Assembly: GCA_030142905.1 (NCBI GenBank)
Contig: JASJOG010000017.1
Location: 186,001-250,000, forward strand
From: Heliopora coerulea
Taxonomy: Eukaryota > Cnidaria > Anthozoa > Scleralcyonacea > Helioporidae
Reading direction: 5' to 3'
DNA length: 64,000 nt
Each line of letters begins with the position of its first letter. The stretch's first letter is position 1. The position numbers and the translations under genes are program-made. Below the pieces are notes generated by a model. The model did no database searches and was not told the DNA's origin. It saw only the letters and a program-made list of their open reading frames with translations. Below are positions 1 through 64,000 of the stretch, piece by piece.

Positions 1-595
1 TCACAATAGTAAACATTCTGGCTAAAAATCTATATTTATGAAACGAACATTTACAAAGAACGTCCTTCAGTTCCTTGCCTTTGAAGGTTATCTATCAAGG
101 TACATTTTCCACTCCTTTCAGCGAGTTTGTGTTTGACTGTTAGCCAGGACGAGTGATATCAAGCGTTAAAAATAAATTATATTATCTGCGGCATTTACCA
201 CCTCTCGTTTGCTCGTGAGTATTTTGTCGATTGTTTATACCTTGGCACAGATTCCGAGTGTCTGATTTGCGCACTTGAACACAGTCTATGATATAGCGTT
301 TCTTGACAGTGTTATGACATTTTGTATTCCGTTAATTTGAAGTCCGACAATTAAACGTGCTTACGTTTTAAGGACTATTTTTAAAGGAAAAAGTTTCAAG
401 CAAATGAGGCCAAGTATACGGCACAGTAGATATCAAACCATATTCTTATCTTTATTTATCGTTATTGTTGCAAGTATCTGACAAAAGTAAACGTTCTGAA
501 TAAAAATCTATATTTGTCAAACCAACATTTATAAAGAACTTCTTTCAGTTGCTTGCCTTTGCAGGTTATTTATCAAGGTTATTTCTACTCCTTCG
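1..595. repeat. Diverged direct duplication of about 115 bp (1-117 and about 477-594)
   Basis: Two stretches about 480 bp apart read the same with scattered substitutions and small gaps; both run from an AGTAAAC-TTCTG block through CTTGCCTTTG to an ACTCCTT block. No open frame is conserved between them. This is either an old tandem duplication or two copies of a dispersed repeat. The DNA between them shows nothing I can assign. Confidence 0.6.
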
Positions 596-1115
596 TTTTC
601 CATGTTTTCTTGGATTTTAATTATATTAGGATACGCATAGATGAATTTTGATTAAAATGCTAATGAAAAAACCCATTATCTGTTAAAAAACGGATATTTA
701 CATACTGAGGCGAAAAGATCAAATGTGATTGTACCAACTTTGTGCACAAGCACGTAAATCCATATTTGGGCGAGTTTGTCGTGAAAGTGTTCTAAGATTT
801 TTTCATATCTGGTCAACAGTATATCCTACGTATGTAGTTATCCCACCCATGCAATTGACGTAAAATTAACTAATACTAATAACAATAATAATGATGTCAA
901 TAATAAATATTCGACAAACTCGTAAACTCAACAAACAACGGTAACGGATGGAGTAAGCAAAGAAACACCCACAATGATTTTGAACTTCTCTTCAGTTCTT
1001 TGCTCCTGCGGCCTACTTGTTTTGCGCCCACGCAGAAAATTTCAGTATAAGAATGTTTGGTTTCCTTCATGAGTTTATAAGCAAAAAGTTTGCCACACAA
1101 ACATAAAATTTGAAA
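596..1115. other. Upstream region of the vWA gene, no gene seen
   Basis: AT-rich DNA without a supportable coding region. A TTTATAAG string lies about 40 bp before the start codon of the vWA gene and could serve as a TATA-like element, but nothing else marks a promoter. Promoter location is therefore unproven. Confidence 0.3.
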
Positions 1116-1242
1116 ATGTCTGGACCAGGTGCCTGTTTCGTCTTCATGTCAGTTTGCTTGGTTGTCCTTAGTGGGCAGAGTTCAGCCAGTTTTTGGCGAC
1201 CAACTTCTTTGCCATCCAATCCAAAAGATCCTTATTACCAAA
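1116..1242 (+). CDS. vWA gene exon 1 (signal peptide)
   Basis: The start is the ATG at 1116; a TTG two codons upstream would also be open but ATG is far more likely. It encodes 42 codons plus one base: a signal peptide with a hydrophobic core (FVFMSVCLVVLSG) and a short polar stretch ending DPYYQ. The donor AA|GTAAGT follows at 1243. Phase 1 matches exon 2. Confidence 0.8.
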
Positions 1243-4200
1243 GTAAGTTAAATCATTTACGTCTGCTTCTATATGTGCTTTGTTTCTGTTCTTCTTAACC
1301 GCCAATAATGTGATTGAACTCACGCGGCTACAACTAAACTCTCACTTGTCATAGGGGCAGATATAATGAAAACAACGCATGATGTGATTACGGAGATGAG
1401 TTTCAATTGGACACTGCGTCCTACACGGCAGAGCAGCTCAAATGCTAGCTAGATTTAGTGTAAATGTCTATCCCGGAAAGTGGATGAATTCAACATGATT
1501 AAACAAGTAGAATTTATCGAATTAAAATTACCACAGTACTTAAGATCTTTTTTTGCGTTTACTCAAGAAACTACGATACTAAACTTTATAAGTTACATTG
1601 AAACAGGAATCTCTATTTACTGCTAATCGATTAGCCCTGAAGGGAATCGTTTAATTTTTTTTCCACGATCCTGGTATCAGCCAACACTTGACATACGTGC
1701 TGCCTATGAGGAAGTGACTCTATGGTAGTAATGATCTTTTAATGATACATTTGACTCATATGGGAGATTGATGATACCAAGGACGCTAGATAAACGTTCG
1801 TCAAGCTCATACTTCAGGAAAACAATTTCTGGGCCCCAGACGGGGATCAAACCTGCAACCTTCAACTTGTAATGACAGGTGAGGTCTAATCAACCACTTA
1901 CAGGAATTCAGCTTGCAAGCTAGGTATGTGCTGCTTCTGCTACAGACACCATGTTTTAAGTAATGTATAAAAAACGAGCAGGAGTGCTTTACTGGATATA
2001 AAACACTCGGCTATCACCTCATGTTTTATATCCGATAAAGCACGTACTGCGAGTTTTTTGAACGACTTAAAAACTAAACCTCTTAATGCTCAAATTCACG
2101 AAGAAAGTTTGAAAATTAATGTTTTGTAAGCCGAAAAAATTGGAGGAGGAAAGTAACTGTGTTTTTATCACATATAAAGTCATGACACGGTTATGATTTT
2201 CCTTTGTATTTTTCTCATGAATTCTTAATGAGTTTTTAATGATGTTTAAAGATACATTTTAGACATGTAGGAGCTTGAAGATGCCAAGGATGACCGACGA
2301 ACGTTCGTGCAATTGTATCATTAAACATTATTTATTTATCGTGGCTGCCGCATTGGCAGTACATATCTCAAAATTGCACGGCAATTCGCAATCTCAGTCT
2401 CGAAACTCAATGCTTAAAAAGTCTCAGTGGTTGTAATATTTTAGATGTAACTCCGGGTAATTTCTGAATATTTAATGATTCAACTCGATAAGACTCAACC
2501 TTACGGTCTACACTCAGGACTTTACTTCGCGCCCTCTTCAACAGTCAACTGTCAATCATAAACAAAAGTGAATTTCCACTACACGTGATCGCGTGATTGT
2601 CCACGTGCTTCTTAATATAATACAACACACTCCCCCCTTGATGGACAGAGGTCTATCAACCTTAAATGTAAATTCTTAGAAGTTCTCTACTTTAGCGTGT
2701 TCGACAAATTTAATTGGAAAATCAGATTGGTTGGGTTGGTTCGACTTCAATTCTACTGGATAGAGCTTCTTCAACGATCGTCTTGTCACTGCAACATTTC
2801 CTGCTTTGTTGTGATAGCGAATCTCGGCTGCGCGTACCTTTCCGTCATTTCCAGTTAAGAGTCTTTCAACCTTCGCCATAATCCAGTTTAGTCGATTTAC
2901 CTTATCTTCTTCAACGACAACAACATCTCCAACGTTAACGGTTGGTCCATTTTTGTTGCTCGGTCGGTGGTATTCTCGGAGTTGTGTAAGGTAATCGCTT
3001 TGCCACCTTTTCCAGAAATGAAGGAGAACGGTTCTTAGGTATTTCTCTCGTTTGATGACCTGTTCTTGATCATTAGAATTTGCGGTACTCGTTTCCTCTG
3101 CCAGTCCCGATGGTCGTGACAACAAACGTCTTCCAAGGACTAGTTGAGAAGGTGTTAAAGGAGTTTCACCATCCTGGTATACGTAAGTGAGTGGTCGTGA
3201 GTTCAAAACTCCTTCTATCTGAATCAGTACGGTTAATAACTCTTCATAAGTTAGTCTGGCATTAGCTAACACTTTCTTCAGGCATCTCTTCACTGATCTC
3301 ACGATTCGCTCGTAAAAACCTCCCCACCATGGAGAACGCTCCACTATGTATCTCCACTTGATTCCACGAGACGTAATGAAATTCTTCAATTCAGCTCCCT
3401 TGAACGTTTTGGCGTTATCAGAAATAACAAGGGATGGTGTTTCACGTCGACTTATAAAACGTTTCAAACTTCGGACAAATGCCATAGAGCTGACATCCGG
3501 GACAAGATCCAAGTGCACTGCTCGGCTGCTGGCGCAGGTATATAATGCAATAAACGATTTGTGCATTTCTTTCCCATTGTAAATATCCTTGACATACGGT
3601 GGTCCAGCATAATCTACACCTATTCTCGTGAATGCGAAGTCATTACTGAGTCGAAAATTGGGCAAGGGTGGTGCCGATGGTGTGCCATAAGGTGGCCCTT
3701 CCACTCTCTTACATAAGGTGCAGGTAGACAGTATTCTTTTTACCACTTGTCTCCCTTTGACAACCCAATATCGAGTGCGCAATTGGGTTAAGGTTTCTCC
3801 GACTCCGTTGTGTAACACTTCATGATGACAACGGAGAATGATTAGCTTGGTAAGATGGTGGTCGCTTGGTAGAAGGACAGGAAACTTGGATTCATAGGGA
3901 AGGGGTGCGTGGTCTAATCGTCCTCGGCAGCGTAAAAGTCTATCGTTGTCTTCAAACAGTTGCAGGGAATTCTTCAATTTGTCGTACTTCTCGAGCTTTG
4001 AGATCGAGACTTGCGCTGATCTTAACCAGATTTTCTCTGCGTTATTGATCTCTTCAATGGTAAGTTCACCATTTGAAGGGTTCAACTTCCGTCTACGGTG
4101 CTTCAAATTTTCGATGAATCTTATCACATAAGCTGTAACTCGAAATAGGGTTAAAACGTTACTGTAGCGAGAAGATTCGATGTTTTCTTCAATCTTGATA

Positions 4201-7200
4201 CTCGATTCCGTGTTCGCTTGAGCTTTTACAAGAGTGGTAGTGACTTTGACTTTTCGTTCGGTTTTCAATTCTTGATCGATTTCTTTAGGTAACTTGAAGA
4301 ATGTTGGACTGGGCCATTCATTCGGGGGTTTCTTGAGAAAGCTTGGGCCATGCCACCATTTCTCATCGTTCACTATTTGTGCGGCCGTTGTTCCTCGCGA
4401 TGCTATGTCCGCCGCGTTCTCATGTGTCGGGCAATGATTCCAGTCCTCTGGGGCTGCTAACTTGCGAATTTCCTGTACTCGATTCTCTACGAATTGCTTG
4501 TATTCTTTGTTTACGTTCTTGATCCAATAAAGGGCAACAGTGGAATCAGACCAGTACATTCCGGCATCAATTTTAATGATTTCTTGCAAAGCTTTCTTTA
4601 TGTTCTCAGTAAGTCGAGCTGCAACCAGACATGACAATAGTTCTAACCGGGGTATGGTCTGCTTGCTCTTGGGTGCCACTCGGGTCTTTGAAGCAACTAA
4701 GTTGCATTGAACGCTGGTTTCGTATTCATGACGTAAGTAAACGCAGGCTCCGTATGACGTTTCACAGGCATCTGCGAATGCGTGTAGCTGTATGGATTTA
4801 ATTCTCTGTTTTGGGGAAGGGTGGAAGTAGCACCGGTCAATCCAGATCACTTCGGCTTCTCTCAAGCTTGATAAGATCGCTTTCCACCTGGCGCAGAGGC
4901 TTGCACTCAGCTCATCATCCCACGCTACTTTATTGTTACAAAGTTCTTGGAAGAGGAGTTTCAACTGGAGAATTACAGGCGAGATCAGACCCAACGGGTC
5001 GTAGAACTTTGCAGCTGAACTTAACACCATTCTTTTAGTAGTCACGTTTTGATCAACCTCGGCTATCGGCTTGTAGAGTTCTATCCCAATCTTGTCGTTG
5101 TCAATATCCCAGGCTTGACCAAGTATTCGTGGGCAGGAGTCAAACTTATAACCAAGGGTGATTTGTGAGTAGCCTTGATCTTCTTCTACAGTCGGCAATT
5201 GTGTCTGTGGCGATTCAACGAACTCTGGGTCGGTCAAAAGCTGCTTCATTAGGTCTTTGGAATTGCTCAGCCACTTTCGCATGTTGAAACCACCTGAAGC
5301 CAATCGGTGTTTGATCTTTCTCGATAATTCTACGGCAGTTGTTACATTTTCGGATCCTGATGCGAAGTCATCTACATAGAGGGATCTCAACAACTCTTGA
5401 ACGAATTCAGGATCTTCAGTAAGATAACGGTTAACGTGATAACGAAGGGTAGCATTAAGGATGAACGGACTTGAGGTGACACCAAAGACAACTCGCGTGA
5501 ATCTCAGCGGCAAAGTTTCTGGTGTCTTGCTGAATGGGTCATCAACCCATAGAAATCGAAGAAAATCTCGATGCTCCGAGACGACTGAGATATTCAGGAA
5601 TGCCTTTTCTATGTCGGCTGTGATTGCAACTTGATGTGCACGGAAACGAACCAAAATGTCAAAAATCAGGGGAGTAAGAGGTGGACCAGCATATAAACAA
5701 TCATTCAAGCTAGGTCCTTCACTTCGAGATGATGCATCGTACACCACTCTTACCTTAGTAGTGTCTTTGTCTATTCGTACAACTTCTCTGTGAGGCAAAT
5801 AGTGCACATTTCCAACTTTCACTTCCGTTTCAGGAGGGATTCGCTCGATGATTCCGTTGTCGAGTTGGTCACGAATGATCCTGTCATATTCTCTGAGCAG
5901 GGTAGGCTGGTTCTGAAGGCGACGCAACAAGAATACTAATCTCTTCACACTTCCTGCGTGGTTGTCTGGAATCACTGGGTGATGTTTCTTGAATGGCAGG
6001 TGGGCTTCATATCTTTCGCCATTGAATTGGATCTCTTCAACAAAGTCGTCGTAAACGGACTTCTCTTCATCACGAATACCTAATGTCTCTAGGTCCCAAA
6101 ATGTCTTAAGTTGTTCTCTCACATCTGGATCAGGTTCTCGTTGAATAGGAGTGGCATCAATTCGTAGAACGTGAGTGGCATTTAGGTTAGTTGTGCAGTT
6201 CGGTTCATCATGGCAGTCGTTATTCACAGGTCCGGATAACACCCATCCAAGCTTTGTCAGGAGAGCCACTGGACCAGGCTGTGCTCCCCGTCTGGAGACA
6301 TTTGTGACAAAGTTCCAATAATAATCTGCGCCTATAAGGACATCTACTTCAGCATCTTGGGATGAAACAACTTCTTCAGCCAATGTTAAACCTTCTAAAT
6401 ATGGATATTTCTCAATTGCGATATCGATCGCTTGATTGCCAATGGGACTGCAAATCGTAGGTACACTATAGGCATTAATATAAAGTTTCAGACCATCCAT
6501 AGCTGTAATTGAGATCTGGACCATATCACACGACATTAATCTAGGAGATTCATTTGCGAATGTTTTCACCAAAAGATTGTCTGAGGTAACTGCTGGCAGT
6601 TTCAAGGCATCTTGGAGTCGTTTGGAAATATAAGATCTTTGGCTGCATGAGTCGAAAACGATACGTGCCTGCACTTTCTTTCTAGGATCGCCAGGTTTAC
6701 CAACAATCGCTCTCGCTGTCTGCAATAACACGGAAGTGCTGCTATTGATACACAACGTTGCAGATGCTCCATTTCTTGAGGACTCAGAAGTTTTCCTTTC
6801 ATCGCCTTGGCCAACTGATTTTTGGTCCTCTTTCTTTTTGACTCCTTCACAAAGGGCGACATGATGGCGATATCCACATTTTGGGCACTTTGACTTGGTC
6901 GGGCAATTACTGGCAATGTGTCCTGATCTTAAGCATCCGAAACACTTTCCCTTTTTCCGTAGTACCCATCGGCGAGCTGCTACATCAGTAACGATGTTGC
7001 ACTTGGCTGACAAATGGTGTTGGTCACAGAATGAACATACTTGCAAGGATATGTTTTTATTCCCTGAGATTAGAGATGACAAAGTGATGGGAGGATCCCC
7101 CTTCTTCTTACCACCGTCCTTTTTGCAACTAGTAGGGGAAGAAGCACTCATCAAGGTGCATCGCTCTCTTGCTTCCAACTCAGCTTTAAACTCTTTAAGT

Positions 7201-10200
7201 AGTTTGTCCATTTCCCAGTTATCTTTACCAACTTTACGACTAATTAATAACCTCATCTCTTCCGGGATCTTTGCGAGGACTAACGGAACCAAGAGTGTCC
7301 CATATGTTTCGGAAGAAACCTTTAAATTCTGGAGGCTTCTGATGTGAATGTCGATGGTATCGTACAGACGGCGAATTTTTCCCACATCGAGAATGTCTAA
7401 GACTGCGTCAAGTTTTAGTAGGGCGTCCATATGACTTGAAATAATCATCTGAGGGTTCGCAAACCTATCTTCTAAAAGTTGAACAGCTGCTTCGTAGTTT
7501 TCGTCCGTTAGTGCAAATCCTGCAATTGCTGTTGCTGCGTGACCTTCCAAAAGGCTTTTCAGATAATTGAATTTATCAACTTTTGACAGATTTTCGTTAC
7601 CATGCACCGCCGCAGTATAGCTGTCCCAAAACGATTGCCACTCTGTAGGTTTACCAGAGAATCTTTTTAGGGATAATTTCGGAAGTTTCGCTCGAATCTT
7701 CTGTTGAGAGGGTAGCTCCGTTGCAATATTAACGCTATTTGAATTAGCTTCTTGTGAATGGCTCACGTTAGGGTTTTCGGTTATTCTCAACACATTGTTG
7801 ATCTTCACAATGACTCGATTAATTGTCTCACCAAACTCGCTCGTGTTAAGTACTTCTTCGTCGATTTTTTCTTCGTCGTCGATACTCTCTAGTATGGTTT
7901 GATCAAGTGTTTCTAAGGTTCTTTTCTTCTCTTTCAGTGTGATTTTGTAGCCTTCCAATTGATCTCTTTCCGTCTGTGTTCCGCCGAACTTATCGATGGC
8001 GTCATGAGCATTTTGCATTATCTTCGTAACGAAGGATCTGTTTCCGCTTCAAATTCTCTTAGTTTTATCCAAGGACATCTTTTCTCCGCTTTTATTTATC
8101 CGACTATCGAAGGACTATGTAATATTTTAGATGTAACTCCGGGTAATTTCTGAATATTTAATGATTCAACTCGATAAGACTCTACTTCGCGCCCTCTTCA
8201 ACAGTCAACTGTCAATCATAAACAAAAGTGAATTTCCACTACACGTGATCGCGTGATTGTCCACGTGCTTCTTAATATAATACAACAGTGGTCATATGAA
8301 AGTTGCGGATTCGAGCCTCATTTTGGCTCAGAAATCGTTTTCCTTTATCATGAGATTGACAAACATTCATCTATCATGGAAGGTGTCAATTTTGCTGAAC
8401 GGAATTCCATGTGGTTAATCGATATCCATAAATTTAAAATGATTTTTATATAAAAAAAAGTCTTCTGATTGTCAGTTGAACATCGAAATTCTGAATGTAA
8501 AATTTTGGACCCTTACTTAAGCCCATCGAGACCCCGGTAAAGGTCTTTATTTTATTTAGTTGAGTTATTTTAATTTGCAGAGTTTCAAAAAGTTCCTTCA
8601 GAAAATGCCACCGCAACTAAATTCATGAGAAACTTCCTGCGCTTTACTTCAAGAACCCCAGTAGCTAAGAGACAGTCTGTAATTGAAGATATAGTAGTCG
8701 TTATGGATAGCTCTGGATCGATCGGTAGTTGTCAATTTGGCATCGGAAAGAAAGCTCTCAAAAACATGATGGACTTAGCTGGAAACGATAAAACATATGA
8801 TGCAAGATACGCTGGAGTTACCTTCTCCACATCAGCGATCGTAAACTTTATGTTTTTGCACCACTTATCAGCGGCAAACGAGATCATGAAGATTCCATAC
8901 CTCGGTGGCTCCACCAACACTCAGGCTGGACTGGTCGAAGCGAAAAAACTGTTTGACAGTCCCTCGTCAGGTAAATGTTTACCTTTAGTTCAACTTAGAA
9001 TGAAAGAATGAATGAGGGAAATAAAGGAGCAGTATGGTAAAGTTAAAATGTGAGTGAATTAAATCGAAATGTGAATGAATAAACAAAGCCACCACTTTGG
9101 ATACAGTAAATATTGTATTAAAAATTGATATAAACAGTGATTGGATCAGGTGTTAAACTGTTTGAAAATAGACAATCTTCTGATAATACATTTTTGGAAA
9201 CCTTGGATAACACAACAAATTGTTAGTTTGTAAATAAGACTCTTTTCTTCAATAGTTTTCGTATAATAGTTCACTCAACAAGAGTTTGATTATTTCATTA
9301 GGGCTTGCAAAGTCAAATCACGAGAAAACAATAAAACCCAAGGGGGGTATCTACAAGGTTTTTGTGTTTTCGAGTGTTTGGAGCTTCCTGAGGAAACACT
9401 TTAAACAAACATTTGAACTAGCTTCTCAAACGTGTATTCCCATTCATTTATTGCATGATGGTTTCATTGATATGTATACGTAAATTAATAATTGTGCTTT
9501 AGATCACTCGAAAACCTGGCGTTTAAATAAACCACAGATAATTGGGCGTGAGCAATACGTATCCGGAAATTTTAAGTTTGCAGTTGGCTTTTCACTAATC
9601 TGATTTGGAGACTGTTGGTAATGAATGTTGTAGATAAAAATATGTAGATATAAGCAGAACTGACTAGCCTGTTAAAGTAAGACGATATACATGTATGGAG
9701 AATTCTTTTTGTGAAGTACTTCACAGTGAAACAACGGGTATTGCTTAAGGAACAGCAATAGTTGTTTTTTTGGGAGAGTTTTTAGGGTTTTGCTTTGTTT
9801 TTTTCTAAAAATACAATATTGAAGAATGACATGATCAAGTATAGATCAGTAAGTTGTGATTGTTACATGGGTATGACCCGTTTGAAGTAAACATTATAGC
9901 CCAACAAGTAATTTTTAACAAAATCATAATGGAAACAATATTTTTAAAAATGTCAAAACTGACGTTTCGTTACAAAATTAGTATTAAGTGTTCAACGAAC
10001 TATTTTCTAGAAAATATGGAGATTGCGCAGCCAGGTTGAGACATGATTAATTTTGAGACACGTTCTCTGACTAAACTTATTAACTGTCGAAGACTACAGT
10101 TAGGTAGTCGAAAGCTTGTATATTTAATAAATTTAGTCAGAGAACGTGTCTCAAAATTAATCAGAACTATTTTCTGTCATAAATGTAGTTTAAGTAGTTG

Positions 10201-13200
10201 ATCTGTCACGAAAATAGATGGCGATGAGTGGTAACAAACCAATATAAACAAGAGCAGTGGAGTGAGAAAGCAGAAAAGAGGAAAGAAGTTGGCTATTGAT
10301 TTTCCGGGCGGAAAGTGTAATCGTAATAACAAGATCAGAGCCCAGCTCAGAATTCTAAAGTGTATCGCCATAATGAAATAAGCAAGTCAAAAAGTTTTAT
10401 AACATGTTTACTGACATTTCGTTGCCGCGTGCAACATCTTCAGAGTGTAGGTTTACAGGGATGTGAAAAAACTATATATATGAATCTATAATTACATATT
10501 GGAATAATTAAACGGCTAACCAATAGAAAACTGGGAGACGTGACAGGAAGTGACATGCATACGGAACAGGAAAGCATTAGAATAGAGAAAGAGGTGTGGA
10601 AGAGATATTTTCGTTGAGGGACGGTTTGTATTTGGAAATAAGTAAACTCTCACGAATGAGGAGTTCAAAGTTAGAGGAAGACCTGCAGGATGAAATAATG
10701 GAAAAATCGTTGGGAGAAATGGCGTGATTAGTCTGGCGAGTATGAGCCTGGATACTGGAAGTAGGAAACGAAATGGTTGCTCGTTTCTTACCCGTCAAAG
10801 GCGAAACCCCCATGTGTTCTGAGATACGCGTGTGTAAATGGCGCCTTGTTTGGCCCAAATACAATGCTCCGCAGCATTGACACGTATATTTGTAGACAAC
10901 ACGCGATCTCATTAACATGGGGGTCCGGTCCTTGAAAGGGAAGAAACCAGACAACCGTCTTCCAGATTGAAAAATAAAACGCAAAGTAACTTGTGGGAAA
11001 GCAGATGAACATAGTTTAGAGACCTGTGTTCGGATCTGTAAAGCATGTGATACTGTGAAAGGAAGCTTAAAATAGTGATATTTTTCGGAGGAGAATCAGA
11101 ATCTTTTGTGGGGGGACAAAACAGACGATCAAGAAATCCGTCTTTTTCTTGATCGTCTGTTTTGTCCCCCCACAAAAGATTCTGATTCTCCTCCGAAAAA
11201 TATCACTATTTTAAGCTTCCTTTCACAGTATCACATGCTTTACAGATCCGAACACAGGTCTCTAAACTATGTTCATCTGCTTTCCCACAAGTTACTTTGC
11301 GTTTTATTTTTCAATCTGGAAGACGGTTGTCTGGTTTCTTCCCTTTCAAGGACCGGACCCCCATGTTAATGAGATCGCGTGTTGTCTACAAATATACGTG
11401 TCAATGCTGCGGAGCATTGTATTTGGGCCAAACAAGGCGCCATTTACACACGCGTATCTCAGAACACATGGGGGTTTCGCCTTTGACGGGTAAGAAACGA
11501 GCAACCATTTCGTTTCCTACTTCCAGTATCCAGGCTCATACTCGCCAGACTAATCACGCCATTTCTCCCAACGATTTTTCCATTATTTCATCCTGCAGGT
11601 CTTCCTCTAACTTTGAACTCCTCATTCGTGAGAGTTTACTTATTTCCAAATACAAACCGTCCCTCAACGAAAATATCTCTTCCACACCTCTTTCTCTATT
11701 CTAATGCTTTCCTGTTCCGTATGCATGTCACTTCCTGTCACGTCTCCCAGTTTTCTATTGGTTAGCCGTTTAATTATTCCAATATGTAATTATAGATTCA
11801 TATATATAGTTTTTTCACATCCCTGTAAACCTACACTCTGAAGATGTTGCACGCGGCAACGAAATGTCAGTAAACATGTTATAAAACTTTTTGACTTGCT
11901 TATTTCATTATGGCGATACACTTTAGAATTCTGAGCTGGGCTCTGATCTTTTTATGAGGAAAGAAGTTGTCACGGGTGAGATATTAGAGCAACCTGATAT
12001 TAAGAGGGAGGTAAAAACGACGAAAAACTAAAGTATTTACACCGAAAAATAAACAATGTTTGCGTTGCGTTAGGACTTTTAATTCGGAAATAAGTATACT
12101 TTAATGAAAGAAGAAATAGAATTAGTCGCACTGGAAAATAAACTAATTGAGAATCCTTAAACGTGGTTTTGTCTTAAGGTTAGACCAAATTCGGTATCTT
12201 TTTCTGGAAAGCTTACTTATATCTGAATTAGAAATAGGAATAAATAACTACTGCTCACCCACATTTCCATCATATCCCTTGAGAATGCAAACAAGGTTGA
12301 TGGGTTGTAAGACGGTCAAAGAGCCTAAAATTGGAATTAAAAACTAAATTATTATAGCTTAATATAACTGGAAACGATAAAAAGTTAAAAGCACGCCAAA
12401 AGTCGTCAAAACCATTGGCGCATTTAGAGGGATGCGATAAAGTTATGCTCCTCCCACATGTTCTGTGCTGCATTATATATTTACAAGTTTGTTTGGTTGG
12501 TATACTTATGATTATTTATTAGAAAGATCTTCCTGCTTGAATGAGTTACAAAAATTAACCCAGACCAACCTGGGGCCAATTGACTGGTCTCTCTGCCCTT
12601 TGTGATTGGTTGTAGGCCTTTTGCAATCGGCGTTGGCACCCGGAATAAAAATCTTGACCACGCCATTGGCCATAAAGTAATGAAAATTAACAATTAAAAC
12701 TGACAAGTTACCAAGAACCTTGCATCGCCAAAACCATTCTGAGTCTTGTACCACGACAGTCTTCTTGAAAGAACTGGAGAGCAGCGTACGATCAAGCATA
12801 AAGTGAAAAAGTAACTCTGCTGATAAGATTTTGAATTTTTTATTTCATGGAAATTGTAAAGAAAAAGCAAATAGAATTTGAAAAAATTAAGAATAAGGTT
12901 AGAATAAAAAAATTAAAAACGAAAGCAATGCTGGAAGCAGGTGTTGAACCCGGTTCTTCAAATTTTGTAAATAAACATTGCGGCGCCTTATGTGGTGTTT
13001 ATGTGGGGACGAGCCAGCCCCTTCGGTAGGGCTAGCCCTATTAAGAGAGCTGAATTTTGTGTTTGGACCGAGTAATATAACAAAATACACCACTACTAAA
13101 TGATTTATTCATCACAACACAAGAAACAGGCGGGAAGACAAAACTGTCCTCAACAAAACCGGAACCATGCGGTCTCCGGAAGTTGCATTACCGGAAGTAA

Positions 13201-16200
13201 ACACTACAACTTCCTCCTCCCTATTTTTCATTACATTGTGTTTACTAATTTACACTGAACATCAAACTTAAACGTAACATAGACTGTCCGCTATGAAATG
13301 TTCTTACTTGAAGCGTATTTGCTTTCATCATTATACAAGGTTATAACGTATAATCGTCTATTGATTGTCAATGAAGCGATTGGGTTTTTGTCTTACTCTG
13401 CGCGGATAGCGCGGTTCTACAGGCGTATTTTCCAAGGGGCTGTTTAACCCTATTTCACATGGCATATCGGTATGCCCTTATTTCACATGGGGGGGGGGCT
13501 TTTTTGGCCCCCCCTAATTATTTTGAGAACGGGAAATGGGAAATGCATGAAACTTTGGGATATGTTAGAAAAATATATTACTAGTCAAAAAATATCAAAA
13601 TATCTACAAAAATTTTTTTCAAGTGTCTTTGCTGGGGGTCTGTTCATGTTTATATGTGGAATTTTTCAATACATTCATTACATACGTAGCTTGCATACTT
13701 TGTTCATATTGTTCTTTGACAAGATGGACAACAATGCTTAGATTTGCCAAGTTTGTTCTTTTGTTCCTTGTAATGAGGCTTTCCCTTCAACTGTTTGATG
13801 CAGTAAAAGCATCTTTTTCGATCACTTGGAGCTTCAAGTGCTGCTGGTTGTTCGACGTACTGTCACTTGTAACTTTTGTAACTTTTCACACCTTTTTCAA
13901 TACCTCAGATAAGTAGGGTTTCTAATCTGTTTTACACTTCTTTCTATACATCAAAATATCAATAATGGATTCAACTAACATTTTCATAGAAAAGGGAAGC
14001 TTTAAAGATTTGTATAAAAGAAACGTTTTGCCTGTGATTTGTATTCCACTAATTACTAATTACAGATTATACGTGAAAGTAACTCATTGTGTTTACTCCC
14101 GAGACTGCATTTTCCAGTTGAAAAAGGCAAACATAGAACTAAATTGAAGATGTAGTAATAAATCAGTGTGACAAAAAATCAAAAAAGACGTCAAAGTTTG
14201 AGAAAAACATTAGAATGTTTGAGTTCAAAAAATAACAGCCGGAATTGAATTTTACCCGCTGAAAAAAAATAAAAATGATGATTGCGCATTCAAATTTGTC
14301 TTAGACCTAAGATGTAATTGGCAGGCAAAAAAAATTCAACATTATTGTCCAAAAAATCTAATCAGACAAAAATAAAACCAAAGATTGTAAAACCGCAAAA
14401 AGTGATTTTTCACCCCCTGGCGACAAAAGTGGAATTACCCCCGGGAAACGTGAAAAATATTAAAACTTCTTTATATCAAAATAACCGCAATAAAAAAATA
14501 TTAAAAGTCACAAAATTTCAGCCGAATTGGACAAGCGGTTCAAATTTTATGAAACAAAGTATAGGTGGGGGGGCCAAAAAAGCCCCCCCCCCATGTGAAA
14601 TAGGGTTAAGACTTCTTCCTTCACTGTACTACTGGTGGACTGGTTGGGCATAGGGGGTGTTTTTAAACTCTTTTCTACAAGTCCACACGGATTGGTGGTA
14701 CACAGTGGTATGACAGGATCCATGTTTACGGTGGATGTCTCTTCAACAGCTTGAACATTACAGTCAGGGTCACCTGAACGCATTTGGTCTACGTGTCGTT
14801 TCCACTGCATGTTTCCCACTTGAACCGTATATGTGACGGGTCCAAATTTCTTCTGAATTACTCCTCTAATCCATGATGGTTTATGCGGTCTATTTCGATA
14901 ATCTCTAACTATTACCAGATCGCCAACTTGGAATGTTCGCGGTTTCTTCTCCTTCGGTGTTGATCTTTTCATGATGGACTGTTCTAAAGCTGGTCTGATT
15001 GCATCCAGCCTAGTTCTCACTCTTCTTCTAAGGAAAAGTTCACTAGGGGCAGTTCTTGTCGTACTGTAGGGTGTTGTGCGGTAAGATAGCAGAAATGAAG
15101 CAAGTTTCTCGTTCAAAGTGCCGCGTTCAGATGCCATCGTCTTCATGGCTTGTTTGAAAGTGCGTACCGCTCGTTCCGCCTCTCCGTTGGAACTCGAATG
15201 GTACGGTGCGGATTTGATATGAGTTATTCCATTTCTCTTTAGGAATTTCTGAAAATCTTCTGACACAAATTGTGGACCATTGTCAAAAACCACTTCCTTG
15301 GGAAGGCCATAGGATGAAATAAATAGCGTAAAGCGTTGATGGTACTCTCAGCAGACGTCGATGTCATCCTTAAAACTTCCGACCACTTTGAATGGGCGTC
15401 TACTACGATTAAAAACATTTCCTTCATGAACGGTTCAGCAAAGTCAATATGTACTCTTTGCCATGGTAATTGTGGCCAGATCCAAGGGTTTGCTTGAGCT
15501 TTGGGTGCTTTGGGTAACTGTTTCTTGCAGGCTTCACATGTTACCACTTTACTCTCAATATCCGTGTCTAAGTTTGGCCACCAAACGTATATTCTGGCGA
15601 GGGATTTCATTCGTACCATTCCCGGGTGGTTTTTATGTAACTCCGTGAGGATCTCTTCTCGATTGCATTCAGGGACTATTACTCTTACTCCACGCAGGAG
15701 GCATCCTTCTTCAATTGTCAGTTCTTCGCGTATGCGATAGTATGGGCGCAGTTCGTTGTCGGGGTCTCCTTCCGGCCATCCACTTCTGGTAAATTCGACC
15801 ACTCTAGACAGTAACTTCTCATTTCTAGTTGCTGCAGCGATTCGAGTAGCGGTGATGGGCAGATCATTGACTTGCATTTTGTTTACCTTCTCGGCTTCTC
15901 GAAAGAAAATACCATCACACACTTCCTCTGATGTACGTACGGGGAATCGTGAGAGGGTGTCCGCGTTCCCATTGTTGGTAGTGCGATACTTGATATCGAA
16001 CTGATAAGCTGACAGTTGAATTGCCCATCTCTGGATTCTCGACGCTGCTAATACTGGAATTCCTTTCTTTGGGCCTAAAATTAATGTGAATGGTTTATGA
16101 TTTGTCAGTAATGTAAACTTCCGCCCATATAAGTATTGGTGGAATTTCCGTATACCAAATACAATAGCCAGGGCTTCTTTTTCGATCATCGAGTAGTTTC

Positions 16201-17027
16201 TTTCCGCCGCTGTTAGTGTCCTAGAGGCATAAGCCATTGGTCGCTCAGAGGAATCTTCTTCGTTGTGGTGGGAGATAACAGCTCCTAGGCCATGTGAAGA
16301 GGCGTCGACCGCTAGAACCACAGGCTTAGTCGGGTCGTAATGGACCAATACTTTAGAAGAAGCTAGTACTTTATTGACTTCTTTGCAGGCTTGCGCACAC
16401 TTATCGTTCCATACCCACTCGGTGTCGTTGGTCAATAAATGGGTAAGAGGTTGAACCACGGTGGACATATTGGGAATAAACTTACGGTAATAATTGACAA
16501 TTCCCAGCCATCATTGTAGTTCTCTCTTATTTCTCGGGTTTTCCAATTTCATAATCGCTTCGACTTTCTTGGGAGACGGGTGAATTCCATTCTTATTTAC
16601 TTTAAAGGCAAAATATTCAACCTCCTCTTGCATGAACGAGCATTTAGAGGGTTTGAGCTTGATGCCAAAGTCATCCAGTCGTTGTAAGGTCGATTCCAAA
16701 TTCTTCTTATGCTCTTCATCATTTTTGCCGGTTACCAGGATGTCGTCAAGGATATAACCCACGCCACTGATTCCTTGTAGCACCTTACCCATAGTCTGTT
16801 GGAAGATCGCCGGTGTAGCAGCTACACCAAAAGGTAATCTTGTATATCTGTACAATCCAAGGTGGGTGTTAATAGTTACATATTTACGTGAATCTTCTTC
16901 CAAGATTACTTGTCCCCTCGCCCACCGCGCGAAGCACGGTGGGCGAGGGTACTAATCTTGACGTGCGTGGAGTCCTGTTACACTCGTGGTTACTAGGGAC
17001 AAAAATTTTCGCTTTGTGTATGTATCT

Positions 17028-17061
<34 letters not shown>

Positions 17062-20000
17062 ATGAGTAGTATGTAAAATGCGGGTTCTAGCGACTTTTTT
17101 TGTCACATTTACTTCCGGTTTCTCATCACCTGTCAATCATTCTCAAATTCCAAGAAATTACTTCCGGTTTCCTAGAACCCACTGATGACGTCATCCTTTA
17201 GTCACGTGATCAAATTCCAGGAAATCACTTCCGGTTTCCTAAAACCTGTCAATCATTCTAAAATTAGCAATGACGTCATCATTTTCCGGAATTTCCCCAC
17301 CCGTCAATCATTCACGTGGTTTCATTAACTTTATTAATGTTAATTAAGCATCCTGCCCACGAAAGTGGAATGTTTAATTCATTTTAATAAATCTAATGAA
17401 TGAATGTGAAAGAATGTGAAAAACAAACAAACGCAAAAAATCCTTTGAAATATTCACAAATATTTCAAAGGAATCAACGGGTTCTACCGACTTTTTTTCG
17501 GGATTTCTAGCGTATTTTTCACGGTGTTTTCCCACCTGTCAAATTCCAGGAAATCACATCCGGTTTCCTAGAAACCACTGATGACGTCATCATTTTAGTC
17601 GTGATCAAATTCCAAGAAATTACTTCCGGTTTCCTAAAATCTGTCAATCATTCCAATGACGTCATCAGGTTTCCTAAAACCTGTCAATCATTCCAATGAC
17701 GTCATCAAGAAAAAGCTCCACCCACTTTTCACCCAGCGGTCTACCTTTGCAGACTCATGTGAAAATTGATGACGTCATCATTGATCACGTGTCCTTTAAC
17801 TTTATTAATGTTAATTCAGCATCCTGCCCACGAAAGTGGAATGTTTAATTCATTTTAATAAATCTAATGAATGAATGTGAAAGAATGTGGAAAACAAACA
17901 AACGCAAAAAATCCTTTGAAATATTCACAAATATTTCAAAGGAATCAATCTATTTTTCTTTTTTCTTTTCTTCAATTTTTTCAAAATAATTTGATATATC
18001 AAAATATATCCATTTTAAATAATGATAATAACTGTTTGAAATTATTTTATGGTTTAAATCCAAATATATTTTCATAAGTGTCTATCATTTCATTCATGTA
18101 ATGACCATATGAAAGTGTTTCAATTTTATTTCCAAGTATTATTCTTTTATCATCTTTTGATGATAATGCAATTTTTTCAATTTCTTCTGTAAACAAATCA
18201 TGTTTTCTATGTCTTATCAAATTCATCTTTCTTATTTGTTCTTCTCCATCAAATAAACAATCTTTATAATTTTGAAATGATATATCTTTTTCAATAACAT
18301 TTTTCTTAACACCTTTACATTTTTTAGTTGACTTTTCACTTCCAAACATTTTGTAAGAATATAATTTTGCTCGTAAACCAACAAATTCTTCTATTTGTTT
18401 TCCTCCGCATTCATCTTTCATCATTCCAATTACTTTTTTGTTTAATCCAGTTTTTATTCCACTTTTATGCTCTTTTGGATAATTACTTGTATCAAACATT
18501 TTTTCAACATCTGGTGAAATATCTTTATAAAAATCTTCAGTTTTAATTTCATACATTAAACTATCAGTATCTGTAAATAACAATTTCGCATTTTCACCAT
18601 ATTTTTTCTTAATATAATTATAGTGGAAATCATACATTAAAGTTTTACTAAGATCCAATATACTCATTCCTAAATATATTGGTTTATCTAGTTTAATTTT
18701 ACTCTTATGCATATGCACCGCAATTAGATTTTCAGAAAATATAGTTCTTTTAGCAAAATTACATTTTGAAAATAATTTTAATGCTTTTTCTTGTCTGTTT
18801 ACCAATTGTATATCAACCCTGTTTCTCACATTTTCCATAGTTTTTCCAAATACAGAATTATTCATTAATTTGAAAAAGTCTTTTTCAAAATCATTTTTCG
18901 CATTTGTTCTCAAATTTGTATTTAGATCAATATATTTTTTCATGAAATTTTCTTCATAAAATTTAACACCCTTATGAATTTGAGTAATTTTTAATCCTAA
19001 TTTTTCATATAACTTCAAGTTTTCACAATGTAAAACATATTTTTCTTTATTATTTAAATTTGGAATTAATTTTTCCACTTGATTAATTTTTATTCTTTCT
19101 GGTGCTAACGAATATTCATTGTGTAAATCATGTAAATCTTTAGGATATTCTAAATCTACTTCTAATATACAAGAAATGTTTTTTCAATTTTTTAATTCTT
19201 TTTCAGTCATCCATTTGAAATTTCTAACAGGTAATTTTTCGCTCATTGCCCATCCATATAGATGAAAATTCATGAAAAAATATATTGATCTAAATACAAA
19301 TTTGAAAACAAATGCGAAAAATGATTTTGAAAAAGACTTTTTCAAATTAATGAATAATTCTGTATTTGGAAAAACTATGGAAAATGTGAGAAACAGGGTT
19401 GATATACAATTGGTAAATAGACAAGAAAAAGCATTAAAATTATTTTCAAAATGTAATTTTGCTAAAAGAACTATATTTTCTGAAAATCTAATTGCGGTGC
19501 ATATGCATAAGAGTAAAATTAAACTAGATAAACCAATATATTTAGGAATGAGTATATTGGATCTTAGTAAAACTTTAATGTATGATTTCCACTATAATTA
19601 TATTAAGAAAAAATATGGTGAAAATGCGAAATTGTTATTTACAGATACTGATAGTTTAATGTATGAAATTAAAACTGAAGATTTTTATAAAGATATTTCA
19701 CCAGATGTTGAAAAAATGTTTGATACAAGTAATTATCCAAAAGAGCATAAAAGTGGAATAAAAACTGGATTAAACAAAAAAGTAATTGGAATGATGAAAG
19801 ATGAATGCGGAGGAAAACAAATAGAAGAATTTGTTGGTTTACGAGCAAAATTATATTCTTACAAAATGTTTGGAAGTGAAAAGTCAACTAAAAAATGTAA
19901 AGGTGTTAAGAAAAATGTTATTGAAAAAGATATATCATTTCAAAATTATAAAGATTGTTTATTTGATGGAGAAGAACAAATAAGAAAGATGAATTTGATA

Positions 20001-23000
20001 AGACATAGAAAACATGATTTGTTTACAGAAGAAATTGAAAAAATTGCATTATCATCAAAAGATGATAAAAGAATAATACTTGGAAATAAAATTGAAACAC
20101 TTTCATATGGTCATTACATGAATGAAATGATAGACACTTATGAAAATATATTTGGATTTAAACCATAAAATAATTTCAAACAGTTATTATCATTATTTAA
20201 AATGGATATATTTTGATATATCAAATTATTTTGAAAAAATTGAAGAAAAGAAAAAAGAAAAATAGATTGATTCCTTTGAAATATTTGTGAATATTTCAAA
20301 GGATTTTTTGCGTTTGTTTGTTTTCCACATTCTTTCACATTCATTCATTAGATTTATTAAAATGAATTAAACATTCCACTTTCGTGGGCAGGATGCTGAA
20401 TTAACATTAATAAAGTTAAAGGACACGTGATCAATGATGACGTCATCAATTTTCACATGAGTCTGCAAAGGTAGACCGCTGGGTGAAAAGTGGGTGGAGC
20501 TTTTTCTTGATGACGTCATTGGAATGATTGACAGGTTTTAGGAAACCTGATGACGTCATTGGAATGATTGACAGATTTTAGGAAACCGGAAGTAATTTCT
20601 TGGAATTTGATCACGACTAAAATGATGACGTCATCAGTGGTTTCTAGGAAACCGGATGTGATTTCCTGGAATTTGACAGGTGGGAAAACACCGTGAAAAA
20701 TACGCTAGAAATCCCGAAAAAAAGTCGGTAGAACCCGTTGATTCCTTTGAAATATTTGTGAATATTTCAAAGGATTTTTTGCGTTTGTTTGTTTTTCACA
20801 TTCTTTCACATTCATTCATTAGATTTATTAAAATGAATTAAACATTCCACTTTCGTGGGCAGGATGCTTAATTAACATTAATAAAGTTAATGAAACCACG
20901 TGAATGATTGACGGGTGGGGAAATTCCGGAAAATGATGACGTCATTGCTAATTTTAGAATGATTGACAGGTTTTAGGAAACCGGAAGTGATTTCCTGGAA
21001 TTTGATCACGTGACTAAAGGATGACGTCATCAGTGGGTTCTAGGAAACCGGAAGTAATTTCTTGGAATTTGAGAATGATTGACAGGTGATGAGAAACCGG
21101 AAGTAAATGTGACAAAAAAAGTCGCTAGAACCCGCATTTTACATACTACTTCCATGGATTCCGGTCACTCAAAAATACCGTGTGCAAGCTCGGAGACTGG
21201 TATGTTGTTGAACAAATCGTACTTAGGTACCGTATTGAAGCAAATCTATTTGGTCTCGTTATTTTTTCCCTTGTATGGATCTCTCGCAAGTTGTTTACAT
21301 TATTTGAACACTGAAGTCAGTAAATGATTTAAGACCGGCAAAAGAAATAGCTTTCTTGGTGCATGCGGCTGGTTTCGCCACCTCAGTAACTGGACAATTT
21401 ATGACTTGACAGAGCAGTTCTCAAAGTTAGCTCCTTGGAATATGCATTTGCCAACTGTTCACTTTTTGCAGCAACGCTTTGTCTTGGTTCTTTCTGATTT
21501 ATATGAACAAAAGACGTAACGGAACTCGCTTGCTGTCAGGACATTTGCTAAGCGACTAACTGTATTAAAACGACATTCTTCGCTGAAGTTGAATAGATGT
21601 CGATTAGTATAAATCTTGGGACTTTTCACGTTGTGGTAACCACTTACCTGAGCTGCACAATCGCAGGTAAGTCTGAATCGAGTAGCTTTGAAGTACAAGT
21701 TCTGCGAACGGAATTGTTTTGAGCAGCTTTGAAAAGTAGCTTCCCGACTTCGTTCTTCCCTAAGGGAGACTTCTTGTACCAAATATTACCGCCTGGATTT
21801 TGCTGGTGTTAATTGGTAAAGTAGAATGAAGATTCTGGTTCATTCATCTCTGTACGACGATAATTTTTGAACATTTTGCAGTATTTAACCGGACAGCGTT
21901 CATGGTGAATTGTTTGGAAAGTGGGATAGAACACTCGTCATTTAGAAGAGTTGTCGAGGCCATGGCAGTCTTTGGATGCTTTCTCCGCTTTCCACACAAA
22001 AATTTCATTGCCTCAATCAGGATTTTTTCGCTATGAAATGTCACCCCATTGAAGACGTTAGGATGTATTTTTGGCTCGAAACAAAAAATGCAAGATAAAT
22101 AGCCACCAGGTAACTCGCTGCAAAGCTACTTGTTTTTGGTCACCAAATTATCCTTCGGCAAAATAGTTGTCCTCTTCAGTCTTTCTCGCTTCGAGAGTGA
22201 TGACCTTTACCGTATTCGACCAGTAATGTTTTCATCAGGATTTTAAAACCTCTCAAGAAAGTTTAAAGTCGTCTTTGTGTAAATTTACCGTTGAACCCTT
22301 TGTACTGAGGTGCCACTGAATGCTTATTTGAAAATACGCAAGAGTTGAAGTTTTGTACGCCATTTTTCTTTTTTTATTGATGTTTTACGGTGAAAAAAGT
22401 ACTTCTTTTACTTTCCTCTTCTCGTTCTTCTTTCGACAAAACTTGCACAAGGTCTGCTTGTCGTATTTTGTTTTATGTTTTGTATTTTTCGATTTTTGGT
22501 CAGCGATAAAACTGCAGAATTCGTTCATGTTTTCTTTGTTTACTTCGTCGATTTCGTAATTCGTTTCGTCTTCGTCATCAAAGTCTTGTACTTCCGGATG
22601 AATACTTAGCATAAACCCTTATCATAGCAGATCTTAAAGACATTTGTAACCAACTTTGAGGTAATGTATAATTTATCAATTTTTTAAGTCAAAAAATGTC
22701 AGAAAAATATTCAATCATGAGCTGTCCGTAATGCCGGTATCCATTTAATAATCTATGAGAATGCTCCACTTTTAAGACGGAAAATCTGTTTGGATTGTTG
22801 TTTATTTGCGGCCAAATTCTGTGTGGATTTCTTTTTTTGCATGTCGTCTTCCAGTTGTGGTCAGGAGGATTTGTCTTTTTGAGAATTTTGAAAAATTATC
22901 ATTGTTACTTGGATTCTCCAGAGATATATTGGAAGGGTGGGCGAGGGGTTGTTGCGTGCACGTATTTCTAGTTGATATGCGTGTGACAAGTCAAGTTTCG

Positions 23001-26000
23001 AAAACTTTTTTCCAACATTTAATTTACTGAATATTTCTTCAGCTGTGGGAAGTGAATACTCAGGCACATCCAAGACTGGGTTGATCGTGACTTTGTAATC
23101 TCCACAAATACGAACGGTCTTGTCTGGTTTCAACACGGGTACTATGGGTGTAGCCCAGTCAGAACTTGATACTTTCTCTAACACTCCTTCTTTTTCCAAT
23201 CGATGCAGCTCATCTGCAATTTTATCTTTCAATGCGAATGGTACAGGCCTTGGCTTAAAGAACTTTGGTTGACACTCTTGCATGACTTTAAGACTTGCTG
23301 TTATTCCTTTTACTGTTCCTAGGTTACCCTTAAACACAGAGTATGATTTCGACAACTCTTTAGCATTCAGACTGGCTGCTTGGGTGGTATAACGAATAGC
23401 CTTCCAATTTAACTTGAGGCAGTTCAACCAGTTCCTTCCAAACAATGCTGGTCCCCTCCCTTTTACCACTAACAGGGGTAACTTTGCCTTCTGTGATTCA
23501 TATTGAACCTCAACTGTTGCTTCACCAAATACTGGTACAGTCTCTCCAGTATAAGTTTTCAAAATCACTGAGGGATTCTTCAAAGGTGTAACTTTTTTAA
23601 ATTTATTATTGTAAAGAGACTCTGAAATTATTGATAGTGAAGCTCCTGTGTCCAACTCCATTGGTATTGGCTGGTTATTAATCTTTATCTGGAGCATGAT
23701 TTCCTTTCTTTCATCAGATTTTATGGTATAAATAGGCCATTCTTCAATAATCTCTTCTTCAGAATCCTTACTGAGCTCAGTACACCTCCCCTTTACTAAT
23801 TTGTTAACTTTGGAAGATTTCTTCTTAATCCTCCCTTCCTTTCTTGGGGATTTTCCCGTTTTTTCTTTAGGCTTATCAGATTCATCCTTTTGATTATTAG
23901 GTTTGCCTCGTTGTTTGTTTGGGCACATCTTACTCAAGTGTCCCAAATTATGGCAAGTGTGACATTGACTTTTCTTATGGAAGCACGAATCAGCACTATG
24001 GTTAGATTTACCACACCGAAAACAGTGAAATGATATTTTGTTGGTCCTTTCCGTAACATCACCGGAAAGCTTGTGCGCCTCTCTCGCTGCCATCTCCATA
24101 CTTAACGCGATGTCAACTGCTTTCTTTAGCGTTAGGTCAGCCTCAGATAACAACTTTCGTTGGATTATCACTGAGGATAGCCCACAGACAAATCGATCAC
24201 GTAATGCATCATCCAAGAAAACAGCAAATTGGCAATGTTCACTAAGCTTACGTAATTCTGTCAAATACTGGCTTACCGTCTCTGAATCTTTCTGCTTCCT
24301 TTGGTGGAATTTAAAGCGTTCGGCTATCACCAATGGCTTCGGCTTCAAATGATTTCGAATCAACGTTTTAAGTTCAGTATACGTCTTCTCGCTTGGCTTA
24401 GCAGGGCTAACTAGGTTACGAACTAATCCATAGGTCTTATGACCACATACTGTTAACAGGATAGCTCTTTTCTTTTCTTCGTCTTCTACATCATTTGCTA
24501 CGAAGTAGTGCTCTAGTCGCTCCATATATTCGTCCCAATTCTGGTCTGTATAAATATCGAATTCTTCAATCTTTCCAAATACTGCAGCCATTTGACGTGT
24601 TTCTTTTAGTAGTTTACAATGTCAGGTGTCGTAATCCGATTCTCGTCGCCACTGTTGTGTTTGGACCGAGTAATATAACAAAATACACCACTACTAAATG
24701 ATTTATTCATCACAACACAAGAAACAGGCGGGAAGACAAAACTGTCCTCAACAAAACCGGAACCACGCGGTCTCCGGAAGTTGTATTACCGGAAGTAAAC
24801 ACTACAAGTTTCATCTTGCTTTTACGTGGAGATTTTGTGACCCTTCTAGGAGGGCTGAATCTACAGTTCATCCAGTTGTTTATCCCAAAATCAAAATTTT
24901 ACTAATTTTTCCATAAACCTTAGTTTGTGGCGGCCTTACCATATATCTAAAAGTTTTCTATATATCGGCAAAAGTTTGGTTCCACGAACACTAAGTGAAA
25001 GAACTTTGGGCATTATTTTTAAAACAGTATTTTTTTAAAGAAAGAAAATGTTGTCCAAGCTTATTTTGACAGTTGAGTTTCATTTTCAGTTGCCAGTTTC
25101 AAACATCAAAGCGCCCGCAGCTCACATGTGTGAACTCTTCGTTTCGTTCAAAAGCTTTTGTCACTTTTCGTCTCATTCTTATCGGTGCCTTTCAGCATAT
25201 TGTACTCTTGCTTCTGTCTTTTTCTTTCTCACCGCTTTTATAATCGCCTTCATTCGTTTTCTTGTTCTTTTTAAGCGTGAATTCCTCGTGTAAAAAGCAC
25301 TTTTGTCTGTAAACGTTGTCTAACAATTTCATTTCGTCTATTATGACTACCTAGGAACCTTGATACTTGATACTTGGTACCTATCTACACATATACAAAA
25401 TTAAAAATACACACTTATACACATAAACACTAATACACATAGGTAAACATACACACACACAGATTCACACACATACACACAAATAAATAAACAGAGGTAT
25501 GCACTGAGAAATTTTGATCGCTTGGTTACTTCATATGTAAATGGTCTCCAGGCGAATTGATCTAACTAATCTTGCCCGCTTGGGCGAGGTTTTTAAAACG
25601 CTCTGTCACCAATTATGGCCACCTATTTTTTGCAAAAGTTTAGCTTTCAAAGCTGCATCTACCATACGAAATAATTCATTCAGCTGTTCTGTGTATGTTA
25701 CTGACTTAGTAATGAAACGTTAATATTATATGTTTTTACACCATAATGTCTCCGTTACGATTTTGTCGATAACGAGACTCAGATTGTTTTATTCGTCTGG
25801 CTCCTTGTTATCAATGATGTAATATTTATGATTTCAATGGAAGAAAGAAAACTGCACTGGACTTTGCCATACTGTTTTAGTCCAAGATACGTTGGTATCT
25901 TAACTTGGATTTTAAGGTTGCCGAGTAAAGGTAGTTTGGTTTGACTGCCCACATAGGTACAGTATCTAGAAAACCAAAGAAAAATCTCAGAAATCTCTAT

Positions 26001-29000
26001 TCTTTTTAGATTTTTTTTAACTCTCGAAGGAGATGTACTTACTCTGTTGAATCGGTGGACTCAATGCAATACTCGTTTCACACCTGCATTTAATTATACA
26101 TAAGATTAACATTATGTTTAATGAAGACCAATGTGGATACGTATTTTTGTTTTATTTTCATGGTTGACAGTCGAACAGTAGTGCCAAATAAATGTGGTGC
26201 AAGACTGCTCGTTATGACCTTATTTACATTGCTATTTGCTTGTCCATCATTACTTAAATAAACGTCAAAGTATATTTCGTTATGTATCTGATTCTAATTA
26301 CATTAAAAAGGTGTTTGTCAAATCTCTGAAACAATATGAAAAACAACTAAATTCAATTTTTATATCCCTTTTTTAATTTATGTCAGATACGTCAGGCATA
26401 CACGGGTTATTTGACTTCCTTGAGTTGTTTTCCTTTACAACAAATATATTCGTATGGAAAAGATGCTTACTGATCCAATATGCGTGACTTTCGCTGAGTA
26501 GCAAATCGATAATATCATCATTCCTTATCTTTTTGATGTAAAAGTTCGGCTTTTCTGCAAGTCATCTTTCCCCACCACCCACAACTTTCGAGTAAACCTT
26601 TCCAGCCTTGATGACAAATTAATAAATTTCCGCAGCTGTCGTGAGCATGACAGTTAATCTGACATTCAAATGACATTCAAACCTTTGAATCTGAAAAGGT
26701 CCAACACATTTCGGTGAGTAAAGCCGCGAAATTTTAAAAGAAATAGCATGTCTGGGATTAGTGAAGAAGAGCCACCATCTTGAGGCTGAACATTTGCGGC
26801 AATACTTTTGCATCCCTTGAAGATGGTTAGAAAAACCTTCAGAAAGGGTCAAAAAGTAACTTATCACTGGCCAGTCCTGGGTGCTGGACACTGTTCTGAT
26901 TTTGCCCCGAACAGCGTGCACGGACGCTCGTTTCTGACACGTGAACACCTACAGATAAGCTCCCGAAGATTTTTCGGGTATTGGCTTAAACATAAACTTT
27001 GAAAGAGTGCTTTTTGGTGGCCATTTAATTGAAAGAGAAATGTGGCCCGTATGCTTTAATGTACAAGTTCAGGAACAAGCTTCAACATTTTTCAATACAG
27101 ATCCTATTCAATGCGTTTAACCAGGGTTCGAAATTAACGGTTGTCCGCTTGTCCCGGACAACCAAAATTAAGCAGGGACAACCAGATTGTATAGAATGGT
27201 TGCCCCTTGGACAACCAATGTAGGCTGTGGCATTGCACGAATCTCTGACACTGTAGCAGTTGGCCAGGACGTAATATCAAAGTTTTTTTGTCTTTGTAGA
27301 GTGAATAAAAACTAAAACTAACTAAAAATGGGTAAATGCAAGTTTCACAACCTGGGACTTTCAGACAACACTTCTTTGATAAGTTTGATTCCCCCGAGTC
27401 TTTTTGGATTAACTGACTGACGTCACGTGACTGACGAGAGCCTGCAGTGCTTTTAGGAGCGGACACGCATTGTATTTGCTGCCAAATTGCTAGTTGTCGT
27501 TGAACAAAATAACAGAGGTGGTTTATTTAATTTGATTATATGAGCCTTTTTCGGTATTTCGGTCGGAAAAAGACAAATCGAAATAACAACTCAGAGAACC
27601 TTTGTGGAACAAGCAAAGACAATGAAGGTAATTTAACAGGAACAACAGAACAGCAACTGCCCGAAGAAAGCTCGAAGAAACGACTTCGCGCGTTTCAAGA
27701 TTCATGGACGTCTGGGTGACCGTGGCTGGAATTTGATGAAAAACAAACCTCTATGTTTTGTAAATATTGCAGGCAGTTTGCTAAGGATAAATCTCTGTTT
27801 GGAAGCAAAACGGGAAACAACAGTTTTCGTCTAGATGGCATCGAGAAACATGAAAAAAGTGACGGACATAAAACTGCCAAATTGGCTCACAATGCTAGCG
27901 TTTCTCAACCTGGAACTGCACCAATGGAAGCATGTCTAATTAATATGGAAAAAGAAACTGTTACTCGCCTAGTAAAACTCTTTCATACAGTCTACTACTT
28001 GGTTAAGGCAGAACGACCTTTCAGAGATTTTGTCGGTCTCCGCGACCTTCAAGAAAGGAATGGTGTGAACAGTGGTAAGAGCTATGAGAATGATAAACAG
28101 GCTGCCACATTTACACACTTTATAGCTGAAACTGCGAAGGAAGACTTTGCTAATAAGCTTCGGCAAGCTAGAATGTTCTCTGTCCTCAATGATTCATCAA
28201 CAGATGTGTCTGTTACTGATGAAGAACTGGTATACGTTAGATATCTAGAAGATGGTAGACCAGTAACTAAGTTCTTATCTATTCAAGCATTGGCTAAGTC
28301 AGATGCACACGGCATTGTTGTAGCAATTGATAAGGCTTTTCTAGATGAGACAGACATGCAACCAGATGAATGGCGTATGAAAACTGTCGGAATGAGCACA
28401 GACGGTGCTGCAGTGATGGTTGGTGTCAGAAGTGGAGTAGTAACTAGGATTAAAGCTGATGTACCACATTTGCTTTCGGTGCAATGTGTTGCACATCGAT
28501 TAGAACTTGGCATAAGAGATACCATTAACCAAGTAGCCTACTTTAAAAAGGTGGATGGCCTCCTTTCATCCATTTACAAGTTCTACAGTAATTCACCCCT
28601 TAACTGGTACAACCTGAAGGAAACTGGGGCAGCTTTCAATATCAAAGTCTTGAAACCACCAAATGTTACGGGAACGCGGTGGACACCCTATTACGAGCGA
28701 GCAGCAAAAGCAATCAAACAGAATTGGCCTTGTCTTCTAGCCCATCTTGACTCTGTCTCAGCTAATGGTCAATCAGGTGATGCCAAAGCAAAAGCTACAG
28801 GCTTGGCAAGGCTCCTCAGGTCATTCGAATTTGTTTACTTTTTTCAGTTCTTTCTGGATATTTGTAAGATTTTGGCTAGGATGTCAATCCAGCTTCTGGC
28901 TAACGATGCAGCATTGGAAAATGTGTCCACTTGTCTTGCTTGAAGTTTGTGTGCCTTCCATTCCTTGCTTACCACACCAGGAAGCAATGAAGCTGCATTT

Positions 29001-31054
29001 CTTACAGAAGTTGCTAATGGAACTGTTTATAGGCAACAAGAACTACAAGAACCAATACCAGACGACAATTTGAAAAAATATAAAACTCATTTCTCGTCTT
29101 GTTTCAATCCATATCTTGGATTTCTCAAGATGCTGATCTTCGAATTATGTTTTGTTTTATAAGAACTACAAGGTAATAGAGACATTGCAATGCAGAATGT
29201 CAGCCGTAACAAGCAGGCTATAATCAGTGCAATAACGGATCATCTTCAGCGAAGGTTTTCTTCTATTAACGAGGATGCCATACTCAGAAATATGTCCACT
29301 TTCAATTTCAAGACCTGGCCCTCAGGATTAGAGCTATTACAAGTCTATGGGAACGAACAGCTCCGTTTCCTGCTGAAACATTTTGACAAACTGTTGATCA
29401 GCTGTTTTGGAGTGGGGTGAGCTGAAGATCTATGTTTCTTGTCTGATAGGTGCTGAACGGGATATTTCCTATCTAGACCTATGGCAAGGGATTATCACAC
29501 AAAATGAAGGTCGCTTCAGGAACATTGTCCTGGTACCCATTATTGTGTTGCTAATTCCATTCCACACGAGTGAAGTAGAGAGAGGCTTTTCTCTTATGAA
29601 TAGAGTAAAGCAAGATTGGCGAGCAAGATTAACAACCACTAGTTTAAATGAATTGATGCGTATTTCTCTTTTGGGTCCTTCCTGCAATGAATTTGAACCA
29701 ATGGCTGCTATAAGGCTATGGTGGCAGAGTGGCAGGAGAACCAGAAGACCCCAAATACAGCCCTATGGACCCAGAGCAAGGCAGGCAAGTAACACAAGTT
29801 GTTCAGATGTGGAACAGGTAGAACAATTGGTTGAGTCGGAAACTGAAAGTGAAGGCAGCTCTGATGAATTCTCATAAACTAGAAGACCTATCTGACTGCC
29901 CTGGACAGAAAATGGTCTTAATGTTATTACAGCTTGACTCCACTCAGTTTACTGTTGAATGTTGATTCATATTAATTTTGCATTGACTGATTTTTATTAA
30001 TATTTTAACTTTATTATTTCCGAGCTTTAGGGAAAGATGTGCTTTAATATTCAATATATATTAATAAAATTATAAAGCTACAATGGCGGCGTTCTTGAGG
30101 TTATACACTATCTAAAAGATAGAAAAAAAGCTTCTCGACGTTTCGAGCGAAGGGGTGTTTTATCGAAGTTATCTACACGGGACCCCCGCACCCTATAAAG
30201 CTACAATGTTCAATTCCTGCAAATTCTCCTAAGTTACATGTATAACCTATCAACTTTACTCGCTTTAACAGGGGGAAGGCCGAAGGGGCAGGACAACCAA
30301 AATTTTATTGGTGCAACCAAAACCGAGTCCTGTGGTTGCCTCATTGACAACCGGACACCGATTTTTCGTTTCATGGGTCAAGTAGTAATCACATGAAGAG
30401 TTTAATTTAAGCCTTGGCCCGGATAAGAAATTTTTTAACTGGCTCTTTGCTGTATCTCAATTGTATGTTGTGCTCGACTACTTGTTTTAAAGTAGGAAAA
30501 AGAAAGCGTATTAGGCTCGTAGTGCAAATTGTTTCGGCTGATCATATTGAACAGCAATTCCCGTTTGCGTTGATTGTGTCAATATTCTGTCCGTAGGACG
30601 CAATAGATATGTCTTCAATCTCCGAAAGCCTGGGTTTGTCCTTCTGTTCCTGAACTAAATAACATATTGTACCTCAAGTGAATTACCGACTGTTTTCCGG
30701 TAATGCTTAAATTAAACTGACCGAGAGTTATTCCTCTTACACAGGTCGTCGTAATAATGCAAACAAGATCGTTCTCCTCGTTACCGATGGACAATCAAAC
30801 GTTAACAAACATTTGACCATACCCAAAGCTCAAGAACTGAAAAACAGCGGGGCACGGATTTTCGTGGTTGGTGTTGGCAATTACCTTCAAGGTATAGATG
30901 AAATAGTAAAGGTGGCCTCCTATCCGCCCGAGTATTACACGTTCAGAGTCAGCAATCTTCGAGGTTTCTGGGAAGTTATAAAGCTAATTATTAAAGAGGT
31001 TTCGCCCGACAAGTACATCGTCATTAATGGCCAAAACCCGTCTTGCCCGAGTGG
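1116..31054 (+). CDS. Secreted von Willebrand factor A domain protein, three exons (gene span)
   Basis: Exons 1116-1242, 8581-8970 and 30745-31054 join in phase (1, then 1) at GT-AG sites to give about 275 residues. Residues 1-24 form a hydrophobic signal peptide ending in SSA. A vWA domain follows: the MIDAS motif D85-S-S-G-S, a threonine in GGSTNTQAG near 154, and the third metal-binding aspartate in VTDGQ (D187). vWA domains of this kind bind extracellular ligands through a divalent metal, so an extracellular-matrix or adhesion role is inferred. The 3' end is uncertain. The last codons run into GTAAGA, which is both a good splice donor and contains an in-frame TAA, so the protein either ends there or continues in exons I could not recognise. 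Introns are 7.3 and 21.8 kb and filled with transposons. The precise gene is not identified. Confidence 0.82.
1975..2060. repeat. Short foldback (MITE-like) repeat, copy 1
   Basis: A self-complementary segment: GTGCTTTA and GGATATAAAACA on the left pair with TGTTTTATATCC and TAAAGCAC on the right around a short loop. It sits in intron 1 of the vWA gene. A diverged second copy lies in opposite orientation at 34850-34940, so this is a dispersed family. No coding capacity. Confidence 0.65.
2432..2627 (-). repeat. BEL/Pao 3' LTR
   Basis: 196-bp LTR, TGTAATATT... to ...ATACAACA on the + strand. It matches 8118-8287 except for 26 extra bases after ATAAGACT. The target duplication GTGGT abuts its left edge. 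Confidence 0.92.
2628..2640 (-). other. Polypurine tract of the BEL/Pao element
   Basis: On the minus strand the bases just before the 3' LTR read AAGGGGGGAGTG, a purine run in the position where plus-strand DNA synthesis is primed in LTR elements. Confidence 0.6.
2676..8018 (-). CDS. BEL/Pao Gag-Pol polyprotein, 1780 residues, unbroken
   Basis: Single frame covering all domains of a BEL/Pao polyprotein. In order: a Gag-like region (about 100-300), three Cys-His zinc clusters (C328-C340; CX2CX4HX4C at 359-372; 378-390), an aspartic-protease-like FDSCS at 454-458, a reverse transcriptase with D802 and YVDD at 881-884, and an RNase H region with D1083, E1126 and D1158. An H2C2 integrase zinc finger (H1399, H1403, C1433, C1436), an integrase core with D1469, D1534 and E1570 (DD35E), and a C-terminal region follow. 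All catalytic residues I can place are present and there is no premature stop. It supports reverse transcription and integration of its own RNA. The ATG at 8018 lies about 100 bp inside the 5' LTR. Confidence 0.93.
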   Translation of the reverse strand: MQNAHDAIDKFGGTQTERDQLEGYKITLKEKKRTLETLDQTILESIDDEEKIDEEVLNTSEFGETINRVIVKINNVLRITENPNVSHSQEANSNSVNIATELPSQQKIRAKLPKLSLKRFSGKPTEWQSFWDSYTAAVHGNENLSKVDKFNYLKSLLEGHAATAIAGFALTDENYEAAVQLLEDRFANPQMIISSHMDALLKLDAVLDILDVGKIRRLYDTIDIHIRSLQNLKVSSETYGTLLVPLVLAKIPEEMRLLISRKVGKDNWEMDKLLKEFKAELEARERCTLMSASSPTSCKKDGGKKKGDPPITLSSLISGNKNISLQVCSFCDQHHLSAKCNIVTDVAARRWVLRKKGKCFGCLRSGHIASNCPTKSKCPKCGYRHHVALCEGVKKKEDQKSVGQGDERKTSESSRNGASATLCINSSTSVLLQTARAIVGKPGDPRKKVQARIVFDSCSQRSYISKRLQDALKLPAVTSDNLLVKTFANESPRLMSCDMVQISITAMDGLKLYINAYSVPTICSPIGNQAIDIAIEKYPYLEGLTLAEEVVSSQDAEVDVLIGADYYWNFVTNVSRRGAQPGPVALLTKLGWVLSGPVNNDCHDEPNCTTNLNATHVLRIDATPIQREPDPDVREQLKTFWDLETLGIRDEEKSVYDDFVEEIQFNGERYEAHLPFKKHHPVIPDNHAGSVKRLVFLLRRLQNQPTLLREYDRIIRDQLDNGIIERIPPETEVKVGNVHYLPHREVVRIDKDTTKVRVVYDASSRSEGPSLNDCLYAGPPLTPLIFDILVRFRAHQVAITADIEKAFLNISVVSEHRDFLRFLWVDDPFSKTPETLPLRFTRVVFGVTSSPFILNATLRYHVNRYLTEDPEFVQELLRSLYVDDFASGSENVTTAVELSRKIKHRLASGGFNMRKWLSNSKDLMKQLLTDPEFVESPQTQLPTVEEDQGYSQITLGYKFDSCPRILGQAWDIDNDKIGIELYKPIAEVDQNVTTKRMVLSSAAKFYDPLGLISPVILQLKLLFQELCNNKVAWDDELSASLCARWKAILSSLREAEVIWIDRCYFHPSPKQRIKSIQLHAFADACETSYGACVYLRHEYETSVQCNLVASKTRVAPKSKQTIPRLELLSCLVAARLTENIKKALQEIIKIDAGMYWSDSTVALYWIKNVNKEYKQFVENRVQEIRKLAAPEDWNHCPTHENAADIASRGTTAAQIVNDEKWWHGPSFLKKPPNEWPSPTFFKLPKEIDQELKTERKVKVTTTLVKAQANTESSIKIEENIESSRYSNVLTLFRVTAYVIRFIENLKHRRRKLNPSNGELTIEEINNAEKIWLRSAQVSISKLEKYDKLKNSLQLFEDNDRLLRCRGRLDHAPLPYESKFPVLLPSDHHLTKLIILRCHHEVLHNGVGETLTQLRTRYWVVKGRQVVKRILSTCTLCKRVEGPPYGTPSAPPLPNFRLSNDFAFTRIGVDYAGPPYVKDIYNGKEMHKSFIALYTCASSRAVHLDLVPDVSSMAFVRSLKRFISRRETPSLVISDNAKTFKGAELKNFITSRGIKWRYIVERSPWWGGFYERIVRSVKRCLKKVLANARLTYEELLTVLIQIEGVLNSRPLTYVYQDGETPLTPSQLVLGRRLLSRPSGLAEETSTANSNDQEQVIKREKYLRTVLLHFWKRWQSDYLTQLREYHRPSNKNGPTVNVGDVVVVEEDKVNRLNWIMAKVERLLTGNDGKVRAAEIRYHNKAGNVAVTRRSLKKLYPVELKSNQPNQSDFPIKFVEHAKVENF
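8118..8287 (-). repeat. BEL/Pao 5' LTR
   Basis: 170-bp LTR; near-identical to 2432-2627 apart from lacking 26 bases. It starts TGTAATATT, ends TACAACA on the + strand, and is followed by the GTGGT target duplication. It would hold the element's promoter, reading leftward. Confidence 0.92.
8581..8970 (+). CDS. vWA gene exon 2 (N-terminal half of the vWA domain)
   Basis: Acceptor TTTGCAG ends at 8580 and donor CAG|GTAAAT begins at 8971. The exon carries the first beta strand DIVVVMDSSGSIG with the DxSxS MIDAS triad and the GGSTNTQAG loop. It starts and ends in phase 1, so it fits exons 1 and 3 without a frameshift. Confidence 0.85.
8971..10044 (+). other. Start of vWA intron 2, nothing recognised
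   Basis: AT-rich intronic DNA after the exon 2 donor. No conserved frame, terminal repeat or RNA gene was recognised. Confidence 0.4.
10045..10162. repeat. Foldback element with a hammerhead-like core in its loop
   Basis: 31-bp perfect inverted arms (10045-10075 and 10132-10162) beginning GATTAATTTTGAGAC. The loop contains CTGTCGA, then a 6-bp stem GACTAC/GTAGTC, then GAAA, the arrangement of a hammerhead ribozyme core (CUGANGA, stem II, GAAA) with one departure from consensus. Penelope-like elements are known to carry such motifs near their ends. I infer a Penelope-derived remnant; ribozyme activity is not shown. Confidence 0.5.
10577..10984 (-). CDS. Penelope-like GIY-YIG endonuclease fragment, left arm
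   Basis: 135-residue open frame with the C-terminal GIY-YIG endonuclease of Penelope-like elements: VVYKYTC, then GALYLGQTRRHLHTRISEH, which holds the GxxYxGxT signature and the catalytic arginine, and further on the RESLLISKYKPSLN block. A full element would have a reverse transcriptase upstream; here the copy is cut at the palindrome centre, so only the endonuclease end remains. Its mirror copy at 11297-11704 is identical in residues. No promoter is evident. Confidence 0.8.
   Translation of the reverse strand: MRFIFQSGRRLSGFFPFKDRTPMLMRSRVVYKYTCQCCGALYLGQTRRHLHTRISEHMGVSPLTGKKRATISFPTSSIQAHTRQTNHAISPNDFSIISSCRSSSNFELLIRESLLISKYKPSLNENISSTPLSLF
11297..11704 (+). CDS. Penelope-like GIY-YIG endonuclease fragment, right arm
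   Basis: Mirror copy of the left-arm frame, same 135 residues, reading rightward toward its own 3' end. The reverse transcriptase part is missing because the copy starts at the palindrome loop. Downstream, at 11836-11868, a CTGAAGATG, 5-bp stem GTTGC/GCAAC and CGAAA string resembles the Penelope terminal motif. Confidence 0.8.
   Translation: MRFIFQSGRRLSGFFPFKDRTPMLMRSRVVYKYTCQCCGALYLGQTRRHLHTRISEHMGVSPLTGKKRATISFPTSSIQAHTRQTNHAISPNDFSIISSCRSSSNFELLIRESLLISKYKPSLNENISSTPLSLF
11970..13057 (+). other. vWA intron 2 between the Penelope and Gypsy insertions
   Basis: AT-rich DNA with short unrelated open frames on both strands. I recognise no domain, terminal repeat or RNA gene. Confidence 0.4.
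13058..13208 (-). repeat. Gypsy 3' LTR
   Basis: 151 bp; + strand starts TGTGTTTGGACC and ends AACACTACA. It pairs with 24656-24806 with very few substitutions. On the minus strand it begins TG and ends CA. Confidence 0.9.
13209..13221 (-). other. Polypurine tract of the Gypsy element
   Basis: On the minus strand the bases abutting the 3' LTR read GGGAGGAGGAAGT, a purine run in the expected position for priming plus-strand synthesis. Confidence 0.6.
13358..13447 (-). pseudogene. Gypsy integrase C-terminal tail, severed by the piggyBac insertion
   Basis: Beyond the piggyBac element the minus strand resumes in the same frame from the TTAA codon and gives about 29 residues with the YPRR and RQKPNRF pattern typical of Gypsy polyprotein ends. 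It stops at TAG (13358-13360). The fit of frame and TTAA shows that this tail and the integrase at 14610-15317 were once continuous. Confidence 0.75.
13448..14605 (-). mobile_element. piggyBac-type element, non-autonomous remnant, inserted in Gypsy
   Basis: Flanked by TTAA on both sides (13444-13447 and 14606-14609), the fixed target of piggyBac transposases. Terminal inverted repeats begin CCCTATTTCACATGG and continue through a G-run, CTTTTTTGG and a C-run. The left repeat holds an extra partial duplication of its first bases. Only a decayed C-terminal transposase piece is recognisable inside; the catalytic domain is missing. It landed in the integrase C-terminal coding region of the Gypsy copy. 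Confidence 0.82.
13650..13850 (-). pseudogene. piggyBac transposase C-terminal cysteine-rich domain (decayed)
   Basis: Minus-strand reading gives RKRCFYC, then CCPSC, then VCNEC and EKFHI with a closing stop, the Cys-Cys-His spacing of the zinc-binding C-terminus of piggyBac transposases, which binds the terminal repeats. An internal TGA breaks it. Everything upstream, including the DDD catalytic core, is absent or unrecognisable. Confidence 0.65.
14610..15317 (-). pseudogene. Gypsy integrase, C-terminal part
   Basis: Carries the second aspartate (VVFDNGPQF) and the glutamate (SSNGEAERAVRTF) of the integrase DDE triad, then a basic C-terminal domain. It is shifted in frame relative to the upstream piece by a small indel near 15320. 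Reading past 14605 enters the piggyBac terminal repeat, so its natural tail lies at 13358-13447. Confidence 0.85.
15300..16507 (-). pseudogene. Gypsy RNase H and N-terminal integrase
   Basis: RT connection region, then RNase H with AVDASSHGLGAVI and the EKEALAIVFG glutamate, then an HHCC integrase zinc finger (H-N-H with CEACKK) and the first catalytic aspartate in VHIDFA. The third RNase H site reads LLTNHKPF, where the family normally has TDH, so a catalytic aspartate is replaced by asparagine. The upstream border is a TGA at 16508-16510 within an otherwise continuous frame; the downstream border is a frameshift near 15320. Confidence 0.87.
16511..16912 (-). pseudogene. Gypsy reverse transcriptase, C-terminal part
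   Basis: Begins at the insertion junction with QVILEEDSRKYVT, directly continuing the RT that breaks off at 22972. It holds RLPFGVAATPAIFQ and the active-site YILDDILV. It ends at the in-frame TGA at 16508-16510 before WLGIVNYYRKF. Confidence 0.87.
16915..16950. repeat. Hairpin at the left end of the 6-kb insertion
   Basis: CCCTCGCCCACCG and CGGTGGGCGAGGG pair perfectly around a 10-base loop CGCGAAGCA-like. The same motif recurs once near the other end of the insertion, so it is likely a terminal structural element. Confidence 0.7.
17030..17058. repeat. (TA)n microsatellite
   Basis: About 14 TA units immediately left of the Polinton target duplication. Confidence 0.85.
17326..17476. repeat. 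Internal direct repeat of the Polinton arm (first of two)
   Basis: About 150 bp, starting TAACTTTATTAATGTTAATT and ending in a palindrome TCCTTTGAAATATT...AATATTTCAAAGGA. It is repeated at 17797-17947 and mirrored twice in the right arm (about 20268-20418 and 20739-20889), so four copies exist within the element. Confidence 0.8.
17797..17947. repeat. Internal direct repeat of the Polinton arm (second copy)
   Basis: Near-identical to 17326-17476; lies about 100 bp after the end of the polymerase gene in the outward sense. It ends with the same hairpin-forming ATATTTCAAAGGA sequence. Confidence 0.8.
18047..19265 (-). pseudogene. Polinton-type DNA polymerase B, left arm plus central region
   Basis: Reading leftward from about 19265 the frame enters just after the motif A aspartate, at LYGWAMS, and continues to a natural stop at 18047. 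There is one in-frame TGA near 19185; from 19078 the frame is open for 343 residues. Motif B (KLMNNSVFGKTMEN) and motif C with LLFTDTDS are intact; motif A, the exonuclease and the upstream N-terminal region are missing. The family copies DNA by protein priming. This copy cannot make a working polymerase. Confidence 0.85.
19272..20168 (+). pseudogene. Polinton-type DNA polymerase B, right arm
   Basis: 298-residue open frame, the mirror of the left-arm copy, differing by about one residue (lysine for arginine). It starts inside the gene at MKKYIDLN and includes motifs B and C and the natural C-terminus. All upstream domains are missing because the arm begins at the palindrome centre. Confidence 0.87.
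21151..22970 (-). other. Insertion segment right of the Polinton
   Basis: Host sequence of the Polinton within the 6-kb insertion. Most of it is the decayed recombinase gene described separately; 22613-22935 shows nothing recognisable before the terminal motif GGTGGGCGAGGGG. Confidence 0.5.
21440..22612 (-). pseudogene. Crypton-like tyrosine recombinase (DUF3504 type), decayed
   Basis: Starting at MLSIHPEVQDFD (22612), an acidic N-terminus leads to NMNEFCSFIADQKSKNTKHKT, the pattern seen at the start of Crypton-derived proteins. With several frameshifts and stops, later minus-strand segments read ALQRVTWWLFILHFLFRA and LQWGDI (the region of the first catalytic arginine), RCPVKYCK, ESSFYF, NIWYKKSPLGKNE and NSVRRTC, where the usual HxxR is NxxR. 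A VSGYHNVKS-x-x-IY stretch with the tyrosine position follows. This is the order of DUF3504 tyrosine recombinases. It is clearly non-functional. Family identity rests on recalled motifs. Confidence 0.6.
22972..24591 (-). pseudogene. Gypsy Gag, protease and start of reverse transcriptase
   Basis: 540 codons from ATG at 24591 to the insertion junction. A Gag region (1-180) is followed by two CCHC zinc knuckles (C190-C193-H198-C203; C210-C213-H218-C223), a lysine-rich linker, a retroviral-type aspartic protease with MELDTGAS (D314) and the N-terminal RT up to FSKLDLSHAYQ. The open frame then runs 36 more codons into the insertion, which is artefactual. RT continues at 16912. Confidence 0.9.
24632..24651 (-). 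other. Candidate primer-binding site of the Gypsy element
   Basis: On the minus strand, four bases inside the 5' LTR, the sequence starts TGGCGACGAGAATCGG; a TGG start matches the complement of a tRNA CCA end. The tRNA species was not determined. Confidence 0.5.
24656..24806 (-). repeat. Gypsy 5' LTR
   Basis: 151 bp, near-identical to 13058-13208 with matched termini. It precedes the Gag start by about 65 bp in the element's sense. Confidence 0.9.
24807..27121 (+). other. vWA intron 2 between Gypsy and hAT
   Basis: AT-rich intronic sequence. Short frames on both strands near 26620-27000 show no domain I recognise. The only clear structure is the AC-rich microsatellite listed separately. Confidence 0.4.
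25384..25490. repeat. Imperfect ACAC-rich microsatellite
   Basis: About 105 bp dominated by ACACA/TACACA units with interruptions. Confidence 0.8.
27540..29877 (+). pseudogene. hAT transposase (ZNF862/KIAA1586-like), four lesions
   Basis: From ATG at 27540 the frame gives a lysine-rich N-terminus and a BED/TTF-like zinc finger (FCKYC ... HEKSDGHKT), then the hAT catalytic region with NDSSTD, STDGAAVM and CVAHRLEL, and GTRWTPYYERA. The end holds the dimerisation domain (HTSEVERGFSLMNRVKQDWRARLTTTSLNELMRI) and an acidic tail. Lesions: TGA at 27717-27719, a frameshift near 28935, TAA at 29160 and a frameshift near 29405. hAT transposases cut and paste elements with 8-bp duplications; related genes have been domesticated, but this copy is broken. 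The longest open part is 27753-28943. Confidence 0.85.
30071..30208 (-). mobile_element. 108-bp Penelope-type 3' fragment with 15-bp target duplication
   Basis: The direct repeat TATAAAGCTACAATG (30071-30085 and 30194-30208) encloses 108 bp. On the minus strand the insert holds CTTCGCTCGAAACGTCGAGAAGC, shown here only as a hallmark string of Penelope-like 3' ends. It is too short to code. The long duplication and extreme 5' truncation fit target-primed reverse transcription. Confidence 0.65.
30745..31054 (+). CDS. vWA gene exon 3 (C-terminal half of the vWA domain)
   Basis: Acceptor TTACACAG ends at 30744. The exon completes the fold with KIVLLVTDGQSN, then ARIFVVGVGNY and EIVKVASYPPEYYTF, the usual closing strands and helices of vWA. 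It ends NPSCPS plus two bases before GTAAGA; unspliced reading reaches TAA at 31056. Exon or terminal-exon status is open. Confidence 0.82.
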
Positions 31055-32215
31055 GTAAGAGAATTGTTAGTGAGTACTGCTTAGTTTTTACTACTATCCG
31101 CGGTTGTCCAAGAGTTAGAAGTGATTTCCATGACTTCATTTTTTTATAACTTCTTTTTGGTTTGTAGCAACTAAATTGTAGATCATAACGGTAAACTTAG
31201 TGATATTTTAGTGATCGGTGTACTCTATTTGAGCCTTTTTTGTTCGAGATTGAAGTAAAATGTTAAAACGTCCATTTTGTGTCAATTTTATGCCAAAAAT
31301 GATCACAGTTTCTTTTCTTCTTAATAGAACAATGCTGTGACGATTAAACCCGTCTTGAGTTGACAAGTATAAGGAATGCATAAGCATATGTCAAATACTC
31401 GATCTACTGAAAACAGAATGTTGTATGATGAAATTAACAGTTTCAACTGAAAACCGAATTTTATCTTCCTCCTAACTTACATGTGCCCTTCACCCCAAAA
31501 CGGGTACAATTACATAATCAATTCCAGCCGCTCTTTACTTCTCAAAATTCGTACAACCGAAACAAACAATCCCAAAAAACCCTCACTTTTTGCGATTCTA
31601 TAGATATCCTGTGAGTAATAGTAATTAGACATCTTAGCAAGTCTTCGATGAGATCAAAATTTGCTTTTTTCGTCTCTTATCAGAGTTAAATAGGGCGTTC
31701 GAGTTGGTTTACCTGATTGTAACGGCTTGACGTGAGATTTATTTGGTTCTGTTTTATAAATGGTTTTCATGTAGTTTTAATGCAAAGCTCTTAAATTAGT
31801 ACCAGGATCGGAGATATAGGGGAAAAGAGGGGTAGGCTTGAGTCGCCCTAATTTCTGTCGAAAAATGCAACGTTTGTACTTTAATTGTTAGTGAGCCATG
31901 ACATCTGGAGGAAATTTGGCGTAACATCAAGTGGAGAAAGTTGTAGAAGAAACTAATAATTTATAAAGAAAACTAAAATTGTCGGTAGGTAACCGTGGAT
32001 ATGTCATGAAATGTCCACACTTTCAAGATTTGTTGGAAAGATGTCCTGCGAAGCGCTCCTTCACGTTATTTACCTTTTGGGGAGGGTTACATCCTAGTGC
32101 CATTAGCCCCACCACTCCTCTTTGGGAGCCATCTCCGCCCTTGAGTGCAGTCCACTTTTGCAAGTAGGCACATCATTTTTGAGAACTAAACAATAACATC
32201 ATTTCTTCTTTCATT
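31055..32215. other. Region downstream of vWA exon 3, nothing recognised
   Basis: AT-rich DNA. No further vWA-gene exon, terminal repeat or RNA gene was identified; no AATAAA lies close behind the in-frame TAA at 31056. Confidence 0.4.
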
Positions 32216-32620
32216 CTACTTAAACTGTTCCAGGCAAGACAAATAAAGTATTATGAGGTAGAACGTTAACAACACTTCATTCCATTTACCTTCTAGACGT
32301 GATAAAGCTTTCTTTGCCTTCATAAAGTTGTTATGGGAGCCAATTCTCAAAGTCTTTGGTTCATTAATACAAGCACAAAGGCTTGGTTTATCATAGAGAA
32401 TAGCATTAAAACGGTTTGGTTCAATAATGATACCAGCAAAAAGACCGTGTTCAATTATGTTTGTTATATTGAAGGTTAAAATGACGCCTGATTGAAGTAT
32501 GATCAATGCTAACACAATGGCTCCGTACTTAGCTTTTTGATACTTAATACACGCAGGTAAACAGAACCTGGCCAAATTGTTGGTCAGACTAAGCACATCG
32601 GCTCCAAAAACAAAAAAAGA
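32216..32620 (-). CDS. Hypothetical open frame with one membrane segment, possible exon
   Basis: A minus-strand frame of about 130 codons with a hydrophobic stretch (YGAIVLALIILQSGVILTF) followed by a polar region with paired cysteines (LCACINEPKTLRIGSHNNF) and KKALSRLE. Inside it, GAAG|GTAAAT near 32290 looks like a splice donor, after which the frame loses protein-like character. I do not recognise the family. It could be a real exon of an unknown membrane protein or chance. Confidence 0.25.
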   Translation of the reverse strand, partial: SFFVFGADVLSLTNNLARFCLPACIKYQKAKYGAIVLALIILQSGVILTFNITNIIEHGLFAGIIIEPNRFNAILYDKPSLCACINEPKTLRIGSHNNFMKAKKALSRLEGKWNEVLLTFYLIILYLSCLEQFK

Positions 32621-33574
32621 TTTAGTCTAATACTTATCTTGCGTCAAAAAATTTCACAAAAATTTGTCCTCTCTTCAGCGTTGAACCACGTGTTCAACTC
32701 GAAGTTCATGACCTTTTCTTCACATCCCGTAACTTCTTCGTTCATATCCCTAACTAATCCGGTAGTAGCGTGATTACTGCTAACTCGGCTATCCACCTCC
32801 AAGAATAGTCATCGTTGTGCCGCAGCGACCTTCTAAAGATCAGCTGTCACGAAATGTTAGTCCTAAACCAATAGTATTGACTTAGTTTAATGAGAAGAAC
32901 AAAATGAACATTAAATTCTCCTTCATTTTCGATCGTTGTTGCACTGTTCTGGGTCCTGTCTTCAATAGTAAGGTCAATTCAGTGACATATCTTCATCTGA
33001 CATGGAAGGGAATAAGTTATTGTCTTACCCTTTTAGGCAACAGAAATTTTCGATTGTCATTAGCCTTTATCACGATTGCAGACAGAGAACTTATGTTTCC
33101 ACCACGCCCAGGCATAACACTTCACGCTTGGTTAACTTCCGAAAGTTCCTTCATGTTAAATCGTTCTGAAGTATAAAAATGTCACCCACGGATACCTCGA
33201 GGTCGTTTTCACGGTAGTGACTTTTTCTCACGCGGATTCAGAACGTTGTCTCGTTGCTATACTGCTACAAACTGTTGTTTACTGTAGTAAACGTCAATGA
33301 TGTCGTGCTCGTCTTGTGAGTAGTTGGTTTGACAAATAACATTGAAATGTTTACAGTTGGAAATCGTTGTCATTGATTGACCATTGATAAAATGGAGAGA
33401 CGTCGAAGGAAAGCAGATAGATTCTTGATCACTTAAGTATCCTATGACACAGGAATTGATAGCCTCTTTCAACTTTCAGCAAATTTTATCATTGCACTAA
33501 GTTGACCAACCCAAAATTTTCAGATGGGTTTGTTTCACCAAAAATTACCATATTCGTCGTTTTTAGCATCGGCT

Positions 33575-33652
33575 TGCAAATCGTTGTTTCAATGCCCCTT
33601 GGTAAGGAGTGTTACACGCCTTAGCAAGGGGCATAGGAAACAATGAAGTGCA
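33575..33652. repeat. Long near-perfect hairpin
   Basis: Arms of about 30 bases pair nearly completely: TGCCCCTTGGTAAGG on the left against CCTTAGCAAGGGGCA, extended outward by TTGTTTC/GAAACAA. The loop is about 11 bases. It could be a small foldback element or a microRNA-type precursor; sequence alone does not decide. Confidence 0.55.
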
Positions 33653-34321
33653 GTGTATTGTTTCAATAGAATATTTTACGCGAGGGAATAAGATGAATAA
33701 CTTAAATATCGAAACGTCTAATCAAGAACGTCTGTTACTAAAACTTTCTACGGGAATGTGGGGGATATGTTGTTTATAATGGCAAAATGTTTGGATTCTT
33801 TGTACGAACGGATGATGAAGCCTTTTTCAATCGACCTCTGCATCTGATGATTTTGCGTAGGCCTAAATTTAAGCCAAATTATGTGACAAAGTTTGGAGGA
33901 GTTATTGCCTTCGTCTTCAATAATTCTATTACTCTTCTGAATGATTTTGTTTGGACGTTTTTAATCCAATGGATCCCAGCTTCGTTAATTTCTGGGGAAT
34001 TTATTTAGTTTACTCTCCTTTCCTTAATCCTCTTCCATGGACGTCGTAAGCTCTTGATAAATTGTACGACATACAAAGTTATTCACAATAACAAGTGAAG
34101 TTATTGTAAAGATATAAATCGATGGTATGGCTTAGGTCGCGTGTTGCACAGTGTGGAACGGCACTCACGAGCGTATGAGTGACGTTACGTGCATCTTTGA
34201 CCATTTCAATTGCTGCGTTTTCATTCTATTTCAGAATCATCCTCGGGGTATACTGAAAAGAAAATTCCATGATAAACCAATATTTTACTTAATTTGTCGA
34301 GTTTTACTTAATTTGCCGAAC

Positions 34322-34352
34322 CTTAACCTACAACTTTGCGTTGTAGGTTAAG
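34322..34352. repeat. Perfect 13-bp hairpin
   Basis: CTTAACCTACAAC and GTTGTAGGTTAAG flank a TTTGC loop. No function assigned. Confidence 0.7.
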
Positions 34353-34849
34353 TTTCGTCGGTACTTATCCCAAAAACTTTTTTATTTTTAGTTTTATTTT
34401 TTTATAAGTCTGATCCCCAGCTTATCAATGGCTACATCAGGATCGCCAGTAAAAAATGCTTCCATTGGTTGTGAAGAACCAACAATGTTCACTTGTTTGC
34501 CAAAACCAAGTGATGAATGTTTTCTTCGTCTCAACTTAGTACTGATTGTATTTCAATGGACGACGTCCCCACAAATGACAGGTGAGTGTCATTCGGAATC
34601 ATGCAGCCATTGCCCTTTCTAAACAATTACGCAAACCATTAATATAGACAAGAAACAGTAACAGGCTCAAAGCACTGGAATGCAAGTTAGTGCATTGTAC
34701 GCCTTAAGTATTAAGTTTTGATAAAAATGTTCTGACATCCATGGTACCAAGGCACTCAGTTTTGTCAACATATTTTCGTCACAGCAAAGAAAAGGAATTT
34801 TATAATCCACAAATCAACGTTTAAAGGGCTAGTTTTTCAAACTATTTAA

Positions 34850-34940
34850 AAACTCGCAGTACCTGCCTTATCGAATCTAAAACATTTGGCTGTCGCCTCG
34901 TGTTTTAAATCCGATAAAGCACTCCTGCTCGTTTTTCAAA
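34850..34940. repeat. Short foldback (MITE-like) repeat, copy 2
   Basis: Reverse-complement relative of 1975-2060: AACTCGCAGTA ... GTTTTAAATCCGATAAAGCA ... CTGCTCGTTTTT. It is internally self-complementary. Confidence 0.65.
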
Positions 34941-35258
34941 TATTGTTTTAAAAATGTATTTAAGTGTGATAGTAATTGTTCTTTTGTAGAGGGACATCAG
35001 TCAATAGAGATTCAAAGTCGAAAGAAACAAAATGATGGCCGTTTGAGAATAGATGTTTAGGACTCGATTCAAAAACAGAAACTCCGAGTTCAAAAACATT
35101 AATAGTTAAAGTTTGAGTAAAGATAAAAGAAATTTCCCTGCATTTTGTTATGGCGTGAAGGTGGTGTCAATTATTGGCTGAAGTTTAGGAATAAGTGTAA
35201 AATATTTATGAGTTTTAAGCACACCATGAGCTCGACTAAAATAAGGAGCATTAGGCCC

Positions 35259-35366
35259 AGTTCAAAAGTCGAATTTTTCATGTGCTGGATCAAATACAAC
35301 TCAGTTTAAATAAAGGATTTTGTTTATTAACATTAGATTCGGCACATGAAAAGTTCGACGTTTGAA
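35259..35366. repeat. Foldback element with about 30-bp arms
   Basis: The left arm TTCAAAAGTCGAATTTTTCA... pairs with the right arm CACATGAAAAGTTCGACG...TTTGAA; about 44 bases lie between. No coding capacity; typical of a small non-autonomous DNA element. Confidence 0.55.
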
Positions 35367-35525
35367 ATTATTGCTTTCGTCTTGTGTTTTACTTAAATCT
35401 TGAGTTAAAAAGACATTATTTTCAACCAACAGTGGAAATCTGTTACTTTGTTGAAATTGTTACTCAAAAACTAATTAGTAGGTATTAAACCAGTAAATGA
35501 TATAAAAATTGAACAGAACACGTTT

Positions 35526-35600
35526 CACTCTCTGACGAGGGGCCTTTGCTCGAAACGTTGGAATTCTTTGAGATCAGTCACAGCAGTTATTAACCTTTGA
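35526..35600 (+). repeat. Penelope-type terminal motif
   Basis: CTGACGAG at 35532, then a spacer ending CTC and CGAAACGTT matches the hammerhead-like consensus (CUGANGA, stem, CGAAAC) found in Penelope-like ends. No endonuclease frame is attached. Confidence 0.45.
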
Positions 35601-36199
35601 ACTTTTTACCTTTATGTCAGATTATTAGATAACTTAAATTCCTTTTCATTGTATGAAGGCATCTCACCCATCAAATATTTTAACGCTCGGGAGGACAAAA
35701 AAAAAGTGCGTCTCCTCGCCTAATTTGCCCGCCGTCGCCCACCCTTGCGTTAACAAGTACCATAGTGACATTTTTCACGCTTTGTTCCCTCGCCACAAAG
35801 CGTTGAAACTTGGCCCGAGATAGACATGGAGCAAGTCCAAGATTATCATAACAAGTGTTAGTGCCCATAGAGTGCCTACCGCGGAAAAAATCAAAATGCA
35901 ACGAACGTATCCGTTCCCTCGCACCCTTGCAACCTCATCAATCAAGCGGATTGCTGGTTAATCTTGTATAGACTGGTCACCAAAGCTGGAGCTGGTAAAA
36001 CATGACACGCACGACTGGTTAGCAGTTGTCAAAAACGTGATTCTCAGAACATCCAAGAATGTTTCCTCTGATGTCTTGTGTCAAACAGGGCCAGAAGTTA
36101 AATAGCTTGTCTCATGAGTTGTTGAAAAGGACAATTGTTCTTGCATTTTGTTCATCACGTTAAATAGTACAGCCAAAATATAGGAATAACGGGAAAAGT

Positions 36200-37190
36200 C
36201 GACTAGTATTTGTGCAGTGAAAGCTTTGACCCAAAGCAACCTGGTAGTTTTGGAGGTGTTGGAGCTCTGTACCAGGATGTAATGCCAGATGGCAAATACA
36301 AATTGAGTAGTAAACAAATCCTTGACAGATTGTTGAGACAGGATGCACAGACTTTACTGACCATTCCGCCAAATAAGACGAATTGTGTTTATGTAGGAGG
36401 TATTGATCATGAATGGCAATAGGATTTAGCTAACATGCAATTCATGTAAAAGTTTTGCGATGGGTATCGTTATCTCCTTGTTGGTACTGACGTCTTTTCC
36501 AAGTTTGCGTGGATAGTCGCTCTCAAGTCAAAAACTTGTGACCAGTGGTCCTGCGCAAGTCGATTGTTTTAAAGAGATTTTAACGTCTGGAAGAAAACCC
36601 GAGAGGATTTTGACTCGACGGGGAACAAAGCTTTTTATAGACATTTTCAGAAGCTGACGAACGATGAGAATCTTCATTTGTTTAGTACACCAAAGCGTCC
36701 ATCGTTGAACGATTGATTCTTACATTGTAGACTAAAATGTGGCGTTATTTAACAGCAAATGAAACGATGAGAAACATTGATATGTTGCCTGATTTGGTTC
36801 ATGCTTTATATTCAGTGTACTTCTGATTGTAGTATTAAGATGAAACCTGCACTTGTAAATCTTGGCAATAAAGATACGGTATGGCATGTGTTGTATGATA
36901 CAGATCTTGACGATGTTCGTATCGATGTTCATAAGTTCAGGAAAGGCGATTAATTATGCACAGTGAGCCCAAACGATATTTTGAAAAAGGGTATTTGTTT
37001 AATTTTTCAAAGGAAATATTTACGGTGACTAAGAGAATAGTTTGGCGGAGTTAGGGAAGTTTAAGGATTACGACAGAGAGGAAACGTTTCCGGGGGTCAC
37101 ACTTCAGAACGTTATTAAACGAGACGATGTTTATGAGGATGAGAATATTTTCTCAACAAACGTGGGAGAGCGTCTTTATATCTTCAAATA
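36200..37190 (+). pseudogene. Polinton-type integrase (F54H12.3-like), decayed
   Basis: A short open part (36210-36419) reads FGGVGALYQD, KLSSKQILDRLLRQDAQTL and VYVGGIDHEWQ. Continuing through stops and shifts, FCDGYRYLLVGTDVFSKFAW holds the first catalytic aspartate, and KASIVERLI and MWRYLTANE follow with the glutamate. VGDxx-like KFRKGD and KKGYLFNFSKEIFTV close it. The second aspartate position reads RRGTKLF, so the DDE triad is broken. This is the integrase type carried by Polintons and related elements, which inserts DNA with 6-bp duplications. No terminal repeats were found around it. Confidence 0.65.
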
Positions 37191-40100
37191 GTGCCGCGTT
37201 TCTTTGATCTATTTTTTCGTAGTCATGAGTGGAACACATTTCCACAATTTCTACCTCATTCACTAACGCAGGAAACACCAAATTTCTCAGACTTAAATCA
37301 AGTTACCAGGCCTAGTAATTTTATCTCCTCGCTTTGTATTAGGCTTATTTCCAAAGATTTTGTTAAATTTCGGAATTATCGATGAGCAATTTTTGGCAGA
37401 CCAGGTTAACGTAGATTTGATCCTGGGACTTCCTTCTACAACTTGAGTAAATTTGGTCGACAGTGGTCACTGAAACATCAAGTTCTACCTTAAGTCTCCG
37501 TGGTCATCATTTTTCTCCTGGTGTACAAGCCGGTGTTTCCAATATTTTTGCACTTTGATTTCTTTGTGTAAAAATTCAAAATCAAAACACAAAATGGAAA
37601 AAAACAGTCACATTATGACGACAACTGTTTAATACTGGTATTTGTGCAAACTACACAATTACACGTAAAAGATTCACTGTCTCAATTTTAATATCGACAG
37701 TTTTTTCAAATCACGATTTTTCATAAAAGTTTCCGACCAACTTTTACACGGAATCATCTTCAAAACCTCAAAACTCGGAGTTGCATAAATGTCTTCCTGC
37801 GAATTCGTGTTTCATCTCTTGCTGCTGATAAACTTTGCTCAGACTACCGCGGGTTCCAATGTGTCAGATGAGTCATTTAGAATCAGTTAATCTGTCCTTG
37901 CAAATGAACCAGAAACTCGTGGTACGACATCATAGATTCGGTCCTGTCATTCATCAGTTTATCTATAAACATCATTCGCATTCTGCTGTCGCCCCTACAC
38001 AAGAAAACAAGAACGAAATAAGTACATAGTAAACAGCAATTAAGGTTGACTGTGTACCAGTGTTGTAAAAAGAAGCCGTCGGTAGGCGAAAATCGCCACC
38101 TACTCCCGCTATTCGGCCGGTTACTTTATTGTCGTTTCTTCACGAAAGGTTCGTTTTCCGTGAACAAAGTTGTGCAATAGCTAAATTTAAGTGGCTTCAA
38201 GATCGAAAAGATCGAAGTTATTCTGATCAACTCCTTTCAATCCGGATATGTTTTCGTTTATTTTACTCTGGCTTACGTCCCAAAGCTTTTCTCATTAAGG
38301 GGAAACTTCTGCTCAGGAAAGAGATAACCAGGACTCGAAATAAACGATTATCTCTTGCCCCACACAACTTAGTTGCTCGGGTCTATGGACGACTGCTTTT
38401 ACCAGTGAATTAGTCCGTTGGTCAATTAAGTCTCTTAGCTTGTTATCTCGCTGAACTAAACTGACGTAAAGGAGTGAGATTACAAATTTCCATCAAACTC
38501 CCACACGCTACAACATAGTAAAATTATGATTCACGTAACTGAATATAACTTTTAAGTTTGATCATACCTCGGAAACCCATTTGCAAACATGCGTAGCACC
38601 TATCATCAACTTCTTGATCAAGATGCACTTTTGAGAAAAAGCGGAAAATGGCCACGCAGAACACCCGAATTTCAAGTGTTTCCTGCAGCAAAACTTCCTT
38701 GTCCTCTCAAGGCTTAAAGAATCTTAAAGAATTGTGCATTTGGAAACACACATTACCTGCCGCCTACTACAACATTTTTGTCGGCTATCTACAAACTTTG
38801 TGACAACCCTGGACATGCGATTGAATCACGAGAGTCCTCAGGACTGTTTGCAAAATTTGCAGGAATTGCACACTTAAGAGGTTACTTATTATAGGAAATT
38901 ATCGCACCATGAAGTTAAGGCGAATTTCAAAAATTTTGATTGTTTTGGGCATTATTCACCACGCCACTAATTTATGTTATTTGAACCCTCATTCTGATTC
39001 CTGTCCTTTAGTCAAACAATAGAAAATTTCTATCGGATTGGCGATCAGCTGGCAGTCGGATGCAGCAAAGAATGCCCGGGATGGCCAAATTCTGCCACTC
39101 AACTCTCCTATGTTCAGTCTTTCTTTCATGTTATGTATGTTGACAAACGTTTTTCTTAAAATTTTTGTGGCAATTCCTAACAGCTAAATGATCTTTTTGT
39201 CCCATCCGCGTTAATTTCCTGTAACTGGAAATATTAGCTGCTCCTTCGCGTTAGTTTCCTTTATTTTCGAAGATTTCTGTCATTCATTCGCGTTCACTAA
39301 GTCGCGTAAATTTAATATATATTAATTAATACAAGCGTTAATTTCCAATAATAGGGTATTTTCACAGCCAGGGTGAAGAATCGTATAGGTCAATCGTATC
39401 ACGTGGATGAACCTTAAATAATATCCAGCTGCCTTCCTGCGACATACTGTTATACATTACAATGCCTCTCTATAGCGTGGGAATCTTCGATACTTTAGGA
39501 CCTTGGGAATCCAATAAGCAAGGCCGCTATATATCGTTATTAGCTTTAATTTAACTTTCAGTCTTTTTCGCCGCTGAATTTGGCGAATTGGAAGGTTGAC
39601 CGTGAGGATAAAATGTCCTGGAATCAAGTCACCGGAAGCGACGTCATACAAGGGATACGCTCTCAAGGCAAAAAACCTTTAAAATAACAGACTAATAACC
39701 AGGAAAGCCGTTTTTCTGCTATATAGTTAACGAAAGTAAACACGAAACAATCCCCAAACTTTAGTTGTTCGACCTCAAGGCTCCCGAACAGACGGAAAAG
39801 GGCCTGAGAAAAACAATTTGCCCCACCAGGTTATTCAAAATGGCGGAGTTCAGCTTGATTTCAATTTCCCTTTCCTCCCCACAATGCCCCCTCTAGTTAT
39901 ATATGATCTTTGGTTGCTTCATCATACTTCATGCATGAATATATCGTACGTCATTGGTTTCACCAATACCGTTCAAAGTGCCCATGAAAGTTCAGTTCGT
40001 CCAATTTGAAAGAGATGTTGAAATGCTAAAGGAGCACGTACATCGATTTTTCGTTCTCTCACTACGTTTTTGAATGTTGCGACCTGTTTGATATGTGAGC

Positions 40101-40723
40101 GTGACTTTGACAACCAATTTAAGTAGTCAGGCAATACGTTATATCTCTAAGATTTGTTCAGCAAAATCGTTTGAGACATAGTAATTCCCAGATTCCTCTC
40201 ATAAAAACAGAATTGATTTGTTTACCCACGATAAAGTAAAGGATTATATCACTTTTTTTGTACTGTGTATAAAATGCTGAAAGCAACGCGTCTGACTTTT
40301 CATGAACAAAAAAAAATTCAAGAGCTTCAAACCAAGAATTATTTTAAGGATACTGAAACGTCTTGGAACTCATATAGTGTTCTGACAACAATATTTTAGT
40401 ACGGAGCTGTTCCGTTTTGTGAACTGAATCAATCCCTGCAGTGTCTCAACTGATCTCCATGAATAATCAAAATGCTGTATCAACTCAATGACGTCACAGC
40501 TCGCATCATTCACAAATCGAGACATCTCAAGAACGAAATGAGAAATATGAAAATTGAAGGTGTTCTTTTACCATGTCTAGAATTCTTTCAAGTAAGACAA
40601 ACTTGATTGTTGCTTTAAAAGGCACTTTAGAATGATCTAATCCGAATATTGCTCTATTCTGCCGGAATCTAGAGTCCCTCTTCTTCCTTCTAAACGTTGT
40701 TTAAATGTTTTATAATACTCTAC
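37191..40723. other. Unassigned region between the integrase relic and SEC24
   Basis: Several short frames on both strands, none with a domain I recognise. The terminal SEC24 exon is expected on the minus strand here or further left but I could not find it. Confidence 0.35.
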
Positions 40724-40827
40724 CTTAAAACATATAAATTTGAATGATTTGTTCTTTCTGATTGTAAGTAGTCAATAAACGATCTAACTCTGTTTGATAA
40801 CGTGTTGTTAAGTTCTGGAAGAGCTTC
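40724..40827 (-). CDS. SEC24: SEC24 exon s: gelsolin-like domain
   Basis: [20 protein letters not shown] then [14 protein letters not shown]. Acceptor CTTGTAG, donor AAG|GTAGAG, phase 2. If the donor is not used a TAG follows at once, but the family has about 40 more residues, so a further exon is expected. Confidence 0.87.
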
Positions 40828-43800
40828 CTACAAGAAAGGAAAACAGTGAAGGCTGTCACAATTTAGGATGTGGCAAAAATTAATGTCAACAAAATCAACA
40901 CCAAACCTACCATGTCTTCTGGAATGCTGGAATAATTTGGAACACCAAACAAACACTGGATGTCCGCATTTGAAGCTTCTTTTCCCACCCAGATATAAAA
41001 TTCCTTAAGACAAATTTTGATAAATGCTGAGAACATACGCACTTTTAGGCCATCCTAGGGCCCATAATAACGGCCACACATCAGACTCTTGTCCGGCCAC
41101 AGCGGGACAAAACAACATATTCGTTCAATTAAAAAGGCTTTTCACTGGTCATGTATGACTGACCACTGGAGATGCAGGACGTCCTCAGGTGTAATTGCAT
41201 TGTCAACATTGAATATATGCACATCGATGTGCTTTCGTCTTGCCACTGCCATATTATAACATTCAGCGTCAGACACCGCGGTGTCGGACGAAGTCGGGCA
41301 AAAATGTTCGCCTTTTTAAATGTTTGAAGAATGTTCTTCATCAAGTTTTGATGATTACTAAGATAAGATAAGCTGTTTCGACCAACCATAAGCCGTCTCG
41401 TCTTAACTGTTTATAAGAGCACCTTAAAAAACGTTATGCTCGCTTATGATAAATGACTTGACAATTTGATCAAGGTAATCCATTGTGACATGCTTTGACT
41501 ATCAATACAAATCGACACCTCCAGTATTTTGGGTTTGTTATTTCCAGTGGACTTCACTGATATAACCACGAATAGACAGTGCAAAGTGAAGGGAAACCCT
41601 ATACCCTGCCCAGTTTGAGAAGGGGGCTTAGCCCCTTCGCGCCTCCCCCTAAACACCACTGGTCGGCTTCTAGACTTGTTCGAGTTGGGTGGGTTGGACT
41701 GGTTTGGGCTGGGTTGGCTGGGCTAGGCGGAACTGGCTGGCATGGCTAAGATGGTTGTGATCCCTTGGCTGCTTGGTTGGTCGGTCGGTCGGTGGGTTTG
41801 GTTGGTTTGGTCTGGTCAGGGTTGGGCTGGGTGGCTGGCGGTTAGTTTTTCGTTTGTTTTATCGTTATTAAACTCATCTAACTAATATTTTGGTCGCACA
41901 AGCTCATTGAAAATGGCGCAATATGTAGTTTTCTCAAACCTAATTCTCTTGTCTCTTCGAGGGATCCACATTCATTAACTTAGAAAAAGCAAGCCAACTT
42001 GAGAATAGATCGAATTAAACCAGCACTTAAGAACGGTTCAGAAACTAGATTTGTTGTTGATTTATGGAAACAATTTATTGTGAACCCAACTGAAAAATTG
42101 CAGTCGTTCAAAATCAATAAAAGTTAAAACTGCCAGTTTAGCCTGTTTGAAGGTGAATTGATTTGTGACATCAGTACTTGTAACGTAGGAAGTGAGGTCA
42201 ACATAATTAACCACACTTTCGTACATTTCCCAAATTGTGAAGGCAATTTAACAATCGATGTTGATTACAGCAATTATTACCTGACCAGCATCCATTAAAA
42301 ATATTCCCACTCTTGAGAGTTTTTCGCCAGAAAGTAGAACACGAGGTGGCTGAGGAACGGAACCAGACTTTGTCTGAAGTGCACCCTAAATAAGTATATC
42401 AAATTGGTCAAGCAGCTAAAATGATGGCCGAACTCAGATCAGATTAGTTTCTTAAGCGTCAATCATTTTTTAAGCAATTTATAATTGGCTTTCGCATAAA
42501 TACAGGTCACTTCGCCAGATCCAGGATTAAAGCCACACAAGTTGTTATTGAAAGAGAAGGTCAACAATATTCATAATCAAGACTGGTTTTTGTAGTCATT
42601 AGTGATACAAACTGATCTTCGACAGTTGCCAAAATAGCTTTTGCAGCCATTATGACTATTCGTCGTGGAGAGATTTTTGTGTCTGTATGTAGAACAGATT
42701 TAGATTGATAGTCATAAACACTCATAGACACCAACATGTAACAGATACAATATAAGCGACCGAACTGTCCGCGATTTACAAGGTAAGCCGTAGTAAATCC
42801 CATACAGTTCGGACGGCTATTTAGAAGTTTCAGTAAATCATAAGATAGAAAATCATACGTAAAAGTTCATAATCCTAATCTTACTTAGTATTCTGTGTCC
42901 GATTTACAGCACAGTAATTAGTAACCAATTCCTTTTATGTCTTCTTCGTGAATTATTGAGTATCCTAAGTATTATAAGTAAATGCATAGCTATTTATAAA
43001 TGAAATTCTTGGGCTGATACCGTGAGCTCAACGTGTTAGTTAGGCGCACAAGTAGAAATTTCCCGTACGTAGAAGTATTGGAGTCGAGTATAATCTATAT
43101 TAGGGTACTGAGAGTCAAATATTGCTTTTATCTTACAGCTTTCCGCCTTTCTGGCTTTTTCTGGGGGTAGCAACAGAGCTTCAATAACCACCCCCACCTC
43201 GTTAACGCGACTGGTGTCATCACATCTAGTGACCCAACGACATGCACAAACATGATAGACACATTAGTTAAGTTGAAAGATATTCCTAGCCTAAGTACAA
43301 CTTGAGAAATTAACAAATAAACGAAAGATACAGAGAAACAAATTAACAACCTAACAAACCGATTTACAAATCAATCACCTAATCAACCATATCTGACAAT
43401 TACTACCTCTGGTACGTACCTCATCAGACATATCATGGAGAGAGTATAGTGCAGGATAAATAGTAAGCAAGGCCACGTTGAATGGCATCACTTTGAACTG
43501 CTGCAATGCAAAGCACCTGCTATCTAAGCTGGCACTACAACCAAGCCGAAATGCATTCTACAAAACGAGAAGAAACAGTCGCCTAAGTACGTCATTTAGT
43601 TTCCATTGATTCAATGATTTATTTATTCGTTCGTTTATTTGACTTTTAACCAAATTTGTTTTAGACTCAATTGATTAATAAGGTAACTGACTAATTCAAT
43701 TTTATTCTTTGGAACTTCTTCGACGTCAGAGGCCGTCAGTTCATATTTAATTTTATTGTCAGTCACAAACTGCAGCAATTTTATAAAAAAAAAAATTTAA

Positions 43801-46800
43801 ACAGCCAGTTACTACATACTAAACTGCAATGAATCACAAAAGCAGTAGGTAGACTTATTAAGACAAATGCAAATGTTCTCTGTAGTTAAGCCACGGTGCT
43901 CAAAAAAGCATATCTAAGCTCCATAACACAAAATTAATGTTGATTTAACGACAAATGCGACGCTGTAACCACAAAGAAACTACACTAACATTTCCAAGAG
44001 TATTGGACTTTTTTCAAAATAATTTAGCCAACGATGGTTGTATCTGGATTATACCATGCAAAATAATTCATTTCATGAATTAAGTCAGCGCATACAAATA
44101 AACATGACTTTTTTAAACTTTAAAATCGGACATTACGTATCACATGTCCTCTTACCATGCTTAGTCAGTAACATGCTCAATAACCAATCCACATAATCCT
44201 TCCTTTACTACAATGCGTTATTTCGCCAAACAGAAAAGACAATGACTGAGTTTATTACCTGTTTCAGCAACGCCAGTATAAAGAGAGGCAGTAATTTCAG
44301 AGAACTGGGAGCAAGTAGTTGTCCAGTGTGTCCTGATAATGCTGACTTATAGACGCCAAGGCAATCTACAATGGCATTCATTAAAGCCTAGGGAAAAAAT
44401 AAATTAAAGAAATCGCGCAATAATCTTCAACATTTTAATGGCTTGCTTAACGCTCTCAAGCTGGTAAGGCAGCTCTTTTTCAATAGAAACGTTCGTCGCA
44501 TACAATTCTTCAGTGGGTCGAAGGGACGGGCCCTGGGTGTGCGGTGTACCACAGATCGGCTGTTTAAAAATCTCATTTTTTTTTTTTTCAAAAAATTCTT
44601 CGATTGTTTAGCTTAGCTGAAAATGCAATCGTAACAAACACTATATTATGGAGTAATGAGCCTAATAATTTCATTCCTTTTACTTAATCTGAGCTTTGGT
44701 TTTCAGAAACCTTAGGATATTTTAAAGCCTTTGACATCAACTCGGTTGCTACCATGGCGACGTGCTTAACGTTTCTCACACGTTTATAATACACACACTA
44801 AATCCTGAAACTCCTAGTTGAATCCGGTTTCTATATCAACTCGACAGGGCAATTTTACACCACAGTTTCTCTTCATAAATGAAAAATATTAAATTTACCA
44901 TTATTTCGACATTAGGGAATAAAATCGTAATACGGTACAATGCAAACGCAAAAGAAAACGCTCTTGTTTCGTACGATTTACACCAAGTTAAATCAGCAGA
45001 AGTTACTGGAAACTCAACCGACTAAATAGATCATAACTGCTGGTGCAGAACTGAAAACCTAAGCTAAGAAAACCTAGACAAAAATTTGTCGAGCACATTC
45101 AGACTTTTGGTTGTTCTTTATGTGTAATAAGAGTAACGTAAACATGAAACACGTTTTTCTTTTTTCAGCTTCTAGCTCAGGTAACAGAGGCTAACCCAGG
45201 ATTTACGAAAAAGGGGCAAAAAATGACCCAGGGCCCAAATTAAGAGTCCACCAAGGTTTCGAACTGGCTACGAATTCATGGTATCCCTGGCGGAACCTCA
45301 TGTTTGCTAAGGGATAGGTATCCCTTCTAGAAAGCTACTAATACGTCTAACCAAGTACCTGCTATATTCTAACACTTTCATGAAAACCTAAGGTTCTAAA
45401 TATATATTTTAACACTATGACATGAAGTACGACACACACGTTCGCAGCAATAGCATAAAGGATGAAAAACGAGTGTGTCATATTGACACTTGATTTGGTC
45501 ATATTCAACGGCATCAGCATTGTACTGCTTATACATTTTTTAGATCATTCACATGCGATGTCAGCAGTACGAAAGAATGTGTAATAAAAGTATAAAATGT
45601 AGCCTGTACCCTACTAAGCAATGAAAGTTTTCTGCTGAGTCATCCCATGCATTTTCGTAAAATTAATTTTAAAGAGCTGTTGCATTTTTAACAGCTCAAA
45701 AAGGGGGACTCAGGCCCTTCTCCTGCGTCCACCACTGGGCAGGGGACAAAAAAAACTCGTTTCTACGTACAGCGCATCAGCCGAGCTGTAAAATTTCAAC
45801 GTGCGTGTACGGCGTAGATGCTTTCATCCCAGGAGAAAAAATTACCCTTCTATAAAATAAGCCTTTCACAACAGGTATAAACAGCCATCTCTTGGAAGAC
45901 ACTTTGGACCTTCATCTTTGGGAAGTCCTGGACCAAGCCACTGGAACTTCTCAACTCCTTTACCGAGAGGCATTGCGAAAAAAGAGCGAGGAAAGATGAG
46001 AAAACTCAGCAGAGCTGTCGTGAACCAGGCTGATGCTATGCCGAGCCAGTACAAATTATAACGGCATTTATATTATACACAGTAACGATGACATGTCGAT
46101 GGGAAATCACAATTGTGAAAAACAGAGAATCACTAGAGAACAAGCGGAAACCTGCGGCCACAACACTCATTAAAAGGCCTTTAACGGGTAGAGTCCGCGA
46201 CCAAGGTATAGCCTAATCCAGTCTTCTATGAGTCACGTATGTTAGCTCAGTCACAAAAGACTGACTAGAGTCCTAGGACTGACTTCCTTTCCTTTTACCT
46301 TTAATTAACCTTCCGAAGACTAGTCATTGTCTCTCAAGTGGTGACAAATTTATCCTTCAATTTCCTTCTGTCGCACTGGCTTCTACTCACCAATTCATCA
46401 TTGTAATGAACAATTTTGATAACCAACTTACCTCCCTTGCGTCTCCTAACGACGCTGATAAAGTGCGATCCACGGCTGAAAATATTAAAGTTACAATTTC
46501 AGCGTCTGGAAAATGACTGTCAGTTTTTACATGTTCAAATAACTAAGGATGGAGTGGAAAGAGTAAGCTAGCACTTAAACATTCTTCAAAAAAGTTACTC
46601 CATCTCCATTGTACAGTGTTGCTTTGTCTAAGCACTTCAAAACCTCATACACAAAAGTGATCTTAAATTTTCCATTCAACTGACAGTTTCCTGGTACTAA
46701 TTTTATCATATTGTGTTGTTCTCTTAGGTTTAAAGCCGACCTAAGAATAGTGAATGTGATCGTATCGTATTGCTTAGATTTCTCACTAATTCCGAGCTAA

Positions 46801-49800
46801 CAACTTTGCAAAGTTAATAAAAAGTCCTCATTTACGCAACCTTTAAGGTCGCTTTCCTAGAATTTACACCACTACGTTACATACCCATCTTAGATAACAT
46901 CAGTGTAATTGCATTTACATTTGCACCAGTGTAAACATCGCTCATTTTCTTCGTGATTGGTAGCGCTAAATTATGGACTCTAATTCTTCGTTCGCCTATA
47001 AATGAAACAGTTTTCCTTCCATTAAATTCTTATATAAATTGTTTTTTCATTCAAACCCTTATTTAGTAGCCTAATGCAGAGCATTAACAATGAAATTACT
47101 ATCGCATACAACTACATCCGGCTCTCTTTGCTTAGATATCATTGGGAGTTTAACAGGAAACAAAAAATGAAGGAGCACACGATAGTCAGATAGTAAGAAG
47201 GCATGTCAGGCTGGGTGCCTGAAGGCAATCTGGTCCACTTTAAAGAGATTTCATTGAGAATCATATTTTGCTGTTGAATGACGAGAAGTTACAAAATGGT
47301 CAATTTATTGGCTGACTTAAGCTCTACCTAACATATATTTACCACGCACGTTAAAATCAGTTAAAGACAATGTAAATCATTAGAAACCATTGTCTTGAAT
47401 GTTTTTCTAACAAATACCTACAACCATAAGTATCACTGACAACTAAAGCAAGTGTGCACACATTATTTCTCTTGTATACTTCTTTAACCTCGATTCTTAC
47501 CATTTCAAGGATCAGGATCTTGAAATTTGAAGGAAGAGGGGAAATTTCTCGCTTACTTTCCTTAAAAACCTCCAAATGCATTACAACGCAAGCATAAATT
47601 GCGAAACAGAAAAAAACAACAACATGGGACCAGAAGAACATCGACGAGCATCGAAGATCGGAAAAAGTATCCAAAATCTGTGCTATAAGCGCCTGATCGA
47701 ACTGGAAATCTAATCTGACTTAAAAATACTGAAAGGAATCCCTACTTGTTAAGGCAAACTAGTCTCTAAAACTATGGAGATACCATCTCAAGGTCGCTTT
47801 CCGGTAAGGGAGCCTCTCAGTCATTTCCAATTTTACTTCCTACTTTACCCACAAAGCCATCCCGCTAAATTACATTCGAGATTCGCCACCTGGGTTTTGG
47901 AAAAATTACCCAGTGGCCGGTTCCTCTTATACATAAGTTCAATGCGACTACCAGAATGCTTTTCAAAATCTAGTTTGCATTGTTAATCGGAGCAACAGTC
48001 TTTCCATTTGCTTTGGGAATTCAATATTTGTCTAAGAATAAAAAATCCTCGCAAAATATTCTGGTTGTTGAATTCAGCTGACGTAATAACGAGAGCCAGC
48101 AATTGGACAAATCAAAAACCGATGAATTCTAGATCGACCATTGTGCAGACGTCTTCGCTGACGTTGAAAGACCCCATTCGCCATTATGGAGGACAAACTT
48201 TAGTAACTGAAATCATTCCGCCTTTACTATGTCATCATCGTCTCACAATCAAACCAAAATGCTTCATAAACACTATTCCAAGATGTCTTATTAGTGATAC
48301 ACTGCCTGAAATAAGACCACATAATTTTGTTGTCTATCAAACAAATACAATCACCTCGAGAACTTGTGTACAATAAAGCTGATTGAAAGCAAGCCAGGTC
48401 AGTGTCAGTCAGTGATTCTTCGATGGATATCTGCATTGCAAATACAGCGTCGGGATTAACGTTTGGCAACGAAAGCAGATCAGTTGATCGCACGAAAAAA
48501 TTACCATGGAATGTGTGAATACTAAGACCTAACGGAAACAAACGAAAAAAAAAATTTTGTCAGTGCTAAAACCTTTGAAAATTGTGTTTCTAGAAGCTGT
48601 TTTATACTACATTTGAATTGACCACTTCTGCATCTCCAATAATACTGCATGTTGGTAGAGATTCTGTCAGGTGAGGGTGAAAGCTAACTCAATTATAACT
48701 ATTTCATTTCAATCAACTTCTTCTCGGCAGGACCAGTCTCCTATCATTTTACTCTAGCTAATGCCAAACGATTTTACTTTAAAGGGGAGAGATCCAGCCA
48801 GTAAAGGGTAATGATGTCTCTTTTCTTGTCTTCAAGCATAATACCATGCGATATTTAAGTATAATACCATGCGATATTTAAGGATTTTTTCAGACCTAAC
48901 AAGACCATGGGCAACGAAAAATTGGTGGGTGAAGTTAGAAAAAGAGCACTGCGCAGACAGCTAAACGACAAACAGAAAGGTTTATAGGTAATACTCCGCC
49001 AAAAAGGAGATATCGAGCCATTGACATTTGGAGCGAAAGCCCTCGTACAATCACCATTATAATATGAAGGTCGCATATTATGTAACTTAGCCTTAAGACC
49101 TGAATGGAGCGCCCGTTTGACCAAACATTGATAAGTGGAGGCCAGCCTTTACAAAAATCACAGCAGCTACCGACAACTAAATAACAACAGTTGAACCTAA
49201 ATGGAAACTCAGTTTTACGGAACTTGATATCTTACTCCCAGACGTCGAAAAATGGACTTATATCTGAGACGACTTCAAACCAGAGATGGAATTTTTGTCA
49301 CTGAAACGATGGGCTTTTGACGGGGATTGAACCGCCAAGCCGATTTTACAATTCCAGGATATTTCGCCCAAGTGTGGCCTTGTAAAAAATATCCGAAGCA
49401 AACAGAAAATTCTCCGTCCATTTCAAAACGTCGATTCAATATTAATTTTGTCTCTACACGTTCATGAACTGCAGTACGTTCATGACTGTAATAAGTTGAC
49501 ATACGTCGGCAGACCACCAGTTCAGTAAGGACAGTCAATGAGTGAAATTAATGTTAATGCAAAAACAATCATTTGATTCACGAACCGAAACTGCAAGTCT
49601 ATTGTATTCAGGGGCGAAACTAGCCCTTTTTCGTTGGGGGGGGGGGGGGGGGGTAGAATTGCCCTGCTAAAATCTATGATGCCCTGCAGCAACGTAGGTA
49701 AAATTGACCAAAATGTATATATGGAAGCCTGCTTCAGTCTGGCTGCATTTGAACTAAATTCCTACTGTCTGTTATGGGATGGCACAGTGGCAAAAGAGAA

Positions 49801-52800
49801 TAGTTAAAAATAAATAAAAATTAGCAAGATCACGAAAAATAATTGTCGAATTGAATTGACATAGCTACAGTATACATGTATGTGCGTGCACATGTACCGC
49901 TGTACAACCGCTGCGTGTATAATGTACAGAATTCTTAATGGTATTGAACTCAGAACTATTTTCTGGAGTCTGTGCATAATTGCGTCAATGTAATTATCAC
50001 TTTTATTGCCAATTTTATAAATTTTAATTTACTCAACACTGTGCAGCTGAGAGCCTGCGCCTGGGCTGCGCTGCCCTAGTACCCTGCAAGGTCTCCGATT
50101 CCCCTGCAAATCAGAGTTTCTAGTATTTTGGGGGTGTCACACCCCCCTTGAGTTTTGCCCCCGATTGTATTCGTGGAGTGGAATGCCTTTTTGTTAGGAA
50201 TTTGTCACTGGCGTTTTAACATGATAAGATCATCTCTTCTCAATGCAAAATTTAAAATGCATTTAAAATGAAATTCATGTTCAGAATTTGAAGTCAAGCT
50301 CTACGTCAGAGACATTTTAGTTCGAGGTAATAGAGCAACATAATTGAACCTGATGAATTGGCCTAGACTTCGACAAATGGTACTAAGCATTAAACGTATG
50401 TAGAAGGAATAAAATCTCATTGAATTGAATAGGGTGGGCAGAGAAGGTCAATAATGTTTTTATCAAATCTTCCTTGAATAAGAAAACGTGATGCGATGCA
50501 TTTTAAATATAGAGTCGAAGAAACATGAGCTTATCACTCTAAAACCTAAACCAAACGATCAATTCGTAATACTATGGAGTTCCAACTCCTGACAGACCCT
50601 CTACTTAGAAAAATGAAAGGAAAAATAAATTGTAATCATAATCATAATAATAAACAAAAAATGCACAATGCATTATTCAATGCTAATATCTTCCTTTTAC
50701 CTTTGGTACATCTAACCCGCATAACAGCTTCAAATCCGATTTTTCTGGTTAAGTAACGACTAGAAATGCAGAACAGAATAAAAATGTTTTAGTAAGGAAC
50801 GACAGGAAGAGCTACATAGGACCCAACTAATCCTTAAGATTCCATAAATCAATTTATTATACATGACAATCGAGGATCACAATGATAGTCGACTTTATAT
50901 AACTTACACCAGTTCATTCTCGAATTTCTTAACCATCGCGTGATTTTTAGAAATATGGAAATTTGGGAAATACGAGACACATCCACCAGAATACTTTGAA
51001 GCACACACTAGAGGAACAGAATATACATAATTAGAACTATAATCGATTTCCTGAATTCGTATAGTAAGCTTTTACAGCATTGCTAAAACACAATCTATTC
51101 CATAAGCCATAAAACAAAAACTTGTAATTCCTGGAACGATGAATCGCTTGTCAACTTCAGATGCCATTAATTTTAAATGATTTCAGTTTCAAAATTCGAC
51201 GATGATAAATCCCTGCATTTCCCTAGCACTCTCACACTCTCACACTCTCACGCCAATCAAGAATATCGAAACTCTCACATAAATCTGGGCTAATCTAAGC
51301 TAAGACTAGAACGCAAAAATTATGCATGAGAAAAAGTTATTTTAAACAAACGTTTTGACATAGCCTGACAGGCAGTTGAGGTAAGTTCTAGACCGTCCTA
51401 ACGCATAAGTTGATAGGTAACAATTTAAAAGAAAACTAGATTCACTTACTCAGTGATGCAATATCAGAATACTGCGAAGACAGTAAGAAAACATCCACAG
51501 AAACTTGATCTGCAGCGCAATCTAACGCAAGCTTCTTGTAAAAGTCTGTCGCTGGGTTTAATTTAACTGCATCCTGAAACGCAACAGCATGAATGAGAAA
51601 TTTCATGTGAAATACAGCGAAACTGTGCTTCATAAACGGAATTTGTTAAACTAATGTGTAACCTTGGAGTGCTTTGTTTCAGCAGTATAGCACTATTATA
51701 TTCCGTAAAGCATACTAGCCCCTTCAGTTTTGTACTATTTTTTTAATATTCCGCTCTCTCTCAAATGTAGTCATAAGCTAAGTTTTTCATTATGTTTAAT
51801 TTAACGATTAATCAAACATGCTATCGTTTACTCGTTCACTCAATCCATTCACCAATCGACTCAACCACTGACTCACTCCCCCGCTGACTATCTCACTCAC
51901 CCAAATACACGCTCGGTAACTCACCCATCCACGCACCTACTTGATCGCTCGTTCGTTTGTTCGTTAATTCGACATCATCACTTTGATCTTCATCATCCTC
52001 ATCACTACCCTTTTCATCATTATTATTACCACAACCATTGTTATCATCATCGTCATCACTGTCACCGTCATGATCGTCATTATCTTAACCATAATCAACC
52101 TCAACATCTTCATCATCATCATCAGCAGCAGCAGCAGCATTATTATTGCCGTAATCGTTATCATAACTGTATCTTCAACGTCATCATTATTAGCATTATC
52201 GTTCATAATCAGTACCATACTCGTTATCGTTTATCATCAACGTAACTATCGCCATCTTCACTTTCGTCCGCCTCATCCTCATCGTGATTGCAATTCTCAT
52301 GTCATCGACGTCACCATTGTCGTTGTGGCAGATTTCATCAAAATTCATAACTAGCGTATTTATTCCAATAGACGCCCCGGGCGATTATTAAAAAATTGAG
52401 CTCTAAATGGAAGCGTTTATTAGAGAGAGGCGTTTATTTCAAAATTTAATATTTCAACCTTAAAAATAGAAAATGTTCACACGATTTCACGCAAATGTTC
52501 ACACAATGTCGATTTCACGCAAGTGTTCACACAATGTCAATTTCATCGTCATCATCGTTAGTAATAAAAGATAGAAGGTTCGTTAACTGCGCCCTCAACA
52601 TCAGAATGAGCGATTAAAAAGAAAAAGAAAAATTCGCAAAATTCAACTATGAAATTTTCACTCATATTCTACGTCATCGTATCAGACTCAAAAAAAAAAG
52701 TTCGTCATCTGCGTCCTCAAAATCCGAATCACTGATGGTCTTGCAAGGTTCGGGCCTAACGTATTCTCGCAGGACTGAAAGTTGAGACTGGAGCTGTCTC

Positions 52801-55800
52801 GCTCCAGTTTCTCACGGCTGTTCTTCCTTGAAACAGTGAATGAATTGATTTTTCAGATTCGTCGACTGAAAGGTTAAGCGCGCAGGCTTGGAAGGATTTC
52901 ACAATTTCACAAACCAGCCCATTTGGTTTACTGGGGTGCGTTTCTTGGAAGAGGGCAGTTTGTTGGAGGGGACGTTTATTGGAGGGGGGGCGTTCATTGG
53001 AGGGGGCGTTCATTTGAGGGGAGCGTTTAATGGAAAGGGGGCGTTTATCGGAAAGAGGCGTTCATTATATAGGGGGCGTCTATTGGAATAAACTCGGTAC
53101 TGTCGTCAATACCGTTACAAACACAGTTAGCCTTAGAATAAACCAATCATTTGTAACATATTTTAAAACTTAAAGTAGCAAGTTTATGACTTGCGTCTTC
53201 CTCAAATTTACAAAAGTTACAAAAGAATTGCCGCACACAAATTTTCACTTCATCGCTCCAAAGATCGTAATATCACTACTCACGATTCCTACATGTTTTA
53301 GAGCTTACAGAAAGTTTCTCTGGTTTCGTTTCGTTTATTTCATCCCAGCATGTCTACGTTACGATTGGCAAATGTTAGGTTATGTTCATCTGACTAACCT
53401 GTGGTTTGGATTTTACACCCGGTTCGTCTCGGTTTTGTAATGCACCAGGTCCAATAGATGGCAAGGTAGTTTGAAAAACTGTAATACGTCCACCAGTAGC
53501 TGACTATGAAACATTAAAATAATCATTACCTTACACAAAGCAGGACTTAAGAGCACAAAACAACGTCATAAATCCAATCGTTATTCAATGTGCGATTTAA
53601 AACAGCAGAGATTTTGTCACCCTCGCTGAGGGTTGGTTTATTTTTAGTAGATACCAGTCGACAGATTTCTAATTCACAGTCTTGAATTCTACATTGATAT
53701 TGCCAAAGGCGTATACATTGTGGACGGCATACCAGCGTTATCGCTTATGATGGGGTAAAACTAACCTTACCATACTCACATAATTGGCAAAACCCGATTT
53801 CTTTGGGATAAAAATAAACAAACAAATATAAAAAAAAAAAAAACCAAAACAAAAACAAATATAAAACTCGCAAAGATTATGCAAACATGACCATTCATAT
53901 GTAACTATGTGAAAAATGCACATGCCACCAGTTAATGTCACAACCATGCATGCTGTCAGATGGTCATGCACTCTTCGTCAACGTGTTCAACGTATTTTAC
54001 ATACCAATAGTTTTAAAGCCGCTTGTACGGCGGCTCCAGCGGCACTATGAATATCATGAGTTGAAGCAAATGTTTCCGGTAAACTATCCAGGAATTGTAT
54101 GATCATCTGAAAGGAATCCAAATTAACAAGTATTAGAACTCGACCTTTCCGACTGTCTGATTGGAAAAAATTGGAAACATAAGGTTTGCTCTTGCGCGTT
54201 GACTGGCAAATGTTGTTTCGTTGCAAATAAAATTCTACTGATGCAAGTTACACTCTCCTTTGTAAACATGAGATCGTTCAGCCTATGTCGGGCCAAGTTG
54301 TCAAAAAAGATATGAGTTGACCAACAAGAAATCAATGATAAGAGTTAATAATGGAATAATAAAACAATAGTAAAACTTGGATGTCAGAAAATATCGTGAT
54401 TTAGTGGTGGTTGCACAAACAAATCACGACATTTTGCGATAACCGAGTTTGCTCTCCCACATCGAGTAACTATTAATTCCAGTTGGAAAATAAGTCAGGT
54501 CAAAACATAATTTCCAAATTGGACTCAGTGAAAAATTATCTACAATTATTAGTTTCGAAATTTATCAAGTGATTGGAGATGCATTTTATACATTGAGATT
54601 TATTATTTTCCGAAATTGATATATCGGTGTGCGGCAAATCTTTAACTAAAACCTATCTTCGTACGAAGTATAAGGACCATCTTAAAGTTAAAACAATCAC
54701 GGGCAAAGCTTGCAGACGGTGTTTCATTTTCGATACCATTATGTCTTTTAAGACAGTCTACCGCGATACATAAAACAAAACCCTAAAATACAAGAAGACC
54801 TAAAACTGATCAAAATAGTCGTGGTTTCGAAAGGAAAAATGTTCAATGCTTACTTAATGAAAACCAATCTCGTATCGCCGACTCTACGAAGACATACTTT
54901 GCACGGAAATTTGTAGAAACTGATGAAGTAAAGTTGCCACAACACAATTCCAACCATTAGCACAAAATAGTTCTCACTGAAGGTTAATCTCCAAACAAGA
55001 CTTACAATGAAACCAAAGACAAGTTAACGCTTTAGCTTCTGTACACCGTAAAGATGGAGGATGACCGTTAGTAAACGACTGGTGGTATTCGCAAACCTCT
55101 TGTTGGAAGAACTAGTGTTTCACGTGCTGTATAAGCATTAACTCATTTTACTATGCCAAACATGAATAAATCGAGTTCCAACAGAACAAGTCCTTCATTT
55201 TTTTGCATAACTTCTTTGGTTTTCATCATGCTGTCCAATTGCTCAAGGTAGACAAATCGAAAATCAGCGAACTAAGTTCTCATCATTGGCTGTAAGCTGT
55301 AGATCTTTTTGTTTTGAGACTTATTTTTCGCTCGATACTGATTCTCTTCTTTTCGCGTTTACTTCGTTTCCAAAGATTTATTTCACGTTCCGAGATTTAT
55401 TCTGCTTTTCGGGATTTGTGTGTATCTTATTTTTTTTTTTTTTATTTTATTATTTTTTTTTTTTACCTCGAGTTAATTTCGGGTGTCGAAACTCGTTTTA
55501 TACTTCGAAATCTAATTTCTAGCTGAGATTTATTACTCTCTCCGACATGTATTTTCTATTCCAAGATATATTCTGTGCTTCCAGATCTATAATGTCACTC
55601 GGAATTTATTTTTAGGTTCGATATTGAATGTGGATCGACATTTATTTTGTGAACTGAGATTTACTTCGTTGACCTCTTTGTTTGTTTGTTTGTTTATTTT
55701 TTCTACCAAGAGATATGTTTTGTTTCAGGATTCATAAAGTTACTCTACCTCTTTGTTTTCCCTAATGTTCACCAGCAAATCCTCGGGAGCAGGAAGAAAA

Positions 55801-58800
55801 ATATCTAAATAAACAAAAGCGCGAACAAATTCTTTAGCGGATGCAAGATTTACGGGCGGAACAAACATTCAACCAGATACTTATCCAGTAACTTGCTGAA
55901 TTTGTATTTAATAAAGATCCTCAGTAAGCTAAAAGCTAGTTTACACGAGGTATAATATAAATATTTAAGAAAGATAAGAATTAACTTATGAATTCTATAC
56001 TAAAAATTACAATTACTCAAACAAATAAATTGATTGAGAATATTAAATATACCAAATCGAGCTGTTTAAGAAGAGCAGATATGAATTAAGATTTAGATGA
56101 AAGTTGAATGAAATTGAATCATCAAGGGATGAGCTGTTGGCAAAAAGGTTGGCCTTTCACGGTAGAGCAATGATGTTTCATAGTGACAATATCTTCGCAG
56201 AAATACTAGATTTCACTATTTTTGACAGCCTCAGTAAATTTTTATCACTCAAGAGCTTGCAAACTCCACTCCGTCCCAAGCTAGCTCCATTCTCAGGTAC
56301 CGTCACCCTTGGACTTGGGCTCTTTCGACGGCGCTTTACCGTGCGGATTACGTGGAAACATGAATCGTTCACACGAATTGCAATATTAGAAAAAAGTTCA
56401 AATCTTAAAAAGCTCAAACTCGCAAAACACTTCTAATACGTGCTTTGTCAAAAAATGCATCAATTACTGTTTCAAAGTATTTAGAGTAGCAGAACTCTGG
56501 CCAGTTCTGTAAAAAGGTGATTTACTTCAGCTTTAATTACAGTTCATTACACAAGCAAAATAGTACACTCTGAATCAACCCTGTTATCAGATCCGCTCAG
56601 AAAAGAGTAGTCACTTCTAATGACAGAGCACGGATATGAGGGTGCGTGAAACATGACATCACCTACTGGGTTGTACCTCTAGAATCATACCAAATTATGC
56701 CAACATATTCTTTCATAGATGTTGAAACGTTATCCTGAGACTTTTATGTCAGTTGCGTTTCGAACGACGAACTTGAAGAATAAATCAATGACGATATCTT
56801 AAAGAAATTTGATTTAATATTTTTCTTTTCTTACTGGAAATCCTTATACAACTGGTTTAGCTACCTGTACATTGTTCAATTTAACTACAATTTAACTGCT
56901 ATAAAGACCATTAAACCGTCTTATTAAAAGTCTTATATAACTGTCTCTTGTTCTCCAACAAAACACATATTTCCTTACCTTCCACATCTGACACTATTAA
57001 CATATGTGGTTGACTTTGATCGTTCTGAAAAAAATATATAGTTATGCGATTAACACTGGTAGAGATTCAAGACGACAGTATAAATTCTAGCTCAGAGATC
57101 GGCAACCCTAGGGAGGCACGCGTGGCACAACTGGCATGCAAGAACATTGATCCAGGCTCGCCAAGTAAATTAAAGACTATCGGAATCAAATATGATTGCT
57201 GTTCAGAACAGGTATGAAAGATAACTGGTTCATGGAAATACGTAAGCATTTAAAACATGCCCTAAAGCTGTTGACAGATAGTATGGGAGGGACTTGTCAA
57301 AATGCGGCTGAAAAACCAGTTGATTTGCGACAAATACATAAGTTTGAAAACAGACTTGCTATTGCTTGTACTGCAAATAGTGTAAATGATGTCATTCTGG
57401 ATTCCCCTGGTTACATTTGATAACTTTCGAGGCCTAAAGAAGCGTTTAATGCAACACAGGTCAATAAAACATGCAGTACAAATTTTATATCGACAGTGGG
57501 CAAACAAAAGATTCCCGACCCATGTCTAGCAGATCCGCAGTTGACAACACTACCACCGGATGATTGGGACAGACCTGATTCTGTATCACAAATAATAAAA
57601 CCAGGCCTCCAGGCTGGGATCCCTCGGCAAAAAGAGCAAAAACCGCCAATTACGACGAAGTTACGGGGAGAAATTTCAAGTTTCAATAATCGATATTAGA
57701 GGAATCTACTCTAGGGATCTACCCAGGGGAGTAGCAAAGTCTTGATAGTCAGAGGGATGCATTACTCGATTTTGCCAACGAAGTGGGTGTGGCCTGGGTC
57801 TGGTATAAAATAACGGAGTTTATTTTGTACAATTGAATTTTTTCTTCATTATTTCATTATATGTTATCAAGCGTAAATCTTAAATACTAATTGTAACCAC
57901 CGCAACAGATTTACTAAATAGTTGTTTCACAGTCAATGCAGCTCAGAACAAAACAAACCTTAAAAATACAATAATCTGTCTAGAGTTTCACACATTTAGT
58001 AGGCCGAAAAGTTTCTAAAACAAATGCTTACTTTTATTTCTTAAGATATGCTCAGAAAAGTTTACTCTTAAGTTACTTGACATCTAGGGGAATCCTTTTT
58101 TACCAAATTTCTCAGGTTTGGAGGTATTTACAGGCAATTACCAGGCCTACGATTAACAGATAACAGTGTGTAGGAGACATTTAACAACCAATTGATTCAT
58201 TTTCATGAAAAATAATACTAACAACATACGAAAGGTATACGTTAAAGGTTCCACGCATTAGAAGTACAGATTAAACTTCAGTGTAGTACACTGCAACTCA
58301 CTTCCTCTTTGGATGTGATAAAATCAGAGCGCCAAAATACTAAGAGTTGTTTGACTAAGAACAGATTTATTATACTGGCCAAATTTATCACGTACATTGT
58401 TATATCTATAAATATAACATATAAGTAAGACATACTTACTCTAAGATTATAAAAATTTACGGATTTATTAAAGGTCAAAAATCCTATAAGGGCTCGAGAA
58501 TCGCCCGGAATTTTATCGAGATTTTCTTTTATTAGTTGGCATGCCATCTTTAAATAACCTAGAAAGAAAGACAAAACAAAAATTGAGTACAGCCAGTTGA
58601 ACACGAACATAAATTGCCAAAGTGTCATTCAGATAAGACTTACGGCAGTACAGAATATGACTCCTAAATCTGGCTAAATGATCACCGTTAACGATCCAAT
58701 ACTAACCCTGAAACCACCAGATGATCAGTACGGTCCATCGAGCCATTTACACGGTGCTTAGAATGAAAACAACGTTCCTCAAGCTCTAACCTCAGAAGAA

Positions 58801-61247
58801 CTATTTCTGAGTCCCTAACCTCAGAAATCGTTTTGCCTAGGTTGGAGCATGACGAACGTTCATCTGTCATTCACTATTGTTTCGGATGAAAAATCTTATT
58901 GCGTGAAGGACAGCAACCCTGACGTTCCCCTTGTGTGTGCTAACGGTCCGTAATGTCTGATCTAGCACGTTTCGCAAAGTAAGACTATTCTCACCGCTTA
59001 ATAACACCAGTATTGTCAGTGGCCATCTATTGTAAACCTCGAAAATTCAATATGACGCAACTTTTCCACAAATTTTTCAAATATATAACGTTCTTGCTAC
59101 TCTAGCCATTGTGGGTTAATTAGTCCCTTATGTTTAAGAATTTCACCATCTTCAGAAAACTAAGAGTACGTTTAAAGACAATTACCTGTTTCGATAGCAT
59201 TAAATGAGACATCAAACGCAAACACATACGACGCTGGCTGGGGGGCTCTCAGCTAAAATTTATATTAAAAAAATAGGAAAAACAAATTAGCACTTACTTC
59301 TCGAATTTCTAAGTTATACAATTGGAAATCACGTCTACAACCTATACCAGTAGAGTTCTCTTTTGGTATTCAAATTTGTAAGACGTTAGAAAAAGCAGAG
59401 ACGACTGCCGACATTGGACACTTGTCCTGCCACTCATGCACGAAGTTATCTTGGCAAGAAGAGTATTTTAGTTCAAGCTATAAATAGCGGGCTTTAAGAC
59501 ATTCTAGCGTAATTATGTTTAAATCCCATGTAGCATCCACCGACTAAAAATATATTTTATAAAAGACAGCTATTGTTGAAATACAATCCTATTTCCACAA
59601 CAGATACTGGCATACAAAACTGAGGTAGCATGTTTTATGAAAACGTAAAAACGCAACTGGGTTCCTGTGAGTAGAACAGATACTTGATTAACTACAAAGC
59701 AGGGAAATGACTTAAGCGATGCTTTGCCAAAGACTTACCATATATTCTGATGGAGCTATAAATTCATACGTCGCTGATTTAATTTCTGGTCTTCTTATTG
59801 GTTCTCCGTATGATTTAGTTTGAGGATCAAAACAAAAATCTTCCGGAACTAGAACAAACAATAAAAAACTCGTTTGAACTATCAATTAGGTGCGTAAAAT
59901 AAACCATACAATAAACCTTACAAGAATCGAATGCTCAATTAAGCAAACACTTTTTAACATTACTTGACATTTGTTACCATTTATTGATCGAAAACTACGA
60001 AATGCTTCGCTGTAACTTTGCAACGGTGTGATATGTTTCCGCTTACAGATGCAAAAACACATCCTATGCACACCAGGTCTGAGTTAAGGTCTGTTTAGAA
60101 AATTGTTCTAACTTTTGATGGCTGCATGATGGCAACAGAACCTATTAGCGCCTACGCATCAGCAATGCGTGATGACATTCTCCGTATGCGTTATTGACCT
60201 TTAGCTTACTGTAGACCTTTAGACTGTTGCAAAACATCAAAGCAAAATGTTCTAGTTTGCAAGAACAAAAAACAAAACGCTCCCCACTCATCTCTCTGTT
60301 ATCAGAATGCTAACGGTAAAAAAAAAAAAAATAATTCATCAGTATCGTCTGAAGATTACTTGACCGGTAGATAATCATTCTGGAAACAAAAATGTATCTG
60401 AGTTTGGGAACATTCCCACTAGTTTAAATTAAGGTTACACAATTATTTCTCTTTTCAGCCTAAGAATCACGCAAACAACCAAAAGACTCTAAATTAAAAA
60501 AATAGTTAAAATTTAAAAAAACTGAGACATTATTTTGTCCACCGCACATTAATCTACCAGATTGCGAATTTTTAGGTTATGAAAAATTCTTAAGGTTAGC
60601 CTCTTCAACAGGGAACGGACGTTTCAGAGCATTTGTTGGACTTTATTCCGTTCAAGCAAACCACGGCATTCTATTACTGACTTCAAACTAGTTATCTAAG
60701 CTGTAAAATGGCTTGCACGTTTGGTATTTTCGGGAAACAGATGGAACGCCACGGTGTTTCCCCAAAAATATACCCTGAAGGTTTACAATAACCTTAAGAT
60801 GGTGTTCAACAAGAAAATACCGACGTATATGAACATACTTTTTCAGAGCTGTTTTATCACATCTGTACTTAAATTTATGGATGAACAGCTGACAAATCAC
60901 CAGATTGAAACTGTGAGTCTGTTAGGGTTGTACCAAGTTAACATGGTAGACCAATAGAAGTATGTTCTCATGGCTGTAAGCAGAAATTTCTCTTGCGGGT
61001 GTTTGGAGAGGGACATCACCTGTATGAGGGTTAAGTGTCAAATATCACCTTTACTTCACGTTTTTTAAGGCGTTCTGGTGCACTTTTTAGACGTATGGTT
61101 GTGTGGAATGGTATGGTAAAACTTTATTTAACTACGCTGACCTCGACAACGTTAGCTGATTTTCATAAGCGGCGTCACACATTTATATACACAAATTTAA
61201 AATATTATGAAAAATATGTTTTATAAATACTATAAAATACCATAATG

Positions 61248-61291
<44 letters not shown>

Positions 61292-61942
61292 AGTTAAAAA
61301 AGTATAGTCTAAATATGCTACTTGGCATGATCCAGCATCATTGGTTATGTCCAACGTATATGCCTCTTAAACGAGTACATCGTCTCTGACAATTTGGTTT
61401 CTTGCGGAAGATCATTTCACGACATGGCACCGCTATATATACCACGTATGTGGTAGCAATGGGAGGTTTGAACACCTCGAACCTCCTGTTTTGTTTTCCA
61501 CGGAACTGCTGTCTTCTGAACGAACAGAAGTGATAAAGGTATATCTCAAACGAACTATGCTGATGTATGCTGGCGTCCTTTCAAGAGTTAAGATGCACTG
61601 GCCTAAGCTATATTTTAACGCCATCTAACACCAATGCAACCGTCAGACAATGTCATTCTACACTGATGATCTACCAGCATTGATATGCTCTAAATCTGTC
61701 ATGTTGACATCAGGTCACTACAATTTTCCAAACAAATCTGCCTTGTGCAGGTCATCGATCGTTCACATTTTGCAACTGGGTATATGTACTATAGGAAACC
61801 GATCATTCTTTTTACCTTCGTTGATCCGATAACACATGTTACATCTCCATCTTCGCATCTCAGTAAATGTTACAAAAGGATTAATATATGTTCTACAAGA
61901 TCTACATCTGACTATGGAGGTAGAATGAATAACAGGAAGGAC
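40724..61942 (-). CDS. SEC24: COPII coat subunit SEC24 (A/B type), 19 exons, partial gene
   Basis: Nineteen minus-strand exons with GT-AG borders join without a phase error into about 637 codons that follow the SEC24A/B order. First is a zinc finger (CX2C-X17-CX2C), then the trunk domain ([52 protein letters not shown]), the beta-sandwich ([20 protein letters not shown]), the helical region and the gelsolin-like end ([22 protein letters not shown]). SEC24 binds SEC23 and selects cargo for vesicles leaving the endoplasmic reticulum. The 5' part (low-complexity N-terminus and first core exon) is outside the window or unrecognised, and the last coding exon after 40724 was not found. Introns of 0.2-2.2 kb hold several repeats. 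No lesions are seen, so I take it as a live gene. Confidence 0.93.
40911..41003 (-). CDS. SEC24: SEC24 exon r: gelsolin-like domain
   Basis: [20 protein letters not shown] then [10 protein letters not shown], the YIWVGK gelsolin core. Acceptor CTTAAG, donor ATG|GTAGGT; phase 0. Confidence 0.9.
41690..41850. repeat. GGTT/TGGG-rich low-complexity tract
   Basis: About 160 bp of G and T on the + strand with many GGG runs (GGTGGG, TTTGGGCTGGG, GGTCGGTCGGTCGG). It lies in the SEC24 intron between exons q and r, so the C-rich strand is transcribed-sense. Confidence 0.8.
42281..42385 (-). CDS. SEC24: SEC24 exon q
   Basis: [20 protein letters not shown] then [15 protein letters not shown]: the segment with PQPP that returns to the beta-sandwich and enters the gelsolin-like domain. 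Acceptor ATTTAG, donor CAG|GTAATA. Confidence 0.9.
43420..43557 (-). CDS. SEC24: SEC24 exon p: helical domain
   Basis: [20 protein letters not shown] then [15 protein letters not shown]. Acceptor TTGTAG, donor GAG|GTACGT; phase 0 at both ends. Confidence 0.88.
44259..44387 (-). CDS. SEC24: SEC24 exon o: helical domain
   Basis: [20 protein letters not shown] then [20 protein letters not shown], the APSSLKLxPL block of the helical domain. Acceptor CCCTAG, donor CAG|GTAATA; phase 0. Confidence 0.9.
46432..46475 (-). CDS. SEC24: SEC24 exon n (44 bp)
   Basis: [15 protein letters not shown], a short helical-domain exon. Acceptor TTTTCAG, donor GAG|GTAAGT; ends phase 0. Confidence 0.85.
46885..46995 (-). 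CDS. SEC24: SEC24 exon m
   Basis: [20 protein letters not shown] then [17 protein letters not shown]; beta-sandwich to helical transition. Acceptor TTATAG, donor ATGG|GTATGT. Confidence 0.9.
48355..48528 (-). CDS. SEC24: SEC24 exon l: beta-sandwich
   Basis: [20 protein letters not shown] then [20 protein letters not shown] and [13 protein letters not shown]; strongly conserved SEC24A/B sequence. Acceptor CCGTTAG, donor CGAG|GTGATT; ends phase 1. Confidence 0.94.
49609..50163. mobile_element. Non-autonomous hAT element (555 bp) with 8-bp target duplication
   Basis: The ends are CAGGGGCGAAACT and AGTTTTGCCCCCG, imperfect inverted repeats of hAT type, flanked by ATTGTATT on each side (49601-49608 and 50164-50171). 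It has no transposase and a run of about 18-20 G near its left end. It lies in a SEC24 intron. Confidence 0.8.
50701..50759 (-). CDS. SEC24: SEC24 exon k (59 bp)
   Basis: [19 protein letters not shown], the start of the beta-sandwich. Acceptor TTTCTAG, donor AAAG|GTAAAA; ends phase 1. Confidence 0.9.
50908..51007 (-). CDS. SEC24: SEC24 exon j
   Basis: [20 protein letters not shown] then KKFENEL; end of the trunk. Acceptor CCTCTAG; the donor GGT|GTAAGT is chosen because it alone gives the phase needed by the next exon. Confidence 0.88.
51220..51255. repeat. CTCTCACA short tandem repeat
   Basis: Four CACTCT-type units in tandem within a SEC24 intron. Confidence 0.7.
51450..51573 (-). CDS. SEC24: SEC24 exon i
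   Basis: [20 protein letters not shown] then [16 protein letters not shown], a hallmark SEC24A/B trunk stretch. Acceptor TTTCAG, donor CTGA|GTAAGT; ends phase 1. Confidence 0.93.
51970..52300. repeat. ATC/ATT trinucleotide-rich microsatellite
   Basis: About 330 bp of imperfect ATC, ATT and GTC triplets with a short CAG run (52121-52138). Open frames on both strands are artefacts of the triplet period. A related TCAC-rich stretch precedes it (51830-51960). Confidence 0.85.
52359..53092 (-). mobile_element. pogo/Tigger-type DNA transposon remnant
   Basis: Terminal inverted repeat TTTATTCCAATAGACGCCCC, perfect 20 bp at 52359-52378 and 53073-53092. Inside the right end about seven tandem units of the GGCGTTTATTGGAGGG type run inward; the left end has two. 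A decayed transposase C-terminus lies within. No clear target duplication was found. Superfamily is inferred from the protein piece. Confidence 0.65.
52690..52915 (-). pseudogene. pogo/Tigger transposase C-terminal fragment
   Basis: Minus-strand reading gives [20 protein letters not shown] then [13 protein letters not shown], similar to the C-terminus after the DDE domain in pogo/Tigger transposases. In another frame an acidic tail [12 protein letters not shown] follows. The DDE catalytic domain is gone. Frameshifts and stops make it non-functional; the family call is from motif memory. Confidence 0.5.
53399..53503 (-). CDS. SEC24: SEC24 exon h
   Basis: [20 protein letters not shown] then ALQNRDEPG; the trunk GGR-x-x-VFQT-x-LPS-x-G-x-G block. 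Acceptor CATAG, donor CAG|GTTAGT; phase 0. Confidence 0.9.
54005..54106 (-). CDS. SEC24: SEC24 exon g
   Basis: [20 protein letters not shown] then [14 protein letters not shown]; trunk helices including the conserved T-x-x-x-H-S-A-x-G region. Acceptor TTTCAG, donor TTG|GTATGT; phase 0 both ends. Confidence 0.9.
55300..55740. repeat. Degenerate tandem repeat with about 20-bp period
   Basis: Roughly 18-20 units resembling GAGATTTATTCTGTGTTCC follow each other with heavy divergence, interrupted by poly-T near 55430-55465 and a (TTTG)n run near 55678-55695. It ends close to the donor of SEC24 exon f. Confidence 0.6.
55749..55804 (-). CDS. SEC24: SEC24 exon f (56 bp)
   Basis: [19 protein letters not shown], matching the trunk segment after VSD. 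Acceptor ATTTAG; donor GAG|GTAGAG is weaker than its neighbours but keeps phase 0. Confidence 0.82.
56979..57024 (-). CDS. SEC24: SEC24 exon e (46 bp)
   Basis: [15 protein letters not shown] plus one base, the QPxMLIVSD trunk block. Acceptor TTTTTTCAG, donor AAG|GTAAGG. Confidence 0.88.
57080..57720 (+). pseudogene. Unidentified decayed coding segment
   Basis: The + strand reads protein-like pieces in shifting frames: [41 protein letters not shown], then [14 protein letters not shown] and [11 protein letters not shown], and in another frame [20 protein letters not shown]. Stops and shifts separate them. It lies in the SEC24 intron between exons d and e, antisense to the gene. I do not recognise the family; a transposon-derived gene or processed pseudogene is possible. 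Confidence 0.3.
58440..58558 (-). CDS. SEC24: SEC24 exon d
   Basis: [20 protein letters not shown] then [19 protein letters not shown]; trunk domain. Acceptor TTTCTAG, donor AGA|GTAAGT; ends phase 0. Confidence 0.9.
59186..59252 (-). CDS. SEC24: SEC24 exon c
   Basis: [22 protein letters not shown] plus one base: the first trunk beta strand in the vWA-like fold. Acceptor TTTTAG, donor ACAG|GTAATT. Confidence 0.88.
59739..59848 (-). CDS. SEC24: SEC24 exon b: start of trunk domain
   Basis: Completes a valine codon and gives [16 protein letters not shown] then [18 protein letters not shown], matching the SEC24A/B linker from zinc finger to trunk. Acceptor GTTCTAG, donor ATG|GTAAGT; ends phase 0. 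Confidence 0.9.
61253..61289. repeat. (TA)n microsatellite
   Basis: About 18 TA units in a SEC24 intron. Confidence 0.9.
61816..61942 (-). CDS. SEC24: SEC24 exon a: zinc finger
   Basis: [19 protein letters not shown] then [12 protein letters not shown]: the four cysteines of the SEC24 zinc finger that contacts SEC23. Acceptor TTTCAG ends at 61943; donor GAAG|GTAAAA. Starts phase 0, ends phase 1. Confidence 0.9.
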
Positions 61943-63613
61943 CTGAAATAAAACATTAAAAACATTACGTTGAGTGAAAAATAAACAAAAGTACGCATTA
62001 CACCCTGATCATTTCAACAAATTTAAGTAGGTGCGGTAGAACAACGAAGCCAATAATAATTTTATCAGATACCAAATGACTGCTTAAAAACGAGTCTTTC
62101 AAATTCACGACCTAATTGCATGTAGGTAAATCGCAGCAATGGTGGACATAAGTGAGACTAGGAGGGTGACTACTCTGCAACCCCAATGACCGAAATTTCA
62201 AACATATCAAAGTATGCAATGAAAAACTACGGAAATCGTAAAGTGTGTAGTATTTAAATTACAAAATCTTTGGCCTCTTCAACTTCCTCATTTGTTGTCC
62301 TATTTCATATCACGAAATGTTATTTTTGATAATTTGCTTTTCGTCTAATAATTGTATTCAAAGCCGTTTTTAACATTGAGAGCCAGTCCTACGAAAAATG
62401 TCTTTTACTATCTCATTCTAACAAAACCATAAATTTCAAATAAATCGTCGGCATAATCTAACCAACACTTTGATGCCCCCTGGTGGCAGAGATCCCACTG
62501 AAAAAGAAAAAACCTATCGGTAACGAACACGTTTCCTTTCGCACACTTCGGAGCATCCACGTTACCTCCGCACCTAAGTTAAATAAAAACCCATGAAGAG
62601 AAGCGAATGAAGCCCAACACGATAACCAAGTGTTTTATTAGCTTTTTGAGAGTTTATTTTGCTCTATGAGTGTCGTAATAACTTGACAACGACTCTGCAA
62701 GCGGACAGAAACCAATGGAGCTGATCAGAGTCAGGAAGCGCTTCTTACAGTCAAGCACCGCCCGGCTTTTGTGAACTATTTCTCATTTGATCAGTTCGAA
62801 AACATAATCAGTAGCCAATCACAGAATGTATTGTGCCAAACTTCTATCAAAATGTTCGACTCGTCCACGATTGTCGATGGCGGTTACATCTAACAAAGTG
62901 TCGGACGTCGATGGAGGACTCTCTTCCTTTTCACTTTTACGACACAAAGGGAAATTTCAGCTGTCAGGGAAGCTTTCACGACGTCATGAGAAGTATGAAA
63001 AAATTATCAGGAATAGATCGCTGACACTTTGGAAATGGACACCTTGGTAAGCTTCCCCTCTTCCCTTTGGCTCAGTATACTTGCTGAGTTGTTCGTCACT
63101 GTGTCGACATTCTGTTGCATATGTGTTTGTGTGGAAAAGTTTAAAATAACATTTTATGGGATAATATTGAACAGCCTGGTATCCAAGCCTATAAAGAAGG
63201 CCAGACGGCGGTCGATAGCAAAGGTGTCAAGAAATCACTCAATTCTACATATCTGAAGTTCGTGTGAAAAGCCGAAAGGTCAGAAAACTGCCGAAACTTA
63301 GGATATAAAATACGGACGTTTCTAGCAAACATAATCCGGTACCAGTAGACAATTTTACGAAATAAAGTAAAAAACAAATTCCGAAAAACAATGACATCTT
63401 GAAAACCCAAGATATAAGTTAAACCAAGACGACGAATGATTGCGATGATATTTCGACTTTATTCCAAAGTCGTTGTCAAATCGAAATGAGATTACCAGCA
63501 AGCAAAGTGATTTTTATAGTTACAACGATGACATCATCAACTGGAATGCAAAGGACACACGTGAATGATTATAAAGCTATCACTAATGACTGTTAACACT
63601 TATAAGAAATATA
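61943..63613. other. Region upstream of the first recognised SEC24 exon
   Basis: Intronic if the SEC24 5' exons lie to the right. A + strand frame at 62826-63050 ends near CCTTG|GTAAGC and is preceded by GCCAATCA, which could mark a separate first exon, but no domain supports it. Nothing else recognised. Confidence 0.3.
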
Positions 63614-64000
63614 CACTGGCGGTCAAAAAGAATCGATCACACTGAAGCTAAAGATAGTGACGCCATAAACATTGTAACAAATCTTATCGTGACAAGTAAT
63701 TACACCGAAAACAAACAGAAAACAAATCTTATTATTTAGTGGCTCCTCCACGAGCTTTGAATACTGCTTTATACCTTCGAGGCATGCTATCTGTTAAAAT
63801 AATTAACTTATCTAAAGGAAAGCCTTGCCATGCAGCTTTTACAGCACTCCAAAGTTTTGTGACATTGGTAGGGTTTTGCTCTTGGACCATAGTCTTAAGT
63901 TGGCCCCATAGATTCTCAATAGGGTTGAGAACGGGTGACTGTGCTGGCCATTCCATAAAAGTTATGCCCTCTTCCTTTAACCATGCTTTGACAAGGCGGG
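63614..64000 (-). mobile_element. Tc1/mariner element, cut by the window edge
   Basis: A terminal repeat beginning CACTGGCGGTCAAAAAG follows a TA dinucleotide (63612-63613), the fixed target of this family. The transposase end lies just inside on the minus strand. The other terminus is beyond 64000. Confidence 0.8.
63732..64000 (-). CDS. Tc1-type transposase, C-terminal part
   Basis: Open to the right edge. RLVKAWLKEEGITFMEWPAQ then SPVLNPIENLWGQLK contains the WPAQSPDLNPIENLW signature with the last catalytic acid of the DDE triad (E in NPIENLW), although the usual D before LNP is V here. It ends RRYKAVFKARGGATK. It makes cut-and-paste transposition at TA sites. Intactness cannot be judged because the rest lies outside. 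Confidence 0.85.
   Translation of the reverse strand, partial: RLVKAWLKEEGITFMEWPAQSPVLNPIENLWGQLKTMVQEQNPTNVTKLWSAVKAAWQGFPLDKLIILTDSMPRRYKAVFKARGGATK

Follow-up and report, generated by a model that had tools for sequence, protein, structure and literature searches.

The palindromic element

The window analysed here, a 64,000-nt stretch of Heliopora coerulea DNA, contains a palindromic element at 17065-21150. Both halves of this element carry the 3′ part of a polymerase gene (polB) of probable Polinton/Maverick origin. The earlier note had read the locus as a 4086-bp palindrome in exact register with identical outer ends and TCCATG outside both of them, and we confirm that the palindrome is real. 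The features of the locus are as follows.

17059-17064, no strand: left copy of the TCCATG target duplication (sequence reading)
17065-18955, + strand: left arm, with the (AGT)2 terminal sequence, the subterminal region and the 3′ part of polB (coded on the - strand)
17325-17477, + strand: 153-nt subterminal repeat, copy 1 (mirror copy at 20738-20890)
17796-17948, + strand: 153-nt subterminal repeat, copy 2, 99% identical (mirror copy at 20267-20419)
18047-19078, - strand: open frame, 343 aa, C-terminal part of the probable Polinton DNA polymerase; the loop has an in-frame stop upstream (by eye)
18956-19260, no strand: unpaired loop, in which the left half's polB is carried on to the LYGWAMS region
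19261-19263, no strand: junction; the left half is contiguous to 19263 and the right half starts from 19261, as aligned to the related palindrome C148
19261-21150, - strand: right arm, the inverted copy of the left arm, with (ACT)2 at its end
19272-20168, + strand: right-arm open frame, 298 aa, C-terminal part of the same polymerase
21151-21156, no strand: right copy of the TCCATG target duplication (sequence reading)

Without gaps, 17065-18950 pairs with 19265-21150 in exact register, with three mismatches (18797, 18909 and 18947) in 1,886 nt and an unpaired centre of 314 nt. If one 1-nt gap is allowed, 17065-18955 pairs with 19261-21150 at 99.8% identity, with four differing columns and a centre of about 305 nt. 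The outer ends are identical as described before, but the arms as a whole are not: their outer 1,732 nt agree completely, including the terminal repeat, and all three differences of the ungapped pairing lie within the last 158 nt before the centre (post hoc p = 6e-4). The termini, AGTAGTATG and CATACTACT, carry the (AGT)2//(ACT)2 motif of Polinton/Maverick ends (AGTAGT...ACTACT). TCCATG lies directly outside both ends, as expected of a 6-bp Polinton/Maverick target duplication, and a 6-bp direct repeat would occur at such a fixed offset by chance with a probability of about 3e-4. The two flanks are unlike each other, with no mutual match over the 1.5 kb compared. This anatomy is that of a snap-back genome, in which one genome end is present in inverted duplication with at most one loop.

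Polymerase remnants and the junction

The polB gene is truncated in both halves, leaving only a C-terminal fragment. In the left half it is unbroken to 19263, at the LYGWAMS region (residues read by eye), which we take to be polymerase motif A. The unpaired centre had been described as beginning just after motif A; instead, it ends at the left half's motif A. At the junction itself (19261-19263) the two halves share about 2 bp, and a 1-nt deletion lies nearby.

By identity, the best homologue of the polymerase fragment is P0008 (92% over 77% of the fragment), and DTDS is invariant across the polymerase alignment. Pfam returned no match for the window fragment or for three homologues, PHROGs and PDB searches with the fragment gave nothing informative, and its predicted structure (pLDDT 42.8) was too poor for use. 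Among viral contigs, neither a polB query nor a subterminal DNA pattern retrieved a relative, and a pattern search of genome contigs likewise gave no match; the polymerase alignment identified a sole, distant viral-contig relative, L001, at 46% identity. Relatives with a fuller gene order, L001 and the polymerase motifs together point to a Polinton polymerase. With the ends and the 6-bp duplication, this fragment bears out the earlier description of a Polinton derivative that is a palindrome of one end.

Ordinary Polintons and further palindromes in the genome

In the home genome (430 Mb; contigs up to 7 Mb), we read six full-length end pairs out of about twelve visible. These ordinary Polintons span 16.0-17.8 kb, have terminal repeats of 226-623 nt that differ by 0.4-16% within a pair, and show perfect 6-bp duplications in five of the six cases. 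Four of them contain an integrase match (C241, C228, C27 and C35:883112-899135; 129 of 1,527 candidates scored). A 16-nt end pattern, allowing up to four mismatches, matched at 28 of 28 related loci, seven of which are arms of other palindromes, and AGTAGT forms the first six letters at 25 of the 28.

Palindromes account for five of about 72 sampled PolB-end elements. Besides the window element, four more loci answered the earlier proposal to look for palindromes with different 6-bp duplications:

C148:149496-160562: palindrome, ATCCCC on both sides
C75:186766-197664: palindrome, AACGCT duplication
C162:78225-87898: palindrome, TAAACA duplication
C35:2123168-2134521: palindrome, GGGGGA/CGGGGA

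These four are 9.7-11.4 kb long and have their own 6-bp duplications, three perfect and one at 5/6. The arms of the five palindromes measure 1.9-5.2 kb, compared with terminal repeats of 0.23-0.62 kb in the six ordinary elements; as in Galileo-type copies, both terminal inverted repeats (TIRs) have gained internal sequence from one side, and a single duplication is present. None of the five yielded an integrase with the L001 integrase probe, a weak one at only about 28% identity to the genome's own integrases, or capsid and packaging ATPase genes with the distant L001 probes. Because integrase, capsid and ATPase were not detected, we file the window element as a non-autonomous derivative and not as a Polinton proper. 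A Holliday junction resolvase was considered as a palindrome-specific gene and rejected: it occurs at eight loci (14 of 14 candidates scored), including C701 with an ordinary gene order and C107 between two terminal-repeat matches, and in only one palindrome lineage. Non-PolB ends occurred in inverted pairs within 25 kb at 0 of 40 scored loci (456 candidates; one secondary row dropped); a restriction of palindromes to PolB ends does not follow, because the chance of 0/40 against 5/~72 is about 0.10 (hand calculation).

Within a palindrome the arms are 99.6-99.8% identical in four cases and 88% in C35, whereas between palindromes identity is lower, at about 85-95%, and the junctions are unlike. 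On the polB tree, each arm has its partner as the closest row in four of the five palindromes, and the palindrome label requires five changes, at least three of them forced by supported branches, although three changes are also compatible with one gain and two losses. Since arms are alike within and less alike between palindromes, and junctions differ, the sequences indicate that palindromes probably arose several times. A query spanning the C148 junction was matched end to end only by C148 and C35 (40 loci scored of 171 candidates); their arm boundaries map within 4 bp of each other and their flanks are without a match. One junction thus recurs at two loci that are unrelated to each other and differ in their duplications, and this palindromic lineage therefore probably inserted more than once.

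Of 40 scored loci (616 candidates), just one has the window junction. The claim that the palindrome inserts as a unit is therefore carried by C148 and C35 with their common junction, and for the window copy mobility is inferred from these relatives because its own junction was found once. Genome searches for a full-length or close parent of the window arm, which the earlier note had also called for, found none; the best other match is 94% over 915 nt, and inner pieces of the arm reach 95% (364 nt) and 98% (160 nt).

Origin of the window palindrome

We propose, with moderate confidence, that the window element is a non-autonomous palindromic Polinton/Maverick derivative with two PolB ends head to head, which was a palindrome before insertion and used a helper integrase. 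Linear Polinton DNA would be replicated from its ends by protein-primed, strand-displacing synthesis, which may sometimes jump to the complementary strand as its template; alternatively, a broken end may fold back. Synthesis would then return to the end at which it started and make a palindrome with two competent ends, and with a loop if the switch was not symmetric; a variant within the same proposal derives the element from a larger palindrome that was shortened by deletion. The integrase of a full-length relative would have inserted it, leaving TCCATG on both sides. Formation before insertion is favoured by the identity of the window terminal repeats, compared with 0.4-16% difference in the six full-length pairs. 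Against the proposal stand a microhomology of only about 2 bp, a window junction found once and the lack of a close parent. The single junction and loop that copy-back predicts are observed; the earlier note's copy-back origin fits in topology, but repair in place and deletion from a larger palindrome fit as well.

The confinement of the window differences to the innermost 158 nt is left unexplained by the proposed model. Copying errors concentrated on a newly made right arm were rejected as a cause, the derived arm being the left at 18797 and the right at 18909.

A single-junction topology is alike for copy-back and in-place repair. According to the latter, which we consider possible but less likely for the window, a full-length Polinton inserted, a later break was repaired by strand invasion via the terminal repeat so that the PolB end was copied over the other end, and the rest was deleted; TCCATG would be the duplication of the original full-length insertion. 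Extended terminal repeats of Galileo have been proposed to form in this way (PMC3573991). Such repair would yield an element of the same anatomy with one duplication, ordinary elements do have diverged terminal repeats, and repair would use up the parent, which was not found. The window arms, however, show no difference anywhere in the terminal repeat, up to the very tip. Arm differences in C75 and C162 lie mostly in the outer terminal repeat (five of eight events within the outer 260 nt, p = 1.5e-5, and six of eight within the outer 95 nt, p = 5e-9, respectively; both post hoc), which in-place rebuilding fits better, whereas those of C148 are evenly spread (2 of 21 in the outer 260 nt) and C148 and C35 have a common junction at unrelated sites. 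These patterns suggest formation after insertion for C75 and C162, and not for C148/C35 or the window. It is also possible, although we think it less likely than not, that a microhomology deletion within a 10-11 kb TIR-PolB-centre-PolB-TIR palindrome joined motif A in one PolB copy to a central point of the second copy, with no fold-back at the window junction. Larger palindromes do occur in the genome, and about 2 bp of microhomology with a 1-nt deletion is what end joining leaves; but no larger palindrome has close arms, the four others reaching at most 94% over the arm's polB part. Such a deletion is compatible with insertion as a palindrome. An assembly or amplification artefact, in which a chimeric inverted read linked two copies of the one terminal repeat, could place all three arm differences near the unique centre through short-read polishing of collapsed arms. 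We regard it as highly improbable, given that the flanks differ and carry a 6-bp duplication, that contigs reach 7 Mb, that four further palindromes each have their own duplication, and that the C35 arms are 12% apart, beyond any read artefact.

Relation to known systems

Polinton/Maverick elements reportedly go back to Kapitonov and Jurka 2006. Vertebrate Mavericks are described as having (AGT)2//(ACT)2 at their ends and as making 6-bp duplications (PMC8097293). The window element has these ends, a 6-bp duplication, terminal inverted repeats and a polymerase fragment apparently of the same family; it differs in being one end duplicated head to head, with PolB truncated twice and integrase, ATPase and capsid not detected. 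Palindromic defective genomes are known from adenovirus, phage phi29 and yeast linear plasmids, and adeno-associated virus (AAV) is not known to use protein priming. Snap-back genomes occur in AAV (PMC8235507). Both kinds of genome share with the window element one end in inverted duplication, a symmetric or asymmetric centre and two competent ends; in contrast, the window palindrome sits in an animal genome, flanked by an integrase-type 6-bp duplication, is recurrent and is known here as genomic sequence. In linear Streptomyces replicons, arm replacement makes both ends one long inverted repeat, likewise giving a linear replicon the same repeat at its two ends, but at bacterial chromosome scale and not transposed. 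Galileo '2RT' copies of Drosophila have extended terminal repeats in 38 of 170 copies, for which recombination between terminal repeats has been suggested (PMC3573991). Internal sequence of one side is again recruited into both inverted repeats; Galileo, however, is a P-superfamily element, and the window arms are nearly the whole element. We found no description of palindromic Polintons in the open-access literature, judged mainly from titles and abstract openings.

That Polintons replicate by protein priming as free linear DNA is inferred from their genes. Maverick particles have not yet been observed (PMC8097293). Inserted palindromes that repeatedly carry the replication end would leave a record of Polinton replication and its errors in the genome, making that replication testable with long reads, and they add a route to short non-autonomous Polinton forms. 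The presence of at least four further palindromes suggests that faulty copying or recombination repeatedly yields two-headed, still insertable forms. More speculatively, palindromic Polintons might constitute a standing class of sub-viral parasites, analogous to the defective interfering genomes of protein-primed viruses. Such parasites would carry the replication end twice (and, in the larger ones, two polymerase genes), multiply extrachromosomally on their own or a helper's polymerase, insert by helper integrase and exchange arms with ordinary Polintons, with C148/C35 as a persistent lineage. C35 suggests that arms are exchangeable between different Polinton lineages.

The window palindrome

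The element at 17065–21150 of the window is 4,086 nt long and, except for a central loop, is a mirror image of itself, with two copies of the polB-bearing (PolB) end of a Polinton lying head to head. Its termini are (AGT)2 and (ACT)2, and TCCATG lies immediately outside both; a TA microsatellite at the end of the left flank merges into this duplication, and the flanks, compared over 1.5 kb on each side, do not match one another. The earlier note described the palindrome as being in exact register. That register, the 4,086 nt and TCCATG on both sides stand; the arms carry 3 mismatches in 1,886 nt, at 18797, 18909 and 18947; with one gap permitted, they align across roughly 1,890 nt at 99.8% identity. 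Aligned to a related palindrome on contig C148, the left half runs unbroken across the loop as far as the LYGWAMS region at 19263; the right half begins at 19261. The element therefore has a single junction, with around 2 bp common to both halves and a 1-nt deletion nearby. The main features are as follows.

2676–8018, minus strand: BEL/Pao-type retrotransposon polyprotein, 1,780 aa
14547–16468, minus strand: retrotransposon gag/pol-like fragment, on one side of the palindrome
17325–17477 and 17796–17948 (mirror 20267–20419 and 20738–20890): 153-nt subterminal direct repeat, 99% identity, containing a 30-nt hairpin
18047–19078, minus strand, and 19272–20168, plus strand: the same C-terminal polymerase fragment
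22861–24591, minus strand: retrotransposon gag/pol-like fragment, on the other side

The surroundings contain retrotransposon genes; the BEL/Pao-type polyprotein lies in one open frame, and its element is therefore probably young. Arm positions 147–971 are, among the arm-query matches scored, mostly without a match beyond the window except for short pieces.

Because no Pfam model matches the polymerase fragment, we assign it to PolB by its relatives and by KLMNNSVFGK and FTDTDSLMY, which we take to be PolB motifs. Its closest homologue by identity, among the best 120 of 8,000 scored, is 92% identical across 77% of the fragment; a single one of these 120 rows bears an organism name, Actinostola, a sea anemone. 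A 46% relative from IMG/VR (L001) lies on a contig that also bears an rve integrase and an A32-type ATPase. No integrase, ATPase or capsid was detected in the window element with distant probes, and on that basis we count it, from its sequence, as non-autonomous and no Polinton proper.

Ordinary Polintons in the genome

Ordinary Polintons are plentiful in the home assembly (430 Mb in 769 contigs, including the window as C79:186001–250000). Six end pairs, out of about 12 visible, were read: these elements span 16.0–17.8 kb, have terminal repeats of 226–623 nt (84–99.6% identity), start with AGTAG at 11 of 12 ends (the remaining one with TGTAG) and are bounded by 6-bp duplications, perfect in five and with one mismatch in the sixth. 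At 20 of 21 single-polB loci probed internally the same neighbour genes continue; C472, one of the 21, showed no marker. Integrase relatives occupy at least 129 loci (129 scored of 1,527 candidates), and four of the six elements whose ends were read contain one: C241, C228, C27 and C35:883112–899135.

An eIF2-beta/eIF5-like protein (PF01873, E values 3e-25 to 7e-28) is encoded by the C27 and C241 Polintons and by a palindrome on C162.

L066:40–576 and L061:448–900: the gene beside the non-PolB terminal repeat of the C27 and C241 Polintons
L036:2224–2844: the gene within an arm of the C162 palindrome, with the terminal repeat on one side and polB on the other

Another ordinary-Polinton protein (L041:488–1516 and L040), starting TMTGDLDMG, has a weak LamG match (E 7e-4, under the family cut-off) and is possibly a surface or fibre protein. 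Two same-strand polB matches around 4 kb apart (C634:113899 and 117676) possibly represent a nested, split or direct-repeat element.

Other palindromes

The earlier note suggested looking for further palindromes with different 6-bp duplications, and four were found: inverted pairs at three places by arm query, and a fourth (C35) by reading inward there.

Palindromes elsewhere in the home genome (location; arms; duplication)
C148:149496–160562; 4.74 kb, 99.6%; ATCCCC
C75:186766–197664; ~5.2 kb, 99.8%; AACGCT
C162:78225–87898; ~3.9 kb, 99.6% across 3,856 aligned columns, with an additional ~108-nt indel in the outer terminal repeat; TAAACA
C35:2123168–2134521; 88% alike across 3.5 kb; GGGGGA/CGGGGA

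Pooling three queries (best 40 of 692, 650 and 616 candidates, leaving out 16 secondary rows of the first and 41 of the third) gave at least 77 distinct polB-end places, among which five pairs converge within 14 kb and none has the opposite arrangement. Palindromes are five per roughly 72 elements scored, most candidates lying outside the scored set; the clade around C421 is not represented as a query, and both totals are incomplete. Flanks match one another at C75 (84–89% across ~0.9 kb, satellite-like), C162 (72 nt, 99%) and C148 (73% across 381 nt), and the targets there may be repeats.

The C148 and C35 palindromes agree within 4 bp at both arm boundaries, and a 701-nt C148-junction query matches end to end only at these two loci (best 40 of 171 candidates). 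Each centre also has a Holliday junction resolvase gene of the poxvirus A22 type (Pox_A22), which in C35 is split. Such genes occupy only eight loci genome-wide, among them C148:154643–155173 and a few within ordinary Polintons. The flanks of the two do not match. Shared boundaries, junction and resolvase indicate that one palindromic element probably inserted at two places; a weaker explanation is that such palindromes formed repeatedly at the 46-bp tandem repeats where their arms end. In C35, a 565-nt near-centre stretch is 100% identical between the arms, blocks farther out are 73–94% identical, and the right arm groups (100/100) with C82, C140, C557, C45, C129 and C183 on the polB tree, which suggests that one arm swapped its outer part with another Polinton.

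On that tree the two arms are mutually closest in four of five palindromes. Identity across different palindromes is lower (88–94%; 85–95% with C35 included), and junctions differ between the window, C75, C162 and C148/C35. Palindromes therefore probably arose several times, likely four, although the tree by itself is no proof: the label ‘palindrome’ needs five changes on it, of which supported branches force at least three, and a single gain plus two losses may account for three.

Formation of the palindromes

Copy-back or fold-back of linear Polinton DNA would yield a single-junction palindrome before insertion, whereas a repair in place that used the terminal repeats would give the identical product afterwards. 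The two are distinguished by the outer terminal repeat, since repair in place would leave two original repeats outside a newly copied interior. Of eight arm-difference events in C75, five fall within the outer 260 nt, and of eight in C162, six fall within the outer 95 nt. Both fit that expectation post hoc, but later arm-to-arm conversion could mimic the pattern, and in C148 only 2 of 21 differences fall in the outer 260 nt. The window arms have no difference across their outer 1,732 nt; we therefore lean towards a palindrome made prior to insertion there and consider repair in place less likely for this element.

The three window differences all fall within 158 nt of the arms' inner ends (p 6e-4, post hoc), a clustering for which polishing of collapsed arms is a possibility; derived states occur on both arms, so the differences do not mark either as the copy. 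The window junction itself may stem either from a template switch during copying of a full-length genome or from loss of internal sequence by a larger palindrome; elsewhere, among the best 40 rows scored, the arm is matched at 94% across 915 nt at most, with 95–98% over short inner pieces.

Relation to known systems

Palindromic genome forms occur in adenovirus, phi29 and yeast linear plasmids, and the window element resembles, and may be, an inserted snap-back defective genome. Snap-back genomes are described for AAV (PMC8235507), and the closest transposon case is Galileo, with its extended inverted repeats (PMC3573991). The open-access literature, as far as its available text goes, yielded no description of palindromic Polintons, and the stem ‘palindrom’ is absent from the portions consulted of three papers on Polinton-type elements (PMC12721341, PMC8097293 and PMC12220804). 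The last of these retained virus-like elements with terminal repeats of up to 8 kb, so forms like the window palindrome may sit unremarked within such element sets.
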